A stretch of DNA of 57,866 nt from an uncultured Anaeroplasmataceae bacterium (GTDB lineage Bacteria; Bacillota_I; Bacilli_A; Acholeplasmatales; Anaeroplasmataceae): assembly GCA_949840955.1 (NCBI GenBank), contig CATKXV010000011.1, positions 1 to 57,866 of the forward strand. The letters are read 5' to 3'. Position 1 is the stretch's first letter; the number at the start of each line of letters is the position of its first letter. The notes beneath the pieces were generated by a model. It made no database searches. It was not told where the DNA came from and was given only the letters and a program-made list of their open reading frames with translations. The position numbers were made by a program, and so were the translations under genes. Below, piece by piece: positions 1 through 57,866 of this stretch.

Positions 1-1
1 G

Positions 2-670
2 ATTACCCCATTTCAATATGAAGAATATTTTGAGCCATATTTAAAGGAAGGCTTTTCTATATTGTATTTGGCCTTATCTAGTGGATTGTCCTCTACCTAT
101 AGCGCTGCATGTCTAGCAAGTGAAAGCCTAAAGGAGAAGTATCCTGAGCTTGATGTTTTTCCAATCGATTCCTTAGCAGCAACTGGAGGTATGGGTGTTT
201 TAATAGAAGAGGCTTTAAAAAATAGAGCCTCTGGCATGTCATTAGAGGATAATGTGCGTGCCATAGAAGCTTTAGTTCCTAAAATAAAGCATTGGTTTTT
301 AGTTCAGGATTTGAATTATTTAAAGCGTGGTGGAAGAGTATCCTCTACCACAGCCTTTGTTGGTTCTATGCTAAACATTAAGCCTATATTAAAGATAGAT
401 GAACAGGGAAAGCTGACGACGATTGCTAAAAAGCATGGAAATAAGGCAGCTGTACATGCGCTATTTGAGGATTTTGTGGCGAATATGGATGAAGCTCTAA
501 CCCAAACGGTTTATATTTGTGATGCCGATTGTAAGGAGCTAGCTCAAGCCTTATCTTTAGAGGTAAAGGAAAAATATCCACAGATTACCATAAAGCATAG
601 TACACTTTGCCCAATTATTGGGGCACACACAGGACCTGGAATGCTAGCTATTTGTCATTTAGGAAAATAA
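2..670 (+). CDS. DegV family fatty-acid-binding protein (5' partial)
   Basis: The frame is open from base 2, so the gene starts upstream of the window and only its last 222 residues are seen. DegV/FakB proteins bind a fatty acid and, in the FakA/FakB system, present it for phosphorylation before it enters phospholipid. The visible part has the family's SSGLSSTY loop, a glycine-rich GGMGVLIEEA helix, and the RGGRVSSTTAFVGSMLNIKP stretch typical of the DegV core. The end reads IIGAHTGPGMLAI, also typical of DegV. A perfect terminator hairpin follows. Which acyl chain is bound cannot be read from sequence. Confidence 0.9.
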   Translation: MTPFQYEEYFEPYLKEGFSILYLALSSGLSSTYSAACLASESLKEKYPELDVFPIDSLAATGGMGVLIEEALKNRASGMSLEDNVRAIEALVPKIKHWFLVQDLNYLKRGGRVSSTTAFVGSMLNIKPILKIDEQGKLTTIAKKHGNKAAVHALFEDFVANMDEALTQTVYICDADCKELAQALSLEVKEKYPQITIKHSTLCPIIGAHTGPGMLAICHLGK

Positions 671-680
671 GAAAAGAAGA

Positions 681-716
681 ATAGAAATCCAGATGGGCTT
701 GGATTTCTATTTTTTT
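681..716 (+). terminator. Rho-independent terminator of the DegV gene
   Basis: An 11-bp perfect stem pairs 681-691 with 700-710 around an 8-nt loop and is followed by a run of T. It lies 10 nt after the DegV stop codon. Confidence 0.9.
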
Positions 717-867
717 ATTTGCTTGCATGATTTTTTTAAATCAGGAATATACATAGGTATGGATTGACTCCTATCTCTTGGGTCTTTTTCGCTATAAAAT
801 AGGAAATCCCCTATATTTTACTCAAAAATTGTTATTTTTTGGTCTTTTTCTTAAAGACGTTCTATGA

Positions 868-873
868 TATAAT
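868..873 (+). promoter_or_regulatory. Probable -10 box of the hydrogenase operon
   Basis: TATAAT lies about 50 nt before the first hydrogenase gene. No good -35 box is seen 16-18 nt upstream, so an activator may be needed. The 10-mer GGTCTTTTTC occurs twice, exactly 60 bp apart, at 781 and 841 just upstream. This could be a regulator site or chance in AT-rich DNA. Confidence 0.45.
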
Positions 874-923
874 TATTTTGTATGTGAAAATATTTTTTAA
901 AAAATTAAAAGGATGTGTTGAAT

Positions 924-1418
924 TTGAAATTAAGACATGAAGCTGTAAAGCTGATTGAAAGCATATGTGATCGGTACAAGAACGAACCAACGCCACTTAT
1001 GCTTGTATTAAGTGACATTCAAAAGGAGTATGGCTATATTCCTTTAGAGGTTCAAGAGCTTGTTTCTGAGAAGCTAGGTATGCCTGTTTCTGAAATCTAT
1101 GGTGTTGTTACGTTCTATTCCTTTTTCTCTTTAACGCCAAAGGGAAAGTATGTAATCGGTGTATGCTTAGGAACGGCTTGTTATGTTAAGGGCGGTCAAA
1201 ATGTGTTGGATAAGTTTGCAACATTATTGGGCATTAAGTCTGGAGAAACGACTGAGGATGGATTATTTACATTGGATTCCTTAAGATGCATTGGAGCTTG
1301 TGGTATAGCCCCTGCCGTATCTATCAATGGGAAGGTGTATTCCAAGGTTACTGTAGATGAGGTTGCAAAAATTATTGATTCCTATAAGAAGGAGGCAGCT
1401 TTAAATGGAGCAAATTAA
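924..1418 (+). CDS. hydC: NuoE-like [2Fe-2S] subunit of NAD-linked [FeFe]-hydrogenase
   Basis: This thioredoxin-like [2Fe-2S] protein of the NuoE/HndA/HydC family passes electrons between the NADH-binding subunit and the hydrogenase subunit in the cytoplasm. The ligand cysteines sit in CLGTAC (about residues 81 and 86) and CIGACG (about 122 and 126), the family's C-x4-C...C-x3-C pattern. I chose TTG at 924 because the AAAAGGA ribosome site ends at 913, giving 10 nt of spacing. GTG at 915 and TTG at 918 are too close to it but remain possible. The gene overlaps the next by 14 nt, which suggests translational coupling. It is the first gene of a three-gene operon. Confidence 0.9.
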   Translation: MKLRHEAVKLIESICDRYKNEPTPLMLVLSDIQKEYGYIPLEVQELVSEKLGMPVSEIYGVVTFYSFFSLTPKGKYVIGVCLGTACYVKGGQNVLDKFATLLGIKSGETTEDGLFTLDSLRCIGACGIAPAVSINGKVYSKVTVDEVAKIIDSYKKEAALNGAN

Positions 1419-3273
1419 ATCAACAGAGCAATTACAGGAGCACATTTCACATTGTGCTGAATGCTTAAATAAAAAATTAAATTCTAAGGGAAAACGTTCT
1501 GTATTGATTTGTGGAGGTACAGGATGCTTAGCCAATGAATCTAAAGAAATTCTAGAAAAAATTCGAGAAGAAATTAAGGCAAATGGACTTGAGGATACGG
1601 TAGAGGTAAATCAGGTAGGCTGCTTTGGCTTCTGTTCTCAGGGACCTTTTGTTAAGATTATGCCTGAGGATACCCTTTATCGTACAGTTACGGTTTCTGA
1701 TGTAGATAAAATAGTAAAGGAAGATCTTTTAGGCCATAAAATCGTTGAGGATTTATTATATGTTGATCCTCAGACACAAAAGAAGGTTGTGAAACAGGAT
1801 GAGATTAATTTCTATAAGAAGCAAAAGCGTATTGCTTTACATGGATGTTCTGTTATAGACCCTGAAAACATCGAAGAAGCCTTAGGCTATGATGGATTTA
1901 AGGGAATGCTAAAGGCCTTATCTATGAAGCCTCAGGAGGTTATTGATGAGGTGTTAGCGGCAGGCTTACGTGGTAGAGGTGGTGCAGGCTTCCCTACAGG
2001 TAAGAAATGGCAATTTGCTCATGATGTTACAAGTGATATAAAATATGTAGTTTGTAATGGCGATGAGGGAGATCCAGGTGCATTTATGGATCGTTCCATT
2101 CTAGAAGGAAATCCTTTAGCTGTAATTGAGGGTATGATGATTGCAGGCTATGCTATTGGAGCATCTCAGGGCTATTTCTATGTTCGTGCAGAATATCCAG
2201 TAGCCATTTCTCGTTTAAAAATTGCGATTGAACAGGCAGAACAGCTTGGACTTTTAGGAGATAATATCCTAGGAACAGGCTTTAATTTCCATATTGGTAT
2301 CCGTTTGGGTGCTGGTGCGTTTGTATGTGGTGAGGAAACAGCCTTATTGAATTCTATTGAGGGAGAACGTGGTAATCCACGGCCAAGACCACCATTCCCA
2401 GCTGTAAAGGGCTTATGGGGAAAGCCTACGATTATTAATAATGTTGAAACGCTTGCTTGTGTTCCTTATATCCTACGTGAAGGATCAAAGGTGTTCAGCG
2501 CTATTGGAACGGATGGCTCCAAGGGAACTAAGGTATTTGCCTTAGGTGGTAAAGTCAACAATGTAGGCTTAGTTGAGGTTCCTATGGGAACTACGCTTCG
2601 TGAGCTGATTTATGATATTGGTGGAGGAATCCCTAATGGAAAAGCCTTTAAGGCAATTCAAACGGGCGGTCCATCTGGTGGATGCTTAACGAAGGATGAT
2701 CTAGATACTCCAATTGATTATGATAACCTTGTAGCTGCGGGCTCTATGATGGGTTCTGGTGGAGCTATTGTTATGGATGAAGACAACTGTATGGTTGATG
2801 TTGCTAAATTCTATATGGAATTTATTTGTGATGAATCCTGTGGTAAATGTACACAATGCCGAATTGGTACAAAGCGTTTATTAGAATTTTTGAATAAGAT
2901 TACAGAGGGTCAAGGAGAGGTAGAGGACATTGATAAGCTAGAAAGCCTTTCTAGTACGATCAAGGTTGGAGCACTTTGTGGTTTAGGTAAAACTGCTGCC
3001 AACCCTGTACTTTCTACTCTATTAAAATTTAAAGAGGAATATATGGCTCATATCGTAGATAAGAGATGTCCAGCAGGTGTATGTAAGAGTTTGATCGATT
3101 ACCATATTAATCCTGAAAGATGTAAGAAATGCTCTATGTGTGCTCGTGTTTGTCCAACCAATGCCATTTCAGGTGTTCCAGGAAAAGAGCCATATGTAAT
3201 CAATATCAATAAATGTATCAAGTGTGGTACATGTATTGCAACATGTAAGTTTAATGCAATTTATAAGGGCTAG
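1405..3273 (+). CDS. hydB: NuoF-like NADH/FMN-binding subunit of the hydrogenase
   Basis: This 622-residue flavoprotein (HydB/HndC/NuoF family) oxidises or reduces NAD(H) and holds FMN. In order it has: an N-terminal thioredoxin-like [2Fe-2S] domain (CGGTGC near residue 37 and VGCFGFC near 74); the NADH/FMN fold with GRGGAGFPTGKKW near residue 190; the NuoF [4Fe-4S] motif CGKCTQC near residue 480; and a C-terminal ferredoxin with two [4Fe-4S] motifs (CKKCSMCARVC, CIKCGTCIATC). The fused ferredoxin is usual for bifurcating hydrogenases and not for complex I NuoF. The start ATG lies inside hydC and the hydA start follows the stop by 11 nt. Whether this complex truly bifurcates with ferredoxin is inferred from family. 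Confidence 0.93.
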   Translation: MEQIKSTEQLQEHISHCAECLNKKLNSKGKRSVLICGGTGCLANESKEILEKIREEIKANGLEDTVEVNQVGCFGFCSQGPFVKIMPEDTLYRTVTVSDVDKIVKEDLLGHKIVEDLLYVDPQTQKKVVKQDEINFYKKQKRIALHGCSVIDPENIEEALGYDGFKGMLKALSMKPQEVIDEVLAAGLRGRGGAGFPTGKKWQFAHDVTSDIKYVVCNGDEGDPGAFMDRSILEGNPLAVIEGMMIAGYAIGASQGYFYVRAEYPVAISRLKIAIEQAEQLGLLGDNILGTGFNFHIGIRLGAGAFVCGEETALLNSIEGERGNPRPRPPFPAVKGLWGKPTIINNVETLACVPYILREGSKVFSAIGTDGSKGTKVFALGGKVNNVGLVEVPMGTTLRELIYDIGGGIPNGKAFKAIQTGGPSGGCLTKDDLDTPIDYDNLVAAGSMMGSGGAIVMDEDNCMVDVAKFYMEFICDESCGKCTQCRIGTKRLLEFLNKITEGQGEVEDIDKLESLSSTIKVGALCGLGKTAANPVLSTLLKFKEEYMAHIVDKRCPAGVCKSLIDYHINPERCKKCSMCARVCPTNAISGVPGKEPYVININKCIKCGTCIATCKFNAIYKG

Positions 3274-3284
3274 GAGGAAGGATT

Positions 3285-5060
3285 ATGGCATTAGTTAATA
3301 TAAAAATTGAAGGCTTCCCATATTTGGTTGATGAGTCCTTAACGGTTTTACAGGCTTGTCGTAAATGTGGATATAATATTCCTTCTTTATGTTCATTTAA
3401 AAATGGAAAATGCTCTGTAGCAAGCTGTAGAGTTTGCTTAGTAAGAGTAGATGGCGTTCGTGATTTGGTTGCCTCCTGTGTGTATCCTGTTCGGGATGGT
3501 ATGAGCATTCATATTTCAGATCCTGATGCAGTAATCGCTAGAAGAACCAGTGTAGAGTTATTATTATCTAACCATAATCGTAGCTGTCAGGAATGCTATA
3601 AAAATGGAGATTGTGAGCTTTTAGAGGTTGCCCATTTGGTTATGGCAAGACCTCATTTCTATGGGGGAAGCCAAACTCCAGCAACCTATGATAAGGTAGC
3701 TCCATCGATTGTTCGCGATACATCCAAATGTATTTTATGTGGTAGATGTATCGAGGCTTGTAAGGAAGCACATGGTATTGGTATTTTAGGCTTTGAAAAT
3801 CGTGGCTTTAATACCATTGTTGGACCTGCTGGAAACAGAAGCTTTGCAGATTCTCCATGCTTACAGTGTGGTCAATGTGTCAATGTTTGTCCAACAAGTG
3901 CTTTAATGGAGCATAGCCAAATTGATCGCTTAGATGAGGCTTTAAAATCAGGGAAGAAGGTTATTGTCCAGGTAGCTCCTGCCGTTCGTGCAGCAATAGG
4001 AGAGGAATTTGGATTACCTATAGGTACACCATGTACTGGAAAAATGGTAGCAGCCCTTCATCGTTTAGGCTTCTACCGTGTATTTGATACGAACTTTGGT
4101 GCTGATTTGACTATAATGGAGGAAGCAAGTGAGCTTTTAGAGCGTTTGACAAAGAATACAGGTCCAATTCCAATGATTACCTCCTGTTCTCCAGGCTGGA
4201 TCAATTATTGTGAGTATTTCTATCCAGAATTAATTCCAAATTTATCTACCTCTAAATCTCCTCAGGCAATGCTAGGTGCGATTATTAAATCCTATTATGC
4301 AGAGAAAAATCATATCGATCCAAAGGATATCTTTGTTGTATCCATTATGCCTTGTACTGCAAAGAAATATGAGGTTGAGCGTCCAGCGCTACAAAATGGA
4401 GATTTACCAAATGTGGATATTTCTATTACAACCCGTGAGCTTGCAAGATTAATCAGGAGAAATGGTATTGACTGGAAGAAGCTTCCTGATGAAGAATTCG
4501 ACCATGATTTAATTGGTGATTATACCGGTGCTGGCGTTATCTTTGGTGTTACTGGAGGAGTTATGGAGGCTGCCATTCGTACAGCATATCATACCCTTAC
4601 AGGAGAAGAAATGGAGCCTGTCGTTCTTACTCCATGCCGTGGACTTGAGGGTGTTAAGGAAGCTACTGTTAAGATCAATGGTACTGTACTAAACATCGCA
4701 ATGGCATCTGGAATGAAGCATGCTAAGCCTCTTTTAGAGGATATTAAAAATGGAAAATCCAAATATCAATTCATTGAAATCATGTGTTGTCCAGGAGGCT
4801 GTATCAATGGTGGTGGACAGCCATTTGTGAAGCAGGTATTCTTACCAAATGAAGAGGATGAAATCCTAGACACCTATATTGAAAAGCGTGCTAAGGTATT
4901 ATATCATGAGGATGAAAATCGACCTCTTCGTAGAAGTCACTTAAATCCTCAAATCCAAAAGCTTTATGAGGATTTCTTAGGCAAGCCATTATCCCATAAG
5001 GCAGAGGAATTATTACATACATCCTATAATGCAAATAGAGAAAAATATCCTACAAAATAG
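3285..5060 (+). CDS. hydA: [FeFe]-hydrogenase catalytic subunit
   Basis: This 591-residue group A [FeFe]-hydrogenase makes or uses H2 at the H-cluster. In order it has: an N-terminal plant-type [2Fe-2S] domain (CGYNIPSLC, CSVASCRVC); the H-x3-C-x2-C-x5-C site of NuoG type (HNRSCQECYKNGDC); two [4Fe-4S] motifs (CILCGRCIEAC, CLQCGQCVNVC); then the H-cluster loops L1 TSCSPGW (residues 299-305), L2 MPCTAKKYE and L3 EIMCCPGGCINGGGQP. The small-subunit domain is fused at the C terminus. L1 has Ser302 where the commonest consensus TSCCPxW has the second cysteine. Other residues look intact. It is the last gene of the operon and is followed by a strong terminator. Maturases HydE/F/G are not in the window. 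Confidence 0.95.
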   Translation: MALVNIKIEGFPYLVDESLTVLQACRKCGYNIPSLCSFKNGKCSVASCRVCLVRVDGVRDLVASCVYPVRDGMSIHISDPDAVIARRTSVELLLSNHNRSCQECYKNGDCELLEVAHLVMARPHFYGGSQTPATYDKVAPSIVRDTSKCILCGRCIEACKEAHGIGILGFENRGFNTIVGPAGNRSFADSPCLQCGQCVNVCPTSALMEHSQIDRLDEALKSGKKVIVQVAPAVRAAIGEEFGLPIGTPCTGKMVAALHRLGFYRVFDTNFGADLTIMEEASELLERLTKNTGPIPMITSCSPGWINYCEYFYPELIPNLSTSKSPQAMLGAIIKSYYAEKNHIDPKDIFVVSIMPCTAKKYEVERPALQNGDLPNVDISITTRELARLIRRNGIDWKKLPDEEFDHDLIGDYTGAGVIFGVTGGVMEAAIRTAYHTLTGEEMEPVVLTPCRGLEGVKEATVKINGTVLNIAMASGMKHAKPLLEDIKNGKSKYQFIEIMCCPGGCINGGGQPFVKQVFLPNEEDEILDTYIEKRAKVLYHEDENRPLRRSHLNPQIQKLYEDFLGKPLSHKAEELLHTSYNANREKYPTK

Positions 5061-5067
5061 GGTTCTT

Positions 5068-5095
5068 AGGACTGGAAATCCAGTCCTTTTTTCTA
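5068..5095 (+). terminator. Terminator of the hydrogenase operon
   Basis: An 8-bp stem, AGGACTGG at 5068-5075 with CCAGTCCT at 5080-5087, is followed by TTTTTT. It lies 8 nt after the hydA stop. Confidence 0.9.
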
Positions 5096-5139
5096 TTTTT
5101 TTCAAAAAAAATGATTTTTTTGTATGCGTTTTCACTTTT

Positions 5140-5168
5140 TTGACAAAAAACTATTGCAAATTTATAAA
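5140..5168 (+). promoter_or_regulatory. Sigma-A-type promoter of the glucan-binding lipoprotein gene
   Basis: TTGACA at 5140-5145 and TATAAA at 5163-5168 are separated by exactly 17 nt. The likely start point is just upstream of the palindromic operator at 5194-5213. Confidence 0.8.
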
Positions 5169-5193
5169 TTAAGGTTTATAATCAAATTAGAAA

Positions 5194-5213
5194 TTGCTTA
5201 AGCCCTTAAGCAA
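5194..5213 (+). promoter_or_regulatory. 20-bp palindromic operator, LacI-type
   Basis: TTGCTTAAGCCCTTAAGCAA is a perfect inverted repeat of 9-bp arms around CC. It lies about 25 nt downstream of the -10 box, where a bound repressor would block transcription. The LacI-family gene at 6721-7515 is the obvious candidate to bind it. I did not find a second full copy in the short 7516-7569 gap before the transport operon. Confidence 0.7.
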
Positions 5214-5237
5214 ACGAAAACGTAGGAGGTTTTTAAA

Positions 5238-6689
5238 ATGAAAAAAGGGAAAATTTTACTTTCATTTGGTTTAGTATTGGGAACACTTGGTTTGTTTTTA
5301 ACCCTAGCAGCCTGTGGACCTAAGGAAGAAGATAAGCCAGTGGATGAAACTGTAACTGTAACCTATAAAAATGGAGATACAGTTTTAAAGGAGGATAGTG
5401 TAAAGAAGGGAGTAACGATAACAGCCTGGGATCCTAAAAGTACAGTATCTGATGAATTTTTTGGTTGGTTTGCTGAGCCAACTCTAACTCATGAATTTGA
5501 TTTTACAAAGGCTGTCAGTGAAAATACAACCATTTTTGGTTCATTTGTTGGATATCAAAAGGATGAAAGAAAGTGGGCTATTGCTGGTTCTGGAACCTCA
5601 TCTATTCTAGCATCCTCTAACTGGGGCAAGGTATATAATCCAGAGCATTATATGACAAATGCATCTACAGCAACAAAAAACATCTTTAAAATGACGGTGA
5701 ATCTATTTGCAGGAGATCAATTCCAATTTACAGATCCAGTCATTACAGAGGATAGTGTTTCCTGGGGACATCAAAGAGGAGCGAAATACATCGCTGAACC
5801 AACAAAAAATGATGTGGAATACTTTTCTGTAGGAGGCTCTCTAGGTGGAGATAATTCTACAGCAAATATTACTGTAGCGAAGGATGGAAAATATGAATTT
5901 GTTTTGACAACCTATCCAAAGGGAGATTTCCAAAAGGATGGGACAACCAATTTATATGACAATAGAAGCTATTATGATAAAATTACCTATACCTGGTTAG
6001 GTGAATGTGAAGAGGTTCGTGCTGAGGTAGAAACAATTTTCTACATGAAGGGGGCTTTAATCACTGGCTGGGGAGATTATGTAAATGACTTCACTGCCTT
6101 GAAAAATGATAACGGAAAGGCAACTCTAGCAAATGTTTATTTAGTAAAAGAGGATGAATTTATGTTTGCAAGCAAAAATAAGGATGTTGCGACAGGAACT
6201 TTATCTGATGGAAATAGCTATATTAGAGGTGCTAATTTAACTGAGGCAAGTAAGGCATTGGTTACAGGTACAGCCAATATGAAGGTTGTAGAGGATGGAT
6301 ATTATACGTTTGTTTATGATATAGAAAAAGAAGAATTATCCGTTACAAAGGTAGAATATACACCTAAGGCAGGGGCTTATTATATCGACGGTTCCTTCAT
6401 TGAATGGCAGGGTGTGAATGATGACAAATATCTTCTAACTCAAGATGCTGAAAATCCTCATCTATACACCTTTGGTAAAATAACCCTAGCTGAAAATGAT
6501 GAAATCGGCATTCAATATTATAATAAGGCTTTGAATCAATATAATGGTTTCTTTTCAGCGAAGAATATGGTAAGCAATGCAAATTTCGATTTGACCTCAG
6601 GTGCAAATGCCAAGGCAAAGGTAGCAGGTACATATACTGTCACATTTAATAGTTATAGTCATTTACTTACTTTAACACCTGCTGAATAA
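5238..6689 (+). CDS. Surface lipoprotein, putative alpha-glucan (starch) binding
   Basis: This 483-residue protein has a lipoprotein signal (MKKGKILLSFG..., lipobox LAAC with the lipidated Cys near residue 26). It should be anchored to the outer face of the membrane. After the linker comes a short repeat of the Listeria-Bacteroides/InlB type (FFGWFAEPTLTHEFDF, IFGSFVGYQ). Three beta-rich modules follow with similar phrasing (FYMKGALITGWGDYVNDF, YYIDGSFIEWQGVNDDKY). Their YIDG...W/ITGW...L patterns resemble SusE/SusF-type starch-binding modules. Family assignment is weak. The function is suggested mostly by the neighbouring maltodextrin genes and by the operator in front of it. It has its own promoter and shares a bidirectional terminator with lacI. 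Confidence 0.65.
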   Translation: MKKGKILLSFGLVLGTLGLFLTLAACGPKEEDKPVDETVTVTYKNGDTVLKEDSVKKGVTITAWDPKSTVSDEFFGWFAEPTLTHEFDFTKAVSENTTIFGSFVGYQKDERKWAIAGSGTSSILASSNWGKVYNPEHYMTNASTATKNIFKMTVNLFAGDQFQFTDPVITEDSVSWGHQRGAKYIAEPTKNDVEYFSVGGSLGGDNSTANITVAKDGKYEFVLTTYPKGDFQKDGTTNLYDNRSYYDKITYTWLGECEEVRAEVETIFYMKGALITGWGDYVNDFTALKNDNGKATLANVYLVKEDEFMFASKNKDVATGTLSDGNSYIRGANLTEASKALVTGTANMKVVEDGYYTFVYDIEKEELSVTKVEYTPKAGAYYIDGSFIEWQGVNDDKYLLTQDAENPHLYTFGKITLAENDEIGIQYYNKALNQYNGFFSAKNMVSNANFDLTSGANAKAKVAGTYTVTFNSYSHLLTLTPAE

Positions 6690-6698
6690 AAAAAGAAG

Positions 6699-6732
6699 GC
6701 TAGGTGCAAACCATACGCACCTAGCTTTTTAC
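6699..6732. terminator. Bidirectional terminator between lipoprotein and lacI
   Basis: A 9-bp stem pairs 6699-6707 with 6717-6725. It has T-rich sequence on the right (plus strand) and A-rich sequence on the left (minus strand). The lacI stop codon lies inside the right arm. Confidence 0.85.
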
Positions 6733-7515
6733 TCTTATTTGATGATTTTTATCTTCATTTCTAGCAATAGAGTCCTGAATTGCCTCTAGAATAGCTTCAT
6801 ACTTTTCCTTTGGATTTAGGGAATGATACTCAATATCCAGCTGAAAGCATTTCAGATATTTCTGAATCTCAATATTAAAGGTAATCATTCTTTTGCCTGA
6901 ATGCTTTAAAATACTTTGCTTTAAGTCTGTAAAGGATTCTACAAATTCGATATGAGCCTTAGCCTTCAGCTCTTCATTGATTTCAGTATCATCATAGGGT
7001 GTAGAAATATATACAGTAGAAGCATCTGAAATCAATTCATCAAATGAGTTTACGATTTCATAAAAAAGGTCATCGTGTAGCATTGTATCAATTGCTATTA
7101 CAGGTACATAGTTCTTATTCGATAGCTCCTTAAATGCCTTTTTTGAAATTCTATATGTGATAACGGCATCTACAAATTCAAATTTTTGGATCTGATCCGT
7201 AGGAGCAATAATAACATTGAATTGATTTTCCTTTAAAAAGAAAGACAATTCATTGATAAAATTTAAGGTATCTGATTTAGCTAATGAAAAATCAGAGCAT
7301 GCATAAAAAAACATAATGTTATGCACCTCTCCCTTTGCTAGAGCTTTGGCATAGGGATTAATACGATATTGAAATAAATTGGCCATTTGTAGAATTTTCT
7401 GCTTCGTTTCTTCACTGATTCTTTGATCCTCTCGACCATTGAGAACATAAGAAACCGTTGCAGGACTACAGCCACAGACCTTGGCTAGTTCGGATAATGT
7501 TGTTATTTTTTTCAT
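6721..7515 (-). CDS. LacI/GalR-family transcription regulator
   Basis: The N-terminal HTH is classic LacI: LSELAKVCGCSPATVSYVLNG (about residues 7-27) with a hinge ending NPYAKALAKG. The effector domain is short, 264 residues in total against about 330 for the family. It reads poorly as a periplasmic-binding fold beyond the first half, so ligand binding may be altered. The gene is divergent from the glucan transport operon (54 bp between starts) and convergent with the lipoprotein gene, so it probably represses both in the absence of maltodextrin. The 20-bp palindrome at 5194 fits as its site. The sugar specificity is inference. Confidence 0.85.
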   Translation of the reverse strand: MKKITTLSELAKVCGCSPATVSYVLNGREDQRISEETKQKILQMANLFQYRINPYAKALAKGEVHNIMFFYACSDFSLAKSDTLNFINELSFFLKENQFNVIIAPTDQIQKFEFVDAVITYRISKKAFKELSNKNYVPVIAIDTMLHDDLFYEIVNSFDELISDASTVYISTPYDDTEINEELKAKAHIEFVESFTDLKQSILKHSGKRMITFNIEIQKYLKCFQLDIEYHSLNPKEKYEAILEAIQDSIARNEDKNHQIRVKS

Positions 7516-7569
7516 AATACCTTAATTATAGTAAAAATACAACAAAAAATCAAGTAAGGAAGTGATAGA

Positions 7570-9279
7570 TTGGAAAAATCAGCTTTAATCCATAAAAGTG
7601 ATTCTATATACTCTTTTCCTTTAAATGAAAATGAAATAGAGCTTAGGCTTTTAACGAAAAAGGATGATGACATTTTAAAGGTTGAACTGATGTATAATGA
7701 TAAATATAAATTTCATGAGAAGGTATATTTAAAGGAAATCTATAAAAAATATAGCGATGCAGTATATGACTATTATATAGAAATAGTAAAATTAAAGGAT
7801 TTGCGATTCGCCTATGTCTTTAAGATAACCACCCAAGATTATAAGGAATATTATTTTAGTGAATCGGGAATAACCACCCAATATGATATAACAAAGGGAT
7901 TTTATGACTTTTTTCAGGTATCCTATATAAATGAATTGGATTTAGTTCAAAAATCAAGCTTGATACAAAATCGAGTTTTCTATCAAATTTTTGTGGACCG
8001 GTTTTATAAATCAGAGGACAATAAAAATTCAAGGATCAATATTCCTTGGGGGGCACCAGTTACCCAGCATTCTTTAGCTGGAGGAAATTTAAAGGGAATC
8101 TGTCAAAAAATAAATTACCTTAAGGATTTAGGGATTGATGCACTATATCTTACTCCTATTTTTGAGTCTGATTCTAATCATAAATATAACATTAAGGATT
8201 ATTTTACGATTGCTAAGGATTTCGGAAATGAAGAGGATCTAAAGGCTTTAGTAGAAGAGGCTCATCGAAATCAAATGATCATAGTATTGGACGGGGTATT
8301 CAACCATATTTCTAAGGATAATGAATTGTTTTTAGATGTTATGGAGAAGGGAAGAGCTTCTACATATTTTCACTGGTTCTTTATTCATGGAGATGATTTA
8401 GATCTGAAATCGAACAACTATGAGCGCTTTGCAGATGACCTAGGGATGCCAAGGCTCAATCTAAATCATCCTGAGGTTGAGGCATATATCATTCAAGTCT
8501 GCTTGCATTATGTAGAAGAATATGATATTGATGGCTTACGGTTAGATGTTTCTGATGAAATCCCTCATCGCTTTTGGATTCGCTTAAAAGAGAAGATTTT
8601 ACAAAGGAAGAAGGATTTTATATTCATTGGAGAAAACTGGCATAATGCTCACAGCTTTTTAAATAGTGGATATGAATTTGATTCTATTATGAACTATTCT
8701 ATAACCAAAGAGGTTTTAAATTATGTTGCTTGGGGCAACTATACAGCATTCGAATTTAAAAATCATATCATCTCCAATTTGATGAGATATAAATCCAATG
8801 TGAATTATAATATGTTCAATTTACTTTCATCTCATGATGTACATCGCTTTTATACAGAGTGTAAAAAGGATGAGGATTTATTTCTTTTAGGATACGCTTT
8901 TATCTTTATGCATATTGGAGTCCCATGTATCTATTATGGGGATGAAATCGGATTAGAAGGAAACTATGACCCAGATAATAGACGCTGTTTTCTTTGGGAG
9001 GAGGAGCAGTGGAATAAAAGAATCCATAAAAAAATAAAGGGCTTAATTTCAATTCATAAAAAATATAGGATCAATGAAATGGAGTATTCCATTGATGTCA
9101 TCCATGAAATGATTTGTTTAACTCGGCAAAAGATGGGTAGAGTTTTAAAGCTATATATGAATTTAAGTGAAAAATCTCATTTTATAAAGGAAACAGAGAT
9201 TGTATTAGAAAATCAATATAAGGATAATATTTTATATCCAAAAGGATTTGTAATTATAAGAGAGGAGAAGAACTCATGA
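7570..9279 (+). CDS. GH13 intracellular maltodextrin hydrolase (neopullulanase/cyclomaltodextrinase type)
   Basis: This 569-residue glycoside hydrolase family 13 enzyme has no signal peptide and so acts on imported maltodextrins. The N-terminal 130 residues form the extra beta domain of the neopullulanase group. The TIM barrel then shows region I (DGVFNHIS), region II GLRLDVSDE with nucleophile Asp326, region III FIGENW with acid/base Glu355, and region IV SSHDVHRF with Asp423. The signature MPRLN matches the MPKLN fifth region of GH13_20 enzymes. TTG at 7570 is chosen because AAGGAAGTG ends 5 nt upstream. It is the first gene of the transport operon and overlaps the next gene by 4 nt (ATGA). 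Confidence 0.9.
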   Translation: MEKSALIHKSDSIYSFPLNENEIELRLLTKKDDDILKVELMYNDKYKFHEKVYLKEIYKKYSDAVYDYYIEIVKLKDLRFAYVFKITTQDYKEYYFSESGITTQYDITKGFYDFFQVSYINELDLVQKSSLIQNRVFYQIFVDRFYKSEDNKNSRINIPWGAPVTQHSLAGGNLKGICQKINYLKDLGIDALYLTPIFESDSNHKYNIKDYFTIAKDFGNEEDLKALVEEAHRNQMIIVLDGVFNHISKDNELFLDVMEKGRASTYFHWFFIHGDDLDLKSNNYERFADDLGMPRLNLNHPEVEAYIIQVCLHYVEEYDIDGLRLDVSDEIPHRFWIRLKEKILQRKKDFIFIGENWHNAHSFLNSGYEFDSIMNYSITKEVLNYVAWGNYTAFEFKNHIISNLMRYKSNVNYNMFNLLSSHDVHRFYTECKKDEDLFLLGYAFIFMHIGVPCIYYGDEIGLEGNYDPDNRRCFLWEEEQWNKRIHKKIKGLISIHKKYRINEMEYSIDVIHEMICLTRQKMGRVLKLYMNLSEKSHFIKETEIVLENQYKDNILYPKGFVIIREEKNS

Positions 9280-10724
9280 AAAAAAGTATTTTACTATTCT
9301 TAGGCTTGGTTTTGTGCTTCAGCCTAGCATCCTGTGATAAGAAAAAGGATAATTCCCCTAAGAATGAAAATCAGATTTTTGATAAATTCAATAAGGAATT
9401 AGAGAAAAATGTAACCATAAAGGTTTTGGAAAATGATACAGCTATTAAAATGGGATATTTTAAGGAAATGCTGGATGCCTTTAATGAAAAATATAAGGAC
9501 TATGGTATAACAGCTATTGATGCGAATCAAGGTGAATTTTCTGATTTGGCAAATAGTGGACCCTATGGCTATGGGCCAGATGTCATATATCAGGCAAATG
9601 ATGTGATTATGAAATATGTAGATCAAAAGCATATCACACCCCTTCCAACAAATAAAATTGAAGCCTATGATTTAATCCCAGATGAGGCTTGGAAGGCCTA
9701 TGAAGCAAAGGTGGATAAGAATAGCTATACGTTTGGTATTCCATTAAATATTCAGTCTGGTCTATTATATTATAGAAAGGATTTACTTCCTGAAAACTGG
9801 AAGGAGACCTGGGATAAGGATCAAAATGATATACCCGATATGGTAGAAAATTTGGTGGATTTATATCAATTTTCTAAGCAAAGAAACCAAGAGAATAAGG
9901 ATCAATATGGCTTTGAATATTCCATAAATGACTTTTATTTTTCTAGTGGCTTCTTATTTAGCTATGGAGGATATGTTTTTGGAAGCAATAATACAGATAA
10001 TACCGATATCGGAATTCATGCTTCAAATGCTAAGCTAGGAGCTCAGCTGATTCGTCAGCTTGCTTCTGTTATGAGTGTATCCTGTCAGGATGATAGTGCA
10101 AAGCTTGCGATTAGTGGAAATATGGCTAGTGGAAAATATTTTGCTTCTATCACTACACCAGATGTGAGAAGTGTCATTGTAGATGCTTTAGCAAAGGAAT
10201 ATGTATCCAGCTTAAAATTGAGCCTAGAGGAAGCGACAAAGAAGGCAGAAGAAAATATCATTGGAGTACCCTTCCCTAAGATTCCTGAAAATGGAGATTT
10301 AGAAAATCCTAGTACCAAAATGATTGATTGTGTACAAATGGGTGGAATTAATGGCTATGCTATTTCCTCCTATACCAAAAGTCCAGTAGCATCCTTAGCC
10401 TTTATCAATTTTGCTACAAGCTATGAAATGGTAAAGCTCCGTCAAAGTATTTTAGGTATTGCTCCTTGTAGAAGTGATGTTAGCAATGAAAGTGATACTC
10501 TGTCTCAGGCCTTATTTGATAGGGTAGTAGAAGGTAAAATATCCATAATGCCTTCTATCAGTGCAGTGTCTGCCATTTGGACACCAACTCAATCCTTTTT
10601 TGCAGATGTAGCAGCTGATCCTAGAAGAGCAGCTCCAAAGTATGATACATTAGAAAAGCTTCAGGCTGCACTAGAGAAAACAAGTAAAGAAATCTATGAT
10701 TCTATTCATACAATAGGTAGCTAA
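9276..10724 (+). CDS. Maltodextrin-type ABC transporter substrate-binding lipoprotein
   Basis: This 482-residue extracellular binding lipoprotein has the signal KKSILLFLGLVLCFSLASC, with lipobox LASC near residue 20. The rest is a family 1 (MalE-like) solute-binding fold, for example YGPDVIYQANDVIMKY and FGIPLNIQSGLLYYRKDLLP, with a C-terminal PTQSFFADVAADPRRAAP. The start overlaps the amylase stop (ATGA). The permease gene begins 1 nt after the stop. It captures linear glucan oligomers for the MalF/MalG/MalK-type genes behind it. Substrate length preference cannot be read. Confidence 0.88.
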   Translation: MKKSILLFLGLVLCFSLASCDKKKDNSPKNENQIFDKFNKELEKNVTIKVLENDTAIKMGYFKEMLDAFNEKYKDYGITAIDANQGEFSDLANSGPYGYGPDVIYQANDVIMKYVDQKHITPLPTNKIEAYDLIPDEAWKAYEAKVDKNSYTFGIPLNIQSGLLYYRKDLLPENWKETWDKDQNDIPDMVENLVDLYQFSKQRNQENKDQYGFEYSINDFYFSSGFLFSYGGYVFGSNNTDNTDIGIHASNAKLGAQLIRQLASVMSVSCQDDSAKLAISGNMASGKYFASITTPDVRSVIVDALAKEYVSSLKLSLEEATKKAEENIIGVPFPKIPENGDLENPSTKMIDCVQMGGINGYAISSYTKSPVASLAFINFATSYEMVKLRQSILGIAPCRSDVSNESDTLSQALFDRVVEGKISIMPSISAVSAIWTPTQSFFADVAADPRRAAPKYDTLEKLQAALEKTSKEIYDSIHTIGS

Positions 10725-10725
10725 T

Positions 10726-12087
10726 ATGGTTAGGGTTAAGCATTATTTTACGGATCTATTTACTAAAATAAAAAACAAATGGATATCCTTTAAAAATTTC
10801 TTTAAGGTAAGCAACATCAACACAAAGGCCTCTATGTGTGTTATGGGCTTAGGACAATTGATGTATCATCAAATTGGAAAAGGAATTCTTTATTTGGCAA
10901 TTGAGATATTATTTATTCTATTTTTTACTCTATTTGGCTTTTCTTGGCTTGTAGGACTATTTACCTTAGGAACTGTAGAGGCTGATCCATGGATCGGAGT
11001 AGAAGGAGATAACTCCGTTATATTTATGCTTTTGGGAATATTTTCTTTATTCATACTATTCCTATTCCTCTTTTTATATATCTCAAATATCAAGGATGCC
11101 AACCATACAGGAAAGGATATCATCTATGGGAAGACTCCTAAAAAATTCAAGGAGGAGCTTCTAGATTTACTGGATAAGAAATTTTATAAATCAGTCTTAT
11201 TTATTCCCATTATAGGTACCTTAATATTTTCCATTTTGCCGATTGTATTTATGATATTGATTGCCTTTACCAACTATGGAGATAAGGTTTTACCTCCTGT
11301 ACTGGTAGATTGGGTTGGCTTTGATAATTTTGTAAAGATATTTTCAATTGGAGATATAGGACCAACCTTCTTTAAAATATTAGGATGGAATTTATTATGG
11401 GCATTTTCTACAACCCTAATCAATTATATTTTAGGTTTATTACTGGCTCTCCTTTTAAATAGTAAATTAGTTAAAGGAAAGGCCTTTTGGAGATTTTTTC
11501 CAGTTTTGGCCTATGCGATTCCTGGATTTATAATGCTTTCGGGCTTTAAATTCTTATTTTCCTTAGGAGGTCCAATCAATCAAATTTTACAAAAAAATGG
11601 AATGGAGGCTATTGGCTTCTTATCTAAGGATGGAACATGGTCAGCAAGAATCATTGGATTATTTGTAAACGCATGGCTCACTATTCCTAATGTAATGCTG
11701 CTAGCTACAGGAATTTTATCCAATATCAGCAATGATTTATATGAGGCAGCAAGAATTGATGGAGCATCAAAGCCCAAGCAATTTAGAGACATTACCCTAC
11801 CCTTTGTTGTTTTTGCAACAACACCAACTCTAATTACATCCTTTATTGGGAATTTTAATAATTTTGGAGTATTTTATTTCTTAAGATCCAATGTAATGAG
11901 TGATGGGTATTTTTCAGCAAGTGATACGGATTTACTTATCAACTGGCTATATCGATTATCCATAGATAATAATTATTATTCTATAGGTGCAGCGATTTCT
12001 TTAATCATTTTTATAATCACCTCTAGTATTTCTCTAATTATTTATATTAAATCTCCAGCTTATAAGAAGGAGGATACCTTTAGATAA
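10726..12087 (+). CDS. MalF-type ABC sugar permease
   Basis: This 453-residue membrane protein has an N-terminal extension with two or three transmembrane helices (about residues 50-115) and then the six-helix permease core. The EAA motif, which docks the ATPase, reads DLYEAARIDGASKPKQFRDI near residue 340. Sequences such as FNNFGVFYFL and NYYSIGAAISLIIF are typical of MalF. The N-terminal insert resembles that of Firmicutes MalF (MalC) proteins. The last base of the stop codon is the first base of malG. Confidence 0.9.
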   Translation: MVRVKHYFTDLFTKIKNKWISFKNFFKVSNINTKASMCVMGLGQLMYHQIGKGILYLAIEILFILFFTLFGFSWLVGLFTLGTVEADPWIGVEGDNSVIFMLLGIFSLFILFLFLFLYISNIKDANHTGKDIIYGKTPKKFKEELLDLLDKKFYKSVLFIPIIGTLIFSILPIVFMILIAFTNYGDKVLPPVLVDWVGFDNFVKIFSIGDIGPTFFKILGWNLLWAFSTTLINYILGLLLALLLNSKLVKGKAFWRFFPVLAYAIPGFIMLSGFKFLFSLGGPINQILQKNGMEAIGFLSKDGTWSARIIGLFVNAWLTIPNVMLLATGILSNISNDLYEAARIDGASKPKQFRDITLPFVVFATTPTLITSFIGNFNNFGVFYFLRSNVMSDGYFSASDTDLLINWLYRLSIDNNYYSIGAAISLIIFIITSSISLIIYIKSPAYKKEDTFR

Positions 12088-12919
12088 TGAACACAAAAGT
12101 AAAGAAAATTTTGAATTATGCTTTGATTTATACCTGTTTAATAGTAGTGGCCTTTGTTTTCTTTTTTCCCTGCATATGGATTATTTTATCTAGTTTTTCT
12201 AAAACAGGAAGTCTTTATGATTTTAATGGCTTTTTTCCAAAGGCATATTCCTTTGATTCCTTTATAAAGCTATTTACCGATACGCAGATTTATGATTATC
12301 CAAAATGGCTGGGAAATACGCTTTTGGTTGCTGTTATGAGCTGTATTTTTTCAACCCTATTGATTATAGGAACAGCATATGTCATGTCCTATTTTCAATT
12401 TAAAGCAAGAAAGCCCTTGATGAAGATAACCTTAATCCTATCTATGTTCCCCTCTTTATGGGTATGACAGCAGTATATTTATTGATGACACAATTTAAAT
12501 TTGTAAATAATCTATGGGGACTTGTAGTTATCTATTCCTGTACAGCACCCTTAGGATATTTAGTTCAAAAGGGCTTCTTTGATACAATTTCTCAATCCAT
12601 ATATGAGGCGGCAAAAATGGATGGAGCTACAAATTTTAGGATATTTAGAACCATCACCCTGCCTTTAGCCAAGCCGATCATTGTCTATACTGCTCTGACC
12701 TCATTCACTTGGCCATGGAGTGATTTTGTACTTCCAAGGCTTTTACTGATTGATAAGGATAATTGGACTGTTGCGGTAGGGCTAATTCAGCTCGGGCAAA
12801 ATGAATTTGCTCGATTTGCAGCAGGATCTGTATTTATTGCAGTTCCTATTATCGTGTTATATATCGTTTTAATAAAAAATATGGTTACAGGCTTAACAAG
12901 CGGAGCCGTGAAGGGGTAA
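12087..12919 (+). pseudogene. MalG-type ABC sugar permease, split by a one-base frameshift
   Basis: Two reading frames (12087-12467 and 12458-12919) together give one MalG-like permease of about 277 residues. The first ends ...LSMFPSLWV* and the second begins MGMTAVYLLM. In intact homologues these join as ...MFPSFMGM. The break sits in TCTTTATG near 12453-12460, and one extra T in that T run would restore the frame. The second part holds the EAA loop IYEAAKMDGATNFRIF. Because the rest of the operon looks intact, a sequencing error in a homopolymer or a very recent mutation is more likely than decay. No second ribosome site of note is seen for the downstream part. Confidence 0.85.
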
Positions 12920-12924
12920 TAGAT

Positions 12925-14649
12925 ATGGCGAATTTAAATTTAATTGATGTATGTAAAGTATATAAAGGAAACGTTAAAGCAGTTAAGGATTTTAATTTAG
13001 AGATTCGAGATGGGGAGTTTTTAGTATTTGTAGGACCCTCAGGCTGTGGTAAATCAACAACCTTAAGAATGATTGCAGGCTTAGAGGATATTACAAGTGG
13101 TAAAATATATATTGAGGATAAGCTAATCAACCACTTAGAGCCTAAGGATAGAGATATTGCTATGGTATTTCAAAATTATGCACTATATCCGCATATGAGT
13201 GTTTTTGAAAACCTTGCTTACTCTTTGAAATGTCACCGAGTAGACAAGGTGACGATAAAGCAAAAGGTAGAAGAGGTAGCTGAAATTCTAGATATCAAGG
13301 AATATCTTTTGAGGAAGCCAAAGGAGCTATCTGGAGGACAACGGCAAAGAGTTGCTTTAGGACGTTGCCTTATTAGAAACCCAAAGGTATTTTTGTTTGA
13401 TGAGCCACTATCCAATCTAGATGCAAAGCTTAGAGTTACTATGCGTAGTGAGATATCCAAATTGCATAAAAAGGTGAATGGAACCTTTATCTATGTTACG
13501 CATGATCAAACGGAAGCAATGACTATGGGAGATCGTATTGTTGTCATGAAGGATGGCCTTATCCAGCAGGTAGATACTCCAGTAAATCTATATGAGCATC
13601 CAGTAAACATTTTTGTGGCAACCTTTTTAGGAAGTCCACAAATGAATATATTTCAAGGTCATTTGCTTGAGGATAAGGTTATACTTCATGATACGCTGAG
13701 CCTTCAGCTTTCTGAAAAAATACGAAATAAATTGATTTCAGGATATGAGAATCAGGAGATTTATTTAGGAATCCGGCCGAATGATTTTAGCTTAGGTAAT
13801 GCAAAGGATTATGATATCCATGTCAAGGTAGACTTAATCGAAAAGCTTGGCAGTGAAACCTTACTTTATTTTCAGATGCCAGGAAGAGAGGAATCTACCG
13901 TTGCCTCCATCCATATTAATATAACAGATGATTTATCTGAGGATGTCTATTTGAAAATAGACAAAGAAAAGCTTCATTTATTCAATAGAGATGAAGAATC
14001 CATATTAAAAATAAATGAAATTAATTTCATAAAAACCAAGATCAGCTTAGATAAGGAGGATGCAATCCTTAATCATCAATTTCGATACCAAAACTTTGTA
14101 AATCAGTGTGTTGATGAAAATATCCCCGCTGAGTTTCATGGCTATATGGCATTGCCATCACAGGATTTTTCTTTAGTAAAGCAATCAGAGGATGATATAG
14201 AGCTTGAAGTAGAAATCAGAGCCTTTGATGCCTATTCTGATAAAAAGGTTTACTATTCTAAGCTTTTCAATGAAGAAGAATCAAGAATTACCTTCTTTAG
14301 CAAACGAAATGAAAATTTAACCAAGGGAGACCAGGTTAAAATTTATTTTCCATCCAAAAAACTCAGCATTTATGATGCTTCCATGCTGAAGATTACAATT
14401 AATGATCCGATTTTCAAGCCAATTCAAGTAATTTCTTTAACCACGATTGGTAAGGAGTATTATATTTTAGATTCCAATAAGGATTTTTGTAAAAATAAGT
14501 ATTTTAAAATAGAAAAAATCTTCGATTTAAATACAGAAATGATTGTTAATGTAAAAAATCAAAAGGATGAAAATTACTCCTTTAGAATAGATAAAAACCC
14601 AGATTTGTATGTGGGATTACTCCTTTATACAAAGCATTTAAAAAGATAA
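12925..14649 (+). CDS. MalK/MsmK-type ABC ATPase with long C-terminal extension
   Basis: The first 230 residues form the sugar-importer ATPase: Walker A GPSGCGKST, Q-loop MVFQNYALYPHMSV, signature LSGGQRQRVALGR, Walker B VFLFDEPLSNLDAKLR, and switch histidine in YVTHDQTEAMT. A TOBE-like region follows (LGIRPNDFSL near 290). The protein runs to 574 residues where MsmX/MalK is about 370. The extra 200 residues show no obvious catalytic motif and look beta-rich, possibly further TOBE/OB-like modules that could sense a regulator or sugar. It is the last gene of the operon and probably energises the MalF/MalG pair. Confidence 0.9.
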   Translation: MANLNLIDVCKVYKGNVKAVKDFNLEIRDGEFLVFVGPSGCGKSTTLRMIAGLEDITSGKIYIEDKLINHLEPKDRDIAMVFQNYALYPHMSVFENLAYSLKCHRVDKVTIKQKVEEVAEILDIKEYLLRKPKELSGGQRQRVALGRCLIRNPKVFLFDEPLSNLDAKLRVTMRSEISKLHKKVNGTFIYVTHDQTEAMTMGDRIVVMKDGLIQQVDTPVNLYEHPVNIFVATFLGSPQMNIFQGHLLEDKVILHDTLSLQLSEKIRNKLISGYENQEIYLGIRPNDFSLGNAKDYDIHVKVDLIEKLGSETLLYFQMPGREESTVASIHINITDDLSEDVYLKIDKEKLHLFNRDEESILKINEINFIKTKISLDKEDAILNHQFRYQNFVNQCVDENIPAEFHGYMALPSQDFSLVKQSEDDIELEVEIRAFDAYSDKKVYYSKLFNEEESRITFFSKRNENLTKGDQVKIYFPSKKLSIYDASMLKITINDPIFKPIQVISLTTIGKEYYILDSNKDFCKNKYFKIEKIFDLNTEMIVNVKNQKDENYSFRIDKNPDLYVGLLLYTKHLKR

Positions 14650-14687
14650 CAATCAAGGATTTCCTTGTTGTTATATTCTTTCCTCCT

Positions 14688-14730
14688 AAAAGGCATCATG
14701 CATATCGTATGATGTCTTTTATGCTTTTTT
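14688..14730 (+). terminator. Terminator of the maltodextrin operon
   Basis: A 12-bp stem with one mismatch (14688-14699 with 14709-14720) is followed by a T-rich stretch. A weaker hairpin at 14649-14672 (AACAATCAAGG...CCTTGTTGTT) precedes it. Confidence 0.7.
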
Positions 14731-14865
14731 AGTTCATTTCCATAATTCGACTTTTTTTGATAGATTTCTCTTGTGTAGAAAGGAATGTTACTATAAGCAT
14801 TGACGATGAGACATATTTGATTTTCTGTTGAGTAAAAGCGTTGAAAAAAAACGACAATTCGACAT

Positions 14866-14895
14866 TTTACTTCATTACTTCATTTATGGTATTAT
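14866..14895 (+). promoter_or_regulatory. Extended -10 promoter of the leader RNA
   Basis: TGGTATTAT (TGn plus TATTAT at 14890-14895) forms an extended -10 box. A weak TTTACT at 14866-14871 lies 18 nt upstream. The predicted start is near 14902, which would give a leader RNA of about 180 nt before the terminator at 15030-15078. Confidence 0.55.
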
Positions 14896-14901
14896 CTTTC
14901 T

Positions 14902-15080
14902 ACGAGGTGGTAAAAATGCCTGAAATTGGGAGATACCTCAAATTTGCTGTGTCAGCAATTGAATTGAGATATTTGTACCTTAGCGGCAGTATTCCATAGA
15001 AGTTCATCTAAATTATAAATTGAAGACACAGACAAAGACTTGAGTGATTCTACTTTCACTTGTCTTTGTCTTTTTTTTAT
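14902..15080 (+). ncRNA. Structured leader RNA of unknown class ending in a terminator
   Basis: About 180 nt lie between a promoter and a strong terminator placed just before a small HTH gene, so the RNA is either a free small RNA or a regulated leader. The clearest element is a hairpin around TTTGCTG-TGT-CAGCAA (about 14943-14960), extended below by CCTCAA/TTGAG pairing. GGTA at about 14909 can pair with TACC near 14976, and ATGCC at about 14916 with GGCA near 14985. I do not recognise a known riboswitch, T-box, 6S or SRP RNA consensus in it. Confidence 0.5.
15030..15078 (+). terminator. Terminator or attenuator before the island's first gene
   Basis: AGACAAAGAC at 15030-15039 pairs perfectly with GTCTTTGTCT at 15062-15071 and is followed by eight T. 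The ribosome site and ATG of the next gene start only about 8 and 20 nt later. Transcription of that gene from the upstream promoter therefore requires read-through, as in an attenuator. Confidence 0.85.
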
Positions 15081-15097
15081 TTTAGAAAGGACAAAAT

Positions 15098-15424
15098 ATG
15101 AAGGAAAGAAGAAATATTTTTAAAAAGCTAGAAGAAGAAGTTCCCAAGGAATTGTCCTCTATGATTCAACTTTTATTTGACGAGTTGAAGGAATTCTTTC
15201 AAAATATGTCATTATATGAGCATAATGAGATATATATTCAATTATTTAACTTACTCTATGATTCATCAAAAAAAAGATATACCAATATAGAAATATCGGA
15301 TATTTTACATATCGACGTTAAAATCGTTAAAAAATTTATTAATAAAATAGAAGAATTTGTACCCAATTATATTGCTGTTCATAGAAGATTTAGTAAGCTT
15401 AAAGTACATATGCATAAAAAGTGA
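15098..15424 (+). CDS. Small putative helix-turn-helix regulator
   Basis: This 108-residue, highly charged protein has a C-terminal half (TNIEISDILHIDVKIVKKFINKIEEF) that reads as a helix-turn-helix of the sigma-region-4 or ArpU-like kind. The N-terminal half looks like a helical dimerisation region. I do not recognise a named family. AGAAAGGA precedes the ATG by a good distance. It sits between the leader terminator and the palindrome-bearing promoter of the holin/Rhs operon, which is the usual place for a late-gene activator in a prophage. It may control that promoter. Confidence 0.6.
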   Translation: MKERRNIFKKLEEEVPKELSSMIQLLFDELKEFFQNMSLYEHNEIYIQLFNLLYDSSKKRYTNIEISDILHIDVKIVKKFINKIEEFVPNYIAVHRRFSKLKVHMHKK

Positions 15425-15436
15425 CATTTGTCAAGA

Positions 15437-15523
15437 CCTAATTTAGGACCTTAAAAATTGAAAAAGTATGCTACACTTAAAATATATTAGGTCGCTCCTA
15501 ATATGAAATTTAAGATCTTAAAT
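15437..15523 (+). promoter_or_regulatory. Promoter of the holin-Rhs operon with nested palindromes
   Basis: Three inverted repeats lie in 90 bp. CCTAA-T-TTAGG is at 15437-15447. An 8-bp repeat, ATATTAGG-N5-CCTAATAT, is at 15484-15504. ATTTAAGATCTTAAAT is at 15508-15523. The first two share the CCTAA/TTAGG core and flank an extended -10 (TATGCTACACT, box at 15472-15477). No good -35 is present, which fits dependence on an activator such as the product of 15098-15424. Confidence 0.6.
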
Positions 15524-15550
15524 ATAAAAACGAAAGAAAGGAGAAAAGCA

Positions 15551-15838
15551 ATGAATGAAATAGTAGTAGGAGTTATCGGACTATTAGGAACACTATCTAG
15601 CATCTGTTTTGCCTATCTAGCCTTTAGAAGAAATCATACAAGTGATACTAAAAAAGATGGTAAGGCAGAAGGTGTATTGATTAGTGATATTGGTTATATT
15701 AAATCTTCTATTGACCGGATGGAAGGAAAGCTAGATAAGGTTGAAACCAATTATCAGGATCTACTCTCAAGATTAATACGAGTAGAGGAAGCCCAAAGCT
15801 CCTTAGAAAAAAGACTAGAACATTCAAATAAAGGATAA
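15551..15838 (+). CDS. Phage lysis-module type membrane protein with coiled coil
   Basis: This 95-residue protein has one N-terminal transmembrane helix (VVGVIGLLGTLSSICFAYLAF), a basic RRN turn, then a coiled coil of about 55 residues (GYIKSSIDRMEGKLDKVE...). Proteins of this look, with RN-x-DTKKDGK-x-EG and GYIKS, are common next to holins in clostridial prophages (XhlA-like). I chose ATG at 15551, preceded by AAAGAAAGGAG, over an in-frame ATG 48 nt upstream. Two nucleotides separate it from the holin gene. Confidence 0.7.
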   Translation: MNEIVVGVIGLLGTLSSICFAYLAFRRNHTSDTKKDGKAEGVLISDIGYIKSSIDRMEGKLDKVETNYQDLLSRLIRVEEAQSSLEKRLEHSNKG

Positions 15839-15840
15839 TT

Positions 15841-16128
15841 ATGGAAATTATAAGTATACCTGTAATAACCATCATCTGTTATTTACTAGGAGAATTCTTT
15901 AAATTAATCATCTTAAGAAAGAAAAAAAGATACAAATATATACCTATAATTGTCGGGGGCATAGGAGGGGTACTTGGGCTTATGATTTATTTTATTAGTC
16001 CAGAATTACTGCTCAACATAACAAATCCCTTTGTAGCCATCGCTATAGGAATCATAAGCGGACTTGCATCTACAGGAGGAAATGAGCTAGTCAAGCAAAT
16101 CTTAAAAAAGGAGGAGGAAAAGAAATGA
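15841..16128 (+). CDS. Phage holin family protein
   Basis: This 95-residue protein has three hydrophobic segments (residues 5-24, 33-52, 62-80). The loop YKYIPIIVGGIGGVLGLMIYF, the NPF-x-AIAIGI-x-SG-x-ASTGGNE stretch and a Lys-rich tail match phage holins of the Phage_holin_5_2 type. Holins form timed holes in the membrane. No endolysin gene accompanies it, and the next genes are nucleotidyltransferases and an Rhs protein. Its role here may therefore be release of the Rhs protein. Its stop overlaps the next start (ATGA). Confidence 0.8.
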   Translation: MEIISIPVITIICYLLGEFFKLIILRKKKRYKYIPIIVGGIGGVLGLMIYFISPELLLNITNPFVAIAIGIISGLASTGGNELVKQILKKEEEKK

Positions 16129-16955
16129 TTTTAAGAAATGAAAATCCTTATAATCCAAAGATTGACTATATGGTTTGTAAGTGTATTTTAAATGAGTATC
16201 AAGATCAAGTAGATGAAAATCATTTAAGAGATTGCTTCTTCAATAAGGCTTCCTGTAAAAATGAAATAGAATTAAATCTTTGTATGATAAGAAATTTCTT
16301 TTATCAGCATAATATTCTAACCCTTACACCTAAAGAAATAGACGCATTTCTTTTATTGATGAACTGGGACTATGAGTTTAAGGGTCTTCAAGGAAATACA
16401 TTAGAAGAACAAATTCTTCATTTGGCTCAAGAGCTAAAGGATAAGGAAGCTATTTTTCGTTTCTTATTTGTAATCTGTTATACAAAGGAAAGGAAAGAAC
16501 TCATCATTCCCTATACCAAAGGAATAAAGAAGCTCCTTCAATCCTCCTCAATAGAAGAGGTAAGAGATAGTATTTCTTATTTCAAAAGAAAAACAAAGCA
16601 TTCTAACCAAAAGCATGATACCTCCATCCATCCCGTCATTTTACCTTTACTTAAAATACTAGGTAAAGCATTTCTAAAACAAACAGGCTTTATAGGATTA
16701 GGGGTGTATGGATCCTTTGCTTTAGGAACAACCAATGAGTATAGTGATCTGGACTTAATGGTGGTTGTTCAAAATCCCTATGATAAAAGAAGGGTAAGAA
16801 GAATAACAAAACAATTCTTCAAAAAATTTATACCGATTCCTATAGATATTAAAGTAACCACAGTAGAGGATATGGATCATGAGCTTACTATAGGAATGAA
16901 AAAAACAATGAAGAAAGTTGCAGGTGAAATCCAGTGGAAGAAATCTATGAACTAA
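16125..16955 (+). CDS. Nucleotidyltransferase-domain protein 1
   Basis: This 276-residue protein has a C-terminal polymerase-beta-type nucleotidyltransferase core: GVYGSFALGTTNEYSDLDLMVVV near residue 194. This gives the G-S-x(n)-D-x-D metal site, with a third acidic residue possibly in PIDIKVTTVED. The N-terminal 180 residues are helical and unassigned. It lies in the holin-Rhs operon (4-nt overlap upstream, 22-nt overlap downstream with a second such protein). It might modify the toxin, its immunity protein, or a tRNA. The substrate is not visible. I find no close named family. Confidence 0.8.
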   Translation: MILRNENPYNPKIDYMVCKCILNEYQDQVDENHLRDCFFNKASCKNEIELNLCMIRNFFYQHNILTLTPKEIDAFLLLMNWDYEFKGLQGNTLEEQILHLAQELKDKEAIFRFLFVICYTKERKELIIPYTKGIKKLLQSSSIEEVRDSISYFKRKTKHSNQKHDTSIHPVILPLLKILGKAFLKQTGFIGLGVYGSFALGTTNEYSDLDLMVVVQNPYDKRRVRRITKQFFKKFIPIPIDIKVTTVEDMDHELTIGMKKTMKKVAGEIQWKKSMN

Positions 16956-17851
16956 CGAAAAATAAAAGAATATTCGTAAGAAAAAAGATAGCTAATTTCT
17001 TAGAAAAATCCTTACGATACTGTGGCTATGATTTTGATCATGATGTATTTAAAAAGATCATTTATAGTGAGGATGAATATAGAACACCAGTAGAAGAAAA
17101 AATTAAAAGCTCTTATGATGCTTATATTTATCTATTAAGCAATGATAAAAATATGATATCAAAAAGCCTATGGAAGAAGTTTTATTATATCTATAAAGAA
17201 GAGGAGCTTGAACAGTTTTTAAGCATAAAGCTATCAACAAAGTACTTTCACTTAAATCATTTAGCACCCATTGAACAGGCAATAGAATATCACTTATATG
17301 TATATCAGGAATTCAAGGATTTAAAGGAAGAGGATAGATTGATGCTATCATTAATGATTTTCAATTATATTCTTGTAAAAAATCAAATTCCTTGTGTACA
17401 ATTTTTCAGGAAGGAATTTAAAGAGTATATGAAAGCACGAGAGTCTTTCTTCAGTGGAGATAAGCATCCCATGCTAGAATTTACTTTAAAGCTTTTAAAA
17501 AACAATCCCTATATGGATAAACAATTTTATAAGGATTTGATTCCTGTAACTCTGTCCGACATCATTCATTTTGTTGAGGAAAGAAAAGAGGAATTTAAAA
17601 CAAAATATCAAATTAAAGGCTTATGGATTCATGGCTCTATTGCCAAAAGAATAGAGCGAATGGATTCCGATTTGGATTTCTTTATTGAAATGAGCTTAGA
17701 CTTACTTCAGGAAGAAAAGCTAGCCTTAATTGAAGAATTAAAGCAAGTCTTCTTTGATAGATTCAAAAGAATGATAGATATTCATGAAATAGTAGAATAT
17801 CTAGATGATGACATTATCAAGGAAGCAAGAACTACAAAAAGATTAATTTAA
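16934..17851 (+). CDS. Nucleotidyltransferase-domain protein 2
   Basis: This 305-residue protein is organised like its neighbour, with a long helical N-terminal region and a C-terminal nucleotidyltransferase core IHGSIAKRIERMDSDLDFFIE near residue 233 (G-S and D-x-D present). DIHEIVEYLDDD follows and may supply the third acidic residue. The start is GTG at 16934, preceded by AGGTGA, inside the end of the preceding gene, so the two are probably made in fixed ratio and may form a heterodimer. The two share architecture but little sequence. The Rhs gene starts 21 nt after the stop. Confidence 0.78.
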   Translation: MEEIYELTKNKRIFVRKKIANFLEKSLRYCGYDFDHDVFKKIIYSEDEYRTPVEEKIKSSYDAYIYLLSNDKNMISKSLWKKFYYIYKEEELEQFLSIKLSTKYFHLNHLAPIEQAIEYHLYVYQEFKDLKEEDRLMLSLMIFNYILVKNQIPCVQFFRKEFKEYMKARESFFSGDKHPMLEFTLKLLKNNPYMDKQFYKDLIPVTLSDIIHFVEERKEEFKTKYQIKGLWIHGSIAKRIERMDSDLDFFIEMSLDLLQEEKLALIEELKQVFFDRFKRMIDIHEIVEYLDDDIIKEARTTKRLI

Positions 17852-17872
17852 AAAGAAAGAAGGAAAGAAAAA

Positions 17873-20800
17873 ATGGCAAATAAAGGCTTAAAAGGCCATA
17901 CCAAACAAATCAGTCAAACGATAGGAGAAGTTGCAAAGGTATCCGTGAATGTGAACAAAACGGATGCCAATATGCATATCCTAATCCCACTGTTTCAAAC
18001 GTTAGGACCTAACCCAATGGATTTGAGTTTAATATGGAATTATCAGGATAGAGATAGATTCGGTTTTTTTGGAAAAGGATGTAATATAAATACCTATCGA
18101 GATTTTTCAGATAATGAGAATTATATTAGTGTAAAAGAAGCAGATGGAAGCTACTTATCCTATTGGGATGAGAAAGGATTTGATGATTTTACATCAGATG
18201 AGAATAATATAACCATAGTAAAAAATACAATATTAGTTCCTGGAGATAGTGATGAATATACCTATGAATTTAAAGATCAACAAGGAAATACAATTCATTA
18301 TGATAATGGAAATACTTATTTTCCTACTAGTATAAATTATGTTAATGGGGAAAAGACAACGTTTAATGGCATCAATATGGATAATGGTAGAGGTGCTAAG
18401 GTAAACTTTACAGAGTCAAATCGAGTTATGTCTAAAACCACTTATACTCAAGATGGAACAACATTATACTATGTGGATTTTACATATGATTCTAATCAAA
18501 GAATAACAGCTGTAAAGCACTTTAAGGAATCTAAACTTGTAAAGCATCTATCTATTTCTTATGGAACAAATGAAATTACTGTTAAGGATGAAGTATCAAA
18601 GGATTATGCGAAATATACATTCAGTGGAAACTGTGTTACTAAAATCGTAGAGGTACTCAACAATAATTTAGAGAACGCAGTAGAGACTTCTATTTCTTAT
18701 GAGGATAGAAGAACTATTCTTACAGATAATGATGGAAGAAAGGTGTATATTTACTTTGATAATAATAATTTCCCATTATTTGAAATAGATGAAGATGGAA
18801 ACGCAGTAGAAACAGAATATGATGCAACTACAAAGAAGTTAACAGCAAAAAGCTCAACAATCCCAACTAAGAAAAAACTGGAGAATTTATGTACTATCAA
18901 TATTGGTAATTTTTCAAAAGATAGCGGAATTTCCACATCAGTTGTTTCTATTAATGATGCAGTCTTATCAGGGGTATTAGGAACAGTATATAAAGTTAGT
19001 GGTACAGGAAGTATGCAATATACTTATACAACACAAGGCCTTGGAAGCGACACTATTATGGCAGTTATTTGGGGTAGACAAAAAAAGGGATATACAAGTT
19101 CATCTAAGGTAAAAGTAACTTTAACAGCAGATGGAAGCGATTCAGATGAATTTAAGAAAACAGTAGTTGATAATCAATTTGATATGATGACATTAGGTGT
19201 TAATGCGATTAAGAGTTATTCCAAAATCACTCTTACTATAACATTAACTGGAAATACAGAAATAGAAATTGGTGGAATTCAACTTTTAAAAAAAGACTTT
19301 GGAGCGTTTTATCAATATGACGTAAATGGAAATGTAATTAGTGCAGAGAGTGGAACAGGGACAGTGTCCAATACCTATAATTCAAAGGGACTACAAGAAA
19401 GGTCAGTAGGGAAAGATTCTACACTTTACAATTTTCGATATGATGAAAAAGGAAATATGATATCTGCCCAAACTGGTTATGGAGCAAAGATTGAAAATAC
19501 CTATGATTCCTACAATAACATCACAAAAAACTTGGTGTCTAATATGGTAGGAACAAAGAGATTAGAGACAACAAAGACATATGAGAAGGGTAGGTTTATT
19601 ACGAGTGAAACAGATGAACTTGGAAATACTACGAGTTATACTTATGATTCCTTTGGTAAAATTAAAAAGATTACAGATGCCTTAAATCATATAACAGAAT
19701 ATAGTTATGATGCATTTGATAACTTAACAAAAATTCTATTGAATCATTCTGTTTCTGCTAGTTATACCTATGATGCACAAAACAAATTCAAAACTGCTAC
19801 ACTACCTAATGGAACAATCTACAGTTTTGGCTATGATGCTAATAATAATCTGAATACTGTATCTATGAACGGAGTATTGATTGTATCATTTACATATGAT
19901 TTAAAAACAGGATTAATCACAAATCAAAAATATGGTTCCTCTGGTGATTCCTTTGATTTCATCTATAATGATAAACATAATATAAGTCAAATCAAAATTA
20001 ATGGAGAATTAAAGTATCAATATATGTATGATGATTTTGATCAGTTACTTCAAGTAAAGGATGGAGGAAGTACAGTATTAAAAACGTTCACTTATGATAA
20101 TGATGGCCAAATTACAAAGACTGTTGAAAATGGGGCAACTATAGAATATAACTACAGTAGTTTAGGAGAAGTAAATCAAAGAAAGAGAACTTTAAATTCA
20201 AAATCGATATATGAGTCCTTTGATTCTATATCCAGATCTAAGGGGTTTAGTCCAGATAATTTGATAGGCTTTCTGCAAAATAAAGAGAATTTTTTAGGAA
20301 CTTTATTTAATGGCAGTGCAGAAATTAAAAATAAGAATTATGTTTGTAAACCATACAACTATAAAACGAATGATGTAACTAATCCAAGTTTTACTAGCAA
20401 AAGTAAGCTGACATGTGTAGATTGTAATTTATGGAACCCAATCAGCTATTATCCACCAATGGGAAATTCTTATATTGAGGATTCTGGATGTGTAGGCTTT
20501 TGGTTTTACCCAACGTCTGCTCCAACAGAAAGCGATAAAATGTATCTATTTTGTGTAAAGCATAGAACACTTCCCGATTGTGTTTCTGTATATATGAATA
20601 GCTCAAATAAATTAGTTTTAGAATTAAAAGATGGGAAGAATAATATTATTACTAAAAAAACATATAACGAAGTATCCATTTGTGATTGGAATTTCTTTGG
20701 CTTAAATTTTATGTATCGCGATGATGGTCAAGGCTATGCTAAAATTTTCAGCTATGAATTATATTTGAATGGAAAATGCATTAAAGAAAATTTGGCGGGT

Positions 20801-23188
20801 GTAACAATTCAAACAGGTTCAGCATCAGCATATCATATAGGGTATCGTTTTAATGGGACTAGTGGATTTGATGCTTTAAATACCATAATTACAGCATTAA
20901 TGATAGGATGTAGGTTGCCAATAACAAGCCAGGATATGCAAAATTTTTATAATTATACAAAAGATTATTTGATAGGAGATTCCTATTTAGATGACTTCTC
21001 TGTTGATTTTAGTGCAACAACCACCTATAATTTATCAGAAAATATGCTGAACCAATTTGATATATATCCATTACAAAATGATGTAATGTCCTTAAAGGGA
21101 AAAAAGCCAAAAGGCTTTGATTTAAGATGTGTAAGTAAAACAGATAAGGATAGAACATTTAACTATAATAACCAAATCAAGCGATATGCATATGTAGCTG
21201 ATGGTAATCGATTAGAATATGAGCTGAATTCATCCACAGGAACAATCATGATGAGAACCTACATCAAAGAAAATGCAGATAGACAATATTTGCTAGAATG
21301 TAAGGATAGCTCTGGAAATACAGTAGGATTATATCGAACAGATAGTCATTATTTATTTGTAGAGGTTAACGGTTCATCTACAGCAACAAATTATGTTTTG
21401 GATAATAAAAAATGGCATACTATTGGACTGTCCTTTACCGAAAAAACGATTTCAAACTCCTTAGGAAACGAAAAATATATATCTATAAGAGTATATAAGG
21501 ACGGAAATACAGTAACAATTGATAATACGATTTCTACAAGCTTTGGTAATTTAACAGTATCTATTGGTAGAAAAATTTCCTCTGTAAAAATTGTAAATAA
21601 TTTTGGAGATTATTTAACCTATTACCCATTATTAGGACAAATAGAAATGGTAGCTATTCGAGGCGCATATTGTGAAGTTTCAACATTAAATACGTTATCT
21701 AAGGAGCTTAAATCAGTAACAAAAAGAAATGAATATGATGAACTAGGAATGTTACAGAAAAAGGCTATAAGATATGAGGAAAAGGACATTTTAACAAATA
21801 CCTTTAGCTATAAGAAGAGAAGTTCAAATTCAAGTTGCATTTCAAAACATATAGATACAGAGATAATACAATATGGCTCTACAAAGGCAAATCGAAGCTA
21901 TGGAATCGATGCCTTAGGGAATGTAACATCTGTTACAGATTCTACCTTTGGATCTCATTCATATACATATAATGCAAGAGGCTTCTTAACAAAAGAAGAT
22001 TCCATGGAATATCAATATGATGGTAATGGGAATATCACAAAGGTAGGGAAAAGCACATATACCTATGATACAACTATCAAAGATAGATTAATTAAAGTTG
22101 ATGATAAAGAAATTACCTATGGATCTAATCCACTTAATCCAGAAAGCTATAATGGTTTAGCATATACCTTTGAAGGAAGAAGGTTAACTTCTATAAATGA
22201 AAGAGGAAGCTTTAAGTATTCTTATGAATATAATTCAAATGGATTAAGAATCAGTAAAGAAAAAACTAATTTGAATACAAAGGAATCTAGTAAAACACAT
22301 TACTATTATGATGGAGATAACCTTATCACAGAAATTAATCCAACCTGTAGACTTGATTTCTTATATGATGAAAATAATCAGTTATATGGGTTTATTAAAG
22401 ATAATACAGATAAGTATTTCTATGTAAGAGATTTTATGCAAAACATTTTGGGCATTATAGACAAAACAGGAGGTCTTGTGGTAAAATATGATTATACAGC
22501 TTATGGTATAATCAAAAGCATTACAGGAACACTTTCATCAACAATAGGAAATGAAAATCCATTTCGATATAAGGGATACTATTATGATAAAGAAACTTCT
22601 ATGTATTATTGTAAGAGTAGATATTATGTGCCAGAGTGGTGTAGATGGTTAAATGGAGACCATGTTGGACATTTAAATCCAGAAGATCTTGATGGCTTGA
22701 ATTTGTTCAGTTATTGTGAAAATAATCCTGTTATACTAGTTGATGAAGAAGGAGATTTTGCAATTTCTATTGGTGTTGCTATTGCATTTGGACTTGTTGC
22801 CTTGTTCGCTATGGCCACAGTTGCGATGACTAAGTCAGAAATCTCAAGTGGTTTAACATCAGATATAGAATCTGGACTGAAGTCTTTTGGCGATATTATT
22901 GTCAAATCAGTAACTGAAACAATTGTTATGACTAGTATCCCATATATGCTTACTTTTGTTGCTTTAGACAATGTTATGATGGGCAAGAAACATAAAGAGG
23001 CAGAACATAAAAAGAATTCCCAGCCTCATAACCTGGAAACACATCAAAAAGGACAGGCACGTAAACAAAGGGACAAAGGTGGGGAAAAGGGAGATAAAAG
23101 AAGAAAGAAGAAAAACAAATGGTACACGACTCCTAAGTTTCAGAAAGACTTAAAAAAAATTGTAAATAGTATAGCTAAATTTTTTTAA
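17873..23188 (+). CDS. Rhs/YD-repeat polymorphic toxin with LamG-like inserts
   Basis: This is a 1771-residue Rhs protein. The N terminus (MANKGLKGHTKQ) has no signal peptide or membrane helix. Residues 30-470 are beta-rich with degenerate repeats. YD repeats (SYTYDSFGKI, EYSYDAFDNL, SYTYDAQNKF) fill about 470-770. Two LamG/concanavalin-like modules lie at about 830-1035 and 1090-1280. The Rhs-associated core returns at about 1285-1625 and ends NPFRYKGYYYD...WCRWLNGD...NLFSYCENNP. The last 145 residues are the variable tip: three hydrophobic stretches, then a very basic Lys/Arg/Gly-rich end (NLETHQKGQARKQRDKGG). The tip's enzyme activity is unknown. The first gene after it is the likely immunity gene. 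Confidence 0.92.
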   Translation: MANKGLKGHTKQISQTIGEVAKVSVNVNKTDANMHILIPLFQTLGPNPMDLSLIWNYQDRDRFGFFGKGCNINTYRDFSDNENYISVKEADGSYLSYWDEKGFDDFTSDENNITIVKNTILVPGDSDEYTYEFKDQQGNTIHYDNGNTYFPTSINYVNGEKTTFNGINMDNGRGAKVNFTESNRVMSKTTYTQDGTTLYYVDFTYDSNQRITAVKHFKESKLVKHLSISYGTNEITVKDEVSKDYAKYTFSGNCVTKIVEVLNNNLENAVETSISYEDRRTILTDNDGRKVYIYFDNNNFPLFEIDEDGNAVETEYDATTKKLTAKSSTIPTKKKLENLCTINIGNFSKDSGISTSVVSINDAVLSGVLGTVYKVSGTGSMQYTYTTQGLGSDTIMAVIWGRQKKGYTSSSKVKVTLTADGSDSDEFKKTVVDNQFDMMTLGVNAIKSYSKITLTITLTGNTEIEIGGIQLLKKDFGAFYQYDVNGNVISAESGTGTVSNTYNSKGLQERSVGKDSTLYNFRYDEKGNMISAQTGYGAKIENTYDSYNNITKNLVSNMVGTKRLETTKTYEKGRFITSETDELGNTTSYTYDSFGKIKKITDALNHITEYSYDAFDNLTKILLNHSVSASYTYDAQNKFKTATLPNGTIYSFGYDANNNLNTVSMNGVLIVSFTYDLKTGLITNQKYGSSGDSFDFIYNDKHNISQIKINGELKYQYMYDDFDQLLQVKDGGSTVLKTFTYDNDGQITKTVENGATIEYNYSSLGEVNQRKRTLNSKSIYESFDSISRSKGFSPDNLIGFLQNKENFLGTLFNGSAEIKNKNYVCKPYNYKTNDVTNPSFTSKSKLTCVDCNLWNPISYYPPMGNSYIEDSGCVGFWFYPTSAPTESDKMYLFCVKHRTLPDCVSVYMNSSNKLVLELKDGKNNIITKKTYNEVSICDWNFFGLNFMYRDDGQGYAKIFSYELYLNGKCIKENLAGVTIQTGSASAYHIGYRFNGTSGFDALNTIITALMIGCRLPITSQDMQNFYNYTKDYLIGDSYLDDFSVDFSATTTYNLSENMLNQFDIYPLQNDVMSLKGKKPKGFDLRCVSKTDKDRTFNYNNQIKRYAYVADGNRLEYELNSSTGTIMMRTYIKENADRQYLLECKDSSGNTVGLYRTDSHYLFVEVNGSSTATNYVLDNKKWHTIGLSFTEKTISNSLGNEKYISIRVYKDGNTVTIDNTISTSFGNLTVSIGRKISSVKIVNNFGDYLTYYPLLGQIEMVAIRGAYCEVSTLNTLSKELKSVTKRNEYDELGMLQKKAIRYEEKDILTNTFSYKKRSSNSSCISKHIDTEIIQYGSTKANRSYGIDALGNVTSVTDSTFGSHSYTYNARGFLTKEDSMEYQYDGNGNITKVGKSTYTYDTTIKDRLIKVDDKEITYGSNPLNPESYNGLAYTFEGRRLTSINERGSFKYSYEYNSNGLRISKEKTNLNTKESSKTHYYYDGDNLITEINPTCRLDFLYDENNQLYGFIKDNTDKYFYVRDFMQNILGIIDKTGGLVVKYDYTAYGIIKSITGTLSSTIGNENPFRYKGYYYDKETSMYYCKSRYYVPEWCRWLNGDHVGHLNPEDLDGLNLFSYCENNPVILVDEEGDFAISIGVAIAFGLVALFAMATVAMTKSEISSGLTSDIESGLKSFGDIIVKSVTETIVMTSIPYMLTFVALDNVMMGKKHKEAEHKKNSQPHNLETHQKGQARKQRDKGGEKGDKRRKKKNKWYTTPKFQKDLKKIVNSIAKFF
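22739..22981 (+). repeat. 243-bp repeat, copy in the main Rhs gene
   Basis: This segment encodes the hydrophobic part of the main Rhs tip (DEEGDFAISIGV...NVMM). It matches 28538-28780 with four differences by eye, about 98% identity. The sequences diverge completely right after it, so it marks the boundary at which toxin ends are exchanged. Confidence 0.95.
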
Positions 23189-23206
23189 AAAGTGAGGAAT
23201 AAAGAG

Positions 23207-24100
23207 ATGAAAAAGTATGGAATGTATGAAAGAAAAGATTATTTATATCACTTTCGGCTACAAGAAATTTTTAAGGACTTTAATTACTTTATAGAATTAA
23301 ATAAGAAAAATGAGTGTATAAGAAAATACTTGGTTAGAAACACCAAATTCAAAGAGTTCAAAAAAATAAATAAACAATCGGATTTTGTTGATAAAAGCAG
23401 CTTTGGTTCGGTAGAAGACTTTTTCCAGTATTGTATAGAGACAGCAATGTTTGTAACTCTATATTTGAATCATTATGAAATTTCGGGAATTGTCAATAAT
23501 TTCAGCGATGGTTATATTTTATTAGATACGTTTGAGTTTACAGCTGAACAAAATGGCATTTCTTTGATTCCTCTTTCTGAAGTTGATGATATTAGTTGGG
23601 ATGGTATGCATGAAAAGAAACTTGAAAAGTTTTCAAATTATAAGAAACAGCAATATGATCTAAAGGATATATTGAATTTATGTTCCAACAAAGCAGAAAT
23701 ATGTGAAATATATCGTCAAGGAAATATTAATACCTTTTTGGTTGGTTTGAGCAAAGAACTAAATGAAGATTATTTTTTAATAGAAAGCATAGATCTTTTA
23801 GGAAATCCTAACGGCTATGTTTTAATTCATAAACAATTAGTAGATTATTTTAGTTTTAGAACTAAATACATAAAATTATATCAATTTGGGAAAAGTGAAA
23901 ATGAATGGGAAACACTGGTTTCATTTTTAGAACATTTAAAGAATTCAAAGGAGGAGTTTTTCTTATCAGATTATAAAGGTAAAGAATATTGGGATAATAT
24001 TTTAACTGATTTTAATGACTCATCTATCTTTTTTTGCCAAAATGGTAGAAAAAGGAAACTTTCAATTAAGGAAATTGATGTTATTGATACTCGAAAGTAA
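23207..24100 (+). CDS. Putative immunity protein for the main Rhs tip
   Basis: This 297-residue soluble protein has no recognised domain. ATG at 23207 is preferred over GTG at 23192 because GTGAGG is placed as its ribosome site. A distant paralogue lies at 29756-30655; both share EICEIY / EMCEIY, a YVLIHKQLVDYFSFRTKYI-like stretch, and a C-terminal ILTDFND...KRK...IDT. Each follows a similar basic tip (this one the main Rhs tip, the other a decayed copy). That consistent pairing is why I call it an immunity protein. The interaction itself is inferred. Confidence 0.65.
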   Translation: MKKYGMYERKDYLYHFRLQEIFKDFNYFIELNKKNECIRKYLVRNTKFKEFKKINKQSDFVDKSSFGSVEDFFQYCIETAMFVTLYLNHYEISGIVNNFSDGYILLDTFEFTAEQNGISLIPLSEVDDISWDGMHEKKLEKFSNYKKQQYDLKDILNLCSNKAEICEIYRQGNINTFLVGLSKELNEDYFLIESIDLLGNPNGYVLIHKQLVDYFSFRTKYIKLYQFGKSENEWETLVSFLEHLKNSKEEFFLSDYKGKEYWDNILTDFNDSSIFFCQNGRKRKLSIKEIDVIDTRK

Positions 24101-24250
24101 TTCGACTGTCAAGTTAAAGATATGTTCTAAAATTGTAGAGATAGTAGAAAAATACTTTCCGCTAAGAATAGTTGATTTAATAAAATGATAATCAATTGTG
24201 TTTTTGCCAATTGGTTTTTACATTAAAATAAAAACACATCAGTTAGTTTT
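24101..24250. other. Non-coding gap before orphan tip B
   Basis: AT-rich sequence with no supported gene, hairpin terminator or repeat. It ends exactly where similarity to the Rhs core begins at 24251. Confidence 0.5.
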
Positions 24251-24631
24251 ATAGGAAATACCAATCCATTTAGATACAAAGGATATTACTATGATAGTGA
24301 AACTTTTATGTATTATTGTAAGAGTAGATATTATGTACCGGATTGGTGTAGATGGTTAAACGGGGATAGTGTAAGTTGCTTAACCCCCCAAAACATTAAT
24401 GGATTAAATCTATTTAGCTATTGCTATAATAACCCAGTAATGTACTTTGATCCAAATGGAAATATGCCTAACTGGTTAAAAGTGTTAATTGGTGTGACAG
24501 TTATTGGTCTTGCATTCGCTACGGCGGGGGCAGCTGTAGGAGTAGGTGCCTTAATAGGAGCAGGACTGGGAGTTGCAAGTGGTATTACACTGGATGAAAA
24601 TGAATGGAGACATTTTGTTGAATATTTATAA
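24251..24631 (+). pseudogene. Orphan Rhs core end plus tip B
   Basis: Translation from ATA at 24251 gives IGNTNPFRYKGYYYD and continues through SRYYVPDWCRWLNGD to NLFSYCYNNPVMYFDPNGN, the end of an Rhs core. A different tip follows, made of two glycine/alanine-rich membrane-like stretches and ending GITLDENEWRHFVEYL. There is no start codon or ribosome site in front. It is therefore a displaced 3' end that could only be expressed after recombination with the main Rhs gene. The tip has no basic toxin-like domain and is probably truncated. Confidence 0.85.
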
Positions 24632-24872
24632 TGGCAAAAATAATTTAATGAAATGGGTCAACTCATTGAAATAAATATATTTAAATGTTATTTCGTATAA
24701 TAAAAATATATGTTGGTATTTATAATAAAGTTTATCATTTTTTAAAGGAAGATATCTTATGAAAAGAATAAGAATATTTAAAAATTGGTGTTATCATATG
24801 ATTAATAATGCCATCAAGAAAAAAAATAATAATATGTTGATAATATATTAATATTATATGGAGGGATAAATA
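24632..24872 (+). other. Spacer with a possible 30-residue ORF
   Basis: ATG at 24759 with AAAGGAAG upstream opens a 30-residue basic reading frame to 24851 (begins MKRIRIFKNWCYHM). It may be the remnant of a tip end or a tiny gene. Nothing else is seen here. Confidence 0.3.
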
Positions 24873-25382
24873 GTGAGGAGATATTACAATCTAGCATATT
24901 TTTATATTACTTGTTTTGCAACAGTATTTATATGTTTTAGTATATATTTTATTATTGGTTGTGTAGTTCTATGTAAAGGTAATTTTGATGGAATGATTAT
25001 TATGTGCTTTTCTGCAGGGATTATCTTAATACTATATCTCTTTACTATTTTATTTCCAAACCATTTAATAAGAACATATTATGATAATGAACAAATTAAG
25101 CAAAACTTTCTTTGGAGAAAGAAGAAAATTCAATATAATGATGTTAAAGAAATTTATATAATCAATTCTTATATTTATATTTCATCAAAAAATTATAACC
25201 TTAATTTAGATTCTAAAGAGCCTAAACTTCATAAGATACTTTATAAGACTCTAAAAAATGAGATGTTAGTTATGATTAATTCTCAGGAAGTGAATTTTAT
25301 AAAAAATATTCCATTGGAAAATATACAAATATATATTTTCAAAAATAATATATCTAAAATACTCAATAAATATTTTTCTTGA
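24873..25382 (+). CDS. Two-TM protein with small C-terminal domain, family P copy 1 (putative immunity)
   Basis: This 169-residue protein has two N-terminal transmembrane helices (about 8-33 and 41-62) followed by RTYYDNEQIKQNFLWRKKKIQYNDVKEIYI and a short beta-rich domain resembling a bacterial PH-like fold. It starts with GTG, with GGAGGG about 8 nt upstream. Three related copies follow (25398, 26264, 27293), two of them missing their first helix. Repeated small membrane proteins placed behind displaced Rhs tips are typical of immunity genes. The PH-like assignment is from pattern only. Confidence 0.65.
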   Translation: MRRYYNLAYFYITCFATVFICFSIYFIIGCVVLCKGNFDGMIIMCFSAGIILILYLFTILFPNHLIRTYYDNEQIKQNFLWRKKKIQYNDVKEIYIINSYIYISSKNYNLNLDSKEPKLHKILYKTLKNEMLVMINSQEVNFIKNIPLENIQIYIFKNNISKILNKYFS

Positions 25383-25397
25383 TAGTTGGAGGTTAGT

Positions 25398-25925
25398 ATG
25401 AAAATATATAAAAATGAAGCTACTAAAATAACTAGATTTTATTTTCCATTTTGTACAATTTTATATGCTGTTATTTTTATATTAGTATATATAATTTGGG
25501 ATGAAAATGTAATAGAAAAAATACTATTTTGCTTAATGGTTTTTCTATTACCACTTTTAATTTTTTCTTTGTATATATTCTTACAAAAAGATGCTTTTAT
25601 GACAACATACTATGATGAAAATAAATTAGTACAAAAATTTTTTTGGAAGAAGAAAACATTAAATTATTCAGATATTAAAGAAATATATGTAGTAAACAAC
25701 TATGTTTATTTTACAACAAAACTTTGGAAGTTAGATTTAAAGAAAAACTTTTTTATAAAATATAAAGTATATAGAATTTTAAAAAAAGAAACAATAGTTA
25801 TCATAAATAAACCAGATGCAAACTTTTTAAAGTTTATAGCAAAATACAATATAGAACCTATTGTATTATATGATAGAGGTGGATATGCCGATGTCATAAT
25901 AGATAAACATTTTAATGAAACATAA
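25398..25925 (+). CDS. Two-TM protein, family P copy 2
   Basis: This 175-residue paralogue of the preceding gene also has two helices, then TTYYDENKLVQKFFWKKKTLNYSDIKEIYV and a C-terminal domain ending in ADVIIDKHF. ATG at 25398 is preceded by GGAGG. It lies only 15 nt behind copy 1, so the two are probably cotranscribed. Identity between them is low (perhaps 30%), which fits diverged specificities. Confidence 0.65.
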   Translation: MKIYKNEATKITRFYFPFCTILYAVIFILVYIIWDENVIEKILFCLMVFLLPLLIFSLYIFLQKDAFMTTYYDENKLVQKFFWKKKTLNYSDIKEIYVVNNYVYFTTKLWKLDLKKNFFIKYKVYRILKKETIVIINKPDANFLKFIAKYNIEPIVLYDRGGYADVIIDKHFNET

Positions 25926-26263
25926 ACTCTAAATGAATGTAGATATATTTTTAATTCTTTAAGCAATACGAAATAAATTACTATGATAGAGGATAGACTT
26001 TAGAATAAATAAATGGGTCAAATATTTCAGTGATTGATTCACTTGTTTCATTAGGTACAGACTTATTATAAGGATACCAACTATAGGAGTAGAAATAACT
26101 TGGGGATATGATATGCATTAATAATACAATTAAAAAAATCAAAAATTATCAACTGGTTATTGAAAAATAAAAAGGGGTGAAGTGTATTAATTGATTTAGT
26201 AAAATATATTTCTAAATTAATTGTATACAGATTAATATGAAAAGATAATCCAATTTCCTGTAA
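25926..26263. other. Decayed spacer without a supported gene
   Basis: All frames carry stops. Short similarities to nearby cassette DNA are visible (for example AATGGGTCAA, also near 24650). It is probably worn-down tip or immunity sequence. Confidence 0.5.
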
Positions 26264-26722
26264 TGTTTAGCTGAAATCATATTGGGATGTGTTTTCTATA
26301 ATGGAGATTTAATTGGTACAGTAGTTATGTGTATAACTTTGGCATGTGTTATCTTTATCTCAATTTTATTGCTACTTTTATTACAGAATAATGTTTTTAT
26401 TGTCACTTATTATGATGATGAAAAAATTTTACAAAAATCTTTATGTAAAAGAAAACAAATCAAGTATGAGGATATAAAAGAGATTTATATTTCAGGATCA
26501 TACATTTATTTGACTTCAAAAGTATATAGTTTAAAGTTTGATGAAAAAGAAAAAGGATTTAAACTTCAACGCAAGGTAAATAAGATATTAAAGAATGAAG
26601 TTGCAATTATGATTACATCAAATCCCTTTTTCTTGAAATATATCAATTTAGAAAAAACAAAAGTATATGTATTAAAAAACAGTATTAAGATTACAGTTGA
26701 CAAGTATTTTAAATATTCTTAG
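26264..26722 (+). pseudogene. Family P copy 3, 5'-truncated
   Basis: The frame opens after TAA at 26261. Homology starts at GCVFYNGDLIGTVV, aligned with the end of helix 1 of copy 1, so the first helix and start region are missing. The only early start, TTG at 26282, has no ribosome site. The remaining part (second helix, TYYDDEKILQKSL, C-terminal domain) is intact to KYFKYS. It is nearly identical to copy 4 at 27293-27781. Confidence 0.7.
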
Positions 26723-26807
26723 TAGAAAAGCAAATGCTCATTTTCTTTATAACATATGGGCTTTTGCTTTCTTTACTAATTCATGAAATAATAAGGAGAT
26801 TTTAAAA

Positions 26808-27227
26808 ATGAAGATAAAAACTGGAAAAAGAGGCTTAAATAAAGATGAGTGTTTTTGTGGAAGTGAAAAAGATATTAAAAATATGTTAAGCACACTATCT
26901 TTAGATGACAACTATAGAGCAGTTATTGATATGGGATTATACATTTCAAGGTGTTATGATGGATCAAAACCAATTTTTGAATTTGAATATACATCTTGTA
27001 CGCCTGAAATTATTAGTAAATATCATAACGGACCTGAGCTTTGGTTTAGTTTTTATCCAATTAAGGCAAAAGATGTTACAGAAGAAATTAGGGAAGAATT
27101 TAAACACAAAGTGATTCCGATGGTCAAGCAAGAAATATTATTATGTGTAAAACGTAATAGCGTCATATCATTTAGATCCATTATTAAAGTATCAATAGAA
27201 AATAAAAAGTTAGTAATTAGCCGATAA
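26808..27227 (+). CDS. Putative immunity protein, 139-residue family Q copy 1
   Basis: This soluble 139-residue protein begins with GLNKDECFCGSEKDI and has no membrane helix or recognised catalytic motif. AAGGAGA precedes the ATG. It is nearly identical to the copy at 31315-31734 and related to 27784-28212. All three follow damaged cassette DNA. The conserved LWFSFYPIKAKDVTEEI and a C-terminal alternating beta strand pair suggest a small alpha/beta protein. Immunity is inferred from its position and copy number. The cognate tip may be lost. Confidence 0.6.
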   Translation: MKIKTGKRGLNKDECFCGSEKDIKNMLSTLSLDDNYRAVIDMGLYISRCYDGSKPIFEFEYTSCTPEIISKYHNGPELWFSFYPIKAKDVTEEIREEFKHKVIPMVKQEILLCVKRNSVISFRSIIKVSIENKKLVISR

Positions 27228-27292
27228 ATCAAATAAGTTTTAACATAACCCAAGCACTATTCCCCTGTGAAGGTTTAGATTATGCTATTTAG

Positions 27293-27781
27293 GCAATAAG
27301 TGGTTTTGTAGGAGATTTAATTGGTACAGCAGTTATGTGTATAACTTTGGCGTGTGTTATCTTTATCTCAATTTTATTGCTACTTTTATTACAGAATAAT
27401 GTATTTATTGTTACTTATTATGATGATGAAAAAATATTACAAAAATCTTTTTGTAAAAGAAAAGAAACCAAATATGATGATGTGAAAGAAATTTATATTG
27501 CTGGATCATACTTTTATTTAATTTCAAAAGTATATGATTTAAAGTTTGGAGAGAAAGAAAAAAGATTTAAGCTTCAACGTAAATTAAATGAAATATTCAA
27601 GGATGAAGTTGCAAGTATGATTACATCAAATCCCTTTTTCTTGAAATATATCAATTTAGAAAAAACAAAAGTATATGTATTAAAAAACAGTATTAAGATT
27701 ACAGTTGACAAGTATTTTAAATATATAACATATGGGCTTTCACTTTCTTTGCTAATGCATGAAATAATAAGGAGATATTGA
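27293..27781 (+). pseudogene. Family P copy 4, 5'-truncated and 3'-fused
   Basis: The frame opens after TAG at 27290 and joins the family at GDLIGTAVMCITLACVIF, so the first helix is missing here too. At the 3' end it reads past the KYFKY end of copy 3 into YGLSLSLLMHEIIRRY. A deletion of about 30 bp relative to 26715-26760 removed the original stop and hairpin. It was evidently made by duplication of the 26.3-26.8 kb unit. Confidence 0.7.
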
Positions 27782-27783
27782 AA

Positions 27784-28212
27784 ATGAAAATTGAGACTTT
27801 AAGAAGAGGATTAAATAAGGATGAATGTTTTTGTGGTAGTGAGAAAGATATAAAAATTATGTTAGAGATGCTATCCTTAGATGATACTTATAATGGAGTA
27901 GTGAATATGGGTAAAATTATTTCTAGAGATAAAAATGGAATGAATTATATTTTTAAATTTAGCTATAGTTCAAGACCTCATCAAGATATAAGTGATTATA
28001 GTTATCGAAAAAACATTTGGTTTAGTTTTTATCCTATCAAGAAAAAAAATATTACAGAAGAACTAAAGGAAGAGTTTAAAAGTGAAGTTATTCCTCTACT
28101 AAAGTCAGAAATATTATCGTGTATAAAGAGAAATCATATAGTTGAGTTTGTTTCCGTGATTAAAGTTTCAACTAAAAATGGCAAACTAGCAATTATTAAA
28201 GAAAGTAGATGA
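27784..28212 (+). CDS. Family Q copy 2, diverged
   Basis: This 142-residue paralogue of 26808-27227 keeps RRGLNKDECFCGSEKDIK and IWFSFYPIKKKNITEEL but differs in the middle (RDKNGMNYIFKFSYSSRPHQD). AAGGAGA lies upstream of the ATG. It ends just before a strong terminator, so it closes a transcription unit. Confidence 0.6.
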   Translation: MKIETLRRGLNKDECFCGSEKDIKIMLEMLSLDDTYNGVVNMGKIISRDKNGMNYIFKFSYSSRPHQDISDYSYRKNIWFSFYPIKKKNITEELKEEFKSEVIPLLKSEILSCIKRNHIVEFVSVIKVSTKNGKLAIIKESR

Positions 28213-28220
28213 AATAAAAT

Positions 28221-28267
28221 AAGCAAATATTTAAGTCTCTATATGAGACTAGTATTTGCTTTTTCTT
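28221..28267 (+). terminator. Terminator after family Q copy 2
   Basis: A two-part stem pairs AAGCAAATA with TATTTGCTT (28221-28229 with 28253-28261) and AGTCTC with GAGACT. TTTTC follows. Confidence 0.85.
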
Positions 28268-28325
28268 TTCTATCTAATCAGTAGGAATGTTTAGTTCTAA
28301 CCTTTGACTTCTACAACTATATCTG

Positions 28326-28996
28326 CAAAATATATTAGGTATTATAGACAAAACAGAAAGTCTTGTGGTAAAATATGATTATACAGCTTATGGTATAATT
28401 AAAAGCATTACAGGAACACTTTCATCAACAAGTAGATATTATGTACTAGAGTGGTCTAGGTGGTTAAACGGAGATTCTATTTGTTATCTTGATTTGAAAG
28501 ACATCAATGGGACAAATTTAATTTGTTATTTAGACTTGTTGATGAAGAAGGAGATTTTGCAATTTCTATTGGTGTTGCTATTGCATTTGGACTTGTTGCC
28601 TTGTTCGCTATGGCCACAGTTGCGATGACTAAGTCAGAAATCTCAAGTGGTTTAGCACCAGATATAGAATCTGGACTGAAGTCTTTTGGCGATTTTATTG
28701 TCAAATCAGTAACTGAAACAATTGTTATGACTAGTATCCCATATATGCTTACTTTTGTTGCTTTAGACAATGTGATGATGAGTAAGAAAGCAAACCCAAA
28801 TCCAAATAAACGTCCAGATCGAAAAAAGCAAGGTCGAGAAGAAGGAAATAAAGCCAGATATAAGGATAATTGGGAATCAAGAAATAATTACAGAAATCCC
28901 AGAAAAAGAAAAAAGCATACACCAGGAAAAGATCATAGGAAGTTCTTTAAAGTAATTTTACTATTTTTATTATCGAAAGGTTTAGAGAGATTTTAA
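28326..28996 (+). pseudogene. Orphan Rhs core fragment plus tip C
   Basis: From CAA AAT ATA at 28326 the DNA encodes QNILGIIDKT, then KYDYTAYGIIKSITGTL, as in the main Rhs core. An internal deletion then joins SST directly to SRYYVLEWSRWLNGD, and a frameshift lies near 28530. From 28538 the tip frame is intact: a hydrophobic segment almost identical to the main tip, then a new basic end (NPNKRPDRKKQGREEG, NYRNPRKRKKHTPGKDHRKFF). That end resembles C-terminal toxin ends seen in other polymorphic toxins, but I cannot name the family. There is no start codon in proper context, so it is a silent cassette. Confidence 0.85.
28538..28780 (+). repeat. 243-bp repeat, copy in orphan tip C
   Basis: This matches 22739-22981 with four differences by eye. 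A crossover inside it would replace the main toxin end with tip C and bring the gene at 28998 directly behind it. Confidence 0.95.
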
Positions 28997-28997
28997 T

Positions 28998-29465
28998 ATG
29001 TGGATAGAGAAGAAGGAAAAAAAGTATTATATAAATAGTGCAAAAGCAAATGGATTAAGAATATTTTATGGAGATATAAATGAAGAAACTATAACAAATA
29101 TTAAGCGGTTTATAGCTGATATAAGGAAAAGATATTATTTTCCTATTAGATGTAATATATATTTTTCTAATGATACTTATTATATTTCAAATAAAGATGG
29201 TCATAAGTTTTATGGAGTTTTTTATGATGAGATGGATTGCAAAAAATTCACATATCCCAAAATATTCGTTGCTGCAAATGAGAGAAAAGAAAATCCCATT
29301 GTTGATATATTTTTTACCCTTCTTCACGAATTAACCCATTATTATCAATGGTATTTTAAAGAAGATGATCATAGAACTAATCGAAGTCTAGAAATTGAAG
29401 CTAACAAATGGGCTGGATATCTGCTTCATGAATGGTTATCAGATAAAAATGATTTAAAAAGCTGA
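28998..29465 (+). CDS. Small HExxH zincin-like protein behind tip C (putative immunity)
   Basis: This 155-residue protein starts 1 nt after the tip C stop. LLHELTHYYQWYF (about residue 112) is a zinc-binding HExxH motif. Downstream EIEANKWAGYLL supplies the expected third ligand Glu, as in small metallopeptidases of the ImmA/IrrE-like or M78-like kind. No signal peptide or membrane helix is seen. Position says immunity protein for tip C; the motif says peptidase. It could cleave the toxin, or the fold may be kept without activity. Confidence 0.7.
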   Translation: MWIEKKEKKYYINSAKANGLRIFYGDINEETITNIKRFIADIRKRYYFPIRCNIYFSNDTYYISNKDGHKFYGVFYDEMDCKKFTYPKIFVAANERKENPIVDIFFTLLHELTHYYQWYFKEDDHRTNRSLEIEANKWAGYLLHEWLSDKNDLKS

Positions 29466-29535
29466 AATTTAAATCGTCCTTAAAATTGCAGAATATAGAA
29501 GCATGCTTTTCCGTAATTAGAAAAATGTATTGTGA

Positions 29536-29733
29536 AAGAGCAAAAGACATGAGGAGGCAGAACACAGAAAGAATCGCACGTCTCATAATCTAGAAACGCA
29601 TCAAAATGGACAGGCACGTAAACGAAGAGACAAAGGTGGGAAAAAAGGAGATGAAAGAAGAACAAAAAAAGATAAATGGTATACAAAATCTAAGGGGCAG
29701 AAAAACTTAAAAAGTATAGTTAAATATTTTTAA
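29536..29733 (+). pseudogene. Remnant of a second basic tip like the main Rhs tip (tip A')
   Basis: After TGA at 29533 the frame gives KRHEEAEHRKN, then HNLETHQNGQARKRRDKGG and KWYTKSKGQKNLKSIVKYF. This lines up with the end of the main tip (HKEAEHKKN, HNLETHQKGQARKQRDKGG, KWYTTPKFQKDLKKIV). Only the toxin end is left, with no hydrophobic segment or core. It lies 22 nt before the paralogue of the main immunity gene, preserving the original pair. Confidence 0.85.
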
Positions 29734-29755
29734 ACAAATAGGAGATTATATAAAT

Positions 29756-30655
29756 ATGAAAAAAAATAACATTTATAGGATTAATTGTTCCCAAAAACAG
29801 AATATGTTTATAGCAGATATAGAAGACTTTTCATACTTTATAGAAATTGACAGGTATAATCATTATCTAGGATCAAAAATTTTGTTTTCAAAACTAAATA
29901 GATTTCATAAGCTTCAAAAAACTATAAATTATCCAGTCAGTCATTCATTTGAAACTATTTTAGATTTTTTAAATTATATTAAGATTGAGCAAAGGATAGT
30001 TACAATTTCACTTTGTTCTAAAGAAGAAACAGGATATGTTTGTGATACAAATGATGATTTGATTCTAATACAAAATGTAAATGTTGTGGATGGAACCTTC
30101 GATGGATATACGGTTTTAAAAAAAGATTTTATTGATCGATTTGATTGGGATAGTGATCAAGAAAAGAGATTAGAAAAAATGACCAATAAAAAAGATATAG
30201 ATATTGATTTAACTATTTCATTTAATATAATTAATCATGGTCAAGAAATGTGTGAAATATATGTATTAAACAAAGAAGGATTCATGCTTGGAATACCACA
30301 TATCATAGATAAAGATTGTTTCATAATTAATAGCATAAATTTAAATGGAGATAAGGAAGGTTTTGTTTTAATAAAACGTTCATGCATAGATTATTTTCGT
30401 TTTCGAACCACTTATATTTCCACTTATGAAAAAATAGAACATGAACATATCTTTAAAGATAATCAAGAATTTTTGGATTATATTAAAGAAAATAAATTTC
30501 CTCTTTATATTAAAACTAGAAAAAGAAAATATTATTTTGATTGTATTTTAACAGATTATAATGATGTCTTCATTACAATTTTGAAAAACAGAAAAAAACA
30601 CAAAATAAAAAGAAGAAATATATTGATGATTGATACTACAAACACTATAGAATAA
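29756..30655 (+). CDS. Paralogue of the main Rhs immunity protein
   Basis: This 299-residue soluble protein is related to 23207-24100 (shared EMCEIY, GFVLIKRSCIDYFRFRTTYIS, ILTDYNDVFI). A ribosome site, AGGAGAT, precedes the ATG. It follows the decayed tip A', which resembles the main tip. It may therefore give protection against a past or neighbour-carried version of that toxin. The internal sequence suggests two similar halves (a GYV/GYTVLKKDF...-type unit appears twice), so the family may be a tandem domain protein. Confidence 0.65.
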   Translation: MKKNNIYRINCSQKQNMFIADIEDFSYFIEIDRYNHYLGSKILFSKLNRFHKLQKTINYPVSHSFETILDFLNYIKIEQRIVTISLCSKEETGYVCDTNDDLILIQNVNVVDGTFDGYTVLKKDFIDRFDWDSDQEKRLEKMTNKKDIDIDLTISFNIINHGQEMCEIYVLNKEGFMLGIPHIIDKDCFIINSINLNGDKEGFVLIKRSCIDYFRFRTTYISTYEKIEHEHIFKDNQEFLDYIKENKFPLYIKTRKRKYYFDCILTDYNDVFITILKNRKKHKIKRRNILMIDTTNTIE

Positions 30656-30676
30656 TTGTACATTTAAAAAACATAG

Positions 30677-31163
30677 GCACAATTTGGCGCTGTTCTTGTT
30701 AGAGGAGGCACATATGAATATGCCAAAGAAAAAGGTGCCAAAGGATGGGAACTTGCAGGATGGACAACACTAGGAGTACTTGATGGTGGATTATTAGGGG
30801 ACACTACTAGGAGCTTTTGCGAGTATAAGCTTTACCACATCAATACCAACATTAGGGTTTGTTAATTCAAATGGCACTTTAATAATTGGTGTTACTGGTA
30901 CAAAATTAGTAACTATTACTGGGGCTCAAGTTTTAACAACAACTGGGGTTATTGCTGGATTAAACTATATGTTTTCCAAAAAAGAGCCCAAAATGAAAAA
31001 CAAACCACTATTTTTATGGACTACGCAACAAGAAGGAATTGATGTAATGAAAAAATATAATGGAGATGCACATAAAGCTACAATTGAAATTATGAATAAT
31101 TGTGGAAGGGCTTGGAGTAAAGGCGCTGGACAAAAACATAATGCTATAAAAAGGGTTGGATAG
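30677..31163 (+). pseudogene. Orphan toxin tip D with frameshift
   Basis: The frame from 30677 gives AQFGAVLVRGGTYEYAKEKG and a Gly-rich stretch, breaks at GGGGACAC near 30798, and resumes one frame over as TLLGAFASISFTTSIP through to a basic C-terminal end (DVMKKYNGDAHKATIEIM, KGAGQKHNAIKRVG). The hydrophobic spacer followed by a 65-residue hydrophilic end has the layout of the other tips. No Rhs core and no valid start remain. The final domain could be a small nuclease, but I cannot name it. Confidence 0.6.
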
Positions 31164-31216
31164 GATAATTAGAAAAATAATCTATAGAATGTAAAAGTTT
31201 TTAGTAGGAGGTCCTT

Positions 31217-31273
31217 ATGAATTTAAAAAAATTATATCTTGTCGAGGAATGGAAGTTCTATTATGAGGCATAA
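31217..31273 (+). CDS. 18-residue ORF, probable immunity gene remnant
   Basis: ATG at 31217 with GGAGGT upstream opens only 18 codons (MNLKKLYLVEEWKFYYEA). The good ribosome site and the place right after tip D suggest the start of a truncated immunity gene. Confidence 0.35.
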   Translation: MNLKKLYLVEEWKFYYEA

Positions 31274-31314
31274 AAATCTAATGATTTTAAAGAATAAAAA
31301 AGGAGATTTTAAAA

Positions 31315-31734
31315 ATGAAGATAGAAACTGGAAAAAGAGGTTTAAATAAAGATGAGTGCTTTTGTGGAAGTGAAAAAGATATTAAAAATATGTTAAGCAC
31401 ATTATCTTTAGATGACAATTATAGAGTGGTTATTGATATGGGATTATACATTTCAAGGTGTTATGATGGAACAAAACCAATTTTTAGATTTGAATATACA
31501 TCTTGTACGCCTAAAATTATCAGTAAATATCATAACGGACCTAATCTTTGGTTTAGTTTTTATCCAATTAAGGCAAAAGATGTTACAGAAGAAATTAGGG
31601 AAGAATTTAAACACAAAGTGATTCCAATGGTCAAGCAAGAAATATTATTATGTGTAAAACGTAATAGCGTCATATCATTTAGAACCATTATTAAAGTATC
31701 AATAGAAAATAAAAAGTTAGTAATTAGCCGATAA
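31315..31734 (+). CDS. Family Q copy 3, near-identical to copy 1
   Basis: This 139-residue protein differs from 26808-27227 at only about eight residues. The following 60 bp, up to GAAGGTTTAGATTATGCTATT, are also duplicated. The copies are 4.5 kb apart in direct orientation, so recombination between them would delete everything in between. AAGGAGA precedes the ATG. Confidence 0.6.
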   Translation: MKIETGKRGLNKDECFCGSEKDIKNMLSTLSLDDNYRVVIDMGLYISRCYDGTKPIFRFEYTSCTPKIISKYHNGPNLWFSFYPIKAKDVTEEIREEFKHKVIPMVKQEILLCVKRNSVISFRTIIKVSIENKKLVISR

Positions 31735-32048
31735 ATCAAATGAGTTTTAATATAAACCAAGCGCTATTCCTCTTTGAAGGTTTAGATTATGCTATTAAAA
31801 TGAGCATTTTGGTGCTGCTTTTTTGTATAGTGCTATGAGTTCAATAATAAATGTAACTTCTTTTGTTGGCGAAAATATAATGAGATTGGAATCAATAAAA
31901 AGAATTGTTTATCCTAAAATATAAGAAAACATAGAAGAAATTAAAGATAAATTAAAAGAACCTCTTTTTTATAAAAGAAATAAAGAATTCTCAATTTTTA
32001 AGTAGATTTTCATGATTTTTTCTAAAAATATGTAATTTTTTGGCAAAT
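31735..32048. other. Spacer with a tip-like remnant
   Basis: An unanchored frame ending at 31924 (GAAFLYSAMSSIINVTSFVG...) looks like the tail of a hydrophobic tip or other membrane protein. The rest, to 32048, is AT-rich with no gene, followed by the XRE operator. Confidence 0.4.
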
Positions 32049-32097
32049 ATCAAGCGTGCTTGATGGTGTCTGGCTTGAAGAAATAAGATAATATAAT
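32049..32097 (+). promoter_or_regulatory. Operator palindrome and -10 box of the XRE-TPR pair
   Basis: ATCAAGC-GT-GCTTGAT at 32049-32064 is a perfect 16-bp palindrome. TATAAT lies at 32092-32097, only a few bases before the XRE start codon, so the mRNA may be nearly leaderless. The operator would cover the -35 region, which fits autorepression by the XRE protein. Confidence 0.65.
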
Positions 32098-32102
32098 CGG
32101 TG

Positions 32103-32360
32103 ATGGATTATATGGGCAAAAAAATACATTCTGATGAAGAAAAATTATTTTTGAAGCGGTTTGGAAAAAATGTTAAAAATATAAGAGAAAAATTAAATCT
32201 AACTCAAGCAGAGCTTGCATTTAGAATGGGTATGACAACTCAAACATTAAGTGATATTGAAAATGGTAAAACAGATTGTCAACAAACGACAGCTTATCTA
32301 ATTGCAAAGGCACTGGGTATCAAATTAAATGAGCTTTATCTATTTGAGGATAATCAATGA
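32103..32360 (+). CDS. XRE-family HTH regulator, partner of the TPR protein
   Basis: This protein of about 85 residues is essentially one HTH_3 domain: NVKNIREKLNLTQAELAFRMGM followed by TLSDIENGKTD. The start could be GTG 32100, ATG 32103 or ATG 32112; none has a strong ribosome site, which fits a leaderless message. Its stop overlaps the start of the TPR gene (ATGA), so the two are coupled. In RRNPP regulators the HTH and TPR parts are normally one chain, and here they are separate. Confidence 0.85.
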   Translation: MDYMGKKIHSDEEKLFLKRFGKNVKNIREKLNLTQAELAFRMGMTTQTLSDIENGKTDCQQTTAYLIAKALGIKLNELYLFEDNQ

Positions 32361-33502
32361 AACACTTTTCCTTCAATATAGAAGATTATTACATACAAAC
32401 TAAAAAATACTATTATTTTTTTGATGGCTTATTTAAATTAGAGGAAGGAATAAAAAAGGATATACTGGATAGTTTAAATATTCCAGATTCAACCTATAGA
32501 ACAAACAGATCAAAAAATTATGTTAAAAATAATAATCATTTTATTTTATTGAACTATTTTCATTATGATACATTGATGTATCCAAGAGAAGTATATGAAA
32601 CCTGCTTTGCAAAAATAATGTATGCCTTTTATTATAAAGAATCCAGTTCTATCCCGAAGCTACAAAAGGACATAGAGGAATTCATCCTACAAAATAATTA
32701 TTTGAAGCCTATTTTTACAATATTTCAAATTATTTTAGATATTGGAACGATTGGGGATTATCATGTATTGTTAGAGATTGTTGGGCCTAAATTAGATTAT
32801 TTAAATCTTTTTCCAGAAGACTATTACGATCCTAAAATTGGATATATAGTATCTATGATTCAATTTTACTTTAATCGCAAGGTCGATGAAATAAAATTAA
32901 AAAACGATTCCCTCAAGTATGTAGAGCTATCATGGCTATATAGCTTTTTTAAAGGCAATAAAGCCTATTTGAATCAAAATGATTATGAAGCAATTGTCTA
33001 TTATGAAATGTGCTTAAAGGACTATAAGGAAAGCTTTAATATTTCTAGGATAGTTTCTACCATCAATACCCTAGCCTTTTTGCACAATGCACATGAGCAA
33101 TATGAGCTCAGCATAGAAAAATCAAGTATCATTTTGCAGCATACCTTTTATCAAGAAGCAGAACCAAAGTGGCAGAACTTTCTTTCTACGCATTATTTGT
33201 TTTCTTTATATATGCTTGGGCGATATGAGGAAATCCAGCAGTTCTTTAATATTATTGTGATTACACCTGATGTATTACATATGAATTCAATTCTTATAGG
33301 AATTCTTGCTGCACGAAAGCTCAACTGTTCATTTAAGGATTTTAATCCTATATTTGATGAGATTATAGAAAAGGATGAAACCATTCAGCTTTTCATTCTC
33401 ATGTTAGATAAAAAAATTTCTACATCCAAAATGAAGGAGTTGAAAGTATATTCCACCTATTATTTTAAAAAAATTGCCGAAAGTTTAAAACTCGACACAT
33501 AG
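32357..33502 (+). CDS. TPR-type regulator, putative peptide receptor of RRNPP type
   Basis: This 381-residue all-helical protein without membrane segments shows helical pairs spaced like TPR repeats (WLYSFFKGNKAYLNQNDYEAIVYYEMCLKDY, then NTLAFLHNAHEQYELSIEKSSI, HYLFSLYMLGRYEEIQQFF). Length and repeat style match Rap/PlcR/Rgg-class receptors. Near the N terminus DILDSLNIPDSTYRTNRSK could be a degenerate HTH. It is coupled to the XRE gene upstream. A terminator and then a small exported-peptide gene follow, the classic receptor-peptide order. Peptide binding is inferred. Confidence 0.7.
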   Translation: MKHFSFNIEDYYIQTKKYYYFFDGLFKLEEGIKKDILDSLNIPDSTYRTNRSKNYVKNNNHFILLNYFHYDTLMYPREVYETCFAKIMYAFYYKESSSIPKLQKDIEEFILQNNYLKPIFTIFQIILDIGTIGDYHVLLEIVGPKLDYLNLFPEDYYDPKIGYIVSMIQFYFNRKVDEIKLKNDSLKYVELSWLYSFFKGNKAYLNQNDYEAIVYYEMCLKDYKESFNISRIVSTINTLAFLHNAHEQYELSIEKSSIILQHTFYQEAEPKWQNFLSTHYLFSLYMLGRYEEIQQFFNIIVITPDVLHMNSILIGILAARKLNCSFKDFNPIFDEIIEKDETIQLFILMLDKKISTSKMKELKVYSTYYFKKIAESLKLDT

Positions 33503-33527
33503 CCATTGATCAATTGAAATATTTATG

Positions 33528-33562
33528 GAAACGTTAAGGAAAGAATAACGTTTCTTTTTTTT
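33528..33562 (+). terminator. Terminator of the XRE-TPR unit
   Basis: GAAACGTT at 33528-33535 pairs with AACGTTTC at 33547-33554 and is followed by eight T. Confidence 0.9.
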
Positions 33563-33614
33563 ATGCTTAGCCATAGAGTGAAACGTCGATTTTTTTGCAC
33601 CTTTAAGCATTTGC

Positions 33615-33638
33615 ATTTTATTTATAAATGAATAAAAT
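33615..33638 (+). promoter_or_regulatory. Palindrome in front of the signal peptide gene
   Basis: Eight-bp arms ATTTTATT and AATAAAAT surround an 8-bp centre about 25 nt upstream of the peptide start. It overlaps possible -10 boxes (TATAAA at 33623). It may be a regulator site. In such AT-rich DNA, chance is also possible. Confidence 0.4.
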
Positions 33639-33662
33639 ACGAACTTAAAGGAGGTGAAATGC

Positions 33663-33818
33663 ATGAAAAAGGCTTTAAAGGTTTTTATGATGGCTTTTGT
33701 TTTTGCATTACTATTTTTTGTAGTAATTCAAGGACAAGGACACAACAAATCAGAAATTTCTACAATAGGAAACACATATGACAGAAATGGCGAAAATGAA
33801 TGTGTTGACTTAACGTAG
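33663..33818 (+). CDS. 51-residue exported peptide, candidate quorum-sensing pre-peptide
   Basis: AAAGGAGGTGA and an ATG at 33663 open 51 codons: a basic start (MKKALK), a 16-residue hydrophobic core (VFMMAFVFALLFFVVI), then a hydrophilic tail QGQGHNKSEISTIG...RNGENECVDLT. This is the layout of Phr/PapR/NprX-type precursors, where the last 5-10 residues become the signal after export. It stands alone between two terminators right behind the TPR receptor gene. The mature form (perhaps from ENECVDLT) is a guess. Confidence 0.7.
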   Translation: MKKALKVFMMAFVFALLFFVVIQGQGHNKSEISTIGNTYDRNGENECVDLT

Positions 33819-33863
33819 TTTTTCTAAAGGTATAGCTTTGTATTATGAAGCCTATAGAGAAAT

Positions 33864-33908
33864 AAGGGCACTACTAAAAATGGATTGAAGGTAGTGCCTT
33901 TGTTTTTA
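33864..33908 (+). terminator. Terminator of the peptide gene
   Basis: GGCACTAC at 33867-33874 pairs with GTAGTGCC at 33891-33898. TTTGTTTTT follows. Confidence 0.88.
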
Positions 33909-33994
33909 TTCATTGTTTTCTATAATTGTCTCAAAAACCATAAGAAATGCCAGTAAAATTCAAATGATTTCCCATTTTTTTATAAAATACGATG

Positions 33995-34017
33995 TTAACC
34001 TCGTGGAGTTTAACCTC
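33995..34017 (+). promoter_or_regulatory. Direct repeat TTAACCTC before the second XRE gene
   Basis: TTAACCTC occurs at 33995-34002 and 34010-34017, 15 bp apart. A TATGAT-type -10 follows near 34023. It is a candidate binding site for the XRE protein encoded just downstream. Confidence 0.4.
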
Positions 34018-34049
34018 AACTTATATGATAATAAAATCGGTGAGGAAAG

Positions 34050-34327
34050 TGAGCATAATAAAATACACAGAAGAAGAATTTAATCATAAGAGAAACCTAG
34101 GAAAGAGAATTGTAGAGCTTAGACATATCTTTGGTATTACACAAGAAGAGCTAGCGGATAGAATAAGAATAGCTCCTAGATCTTTAAGTGAAATCGAAAA
34201 TGGAAAATGTTCTCCAAATGCAATTATCATTTATCGTATTGCAAAGGTACTTAATATAAGCTTAAATGATTTTTATTCTTTTCATGAGATTACAAATGAT
34301 ACCTTGATAAAGGATCATAGTGATTAA
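34050..34327 (+). CDS. XRE-family HTH regulator 2
   Basis: This protein of about 92 residues has one HTH domain: LGKRIVELRHIFGITQEELADRI, then SLSEIENGKCSPN, and a C-terminal helix ending at NDFYSFHE. GTG at 34050 is taken because GTGAGG precedes it. An in-frame ATG at 33992 would start upstream of the probable promoter. It resembles the XRE at 32103 in layout (both end in an LNDFY/LNELY motif) and is probably a diverged duplicate. No TPR partner follows. A role in the peptide circuit or in island control is inferred. Confidence 0.8.
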
Positions 34328-34379
34328 TGGTTTGATTTAAGAATCTTTTATATAAGAAATTTATTTTTTATGAAAGAAG

Positions 34380-34408
34380 TTTACAATTTTCTTTTTTTAG
34401 GGTATTAT
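34380..34408 (+). promoter_or_regulatory. Promoter of uxuA
   Basis: TTTACA at 34380-34385 and TATTAT at 34403-34408 have a 17-nt spacer. They lie 44 nt before the uxuA start. Confidence 0.7.
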
Positions 34409-34451
34409 ATTTATTAAAGAAGTGTAAAATGTAGTCAAAGGAGGGGCATCT

Positions 34452-35489
34452 ATGAAGCTGACATTTCGCTGGTATGGAGAAAAGGACTCCATTCCACTTG
34501 AATTTATTAAGCAAATTCCCAATATGAGTGGAGTTGTAACAGCTGTTTACGATACACCTGTTGGACAAATATGGGAGCTTGAAAAAATCAAAAGACTGAA
34601 AGAGCTTTGTGAACAAGCAAATCTTGAAATGGAAGTTATTGAATCAGTTCCAGTTCATGAGGATATTAAGCTAGGAAAGCCTTCAAGAGATCAATGGATA
34701 GCAAATTATGCCCAAACCATACGAAATTTGGGGAAGGTAGGGGTTCGATGCATTTGCTATAATTTTATGCCTGTCTTTGATTGGCTAAGAACGGATTTAA
34801 AAAGAAGTAATCCAGATGGAAGTAATAGCTTAGCCTATACTCATGATATATTAATGAAGCTCAATCCTAAAAATTTACATCTTCCAGGCTGGGATGAGAG
34901 CTACACATCTGAGGAGCTATATCATTTATTAGAGGAATATAAGGATATTACACACGAACAGTTATTTGATAACCTTATATATTTTTTAAATGGAATCATG
35001 CCAGCTTGTGATGAAACAGGAATTCGTATGGCGATACACCCAGATGATCCACCATGGGATATGTTTGGTCTTCCTAGAATTATAACAGGAATCGATAGCT
35101 ATGCTAGACTCGTCAAGGCGGTTCCTAATCCTCATAATGGCTTTACCTTTTGTACGGGAAGCTTAGGTGCAGGAAGAAAAAACAATCTGCCTCAAATGAT
35201 TAAGGAATATTCAGATCGTATATTTTTTGTTCATTTAAGACAAATCCAATATACAAATGAAATGGATTTCATAGAGGCAGGTCATATGACAAAAACAGGG
35301 AGCCTAGACATATTTGCTATAGTCAAAGCTTTAGTTGATTATGGATTTGATGGGTATGTTCGCCCAGATCATGGAAGAAATATCTGGGGCGAAGATGGTA
35401 AGCCTGGGTATGGGCTATATGATAGAGCACTTGGTGCTGCCTACCTCAATGGTTTATTTGAGGCTATAGAAAAATTACGGAATGCCTAA
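34452..35489 (+). CDS. uxuA: Mannonate dehydratase
   Basis: UxuA converts D-mannonate to 2-keto-3-deoxygluconate in glucuronate breakdown, using a metal ion in a TIM barrel. The 345-residue protein starts MKLTFRWYGEKDSIPLEFI, a UxuA hallmark. It keeps YNFMPVFDWLRTDL, MAIHPDDPPWDMFGLPRI with its metal-binding His/Asp, VHLRQIQ, and DGYVRPDHGRNIWGE near the end. Length is normal for Firmicutes. AAAGGAGG precedes the ATG. It has its own promoter and terminator, and the usual neighbours (uxaC, kdg genes) are not here. Confidence 0.95.
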   Translation: MKLTFRWYGEKDSIPLEFIKQIPNMSGVVTAVYDTPVGQIWELEKIKRLKELCEQANLEMEVIESVPVHEDIKLGKPSRDQWIANYAQTIRNLGKVGVRCICYNFMPVFDWLRTDLKRSNPDGSNSLAYTHDILMKLNPKNLHLPGWDESYTSEELYHLLEEYKDITHEQLFDNLIYFLNGIMPACDETGIRMAIHPDDPPWDMFGLPRIITGIDSYARLVKAVPNPHNGFTFCTGSLGAGRKNNLPQMIKEYSDRIFFVHLRQIQYTNEMDFIEAGHMTKTGSLDIFAIVKALVDYGFDGYVRPDHGRNIWGEDGKPGYGLYDRALGAAYLNGLFEAIEKLRNA

Positions 35490-35519
35490 ATTGAATTGAT
35501 TCCAGGCTTAAAAATTAAA

Positions 35520-37421
35520 TCAACCCAAATAAAGAAGGATAGAATCGCCTTCTTTTATTTTTTCACCAGCATCAGGGGACTGATAGATTACCTGATTTCC
35601 ATCCCCATAAAACACATAGTTATAAAAGGAAGAGCCTTTAATTTCCTTTTTGGTTTTGCCTATATAATTATCTACCTTGTAGGTTGGTGTATCTAAAAAC
35701 CATCTTAAATTTTTTTCAATCTGATTTTCATAGTCTCTTTCTACTCCAAGATAATTTAAGGATTGTTCTATGATTTCTCCAACAAGAGGTGCTGCCACTG
35801 TTCCACCATATTGAACAACATTTTTTGGATGATCTATTGCGAGATATACAGCAATTCTAGGGTTATTCATTGGTGCTAAGCCTAAGAAGGAAAGAATATA
35901 TTCTCCTTGAATATAACCGCCAGAAGCGGATATTTTTTGAGCAGTTCCTGTTTTTCCCCCTACTCTATACCCCTCAATAAAAGCATTCCTACCTGTCCCT
36001 AATGCACATACGTTTTCTAAAGCATATCGCATTAAGTTGGATGTTTTTTCTGATATGACCTGTCGTTTAACCTTCTTTTCCTTTTGATATAAAACCTCAT
36101 CTGTATAGGTATGAATTTCCTTTAAAAGATATGGCTGTAGTAAAGAGCCCCCATTTGTAGCAGCAATAGAAGCCATAACCAGCTGAATAGGTGTATAAGC
36201 ACTGGTTTGCCCAAAGCTTTGTGTTGCAAGCTCTACAGGTCCACAATTCTTTTGACTCATAACAATCCCCTTGGACTCCCCTTGAATATCAATTCCTGTT
36301 TTTTCTGTGAAGCCATATAGCTTTAAATACTTATAAAAATTTTCTACACCAATCCGTCTTCCAAGCTCCATAAAGCCTGGGTTACAGGAATTTTGAATTA
36401 CCTCAAGAAAGGTTTGTGAGCCATGCCCTCCTGCCTTCCAGCATCGTATTTTACGATCGGCTACTGTCGTACTCCCGCCACAATAAAAAAAGCTATTCAT
36501 GTCAAAAAGACCTAATTCTAAAGCAACACTATAGGTAAAGACTTTAAAGGTAGATCCCAATTCAAAGGAGTAGAAGATAGGAAGAATTCGATTATAGATA
36601 CTTGAATCATAATCCTGATAATGACTTGGCTCAAAATAAGGGTAAGAGGTCATTGCTAAAACCTCTCCTGTTTGTGTATCAACAATGAGTCCCATAACCT
36701 GCTCGGGATCATATTGCGTTATAGCATTTTGAATTACGCTATCTAAAATGAATTGAAGATTTAAATCTATTGTCAAATAAAGATTCATTCCAGGGGTGGC
36801 AGCTTTATAAACTGAGGTAGTGTCATGCATCAGATTTCCTTTAGCATCTGTGTAAATGGATAAAGCACCTGTTTGACTTGTTAAATAATCATTATATTGA
36901 TATTCAATACCAGACAACCCTTGCATATCTATACCGCAGAAGCCTAAAACCTGTCCCAGTGTAGCTCCATAGGGATAATATCGCTTTGAATCTGCTGTCA
37001 GGTAAATTCCAGGTAAACCTAATGCATTGATGGCCTTTGCTTGCTCGTCAGTAATCCGTCTTCCTTCAGGCTTTATGATTTCTAAGCTGTTGTTCTTTGT
37101 TAAATGACGAAGAATATCCTTTGCATTACAATTTAAAATTTCTGCTAAGGTTTTTGCAGTAGCTTCCTTATCCTTTACCTGTCGATTAATAGAAGCAACT
37201 GTATATGCCAGCTTATTTCCAACAATTACCGTTCCATTTCGATCATAAATTAAGCCCCTACTGCTTTGAACAGGAATATCTCTTTTCCATAATTCGTCAG
37301 CCAAAATATTAATTTTATTTGAATCAATAAAAGTTATATAGCCTAATTTAATGACAAGAGCACTAAATAGAAGAAGAAATCCTATGATTACGATACCGAT
37401 TCTTTTTTTCAAATTTATCAC
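35520..37421 (-). CDS. spoVD: Class B penicillin-binding protein, SpoVD/PBP2 type with PASTA domain
   Basis: This 633-residue peptidoglycan transpeptidase has an N-terminal anchor helix (residues 8-30), a dimerisation domain with RGLIYDRNG, then the transpeptidase. Its active-site motifs are SxxK at Ser290 (STFK), SxN at 345-347 (SCN in QNSCNPGFM) and KTG in GGKTGTAQK near 483. One PASTA domain closes the protein (YIGKTKKEIKG...YQSPDAGEKIKEGDSI). The QNSCNPGFMELG phrase and the single PASTA favour SpoVD (spore cortex) over FtsI, but a vegetative role cannot be excluded. It is adjacent to a MATE gene on the same strand, 23 nt apart. Confidence 0.85.
   Translation of the reverse strand: MINLKKRIGIVIIGFLLLFSALVIKLGYITFIDSNKINILADELWKRDIPVQSSRGLIYDRNGTVIVGNKLAYTVASINRQVKDKEATAKTLAEILNCNAKDILRHLTKNNSLEIIKPEGRRITDEQAKAINALGLPGIYLTADSKRYYPYGATLGQVLGFCGIDMQGLSGIEYQYNDYLTSQTGALSIYTDAKGNLMHDTTSVYKAATPGMNLYLTIDLNLQFILDSVIQNAITQYDPEQVMGLIVDTQTGEVLAMTSYPYFEPSHYQDYDSSIYNRILPIFYSFELGSTFKVFTYSVALELGLFDMNSFFYCGGSTTVADRKIRCWKAGGHGSQTFLEVIQNSCNPGFMELGRRIGVENFYKYLKLYGFTEKTGIDIQGESKGIVMSQKNCGPVELATQSFGQTSAYTPIQLVMASIAATNGGSLLQPYLLKEIHTYTDEVLYQKEKKVKRQVISEKTSNLMRYALENVCALGTGRNAFIEGYRVGGKTGTAQKISASGGYIQGEYILSFLGLAPMNNPRIAVYLAIDHPKNVVQYGGTVAAPLVGEIIEQSLNYLGVERDYENQIEKNLRWFLDTPTYKVDNYIGKTKKEIKGSSFYNYVFYGDGNQVIYQSPDAGEKIKEGDSILLYLG
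35526..35560. terminator. Terminator between uxuA and the convergent PBP gene
   Basis: AATAAAGAAGG pairs with CCTTCTTTTATT, followed by TTTT on the plus strand. The hairpin lies within the last codons of the PBP gene, so it is coding on the other strand. Confidence 0.7.
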
Positions 37422-37444
37422 CTATATAAAAATATGGGTGTGCT

Positions 37445-38764
37445 TTATTTATCATGCTTATTTCGTATTCTTTTTTTTATAAATATAGATGAAAAAACAA
37501 GTAGGGTGGTTGTAATCTCAGAAAGTGCAATAGATAAATATACTCCATTTTCATCTAAAAGCATACTTAGAAGGTAAGCTAAGGGAAGAAGAAGGAAGAG
37601 CTGTCTTAATAGGCTTAAGAATAAAGAGGTTATTCCTCTTTGAATGGATTGAAAATAGGAGGCCATGATATAGTTGATACACCCAAAGCAAAAGCCGATG
37701 GATGCTAATCGTAAAAATGTATTGGTTTGGGCTATCAGCTGTTGATCCTCATAAAACATCATCATTAACAAATTCGGTATCCCCATAAAGATTAGAGTGG
37801 CTATAGCCCCAATACCTAAGGACAATAAAATAGAATCCTTTAAAAGCACCTGTAACCTTTTTTCATCCCTAGCTCCAAAGCTATAGCTCATTAAAGGCAT
37901 TGTTCCTTGGGCAACACCACTAACCCCCATATAGACAAAGTATTGTAGCTTATAATAAATACCAAAGGTGGTAATGGCCATTTCATTTATGGTTATAAGA
38001 ATATAATTCATTATGGTTACCATAAATGAAGGAATTGCATTCATAAAAAAGGAAGGGATACCAATCCTATAGATAGAAATTAGATTGGACTTGTCAAAAT
38101 AAAAGCCTTTAATTTGAAGTCGTACACGATTTCTCTTAGATAGAATAAAATATAGCATAACCATGGTAGCAAGTACCTGGGCTATTACAGTAGCCAATGC
38201 AGCACCAAAGACTCCCATATTACAGTTAAAAATAAGTATAGGATCTAAAACGATATTGATAATTACTCCAGTTAGCAAAGAGAACATAGGTAAAAGCATT
38301 TTGCCATCCGCCTGTAATATTTTTTCCATAGCAATTTGAAAAATCGTTGTAAAGCTAAAAATGATGATCATATGAATATAGGTAGTCCCATAATCAATGA
38401 CAAGAGCTTCATTTGTAAAGCTTTCTATGAATATTTTAGATAGTCCCAGTCCTAGCCCTAAAACGATGATATAATGAAAAAAAGAAAGAATCATCCCTAA
38501 GGTAGCAGCATTTTCTGCTTCCTTGTGCTTTTTTTGACCCAATTTCATTGCAATACATGCATTCATACCAACTCCAACTCCAACCGATAGGGCCAATATC
38601 AGATTTTGTATAGGATATACGATCGATATAGCCTCCATAGCCTTAGGATCATAGCTTGTAATATACATAGAATCAATTAGGTTATATAAGGATTGAATAA
38701 TCATAGATAATGCAGGGGGAATGCTCATCTTAATGATTAGAGATAAAACTTTATTTTCTTTCAT
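37445..38764 (-). CDS. MATE family multidrug efflux transporter
   Basis: This inner-membrane protein of about 439 residues has twelve predicted helices in two similar halves. The start (VLSLIIKMSIPPALSMIIQSLYNLIDSMYI) matches the DinF/NorM-like MATE group, as does GVGVGMNACIAMKLGQ. MATE pumps export cationic drugs with Na+ or H+. ATG at 38764 is chosen because GGAGTGG lies 5-8 nt upstream. Two in-frame GTG codons just upstream overlap that site. The leader region contains a terminator and a ten-codon ORF, a sign of attenuation control. Confidence 0.92.
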   Translation of the reverse strand: MKENKVLSLIIKMSIPPALSMIIQSLYNLIDSMYITSYDPKAMEAISIVYPIQNLILALSVGVGVGMNACIAMKLGQKKHKEAENAATLGMILSFFHYIIVLGLGLGLSKIFIESFTNEALVIDYGTTYIHMIIIFSFTTIFQIAMEKILQADGKMLLPMFSLLTGVIINIVLDPILIFNCNMGVFGAALATVIAQVLATMVMLYFILSKRNRVRLQIKGFYFDKSNLISIYRIGIPSFFMNAIPSFMVTIMNYILITINEMAITTFGIYYKLQYFVYMGVSGVAQGTMPLMSYSFGARDEKRLQVLLKDSILLSLGIGAIATLIFMGIPNLLMMMFYEDQQLIAQTNTFLRLASIGFCFGCINYIMASYFQSIQRGITSLFLSLLRQLFLLLPLAYLLSMLLDENGVYLSIALSEITTTLLVFSSIFIKKRIRNKHDK

Positions 38765-38791
38765 ATGCACCACTCCGTTCCATAAAAAAAT

Positions 38792-38840
38792 AGCCTCGTA
38801 TGTTTGTTTGGTTTACTCCGAAACAAAAAAATACGAGGCT
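38792..38840 (-). terminator. Attenuator-type terminator in the MATE leader
   Basis: On the minus strand AGCCTCGTAT (38840-38831) pairs perfectly with ATACGAGGCT (38801-38792), followed by ATTTTTTT. It lies inside the 5' leader, between the promoter at 38856-38884 and the MATE start, so it would stop transcription unless disrupted. Confidence 0.85.
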
Positions 38841-38845
38841 TTCAT
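38813..38845 (-). CDS. Ten-codon leader peptide of the MATE gene
   Basis: ATG at 38845 gives MKASYFFVSE and a TAA at 38813. Codons 2-5 are the left arm of the attenuator stem, so a ribosome paused on or just after them would keep the stem open. The ATG lies only about 5 nt from the predicted transcription start and has no ribosome site, so initiation would be leaderless. No homology is claimed. Confidence 0.5.
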   Translation of the reverse strand: MKASYFFVSE

Positions 38846-38855
38846 AGCGTTAGTC

Positions 38856-38884
38856 ATTTTAACATATCTATGTCCAAATGTAAA
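38856..38884 (-). promoter_or_regulatory. Promoter of the MATE leader
   Basis: On the minus strand TTTACA (38884-38879) and TAAAAT (38861-38856) have a 17-nt spacer. The -35 box touches the end of ispG. Confidence 0.7.
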
Positions 38885-38886
38885 GA

Positions 38887-39927
38887 TTAAAAAGCATCTA
38901 TTTCCTTTTTTAGCTCCTCTAAAAGCTGTTCTTCCTTTATTTTTCTTATAATTTTACCCTTTTTAAATAGAACTGCCTCATGCATTCCACCAGCAATTCC
39001 TAAATCAGCCTCTTTTGCCTCCCCTGGACCATTTACAGCACAGCCCATTACAGCAACATGAATTTTCTTATTCACAGAATTTAGATAATCCTCAATTTCT
39101 TTTGCGATGGGAATCATATCATAGGCAGTCCTTCCACAGGTAGGACAAGAAGTAAAGGTAGGCAAATTTTGAATGTAATGCAATTCCTTTAATATTTCTT
39201 TTGCAGCAATAACCTCATATTTGGGATCATCTGTTAAAGAAACACGAAGTGTATTTCCAATTCCTAAGTCTAAAATTTTAGATATACCTATACTCGATTT
39301 AATTAGCCCCTTAAAGGAAGTGCCTGCTTCTGTAATTCCTATATGAAGTGGGTAAGGAAAGGTTTGACTAGCAAGCTTATATGCCTCTAAGGTTAAATCA
39401 ATTGAAGAGCATTTTAAGGATAGACAAATATTATAAAAGCCGAGCTCCTCTAAAATGGAAATATGTCTTTTTGCTGCCTCAATCATATGCTCAGGTGTTG
39501 GCTTGGCAATATCCTTAGGTAAAGAGCCCCCATTTACCCCGATTCGAATCGGAATTCCCTTCCTTTTGCATAAATCAACAATTTCAATGATTTTCTCCTT
39601 ATTTGAAATATTCCCTGGATTTAAGCGGATTTTATCTACACCCTCCTTTATGGCTATGATGGCTAGCTCAGGATCAAAGTGTATATCAGCAACCAAGGGG
39701 ATATGGATTTTATCTAAAATTTTAGATAAGCTATAGGCATCCTCTTGATCTAAAACAGCTACACGAACGATTTCACAGCCTAAGGCTTCCAATTCAAGAA
39801 TTTGCTTTATCGTTGCCTCTGTATCCTTCGTTTTTGTATTACACATACTTTGTATATAAATATGATCATTTCCACCAAATTTCAAATTTTTTAGCAAAAA
39901 CTGCTTTGTTTCCTCTCGTTTAAACAT
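38887..39927 (-). CDS. ispG: 4-hydroxy-3-methylbut-2-enyl diphosphate synthase (flavodoxin type)
   Basis: IspG (GcpE) carries out the penultimate step of the MEP isoprenoid pathway with a [4Fe-4S] cluster. The 346-residue protein has the N-terminal TIM barrel (YIQSMCNTKTKD, VADIHFDPELA, KIRLNPGNI) and the C-terminal cluster domain with CPTCGR and MGCAVNGPGE, which provide the three cysteines and a glutamate. The ATG at 39927 is preceded by GGTGAT. The frame extends 52 codons further upstream but that stretch has no family similarity. Length is normal for bacteria. Confidence 0.96.
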   Translation of the reverse strand: MFKREETKQFLLKNLKFGGNDHIYIQSMCNTKTKDTEATIKQILELEALGCEIVRVAVLDQEDAYSLSKILDKIHIPLVADIHFDPELAIIAIKEGVDKIRLNPGNISNKEKIIEIVDLCKRKGIPIRIGVNGGSLPKDIAKPTPEHMIEAAKRHISILEELGFYNICLSLKCSSIDLTLEAYKLASQTFPYPLHIGITEAGTSFKGLIKSSIGISKILDLGIGNTLRVSLTDDPKYEVIAAKEILKELHYIQNLPTFTSCPTCGRTAYDMIPIAKEIEDYLNSVNKKIHVAVMGCAVNGPGEAKEADLGIAGGMHEAVLFKKGKIIRKIKEEQLLEELKKEIDAF

Positions 39928-39976
39928 TTTTATCACCAATTCTATTATATCAAACGAAAGAAAAGAAAAAAAGTAG

Positions 39977-40005
39977 TTGCATAAAATTATTTTATTTGGT
40001 ATAAT
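39977..40005 (+). promoter_or_regulatory. Promoter of rpmG
   Basis: TTGCAT at 39977-39982 and TATAAT at 40000-40005 have a 17-nt spacer. Confidence 0.75.
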
Positions 40006-40045
40006 TCTAAAGGAAGTAATCTTTAAGTCTGGAGGGAAAATAAGA

Positions 40046-40195
40046 ATGCGTGATTTAGTAAAATTAGTTTGTTCTGAATGCAAGAATGAAAATTACTATA
40101 CAGACAAAAATAAGAAGACAACTCCTGAAAGAATGGAGATTAAAAAATATTGTCCTTTTTGCCGTAAACATACATCACATAAGGAAAAGAAATAA
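40046..40195 (+). CDS. rpmG: 50S ribosomal protein L33
   Basis: This 49-residue zinc-ribbon ribosomal protein has [12 protein letters not shown], then [28 protein letters not shown], the full L33 pattern with both CxxC pairs (the zinc-bound form). GGAGGG precedes the ATG. An upstream in-frame ATG would add 23 unrelated residues. A short hairpin with a T run after the stop (AAGCTTGTAAAAGCTTTTTTT, near 40194-40215) is a probable terminator. Confidence 0.96.
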
Positions 40196-40232
40196 GCTTG
40201 TAAAAGCTTTTTTTCTTTATTCTATTAAAAAT

Positions 40233-40835
40233 ATGATAGAAAAAATAGTTACGGGGGACTTTGAAACCAATACCTATATCATAACAAATCAAGGGAAATG
40301 TGTAATCGTTGACCCAGGCTTAGACTTTGAAAATACGGCAACAAGGCTAAAGGATATGTATGATATTGAAGGGATCCTTTTAACTCATGGACATATGGAT
40401 CATATCGATGGAATAAGGTATTTTACTGCTCCCATCTATATTCATGAGGCAGAAGTTCAATTTTTAGAGGATGCGAGCCTTTCCTTATATCGCATGTTTG
40501 GAAATCGTATTCCATTTCAAAAGGAAAAGCTGAATATTGTCCCATTGAGGGACGGAATGGAGCTAGAGCTCATTGGCTATACATTTAAAGTGATGCACAC
40601 TCCTGGACATACCAGGGGAAGTGTCGTTTATAGCTATAAGAATAAGCTTATTAGTGGAGATACCTTGTTTCATCAAAGTATAGGAAGAACGGATTTTCCT
40701 ACAGGGGATATGAAAAGGATGAGAGATAGTCTGAAAAAAATTATAGAGACCTTTCCTGATCTAACAGAGGTATACCCTGGCCATAATGAAAAAACTACGA
40801 TTGGTTTTGAAAGAAAAAACAATCCTTATTTGTAA
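40233..40835 (+). CDS. MBL-fold metallohydrolase, glyoxalase II-like
   Basis: This 200-residue metallo-beta-lactamase fold enzyme has the metal motif THGHMDHIDG (HxHxDH), HTPGHTRGSV for the next histidine, SGDTLF with the bridging Asp, and the final His in YPGHNEKT. Small stand-alone proteins of this kind hydrolyse thioesters such as S-lactoylglutathione analogues, but the substrate here is unknown. The ATG at 40233 begins the fold exactly (MIEKIVTGDFETNTYII). Codons upstream overlap rpmG and are not used. Confidence 0.88.
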   Translation: MIEKIVTGDFETNTYIITNQGKCVIVDPGLDFENTATRLKDMYDIEGILLTHGHMDHIDGIRYFTAPIYIHEAEVQFLEDASLSLYRMFGNRIPFQKEKLNIVPLRDGMELELIGYTFKVMHTPGHTRGSVVYSYKNKLISGDTLFHQSIGRTDFPTGDMKRMRDSLKKIIETFPDLTEVYPGHNEKTTIGFERKNNPYL

Positions 40836-40889
40836 AATGTATGTAAGGGAATTTTTAATTCCCTTGTGTACTCATATTTCATAAGAAAG

Positions 40890-40913
40890 AAACTCGATTT
40901 TTGAGTTTTTTTC
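40890..40913 (+). terminator. Terminator before the heat-shock operon
   Basis: AAACTC and GAGTTT flank GATTTTT and are followed by TTTTC. A second perfect 9-bp hairpin without a T run (AAGGGAATT/AATTCCCTT) lies just upstream at about 40846-40866. Confidence 0.75.
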
Positions 40914-40928
40914 TTTTTGATTAATTTT

Positions 40929-41000
40929 TTAGCACTTTTTCGTTGACAGTGCCAAATGATTGTTATATAATAGTGTTGCACTAAGGAAAGAAGAGTGCAA
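40929..41000 (+). promoter_or_regulatory. Heat-shock promoter with two CIRCE operators
   Basis: CIRCE 1, TTAGCACTT-N9-CAGTGCCAA, is at 40929-40955 and covers the -35 box TTGACA (40943-40948). The -10 TATAAT is at 40966-40971 with a 17-nt spacer. CIRCE 2 is at 40976-41000: TTGCACT-N11-AGTGCAA, with the standard GCACT-N11-AGTGC core. Both are slightly off consensus. HrcA, encoded next, should bind them. Confidence 0.88.
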
Positions 41001-41015
41001 AAACGAGGTGATTTC

Positions 41016-42029
41016 ATGCTAACGGATCGACAAAAATTAATTCTTAAAGCGATCATTGAGGAATATGTGACTAGTAATGAGCCTGTAGGTTCAAAGTCCT
41101 TAACTGAAAAGCCGTATTTGGACTTTTCCTCTGCGACGATACGATATGACATGCAGGATTTAGAGGAAAAGGGCTATTTAGAAAAGACCCATACCTCCTC
41201 AGGAAGAATTCCCTCTCAAGTGGGATATCGCTACTATGTAGATCATTTAATCATCCGTGATGATACTGTATTAGAATATTTTAAATATCTAGATGACATT
41301 CTGGATAATAAAAAATTAGCTAAGGAGGATGCTCTAAAAAAGATTGCTGATTTTCTAAGTGAGCTTACAGGCTATTATTCTATCATATTAGGATCAAGTG
41401 CTGATTTTGCTAAGGTTATGAAAATGGAGATTGTTCCACTTTCTAATCGAGAGGCAGTCATGCTAATTGTTACCAATACAGGTCAGGTACAGTCACAGAA
41501 AATTACGATTCCCGAGGGATATAATCAGGATGATTTGCTAAAGATTATACAGATGTTTGATAATGCAATGTATGATCACTCTGTATATGAAATTCGTGAG
41601 GTATTGTCGAAGGAGGCCTCAAAGCCTAGAATCAGACAGATGGTTGATTTTAAGGATGATATCTTAAATTTTATGATTAAGGGATTTTCAAGATTTTTAA
41701 ATACGGAAACCTATGATTCAGGATTATCTAGATTGTTCAATCAGCCTGAATTTCAGGATTATCAAATCATGCAAAAGATATTGAGAGCTATTGATGATGA
41801 GGCTATCACAGATTTTGCTCAAACCTCAGCTGGAAATTTGAAAATACATATTGGTAAGGAAAATACTAGTGGGCTAGAGGATTGCTCCATTGTTACAATT
41901 CCTTATTATATTGATGATAATGAATATGGTACATTGATATTAGTTGGACCAACCCGTATGAATTATCGAGGAGTTGTTCCACTTTTAGAATATGTAGCAA
42001 AAAGTATGCCAAAATTATATAATAGGTAG
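41016..42029 (+). CDS. hrcA: Heat-inducible transcription repressor HrcA
   Basis: HrcA represses class I heat-shock genes by binding CIRCE; GroEL keeps it active. The 337-residue protein begins MLTDRQKLILKAIIEEY and has SSATIRYDMQDLEEKGYLEKTHTSSGRIPS, the HrcA winged helix, then the GAF-like domain and a C-terminal GPTRMNYRGVVPLLEYV. ATG at 41016 with ACGAGGTGA upstream is the start. A GTG further up would lie inside CIRCE 2. It is the first gene of hrcA-grpE-dnaK-dnaJ and is self-regulated. Confidence 0.96.
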   Translation: MLTDRQKLILKAIIEEYVTSNEPVGSKSLTEKPYLDFSSATIRYDMQDLEEKGYLEKTHTSSGRIPSQVGYRYYVDHLIIRDDTVLEYFKYLDDILDNKKLAKEDALKKIADFLSELTGYYSIILGSSADFAKVMKMEIVPLSNREAVMLIVTNTGQVQSQKITIPEGYNQDDLLKIIQMFDNAMYDHSVYEIREVLSKEASKPRIRQMVDFKDDILNFMIKGFSRFLNTETYDSGLSRLFNQPEFQDYQIMQKILRAIDDEAITDFAQTSAGNLKIHIGKENTSGLEDCSIVTIPYYIDDNEYGTLILVGPTRMNYRGVVPLLEYVAKSMPKLYNR

Positions 42030-42032
42030 GTA

Positions 42033-44454
<2,422 letters not shown>

Positions 44455-44508
44455 GAATTTTAAAGGAAGGAAGGGACCATTGGCCCCTTCATGTTTATGA
44501 GGTGAGCT

Positions 44509-45630
44509 ATGGCAAAACGTGATTATTATGAGGTACTTGGTCTATCTAAGGGAGCAAGTCAGGATGAAATTAAGAGAGCTTATCGTCAGCTTGCAAAAAA
44601 ATATCATCCCGACATCAATAAGGAACCAGGTGCTGAGGAAAAATTTAAAGAAATAAATGAAGCCTATGATACCCTTTCTGATGAGCAAAAGAAGGCACGC
44701 TATGATCAATTTGGCTTTGATGATCCAATGGGTGGAGCTGGAGGCTCAGGCTTTGGTGGTTTTGGTGGCTTTTCAGGAGGCTTTGGAGGCTTTGAGGATA
44801 TCTTTTCTTCCTTTTTTGGAGGAGGCTCTAGAAATCAGCAAAATGGACCTCATCAGGGCAAGGACGTAGAAAAGACAATGACCATAAGCTTTGAGGATGC
44901 GGTATATGGCTGTAAAAAGAAAATTCGGTTAACTGTGGATGAGGAATGTACTTCTTGTGGAGGTACAGGAGCGTATTCTAAAAATGATATTAAGACTTGT
45001 CCAAAATGTAAGGGACAGGGAAGAGTCTTTGTCCGTCAGCAAACGATATTTGGTCAATCCACTGTACAAACGTCCTGTCCAGAATGTAATGGACTAGGCA
45101 AGGTCGTATTAAAGAAATGTGAGGTTTGTGGTGGAAAAGGAAGAACCAGAAAAACCAAGGATGTAGAGGTTACAATTCCAGCTGGTATAGATACAGGAAT
45201 GACCTTGCGTATGGGTGGCTATGGAGAGGCTGGACTCAATGGTGGTGCTCCTGGAGATTTATATATTACCTTTACAGTGACACCTCATAAGAACTTCATT
45301 CGAGATGGATCAGATATTATATTGAATGTACCCATTAGCTTTACTCAGGCTGCCCTGGGAGATTCAATTGAGGTTCCAACCATTGATGCTCCTGTAATGC
45401 TTAAAATCCCAGCAGGAACCCAAACAGAAACCCGGTTTCGCTTAAGAGGAAAGGGAACAAAGAATCCTAAATCCTCTTCCTCCTCTCGTGGAGATCAGTA
45501 TGTTATTGTCCATGTTGAAACCCCTACAAATTTAACAGTTGAGGAAAAAGAGCTTTTAGAAAAGTTGGGAAATGTACAAAAAACAGAGAAAAAATCTCCG
45601 TGGGAAAAATTTAAAAAGCTTTTTCAATAA
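44509..45630 (+). CDS. dnaJ: Chaperone DnaJ (Hsp40)
   Basis: This 373-residue type I Hsp40 has a J domain (residues 4-66) with HPD in KKYHPDINK, a Gly/Phe-rich stretch, then four CxxCxGxG zinc repeats ([32 protein letters not shown]). The substrate-binding C-terminal domains follow. It stimulates DnaK ATPase. The last gene of the heat-shock operon, it is followed by a terminator. A short GC hairpin lies in the dnaK-dnaJ gap (about 44471-44490) and may trim or stabilise mRNA. Confidence 0.97.
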
Positions 45631-45636
45631 AAAAAT

Positions 45637-45672
45637 GGGCTAATTCTAAAGGTTAGCCCTTTTCTTTTTTTT
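45637..45672 (+). terminator. Terminator of the heat-shock operon
   Basis: GGGCTAA at 45637-45643 pairs with TTAGCCC at 45653-45659 and is followed by a T-rich run. Confidence 0.88.
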
Positions 45673-45722
45673 TATAAATTGTTATAATAGATATGTTAAT
45701 GAGCTAAGGAGGATTGATTTTG

Positions 45723-46277
45723 ATGAAAGAATATGAAAAGCTTTTATTCGAAGAACGAAAAAGAAAGGAAACTCAAAAGGCAGTAACAGAAATCAAATTA
45801 GGTCTTTTTGAGCAAAAGGAGGAGCAGTCCTTTGATTTTACAGCCTATACTAAAATGACCTATGGAAAGAAGTATAAAGGACTTTATGATTTATACCAGC
45901 ATAATGAAACCTTTGAGCTTGCTATGGTTTGTCCTTTAATTGAAAATAATAAAAATGATTATAATGAGCGCAAGGATTTAACTCCATATGCCTATGATGT
46001 TTTATATATTGAATATTTAGATGAGGAATGCTATAAATTTGTTTTGGAGGCAGCAATCCATGAAAAAAATCTTTGGATTCCTATTGCCTATCATTTGGCT
46101 ATTGTTCTATATATTCTCTTATTTGTAGTAACTCTAGGAACAAGCATTTATCTAATCACCAAGGATTCCTTTATCAATGTTCCATTATTCTGTGGTAGCA
46201 TGTGGGGCGCTGTTGTTTTATCCACGATTTTCCTTCCTATTTTAATGATGAAATATCATAAATTTAAGGCGAATTAA
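45723..46277 (+). CDS. Conserved-context membrane protein of unknown function
   Basis: This 184-residue protein has a charged N-terminal region (MKEYEKLLFEERKRKET...) of about 120 residues and then two transmembrane helices (about 122-145 and 155-177) ending in KYHKFKAN. No known domain is recognised. ATG at 45723 is taken, 10 nt after AAGGAGG; TTG at 45714 is too close. It is 1 nt from rsmE, so it heads the rsmE-mtaB operon. A TATAAT lies at about 45683. Confidence 0.75.
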   Translation: MKEYEKLLFEERKRKETQKAVTEIKLGLFEQKEEQSFDFTAYTKMTYGKKYKGLYDLYQHNETFELAMVCPLIENNKNDYNERKDLTPYAYDVLYIEYLDEECYKFVLEAAIHEKNLWIPIAYHLAIVLYILLFVVTLGTSIYLITKDSFINVPLFCGSMWGAVVLSTIFLPILMMKYHKFKAN

Positions 46278-46278
46278 T

Positions 46279-47013
46279 ATGCAAAAGTATTTTATTTCTT
46301 TAGAGGAATTTCAAAGTGGATATTTGAAAGGCGATACAGCCTTCCAAATAAAAAATGTACTTCGAGGAAAGATAAAGGATACCTTCCTTTTAGGAATAGA
46401 ACCGAAAACATATTTAGCAGAGATTGAAGCATTTGAAAACAAAGAGATAAAATTTAGAGTTGTTAAGGAAGTGACTGGCAATTTTGAATTGCCAGTCTTT
46501 GTTTCTTTATTTCAGGGGTATCCGAAATCTGATAAGCTAGAATCTATTATCAAATATGGAACTCAGCTTGGAATATCTGAGATTCATCCTATCCTTATGA
46601 AGCGTTCTATAGTTAAGATTGATCCAGGGAAGAAAAATACCAAAGTTGAACGGTTTAATAAAATAGCAAAGGAGGCTGCTGAGCAGTCCTTTCGAAATAG
46701 AATACCCAGAGTTTGGGATATCAGGGCTTTAAATGAAATTGATTTTTCAAGCTTTACAATAAAAATTTTATGCTATGAGGAAAGTGCCAAGAAGGGGGAA
46801 CAGGCTGCCTTTAAAAAAGCCATTCAGGAAGCAACACCAAAGGATCGAATCGCTGTTGTTGTTGGACCAGAGGGGGGAATAACGACAGAGGAAAGGGATT
46901 CTTTAGTTCGTATGGGCTTTATTGAGGTTGGATTAGGTCCCCGCATTTTAAGAACAGAAACCGTAATTTATTATATATTATCAGCAATGAGCTATGAATG
47001 GGAATTGAAATGA
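46279..47013 (+). CDS. rsmE: 16S rRNA m3U1498 methyltransferase
   Basis: RsmE methylates N3 of U1498 in 16S rRNA. The 244-residue SPOUT-class protein has an N-terminal PUA-like domain (HVLRG equivalent KNVLRGKI), then the knot domain with LFQGYPKSDKLESIIKYGTQLGI, AKEAAEQSFRNRIP, VVVGPEGGITTEERD and LGPRILRTETVIYYILS, all RsmE hallmarks. Its stop overlaps the mtaB start. Confidence 0.96.
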   Translation: MQKYFISLEEFQSGYLKGDTAFQIKNVLRGKIKDTFLLGIEPKTYLAEIEAFENKEIKFRVVKEVTGNFELPVFVSLFQGYPKSDKLESIIKYGTQLGISEIHPILMKRSIVKIDPGKKNTKVERFNKIAKEAAEQSFRNRIPRVWDIRALNEIDFSSFTIKILCYEESAKKGEQAAFKKAIQEATPKDRIAVVVGPEGGITTEERDSLVRMGFIEVGLGPRILRTETVIYYILSAMSYEWELK

Positions 47014-48302
47014 TGAAAAAAATAGGTTTTATTACTTTAGGCTGCAAAGTGAATATATATGAATCCAATGCTTTGAAAAATGAACTAATTCAAAGAGGCT
47101 ATTTTGTTGGAGAGCCTGAAAAGGACTCAGCTGCCTTTATTATCAATACTTGTTCTGTAACCAACATGGCAGATGCGAAAAGTAGAAAAATGATTCATCG
47201 CCTTGCGAAGCTGAATCCAGAGGCTGTCTTATGTGTTATGGGCTGCTACTCCCAAACCAATCCAGAGGCATTAGAGCTAGAGGGTGTTGATATTATTGTT
47301 GGAAATGGAAATAAGCTAGATGTGATTCCAATGCTTGAGGATAAGCTTCTAGATCGATCCATAAAAAAAAGAGTTCAGCTTCTTGATATCTTGAATCATA
47401 GGGCCTATGAACCCTTAGAGGTTACAACCTACGATCATACCAGAGCCTTTGTTAAAATAGAGGATGGCTGCGAAAATTTTTGTACCTATTGTATCATTCC
47501 TTATGCTAGAGGACCTGTACGATCTAAGCCATTTGGTGATGTGATAAGGGAAATCAAGCGCATAACCAATGAGGGCTATGAGGAGGTAGTTTTAGCTGGA
47601 ATTCATACGGGTAGATATGAAAGCCAGGGCTTGCATTTATCCGATTTAATTGAACTCATTTTAAAGGAGGTTCCTAAGCTCAAGCGCTTGAGATTATCTT
47701 CCATTGAGATTAATGAGATTGATGATCATTTTTTAAAGCTAATGGAATCCTCTTGTGTACTTGCGGATCATCTCCATTTGCCCTTACAATCTGGTAGTGA
47801 TATGATTTTAGAAAAAATGGAACGTAAGTATGATACAGCCTTTTTCTATGATAAAATTCAAAAAATCAGGGCAGTACGTCCCAATATATCCTTGACAACA
47901 GATGTGATTGTTGGCTTTCCATATGAGGATGAAAAAGAATTTCATAGGTCTGTAGAGTTTATTCAAAGGGTAAACTTTAGTAAGCTTCATGTCTTTCCTT
48001 ATTCCATGAGAAAAGGAACCAAGGCATGCTCTTATCCACAGGTTCAGGATAGAATTAAAAAAGAGCGTACAAGCTATCTTTTACAGCTTTCTAAGGAATT
48101 AGAGGAGGCCTATGCGAAAAAATTTATAGGAATGGTTTTGGATGTCATCATTGAAAAGGAAATAGATCAAGCCTATATGATAGGACATTCTAGTAATTAT
48201 ATAGAGGTCTATATCTTAAAGGATGAGAGGTATCTTAAGAAAAATGCTTCTGTAGTAATAGAAGCTATGGAAAATGGAAAAATTTATGGGAAAATTTTAT
48301 AG
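47010..48302 (+). CDS. mtaB: tRNA t6A37 methylthiotransferase MtaB
   Basis: MtaB adds a methylthio group to t6A at position 37 of tRNAs reading ANN codons. The protein of about 430 residues has the N-terminal UPF0004 domain (GCKVNIYESNAL, NTCSVTNMADAKSR, VMGCYSQ) with three cluster cysteines, the radical SAM motif CENFCTYC, and a C-terminal TRAM domain. The start is set at the ATGATG overlapping the rsmE stop. An ATG at 46998 would overlap further. Confidence 0.94.
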   Translation: MMKKIGFITLGCKVNIYESNALKNELIQRGYFVGEPEKDSAAFIINTCSVTNMADAKSRKMIHRLAKLNPEAVLCVMGCYSQTNPEALELEGVDIIVGNGNKLDVIPMLEDKLLDRSIKKRVQLLDILNHRAYEPLEVTTYDHTRAFVKIEDGCENFCTYCIIPYARGPVRSKPFGDVIREIKRITNEGYEEVVLAGIHTGRYESQGLHLSDLIELILKEVPKLKRLRLSSIEINEIDDHFLKLMESSCVLADHLHLPLQSGSDMILEKMERKYDTAFFYDKIQKIRAVRPNISLTTDVIVGFPYEDEKEFHRSVEFIQRVNFSKLHVFPYSMRKGTKACSYPQVQDRIKKERTSYLLQLSKELEEAYAKKFIGMVLDVIIEKEIDQAYMIGHSSNYIEVYILKDERYLKKNASVVIEAMENGKIYGKIL

Positions 48303-48380
48303 TTTTTCCTTTTCTTTTTAGTCATTTTCCCTAATATTTCATATTTTTTACAAAATGAGATTATTTTTTATAAAAATATC

Positions 48381-48409
48381 TTTACATTTGATTTTGAATT
48401 ATGTATAAT
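48381..48409 (+). promoter_or_regulatory. Promoter of rpsU
   Basis: TTTACA at 48381-48386 and TATAAT at 48404-48409 have a 17-nt spacer. Confidence 0.8.
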
Positions 48410-48444
48410 ATTATAGGAATTCGTCCTTGGAAGGAGGCTTAGTC

Positions 48445-48618
48445 ATGCCAAAAACTGTTGTACGTGAAAAAGAAAGCATCGAAGATGCATTACGTCGTTT
48501 TAAACGCGATGTTTCTAGATCTGGTAACCTTCAAGAGGCGAAAAAGCGTCAATATTATCTTAAACCTAGTGATGTACGTAAACAAAAACGTCAAGAGGCA
48601 CGCAAGAAATATAAGTAA
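48445..48618 (+). CDS. rpsU: 30S ribosomal protein S21
   Basis: This 57-residue basic protein starts [20 protein letters not shown] and ends with a Lys/Arg-rich tail ([25 protein letters not shown]), as is usual for S21. It binds near the 3' end of 16S rRNA. GGAAGGAGG lies 9 nt before the ATG at 48445; an upstream in-frame ATG overlaps that site. It has its own promoter and terminator. Confidence 0.97.
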
Positions 48619-48622
48619 GATG

Positions 48623-48642
48623 AGGGCATTTATGCCCTTTTA
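48623..48642 (+). terminator. Terminator of rpsU
   Basis: AGGGCA pairs with TGCCCT around TTTA, followed by TTT. The stem is short, so read-through into the esterase gene is possible. Confidence 0.7.
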
Positions 48643-48662
48643 TTCTTGAAAGGAGAGAAATA

Positions 48663-49376
48663 ATGAAACTATTTATGATGGGTGATTCAACCATGAAATA
48701 CAATAACATATATTCCTACCCACAGGTGGGATGGGGTCAGGTACTTCATTTGTTTGCGAAAAACAATTGTCTTATTGAGGATCACGCCGAAAATGGGAGA
48801 AGTACAAAAAGCTTTATTAATGAGGGAAGATTTGATGTTATCCTAGGTAAAATGAATCAAGGAGATTATGTCATCTGTCAGTTTGGACATAATGATGAAA
48901 AAATTGCAGATCCTACACGCTATACCACACCATATGATACCTATCAAAGGAATTTAGCCTATTTTGCTCAAGAGGTAGAAAAAAAAGGAGGACATATTGT
49001 TTATGCAACCTCCATTACAAGACATAAATTTGAAAATGGAAAATGTATCAATTCTCATCAGGATTATCCAAAGGCTATGCTTGAGTTTGCAAAAAAGAAT
49101 GGCTATACCTGTATTGATTTAAATGCTCTAACGATGGATTTATATACCAAGCTTGGAGAAGAAGCATCTAAAAAGTTTCATATGATTTTTGATGCGGGGA
49201 CCTATAGTGCTCATCCAGCAGCAAAGGAGGATCATTCTCATTTGGTTATGGAGGGCGCATTAATGGTTGCAGAGCTCTTTGTTCGTGCCATCTATAAAAC
49301 GAAGGACCCAATAAAGGAATGCTTCTTGGATTTGACTCAAAAGGAGCCTATAGATGAAAAAATGCTTATCGATTAG
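48663..49376 (+). CDS. SGNH-hydrolase, rhamnogalacturonan acetylesterase-like
   Basis: This 237-residue protein has the GDSL/SGNH blocks: GDSTM near residue 7 (block I, catalytic Ser), AENGRST (block II Gly), QFGHNDEK (block III Asn), and AHPAAKEDHSHL (block V Asp/His). The order and FGHND match RGAE/YesT enzymes that deacetylate pectin. No signal peptide is seen, so it would act on imported oligosaccharides. GAAAGGAG precedes the ATG. It overlaps the convergent ftsW by 11 nt. Confidence 0.88.
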   Translation: MKLFMMGDSTMKYNNIYSYPQVGWGQVLHLFAKNNCLIEDHAENGRSTKSFINEGRFDVILGKMNQGDYVICQFGHNDEKIADPTRYTTPYDTYQRNLAYFAQEVEKKGGHIVYATSITRHKFENGKCINSHQDYPKAMLEFAKKNGYTCIDLNALTMDLYTKLGEEASKKFHMIFDAGTYSAHPAAKEDHSHLVMEGALMVAELFVRAIYKTKDPIKECFLDLTQKEPIDEKMLID

Positions 49377-50505
49377 CCCGTTTGGGCTTTTTCTTTTTAT
49401 ACCCAAACTCAAAGGATAAATCCTTATCCACAGTTGTCATGACATTGAAGATCATGCCCATCATAAACATAGAAATAACTAAGCTAGAGCCCCCATAGGA
49501 AACAAACGGAAGTGTAACCCCTGTTACAGGAATTAAGCCTATAACAACTGCAATATTGATGAAAACCTGGATCATTAAAAGAGAAGTGAATCCAAAAACC
49601 AAATAGCTAGCAAAGGAATCTTTACTAGCCTTTGCCAGGGTAAAGCCTAGATATATAAGGATTCCAAAGAGAAGAATGATTAGAATTCCCCCAAGAATTC
49701 CTAGTTCTTCAACAATAATAGCAAAGATGAAATCATTTCCAGGCTCTGGAAGATAGAAGTATTTTTGCTTCGATTGGAATAGTCCATAGCCAAATAAGGA
49801 GGCAGGAGAAATAGCATATAGGGATTGGATAATCTGAAAGCCACTTCCTAATGGATCACTCCATGGGTCTAAAAAGGAAATGATTCGTTCTAATCGGTAT
49901 GGAGCAGCAAGAATCATAAGTGTAAGTCCAGCTGTTGCTGCTAAAACGCCAATCACAATATTCTTTATTTGAAATTCTCCAATAAATAATAGCATTACAA
50001 TGCTCATTACCATAATTAAGCCACTTCCAAAATCCGGCTGAAGGAGAATTAACCCAAAGATTATGCCAACAAAAAGCATATAAGCATAAAAATAGCGATT
50101 CTTTTTCAAAATACCCTTGTTTTTGGATAGAAATTTAGCTGTAAAGATAATCAGTCCAAGCTTCATAAATTCCGCAGGCTGAATCGAAAAATCACCAATA
50201 CCGATCCATGAGCGAGCACCACCTCGTACGAGTCCTATCCCCGGAATTAATACTAGAATCAAAAGGATTAAGCATGCAAAAAATATTTTATTCGCTTGCT
50301 TCAACCAAAATGTATAAGGAATTTTTGCTGCAATAATAAAGCCAACGAAGCCTACTCCAAAAAATAATCCCTGTCGTAATAAATAATAATAGGGATTTCC
50401 TGTCTTATATTCTGCCCATATACTTGAGGCAGAATAGATCATAATCAAACCTATTCCAATAATGGTAAAAAGCACTGAGAGATAAAGGATTACGTATTTT
50501 TTCAC
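49366..50505 (-). CDS. ftsW: SEDS-family peptidoglycan polymerase, FtsW/SpoVE/RodA
   Basis: This membrane protein of about 379 residues has ten helices. FtsW/SpoVE signatures include IYSASS, SWIGIGDFSIQPAEFMKLG, LLQPDFGSG, LFGYGLFQSKQKYFYLPEPGNDFIFAIIVEELG and the end LPFVSYGGSSLV. It polymerises glycan strands with a class B PBP partner; the SpoVD-like PBP at 35520 could be one. GTG at 50505 is preferred because AAAGG lies 8 nt upstream. ATG at 50511 or GTG at 50514 overlap the ribosome site. Which of FtsW, SpoVE or RodA it is cannot be settled here. Confidence 0.9.
   Translation of the reverse strand: MKKYVILYLSVLFTIIGIGLIMIYSASSIWAEYKTGNPYYYLLRQGLFFGVGFVGFIIAAKIPYTFWLKQANKIFFACLILLILVLIPGIGLVRGGARSWIGIGDFSIQPAEFMKLGLIIFTAKFLSKNKGILKKNRYFYAYMLFVGIIFGLILLQPDFGSGLIMVMSIVMLLFIGEFQIKNIVIGVLAATAGLTLMILAAPYRLERIISFLDPWSDPLGSGFQIIQSLYAISPASLFGYGLFQSKQKYFYLPEPGNDFIFAIIVEELGILGGILIILLFGILIYLGFTLAKASKDSFASYLVFGFTSLLMIQVFINIAVVIGLIPVTGVTLPFVSYGGSSLVISMFMMGMIFNVMTTVDKDLSFEFGYKKKKPKRANR
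49375..49398. terminator. Terminator at the esterase/ftsW junction
   Basis: AGCCC-GTTT-GGGCT is followed by TTTTCTTTTT on the plus strand. The stem also encodes the last residues of the convergent ftsW gene. Confidence 0.75.
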
Positions 50506-50537
50506 ATGCATCACCTTTCAATTTTATGTGCTATCTC

Positions 50538-50589
50538 TTGAAATTATTAAAAAAAGAGGTATAATAATAACAAATGCGACTGAGTCGCA
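50538..50589 (+). promoter_or_regulatory. Promoter and Zur/Fur-type operator of the regulator-exporter operon
   Basis: TTGAAA at 50538-50543 and TATAAT at 50560-50565 have a 16-nt spacer. TGCGACT-G-AGTCGCA at 50575-50589 is a perfect 7-1-7 palindrome at the transcription start. The 7-1-7 form is that of Fur-family boxes, so the first gene product probably represses its own operon. Confidence 0.8.
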
Positions 50590-50601
50590 AAAGAGGTTCC
50601 T

Positions 50602-50985
50602 ATGTATCAGACAAATCACCATAAAGAAATTTTGACATTATTTCAACAAAATCCAGAATATCCCTTTACCGCAAAGGCATTAATCCTTGCTTTTAAAAAT
50701 TCGATAAATAAGGCAACCATCTATCGTAATTTAAAAAGCTTAGAGGAGCATAAGCTAATAAGAAAAAGCTATAATCCGAATAAAAAATGCTATGAATACC
50801 AATGCTCTGTGGATTGTGAAAATCATTTGCATCTTGTTTGTAAGACCTGTGGGAAGATTACACATCTTACCTGTACTACCTCAAGTAATTTTATACAGCA
50901 TATCCTTAAGGAGCATATGTTTTTGATTGATCAAGGCAATACCATTCTCTTTGGATTATGTAAGGAGTGTGCTCCTCATGCTTGA
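50602..50985 (+). CDS. Fur-family metal regulator, Zur-like
   Basis: This 127-residue protein has a winged helix (NKATIYRNLKSLEEHKLIRK) and a C-terminal metal domain with HLHLVCKTCGK and LCKEC, the two CxxC pairs of the structural zinc site. The sensing site residues HLHL are present. It is short at the N terminus. The operator in front and the metal-exporter-like gene behind, with which it overlaps by 8 nt, suggest control of zinc or another divalent metal. Zur versus Fur or PerR cannot be settled by sequence alone. Confidence 0.88.
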   Translation: MYQTNHHKEILTLFQQNPEYPFTAKALILAFKNSINKATIYRNLKSLEEHKLIRKSYNPNKKCYEYQCSVDCENHLHLVCKTCGKITHLTCTTSSNFIQHILKEHMFLIDQGNTILFGLCKECAPHA

Positions 50986-51829
50986 TGTGTTTTTTGATGC
51001 ATTCCTAGATAGCTTAAAGGTATTTGGAATTGCTTTTGTGCTTTATTTTATTTTTTCCTTTGTTCATTCTAAAGTGACAGAAAGTATACATAAGCATAAA
51101 AAGCTTTCTCCTTTACTTGGATCAGCCTTTGGCTTAATTCCTGAATGTGGGATTTCTATTGTGGGTGCAGATATGTATCATAAAAAAGAAATCAGTATGG
51201 GAACTATACTGGCTATTTTCTTTGCATGTTCGGATGAGGCTTTATTTATATTATTAGCAGATTATCAGAAATTGATCTATGTGATCCCCCTCTTGGCTAT
51301 AAAGTTTCTTTTTGGATTTCTTTTAGGAACGATTGTAGATAGAGCTTATAAGAAAAAAGAAACTCTAGTAGAAGAAAAAAACTTAAAATTGGATTGTTGC
51401 AGTCATGAGCATAAGGAGCACAGCAAGATAGAAGAGCATTTCCTTCACCCCCTCCTGCATTGCTTAAAAATCTTTATCTATGTATTTATCGTTAATCTTA
51501 TTTTTGGTATTTTGGTTTATTATATAACAGAAGAGGCAATCCTTTCCTTTTTAAAAAGCAATTCCTTCTTCGGACCCTGCTTGGCTGGAATCATCGGTCT
51601 AATTCCAAATTGTGCATCAAGTGTTTTAATGAGTAAATTATTTCTTATGGATGGCTTATCCTTTGGAGCCTTGCTGACAGGGTTAAGCATTAATTCTGGC
51701 TTGGGTATTGTATATTTAATGCGATATAAAGAAACAAGAAGGGAAGCTCTAATGATGATTTTAATCCTATTTGCCTATGCATTAATGCTTGGCTATATCG
51801 TATTTGGATTGGAGTGTATAAGATGGTAG
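50978..51829 (+). CDS. ArsP_2-like putative metal exporter
   Basis: This 283-residue membrane protein has about eight to ten helices in two halves. Each half carries a related loop: SAFGLIPECGISIVGADMY and AGIIGLIPNCASSVLMSKLF, the pattern of putative 10-TM heavy-metal exporters. Between the halves is a His/Cys-rich cytoplasmic loop (CCSHEHKEHSKIEEHFLHPLLH in part), a likely metal sensor. The ATG at 50978 overlaps the regulator gene. GTAAGGAG serves as ribosome site. The metal is unknown; zinc or manganese is most likely given the Fur-family partner. Confidence 0.78.
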   Translation: MLDVFFDAFLDSLKVFGIAFVLYFIFSFVHSKVTESIHKHKKLSPLLGSAFGLIPECGISIVGADMYHKKEISMGTILAIFFACSDEALFILLADYQKLIYVIPLLAIKFLFGFLLGTIVDRAYKKKETLVEEKNLKLDCCSHEHKEHSKIEEHFLHPLLHCLKIFIYVFIVNLIFGILVYYITEEAILSFLKSNSFFGPCLAGIIGLIPNCASSVLMSKLFLMDGLSFGALLTGLSINSGLGIVYLMRYKETRREALMMILILFAYALMLGYIVFGLECIRW

Positions 51830-52143
51830 AAGAAGCATATATCAAAGCAAAGGAATACTTTGAAAAAAAAGAGTTTGTTGAGGCATTAAAGCTATTTTCT
51901 CAAATGGAGTATATGGATAGTAAGCAATATGAAAATGAGTGTATTGATTGTTTAGAGGATCTTATTTTTTATTCTAAAAAGAAAAAATCCCTAGAATATC
52001 TTGAGGCTTTATCCTTTTACAAAGAGTATAGTTACTTTACAGATGCATATAAAAGAAGAAGGGTCCAATGGATCTCTAAGCTTCTTATGTTTGGTAGTGC
52101 TATAATTGGAACCCTTATATTAATTTTACTTTATGTGCTTTAA
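51823..52143 (+). CDS. Small tail-anchored protein with TPR-like helices
   Basis: This 106-residue protein has an N-terminal helical part (EEAYIKAKEYFEKKEFVEALKLFSQ, like one TPR unit) and a second helical pair. One C-terminal transmembrane helix (LLMFGSAIIGTLILILLYVL) closes it. The cytoplasmic part should face inward. It overlaps the exporter gene by 7 nt and so belongs to the same operon; it may be an accessory subunit. ATG at 51823 follows GGAGTG. Confidence 0.7.
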   Translation: MVEEAYIKAKEYFEKKEFVEALKLFSQMEYMDSKQYENECIDCLEDLIFYSKKKKSLEYLEALSFYKEYSYFTDAYKRRRVQWISKLLMFGSAIIGTLILILLYVL

Positions 52144-52613
52144 AGCGTTATTTCTACATTAAAATATTTTTTAAAATAATCTTGAATGGCATCCTTTGGA
52201 TTATCACTTAAATTGGTAGGGAGATTGTCCTTATTGAACCATTGGGCTTGTTGAACCTCTCCATCTGTATGGCTTACATCTCCATGGTACTTATGGCAAA
52301 CATAAACAATATCAATACAGGAGGTTTCATCCTGATTTGGGTATACATGATGATATTTTTTCCCAGAATATACGCCTAAAAGCTCTAGCTCCTCTAAATC
52401 TAAATTTAACTCCTCTTTTATTTCTCTTTTGGCAGCATCTATGGTGTTTTCATCGATTTCTATGGCACCTCCATGATGTCCCCATTTTCCATCGTCTTTT
52501 CTTTGCTGAAGTAAAATATTGCCCTTTCCATCGCCTATGATTACACATGCACAGGGCATAATGATCGTTTCATGACCTATTTTTTTTCTTAAATCCTTTA
52601 TATAATTTCCCAT
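52140..52613 (-). CDS. NUDIX hydrolase
   Basis: This 157-residue enzyme has a complete Nudix box GGAIEIDENTIDAAKREIKEEL (G-x5-E-x7-REUxEE). It begins HETIIMPCACVIIGDGKGNILLQQR, typical of ADP-ribose or nucleotide pyrophosphatases. C-terminal EVQQAQWFNKDNLP is usual. The substrate is unknown. It is convergent with the preceding gene, with a 4-nt overlap. It is the last chromosomal gene before the integrated element. Confidence 0.9.
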   Translation of the reverse strand: MGNYIKDLRKKIGHETIIMPCACVIIGDGKGNILLQQRKDDGKWGHHGGAIEIDENTIDAAKREIKEELNLDLEELELLGVYSGKKYHHVYPNQDETSCIDIVYVCHKYHGDVSHTDGEVQQAQWFNKDNLPTNLSDNPKDAIQDYFKKYFNVEITL

Positions 52614-52643
52614 TGCTTTTCAAACTCCTTTTTTTGAAAATAA

Positions 52644-52671
52644 AAAGATACAAGATAGAACCTGTATCTTT
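52644..52671 (-). terminator. Terminator downstream of the tRNA 3' fragment
   Basis: AAAGATACA pairs with TGTATCTTT (52644-52652 with 52663-52671). On the minus strand a T-rich run follows. It is placed as expected for the terminator of the tRNA gene whose 3' end remains at 52749-52775. Confidence 0.7.
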
Positions 52672-52748
52672 ATTTAAATACATCTATAAATTTCTCAAAA
52701 CCCCCGTAGTGATGAGATCTGAAATTCATTGATATATCCATATTTTAA

Positions 52749-52775
52749 TGGTGACCTGTACGGGGTTCGAACCCG
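52749..52775 (-). tRNA. tRNA 3'-end fragment, attachment site of the integrated element
   Basis: The minus strand reads CGGGTTCGAACCCCG followed by TACAGGTCACCA: a T-loop TTCGAAC with its stem, an acceptor 3' strand ACAGGTC, discriminator A and CCA. No D-arm, anticodon arm or 5' half is found to the right, so only the 3' end is here. This is the mark left at the far end when an element integrates into a tRNA gene. The intact tRNA should be beyond the right edge. The amino acid cannot be told. Confidence 0.8.
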
Positions 52776-52813
52776 ATTTAGCAACTTTTTTAAAAGATTA
52801 TATAAATTACTTG

Positions 52814-53025
52814 CTATTTAATTGCCTTTGCTTTTATCACTTGCATAACACCATTAATTATCACTACTTGCAAGTCCTTTACAATTAAAACTTCATTCAT
52901 TGTTGCTTGATAATATCTTAGTGTTCTTTCACAAATTCCATATTCACTTTGCAAATGTTCTATGGTAAGTCTTTTTTTTCCTCTACAAGATCAATATAAA
53001 GTCTTATTATATTTACAGATTTCAT
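52814..53025 (-). pseudogene. Small HTH protein interrupted at an A8 run
   Basis: The minus strand starts with ATG at 53025 (GGTGGTG upstream) and gives MKSVNIIRLYIDLVEEKK, then stops after three more codons. If the reader slips back one base at the eight-A run (52971-52978), the frame stays open to 52814. It then gives RLTIEHLQSEYGICERTLRYYQATM, a good HTH of the DeoR/WYL kind, and 70 residues in total. A AAA AAA G is a recognised slippery sequence, so this may be programmed frameshifting, a phase-variable tract, or a dead gene. Confidence 0.6.
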
Positions 53026-53188
53026 TATTTCACCACCTTCAACTGAATAATACAACAAAATTCGGCAATTTTTTTGCCTTTTAAAAAATTATTTTATTTT
53101 TATTGAATTTAATTTAAAAGTAGTGTAAAATAATATTATGAAATAGTAAATTCTATTAATAAATTATTACATATAAATATTGAATTTT
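53026..53188. other. AT-rich gap upstream of the small HTH gene
   Basis: No gene, terminator or repeat is seen. The region is nearly pure A/T. Confidence 0.4.
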
Positions 53189-53317
53189 AAGGTGTCAAAT
53201 ACCGGGGGTTAACGGAGAATGGCACCTTATTTTTTAAAATTACGAAATTGCTTGATATTTCAATGTATTTTAAACTTTCTATTCTCCGTTAGGGGGGCTA
53301 TTAGTGTAGCCCCCCCT
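53189..53317 (+). repeat. Nested inverted repeats, candidate replication or packaging region
   Basis: AAGGTGTC (53189) and GGCACCTT (53221) bracket a small GC-rich loop with ACCGGGGG. TAACGGAGAAT at 53210-53220 is repeated inverted as ATTCTCCGTTA at 53281-53291. A hairpin GGGGGGCTA-TTAGTG-TAGCCCCCC follows at 53291-53317. Such nested GC hairpins in AT-rich DNA are usual for rolling-circle origins and phage packaging signals. No nick-site consensus is identified. Confidence 0.6.
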
Positions 53318-53386
53318 CTAAAGTTCTTGCTACACTTGAAAAAACGCATTTTTTACCTTCTTTTTTTGGAGTGGAGCGAAAAAGAT

Positions 53387-53415
53387 AAAAGGAGCATTTT
53401 GCAGATGCTCCTTTT
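53387..53415. terminator. Bidirectional terminator-like hairpin
   Basis: AAAAGGAGCA pairs with TGCTCCTTTT perfectly (10 bp). A/T runs on both sides allow termination either way. Confidence 0.7.
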
Positions 53416-53504
53416 ATGTGCAGCTGATTCTCATCATTGAGTTTTCCTTTCAATCTACCCCTAAATCCCCATTCATGGGGACTTCCCTTCAATCAACCAC
53501 CAAA

Positions 53505-53528
53505 CCTCCAATCTTGGAGGCTTTTTTC
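53505..53528 (+). terminator. Terminator hairpin
   Basis: CCTCCA (53505-53510) pairs with TGGAGG (53515-53520), with six T following. A similar hairpin CCCC-ATTCAT-GGGG is at 53467-53480, and the pieces CCTTTCAATCTACC and CCCTTCAATCAACC form a direct repeat in the 53448-53500 region. Confidence 0.7.
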
Positions 53529-53925
53529 TTGAACTGTTTTTCTTAACGCATGCAGATTTTCTTCTACCTGAAGCTTACTTGCGTATTATCATTCGATCTT
53601 GCAGGCTAAAGCTAACATATCCATCATTAAAAATCAAGTAAGAGTATTTTTTTATTTTCACAAAAACGATGAAAATAAAAAAATCTTCCTTTTTTTGCCA
53701 AAGCAAAAACCCATTGATTTTCAATGACTGGTATGTTCCCCTATGGGCTGCCAGCTCGAAGGAAAATACGAAGTAAGAAATCTTAGGAGATGAAGAATAT
53801 CTGCACACTAAAAAACAGTTTGCTTTTTTAGCCGCTCTTGGAAACCGAAGTAAGTTTCCTTGGTTCTTCTCAACTTGAGATTTCTTGCTAACCCTTTAGG
53901 GTTGACATGAAAGGAGGTGAAAACT
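53529..53925. other. Non-coding stretch before the small gene at 53926
   Basis: No convincing gene. A 77-codon minus-strand frame (53575-53808) has no ribosome site and odd composition, and I leave it out. AACCCTTTAGGGTT near 53890-53903 is a palindrome just before the ribosome site of the next gene. Confidence 0.5.
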
Positions 53926-54054
53926 GTGTTTGTGGCATTAAAAAAAGAGGATGCCAAAACCATCCTCAACCTAAAAACCACTACTATTGCAGTCCTTCAG
54001 CATTATATGTTGAATGGTTGGCACATAGTAGAATATTTACATTATGGATTATAA
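53926..54054 (+). CDS. 42-residue protein of unknown function
   Basis: GTG at 53926 has a full AAAGGAGGTGA ribosome site 5 nt upstream, one of the strongest in the window. The peptide (MFVALKKEDAKTILN...LQHYMLNGWHIVEYLHYGL) is soluble, with no recognised domain. The strong ribosome site and the position in the element's non-coding zone argue that it is real. It could be a copy-number or phage control peptide. Confidence 0.55.
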   Translation: MFVALKKEDAKTILNLKTTTIAVLQHYMLNGWHIVEYLHYGL

Positions 54055-54069
54055 CATAATGTAAATTAG

Positions 54070-54131
54070 TTATCAAGTAGTACAATCTTTAAAATTAGAT
54101 ATATCTAGTTTTAGAGATTGTCTCTTGATAA
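54070..54131. repeat. 62-nt near-perfect palindrome
   Basis: Pairs run from 54070/54131 inward: 8 bp (TTATCAAG/CTTGATAA), a small internal loop, 7 bp (ACAATCT/AGATTGT), then 13 more with two G-T pairs down to the centre at 54101/54102. As single-stranded DNA or RNA it would form one long hairpin. No T run follows, so it is not a standard terminator. Confidence 0.85.
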
Positions 54132-54225
54132 GGAATTAATATCAAAGGCAAAAATCTTGCAATCAAAAATTATAAAATCATACAAAGGAAGGTTTACAAA
54201 AAGAAAAAACAAAAAAGAAAAAAGA

Positions 54226-54246
54226 CCAGGAGTAATTAACTCCTGG
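54226..54246. repeat. Short hairpin CCAGGAGT/ACTCCTGG
   Basis: Perfect 8-bp arms at 54226-54233 and 54239-54246. The purine-rich AAAAAAC/AAAAAAG tract lies just before it. Confidence 0.65.
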
Positions 54247-54313
54247 CACCTATGCATTAAAATTGTGTGCTGTATGCATAAGGTAATTAAATTATAAAGG
54301 AAGAGGTGCTAAA

Positions 54314-54583
54314 ATGCAAGACTTCAAAGAAGAAAAAAAGATGCTAAAATACTGGTATTGCACTTTTAGCACCTTACATCAAGTCTTAACAAAAGAATTA
54401 CAATACAGAACAAATAGATATCTCATATACATTCAAGATACATTAAAAAAACTTAATAGCAATGATCCTACTTTAGACTATCAATTTATTATAGAATGCT
54501 ATAAACTCAATTTAATCGTTTTTAATAACTTTCTAAAATTAATCTTAAAATCTACTTGTATTTTTTCTAAAAATCAAATATAA
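54314..54583 (+). CDS. 89-residue hypothetical protein of the element
   Basis: GGAAGAGGTG precedes the ATG at 54314. The predicted protein is soluble and helical with many aromatic residues (KYWYCTFSTLHQVLTKELQYRTNRYLIYIQ...). No known domain. It is transcribed against the Rep/Zot genes and so might belong to a control region. Moderate confidence that it is expressed. Confidence 0.5.
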   Translation: MQDFKEEKKMLKYWYCTFSTLHQVLTKELQYRTNRYLIYIQDTLKKLNSNDPTLDYQFIIECYKLNLIVFNNFLKLILKSTCIFSKNQI

Positions 54584-54631
54584 TAAAAATACAAAGGTTA
54601 ATCAATGATTACCCTAAATATTGTTCATAAA

Positions 54632-54670
54632 AACAATCGCTAGAGCGTCAAATCAGCGGTTGTTTTTCTT
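54632..54670. terminator. Bidirectional terminator after the TM peptide gene
   Basis: AACAATCGCT at 54632-54641 pairs with AGCGGTTGTT at 54655-54664 with one wobble. T runs follow on both strands. The TM peptide stop codon (minus strand) lies at its edge. Confidence 0.75.
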
Positions 54671-54748
54671 TTTAATTAGAAGAACTATCAATCTAACTAA
54701 GCTAATGAAAACATTCAATATAGCCAAAATTAAGGTGATTATAGCCAT
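54653..54748 (-). CDS. 31-residue membrane peptide
   Basis: From ATG at 54748 the minus strand encodes MAIITLILAILNVFISLVRL and a further hydrophobic stretch, then a basic end KKKNNR before TGA. One helix plus a Lys/Arg tail is the layout of filamentous-phage coat or assembly peptides and of type I toxins. A weak AAAGG lies 13 nt upstream, and a competing ATG 10 nt upstream gives a 17-residue frame. The terminator right at its stop supports it as a gene end. Confidence 0.5.
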   Translation of the reverse strand: MAIITLILAILNVFISLVRLIVLLIKKKNNR

Positions 54749-54874
54749 TAATCATTATTAACCTTTCTAAAGAGTATAACATAAAAATATATCACCTCCT
54801 AAAAAGGGCAACCACTTATTTTAATTAACCTTTGCTATTCTTAATATATCAAATTTTAACGCAATTTTTTTGCC
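54749..54874. other. Gap between TM peptide and the 113-residue gene
   Basis: AT-rich. AGGAGGTGATAT (minus strand, about 54788-54799) is a strong ribosome site facing leftward, but it opens only an eight-codon frame. Nothing else is supported. Confidence 0.4.
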
Positions 54875-55216
54875 TTAGAAAACATCAAATAAATTAATTT
54901 GCCTTGATTCTTTTATTTTTGTTAAAGACCTTTTTGCCTCTGAAAATGAAAAAAACCATATTTTAGATAAGTCATCATAATCAAGAATAATATCATCATA
55001 ATTATAAACAGGACATAATATAGTATTTATTGGTATACATATTAATTCTAATAATATGTCACCAGATTCTTTTTTATTAATTAAAATATTACAAATTTTC
55101 AATTTCATAACTTTATCCCATTTTGATACATAAAATATTTCTTTGTTTAACAAATCAACAATATAAGAAAATTTATAAATAGGATTAATAAAATCTTTAA
55201 TATCTTTTAATAACAT
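54875..55216 (-). CDS. 113-residue hypothetical protein behind Rep
   Basis: This soluble protein (MLLKDIKDFINPIYKFSYIVDLL...) has a beta-rich centre (FYVSKWDKVMKLKICNILINK, LELICIPINTILCPVYNYDD) and a C-terminal helix ending RQINLFDVF. Its size and place directly after the initiator gene fit a single-stranded-DNA-binding protein of a filamentous phage, but no OB-fold motif can be confirmed. ATG at 55216 is chosen because AAAGGA is 8 nt upstream. GTG at 55240 would lie inside the palindrome. Confidence 0.65.
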   Translation of the reverse strand: MLLKDIKDFINPIYKFSYIVDLLNKEIFYVSKWDKVMKLKICNILINKKESGDILLELICIPINTILCPVYNYDDIILDYDDLSKIWFFSFSEAKRSLTKIKESRQINLFDVF

Positions 55217-55232
55217 AAATTTTATCCTTTCT

Positions 55233-55252
55233 TTTTCCACTCGAGTGGAAAA
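55233..55252. promoter_or_regulatory. 20-bp perfect palindrome upstream of the 113-residue gene
   Basis: TTTTCCACTCGAGTGGAAAA lies between the Rep stop and the next gene's ribosome site. A second inverted repeat ACCATTTT/AAAATGGT overlaps the Rep stop codon at about 55252-55268. Together they could be an operator and a weak terminator. Confidence 0.65.
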
Positions 55253-55258
55253 CCATTT

Positions 55259-56524
55259 TTAAAATGGTAAACGATATTTTGATTCGAAATTTTTAATTTC
55301 TATTTCCAATTGTTTCATATATTCATCAATATCAGATTGAGTTAATTCATAAAATAGTCCTGATTTCCAATTTTTACGTCTATAATTATTAATCATTGCA
55401 ATGTCTTTGCCAGTTATACGATCTCGTTTCTCTTTTAAATAATTTAATTTATCAAGCTTTTCTTTATAAATCTTTCCGGCACCCGAAAAAACCCAATCAT
55501 CATCTTCATATGCATTAGCAATTTCTAAAATAATATCCATCCTAGAAAGAGAATATGTTCTCCAAGATACTTTAGTTTCAATTGTACTTTCAAGAACTGG
55601 ACGCAAACTAAAAGAAGTTCCTTTCACACAATTTAAAAATTTTTCCCATGGAGGATAAACATCCAACTTTCTAACATCCTTCATCTCACTTTTCTTTCCA
55701 TTATAATAAGGATATTTTAATATAAACAAATTCTTTAATTGCTCACATGAAAACTTACCTATGTTATTTAAATTATTTTTCATCATAAAATAAGCTAAAT
55801 TATCAGCAGCATCATGTCTAAAACGCATCTCAAATCTAGTCCAATACTCACCATCCCAGGAATCATTTTTATTTTTGCGTTCAGCTTTTTTATTATAGAT
55901 ACAAAGCTGCTTATCACTTGTATTTTTTCCAAAATATAATGAGCAAGGCTCTTCATCAACATCAATATCTTTATAATTGTTTTTTCGCAGCGCAGAATCA
56001 TTTAAAAAAGGTACACTTCTAAAAGAAGAAGTATATAAACCTTTTGCAACTAGATCAAGTATTTTAGAAAGTTTAATCACATTACCTTTCATATCATCTA
56101 TTGCAATATCTATGCGTGTAAACTTTCCTCCATGCTTTTCTACCCAAGAAATAATATTTAAATAATCAATAGTTCCGTCCGATAAAAATTCAATCTCTCT
56201 ACAAGCTTGTCCTTTTAATTCCACCATTAAAGAATCATACTTATCATCAGACTTTATTCTGTCATCCCAATCAATTATTTTCTTCATAGCATTACGATCT
56301 CCACCAAAACGAATAATTATGTTTTCTCCTAAAGAAAGTTGATATTGATATCCATCATGCGCCCAGTCAGATATTTGACCATAATTAATACTAGTCATAT
56401 AAAAAAGATTTGCCAATTCTTCCTGAAGCTCTTCAAAAGCGATTTTAACATCAATTTGACTTTCTAAAGGAATTGTAAAGGACATATAATCCATATGGAT
56501 TTGAACGTCATCTATTTTTTCCAC
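55259..56524 (-). CDS. Replication initiation protein, Rep_trans type
   Basis: This 421-residue protein matches rolling-circle initiators (Rep_trans group, as in pT181-like plasmids, MobT-like proteins and some inoviruses). FTRIDIAIDDMKG near 138 matches the DxxxDD motif. SLYFGKNTSDKQLCIYNKKAERKN near 200 matches YxG...S...LxxYxK..E. WTRFEMRFR near 228 follows. The catalytic Tyr is not pinpointed but Tyr210 or Tyr215 are candidates. Start GTG at 56524 with GAGGATG upstream. It follows the Zot-like gene by 3 nt. Confidence 0.8.
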   Translation of the reverse strand: MEKIDDVQIHMDYMSFTIPLESQIDVKIAFEELQEELANLFYMTSINYGQISDWAHDGYQYQLSLGENIIIRFGGDRNAMKKIIDWDDRIKSDDKYDSLMVELKGQACREIEFLSDGTIDYLNIISWVEKHGGKFTRIDIAIDDMKGNVIKLSKILDLVAKGLYTSSFRSVPFLNDSALRKNNYKDIDVDEEPCSLYFGKNTSDKQLCIYNKKAERKNKNDSWDGEYWTRFEMRFRHDAADNLAYFMMKNNLNNIGKFSCEQLKNLFILKYPYYNGKKSEMKDVRKLDVYPPWEKFLNCVKGTSFSLRPVLESTIETKVSWRTYSLSRMDIILEIANAYEDDDWVFSGAGKIYKEKLDKLNYLKEKRDRITGKDIAMINNYRRKNWKSGLFYELTQSDIDEYMKQLEIEIKNFESKYRLPF

Positions 56525-56527
56525 ATA

Positions 56528-57865
56528 TTACACATCCTCACTTTCTTCAGAATCAAATTGTGCTTGAACAATTTTTGAATAATTTCTTAAACCTGTTTTA
56601 GAATATTCTATTAAATCTGGTTCTAAACTTGTCCATGTTTCAAGCATTAATAAATTTTGTTTTATTCCTTTTTCTTTATAAAGCACTCCCTTTAAATCAT
56701 CATAAAACTTTTTAAAAGGCGTAGAATTATATATTAAGTTTCCTTCATGATCAAAATCCATAACATTTAAAGAATAATGTATCATCTTTGAATTTCTAAA
56801 TTCATCATTTGTTGCATACTCAGCATAAATTTTAAAATATTGAAATTTTTCAAAATGAGAAACGATTTTATTTAATACAAATATTACATATTTTATTAAT
56901 TGATATAGAAATCCAACATTATTCTTTTTATAAACCACCTGCTTACGTCTAGAAGTCCACTTTTTTTCCGTTTTTGGACGATATCCTAAATAAGCTAAAA
57001 CAAGTTTTAACAGTCGATTATAAAACCATAGAATAGGTTTATAAATTACTTGAATTAAAAACGGCATACATACTTTTTTCTTCTCTAAATGATAATATCC
57101 TCCTGCTACACCTCTAATACGTTTGATGCCCTGATCCTTATCTTGACCATCTAACCATGCTGAACCATGTCTTTCTAATAAATGTGATAGAAGAGCAAAG
57201 AAAGCAAATGTTCCATCATCTCCTACAGTCTTTTTATCGTCATGTGAATTAAATTCCTTATCGTATTCAGGAAATATCAATGTCATATCTGGCTCATACG
57301 GAAAAGAATCAAGCTTCTTAAAAAATCTCATAGAATCTACAGAACCAATCCGACAGAAAGAAGAATAATAAGGATCATTTATTGGAATTAAACCCACAAT
57401 ATTTGTTCCTCGATAATATTCATTAAAAAACATTCTTGATACTTCTGAATTAACATAATCATATAAACGGAATAAATCAAATAAGATATTAGGAGCTGAT
57501 TTTATTACATTATCTAATTCTTCTAATTTAAAGTCCAAATAAAATATTTTTAATAATAGCCTAATCTTTGCAAAATTAAAATTAGGATACTTTATCTCAA
57601 ACTCTGTCATTGCTTTTTCGTATTCATCTAAAAAATTTTCAGTAGATGCTAATGCAGCTTGAGAAAGCGTTAATGTTTTTCCTGCTCCAGGTTCACCATC
57701 AATAACATTTACAGTTGCAGAATTTGCAATTAATCTTTTAAAACAAGCCCAATTCCTATTACACTTTTTAAAAGCTAAATGCTCAACTACTTTTAAATAT
57801 ACAATAATTAAAATAAATGATAAAACAAATTTATTTCCGTTTAAAATAAAATCAATTATTTTCAC
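56528..57865 (-). CDS. Zot/pI-like ATPase of filamentous-phage type (possibly 5' partial)
   Basis: This protein of at least 445 residues has an N-terminal membrane helix (about 12-30), then a P-loop DGEPGAGKTLTLSQ near 57. The probable Walker B is TLIFPEYDKEF near 195. SHLLERHGSAWLDGQDKDQGIKRIRGVAGGYYH follows, matching the arrangement after Walker B in Zot/pI proteins. A second hydrophobic stretch lies near 270-290. In inoviruses this ATPase drives virion extrusion; no toxin function should be read from the Zot name. The GTG start is the last codon in the window, so the true start may lie outside. Confidence 0.65.
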   Translation of the reverse strand: MKIIDFILNGNKFVLSFILIIVYLKVVEHLAFKKCNRNWACFKRLIANSATVNVIDGEPGAGKTLTLSQAALASTENFLDEYEKAMTEFEIKYPNFNFAKIRLLLKIFYLDFKLEELDNVIKSAPNILFDLFRLYDYVNSEVSRMFFNEYYRGTNIVGLIPINDPYYSSFCRIGSVDSMRFFKKLDSFPYEPDMTLIFPEYDKEFNSHDDKKTVGDDGTFAFFALLSHLLERHGSAWLDGQDKDQGIKRIRGVAGGYYHLEKKKVCMPFLIQVIYKPILWFYNRLLKLVLAYLGYRPKTEKKWTSRRKQVVYKKNNVGFLYQLIKYVIFVLNKIVSHFEKFQYFKIYAEYATNDEFRNSKMIHYSLNVMDFDHEGNLIYNSTPFKKFYDDLKGVLYKEKGIKQNLLMLETWTSLEPDLIEYSKTGLRNYSKIVQAQFDSEESEDV

Positions 57866-57866
57866 A

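Follow-up and report, generated by a model that had tools for sequence, protein, structure and literature searches.

What controls the expression of a MATE efflux transporter gene preceded by its own promoter, a short reading frame and a terminator-like hairpin? The gene (37445-38764, minus strand, ATG at 38764, 439 aa) lies in the window, the whole 57,866-nucleotide stretch of DNA analysed here, and belongs to the MepA-like branch: its product scores 183 bits with NCBIfam TIGR00797 (cut-off 147.4), with a weaker resemblance to MepA and FepA. According to the original prediction, the leader is an attenuator operated by a leader peptide, so that two questions have to be separated, whether the leader is an attenuator at all and whether a peptide or the RNA itself would operate it.

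A promoter-hairpin unit that goes with the pump

The promoter, the ten-codon ORF, the 10-bp hairpin and the T7 tract are all found where they had been placed, on the minus strand from 38884 to 38784. The promoter (38884-38856) consists of a TTTACA -35 (38884-38879), a 17-nt spacer and a TAAAAT -10 (38861-38856) preceded by TG (TG-N-TAAAAT); the predicted RNA start is the G at about 38848. The RNA could open with a candidate mini-hairpin, P0 (38838-38848, minus strand), pairing GCU (38848-38846) with AGC (38840-38838). It is followed by the terminator hairpin (38792-38840, minus strand), whose outer stem is a perfect 10-bp pairing of AGCCTCGTAT (38840-38831) with ATACGAGGCT (38801-38792). The 29 nucleotides that appear as its loop contain a U-rich 5' internal loop, an inner stem of 7-9 bp (UUUGUUU/AAACAAA with GG/CC) and the apical loop, which makes the hairpin two-tiered. 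Directly 3' of the right arm come a single A and the T7 tract of the intrinsic terminator (38784-38790, minus strand), then the Shine-Dalgarno sequence GGAG of the MATE gene (38773-38776, minus strand). The layout is thus that of an attenuator, a GC-containing hairpin and a U-tract standing between the pump's own promoter and its Shine-Dalgarno sequence. The leader fold reaches -29 kcal/mol (z = -3.4), a value attained by only 1 of 200 shuffles.

Taken alone, the promoter match is not significant (27 promoter-like matches found versus 21.6 expected), and a consensus terminator scan passed over the hairpin, as its loop exceeds the length permitted by the scan. It is the conservation of the promoter-hairpin unit in a relative that raises it above chance. 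Elsewhere in the window, on the plus strand (40929-40971), a perfect sigma-70 consensus TTGACA-17-TATAAT lies ahead of hrcA; this promoter overlaps a CIRCE-like inverted repeat with 3 mismatches, for which 0.01 occurrence is expected by chance.

The only close relative (G001, leader L031, identical to G001:C45) is of the same genus and its MATE is 74% identical. It keeps the promoter, with its spacing and position, the hairpin, the T-tract and the Shine-Dalgarno layout of the window. The longest DNA run identical between the two, leader and gene together, is the 30-nt AAAGCCTCGTATTTTTTTGTTTCGGAGTAA, covering left arm and loop, while the next-longest, the best within the 74% identical gene, is 20 nt. 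On the other hand CGCTTAAAAGCC replaces the CGCTATGAAAGCC of the window, so that the start codon of the ORF is absent, and the upstream gene of the relative is divergent from the pump, unlike ispG, which precedes the pump in the window (38887-39930, minus strand, NCBIfam ispG). Since the relative keeps the unit with neither the ORF nor ispG, the unit goes with the pump independently of both. The hairpin may double as the end of the ispG transcript. We rejected its being a mere ispG terminator, as the relative keeps it without ispG, and also its being a bidirectional terminator, as the plus strand carries no T-run.

One leader family in one clade of MATE genes

The wider family escaped both an exact-pattern search allowing 3 mismatches, which matched the window and its close relative only, and a class-wide search with strict first filters using R1, a covariance model built from these same two sequences. 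It emerged only from the inspection of the leaders of 38%-identical MATEs. Immediately 5' of the Shine-Dalgarno sequence, MATE genes at 35-40% identity from other families of the class display the same anatomy: an outer stem of 7-10 bp, UUU(U/C) on the 5' side, an inner stem ending in UUU/AAA, an apical loop of about 8-11 nt, then a T-tract. In most members the promoter has the spacing and position seen in the window. The UUU following the left arm is invariant in the 23 leaders compared; the apical loop differs among subfamilies (CGGAGUAAACC, CUGAUNAU, UAUGUUCC) and varies more than the core of an aptamer typically does.

Although R1 received no input from other leaders, of the 21 non-source loci that it matched, 20 are leaders of MATE genes from other families, with E-values no higher than 0.22 (4e-8 for L108, the best, then 9e-6 for L119 and L136); off-target matches appear only at E ≥ 0.3, except for the same hairpins read on the opposite strand. 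A second model, R3, was built from 22 other leaders without the window or its close relative; its alignment was fitted to R1, so that the reciprocal tests are not fully independent. In the window R3 recovers the leader with 59.6 bits (E 3e-8), the next match having an E-value of 0.12, and in the whole 2.1-Mb genome this leader is the only match at E ≤ 0.01. Across the class, matches at E ≤ 0.01 occur in 14 of 390 genomes, and every forward match stands directly before a MATE gene, ending about 10-55 nt 5' of its start. The phylum-level scan adds two genomes, G498, where the match precedes a MATE gene, and G581, whose match (E 0.002) lies outside any MATE leader with no long ORF after it and was treated as chance. 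Among the clostridial MATEs at 31-36% identity in a plasmid collection, the element is absent.

Both sides have changed in 16 of the 19 base pairs, and 96.5% of the cells are paired, against 31-51% when the partners are slid. The leader is thus a conserved structured RNA with covariation, exclusively associated with MATE genes, hence with functionally coherent genes. Certainly this covariation reveals a conserved hairpin and not a switch, since a terminator must keep its pairing regardless.

In the tree of the MATE genes, a single clade (support 98/93) comprises every sampled MATE that has this leader, 29 in number, and 4 carrying another leader named type D; other MATE branches have different leaders or none. 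The tree shows six changes of leader label for six groups, the minimum being five. Given such a one-clade distribution, the leader is a trait inherited within one pump subfamily.

The leader RNAs of other MATE branches, and even of a sub-branch within this clade, are unrelated to the window-type leader (types B, D and E); in the same bacteria, MATE genes are preceded by three or more further leader designs that are not catalogued. Type D (TTGTGGATTTTT...TTTTCGCCACA; L003-L006, L129, L130) contains a CCACA able to pair either with a 5' GTGG, as an antiterminator, or with a 3' TGTGG, as a terminator; the four sampled MATEs that carry it being nested among those with the window-type leader, it probably replaced this element. 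Type E carries a near-identical CACTTTGCATAAAACATNAGAAACTATCGAAGTGA followed by a terminator (L139, L140, L143, L144, L147, L148, L154, L156; a similar core in L007), its MATEs form a separate clade (support 99/99), and it looks like another orphan riboswitch candidate. Rfam gave no match for L143, L007 and L090. In type B, from Anaeroplasmataceae (L010-L014, L065-L067), AAGTGAGTNGCAC precedes a terminator with a near-invariant GTAAGTCC; a conserved leaderless peptide MSxTIVxKSx, considered for L010-L014, was dropped because L065 and L066 lose stop and frame. Type C is a long terminator, GACGTTAAAYGTCATCTYTTC/GAAGAGRTRTGTTTAATGTC, before a further type of MATE (L025, L026).

Reading frame, RNA or trans-acting factor

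Of the original prediction, the attenuator part is upheld by the promoter of its own that the hairpin has, conserved in the close relative. The peptide part fared differently. It supposes that the ten-codon ORF MKASYFFVSE (38845-38813, minus strand; ATG AAA GCC TCG TAT TTT TTT GTT TCG GAG TAA) is translated leaderless and that a ribosome stalled by a drug covers the left arm and opens the terminator. The ORF and the arm geometry are indeed present in the window, and similar-looking ORFs exist in L108 and L110 (MLKSYRFLYF) and in L133 (MSKDYRFYCF). However, such superficial similarity is met at chance frequency: reading from the predicted RNA start, 6 of the 28 members have an ATG ORF that runs into the hairpin, where shuffles of the 5' leader predict 5.6, and 9 have such an ORF, against 10.4 predicted, when GTG and TTG are also allowed. 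The start codon, missing in the close relative, is missing in most members too, and the conservation of MKA-x-YF upstream of homologous MATE genes does not hold within the family. The reading frame from arm to loop shifts among close relatives (L116-L118, L120 and L121 compared with L103), so that the stop is not kept, and several members have their hairpin so close to the predicted transcription start that no transcribed room is left ahead of it. The leader-peptide mechanism is therefore not supported across the family; we judge the ORF of the window, its start codon not being conserved, non-functional, and control by its translation improbable. A convincing-looking leader peptide can thus be a sequence accident inside an RNA element, and comparing the reading frame with the RNA structure is what separates the two.

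We slightly favour another reading, in which the leader would be a MATE-specific transcription attenuator that acts as RNA, without a peptide, and is a riboswitch candidate. RNA polymerase would start about 8 nt before the hairpin and, by default, the two-tier structure (outer 10 bp, inner 7-9 bp) with its U-tract would stop transcription some 20 nt short of the pump's ATG. Before the right arm is made, the 5' half of the element (P0, the U-rich segment and the inner hairpin) might capture a ligand, probably some toxic pump substrate; binding would keep the bottom of the left arm off its partner beside the U-tract, so that transcription would continue and the pump be produced when its substrate accumulates. 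We infer the sensing step by analogy with terminator-embedded riboswitches of exporters, such as guanidine-IV and Gd4v.

P0 might contribute to this step: it would rival the pairing at the terminator base and, as the sequences weakly suggest, keep the foot of the left arm off its partner. It reads GCU-UAAA-AGC in the close relative, and both of its sides are changed in others (GUC/GAC in L133 and L134, GGU/ACC, and GGUU/AACC in L135 and L137). Over 23 representatives its pairing amounts to 67 positions, and that of shuffles to 54.2 (sd 4.7), a surplus of 2.7 standard deviations. P0 is missing in L088, L098 and L145, and the truncated RNA of the window prefers to it a competing short helix, UAUGA/UCGUA.

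Instead of a small ligand, a trans-acting partner, either an RNA-binding antiterminator protein or a small RNA, might recognise the hairpin. The conserved U-rich 5' strand and the inner hairpin could be a protein site, and L103 very weakly resembles bglG-cis-reg of Rfam (E 0.36, far under the cut-off); against this, no regulator gene was found beside the pump in the window, and the element stays before the MATE gene in differing neighbourhoods, so that we hold such a factor unlikely. The hairpin might also be an unregulated terminator, or one sensitive to elongation rate, which only damps the expression of the pump and, in the window, ends ispG transcription as well. Its strength, with the T7 tract, fits this, as does its position in the window, 47 nt after ispG with no other terminator. 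But the close relative has no co-directional upstream gene to terminate, the internal-loop and loop sequences are conserved far past what a plain terminator needs, and the element is kept in one MATE clade across families; we thus give this explanation rather little credit.

Going back to the attenuator acting as RNA, a bolder proposal, which we put forward tentatively and at somewhat less than even chances, is that the element represents a minimal-sized riboswitch of a new orphan class, in which aptamer and expression platform would coincide in one two-tier terminator hairpin some 50 nt long, passed down with one MATE subfamily in the class that includes Anaeroplasmataceae. With the unrelated leaders of types B, D and E before other MATE genes of the same bacteria, RNA sensing of pump substrates may have arisen more than once, as with guanidine-I to -IV. 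To our knowledge, few natural substrates have been established for the MATE pumps of gut-type bacteria. A compound that relieves termination would be a likely physiological substrate of the pump, for which the leader, as it appears to gate one MATE subfamily, offers a direct handle.

The leader among known attenuators and riboswitches

With gathering as well as relaxed thresholds, Rfam 15 returned only chance-level matches for the window and the relatives of its leader, and in the open-licence papers that we searched the element is unreported. One likeness is with the guanidine-IV riboswitch and the Gd4v motif, found before sugE/mepA-type exporters and some MATE genes (PMC7736828, PMC9788692, PMC11611296): there too an RNA switch embedded in a terminator precedes an exporter, and antitermination there is driven by a ligand. 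The build is different, however. Guanidine-IV/Gd4v RNAs measure about 90 nt and comprise two hairpins, of which the second is the terminator, linked through a pseudoknot, whereas the leader of the window is one two-tier hairpin plus, at most, a mini-hairpin of 3-5 bp. No shared loop sequence between the two could be shown. We rejected identity with guanidine-IV/Gd4v, as the RNA of the window and of its close relative has only some 7-8 nt ahead of the hairpin, which leaves no room for a first one.

The leader-peptide attenuators Rli53/lmo0919 (PMC8079631), the tylosin-induced yxjB of B. subtilis (PMC6851288) and msrD (PMC10314930) likewise combine a promoter-proximal intrinsic terminator, a short leader and a resistance gene. 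Unlike them, the present family conserves neither a uORF nor its start codon, frame or stop, and in several members the RNA is too short for an antiterminator under ribosome control. Finally, the generic attenuators with a 5' intrinsic terminator collected by comparative genomics (PMC2965389) also place a terminator between promoter and start codon; the window leader differs from them as a member of a defined MATE-specific sequence-structure family, without a match in Rfam 15. We regard the element as a new family within an established type of device, the transcription attenuator; it is probably riboswitch-like and, with its single hairpin, unusually small in build.
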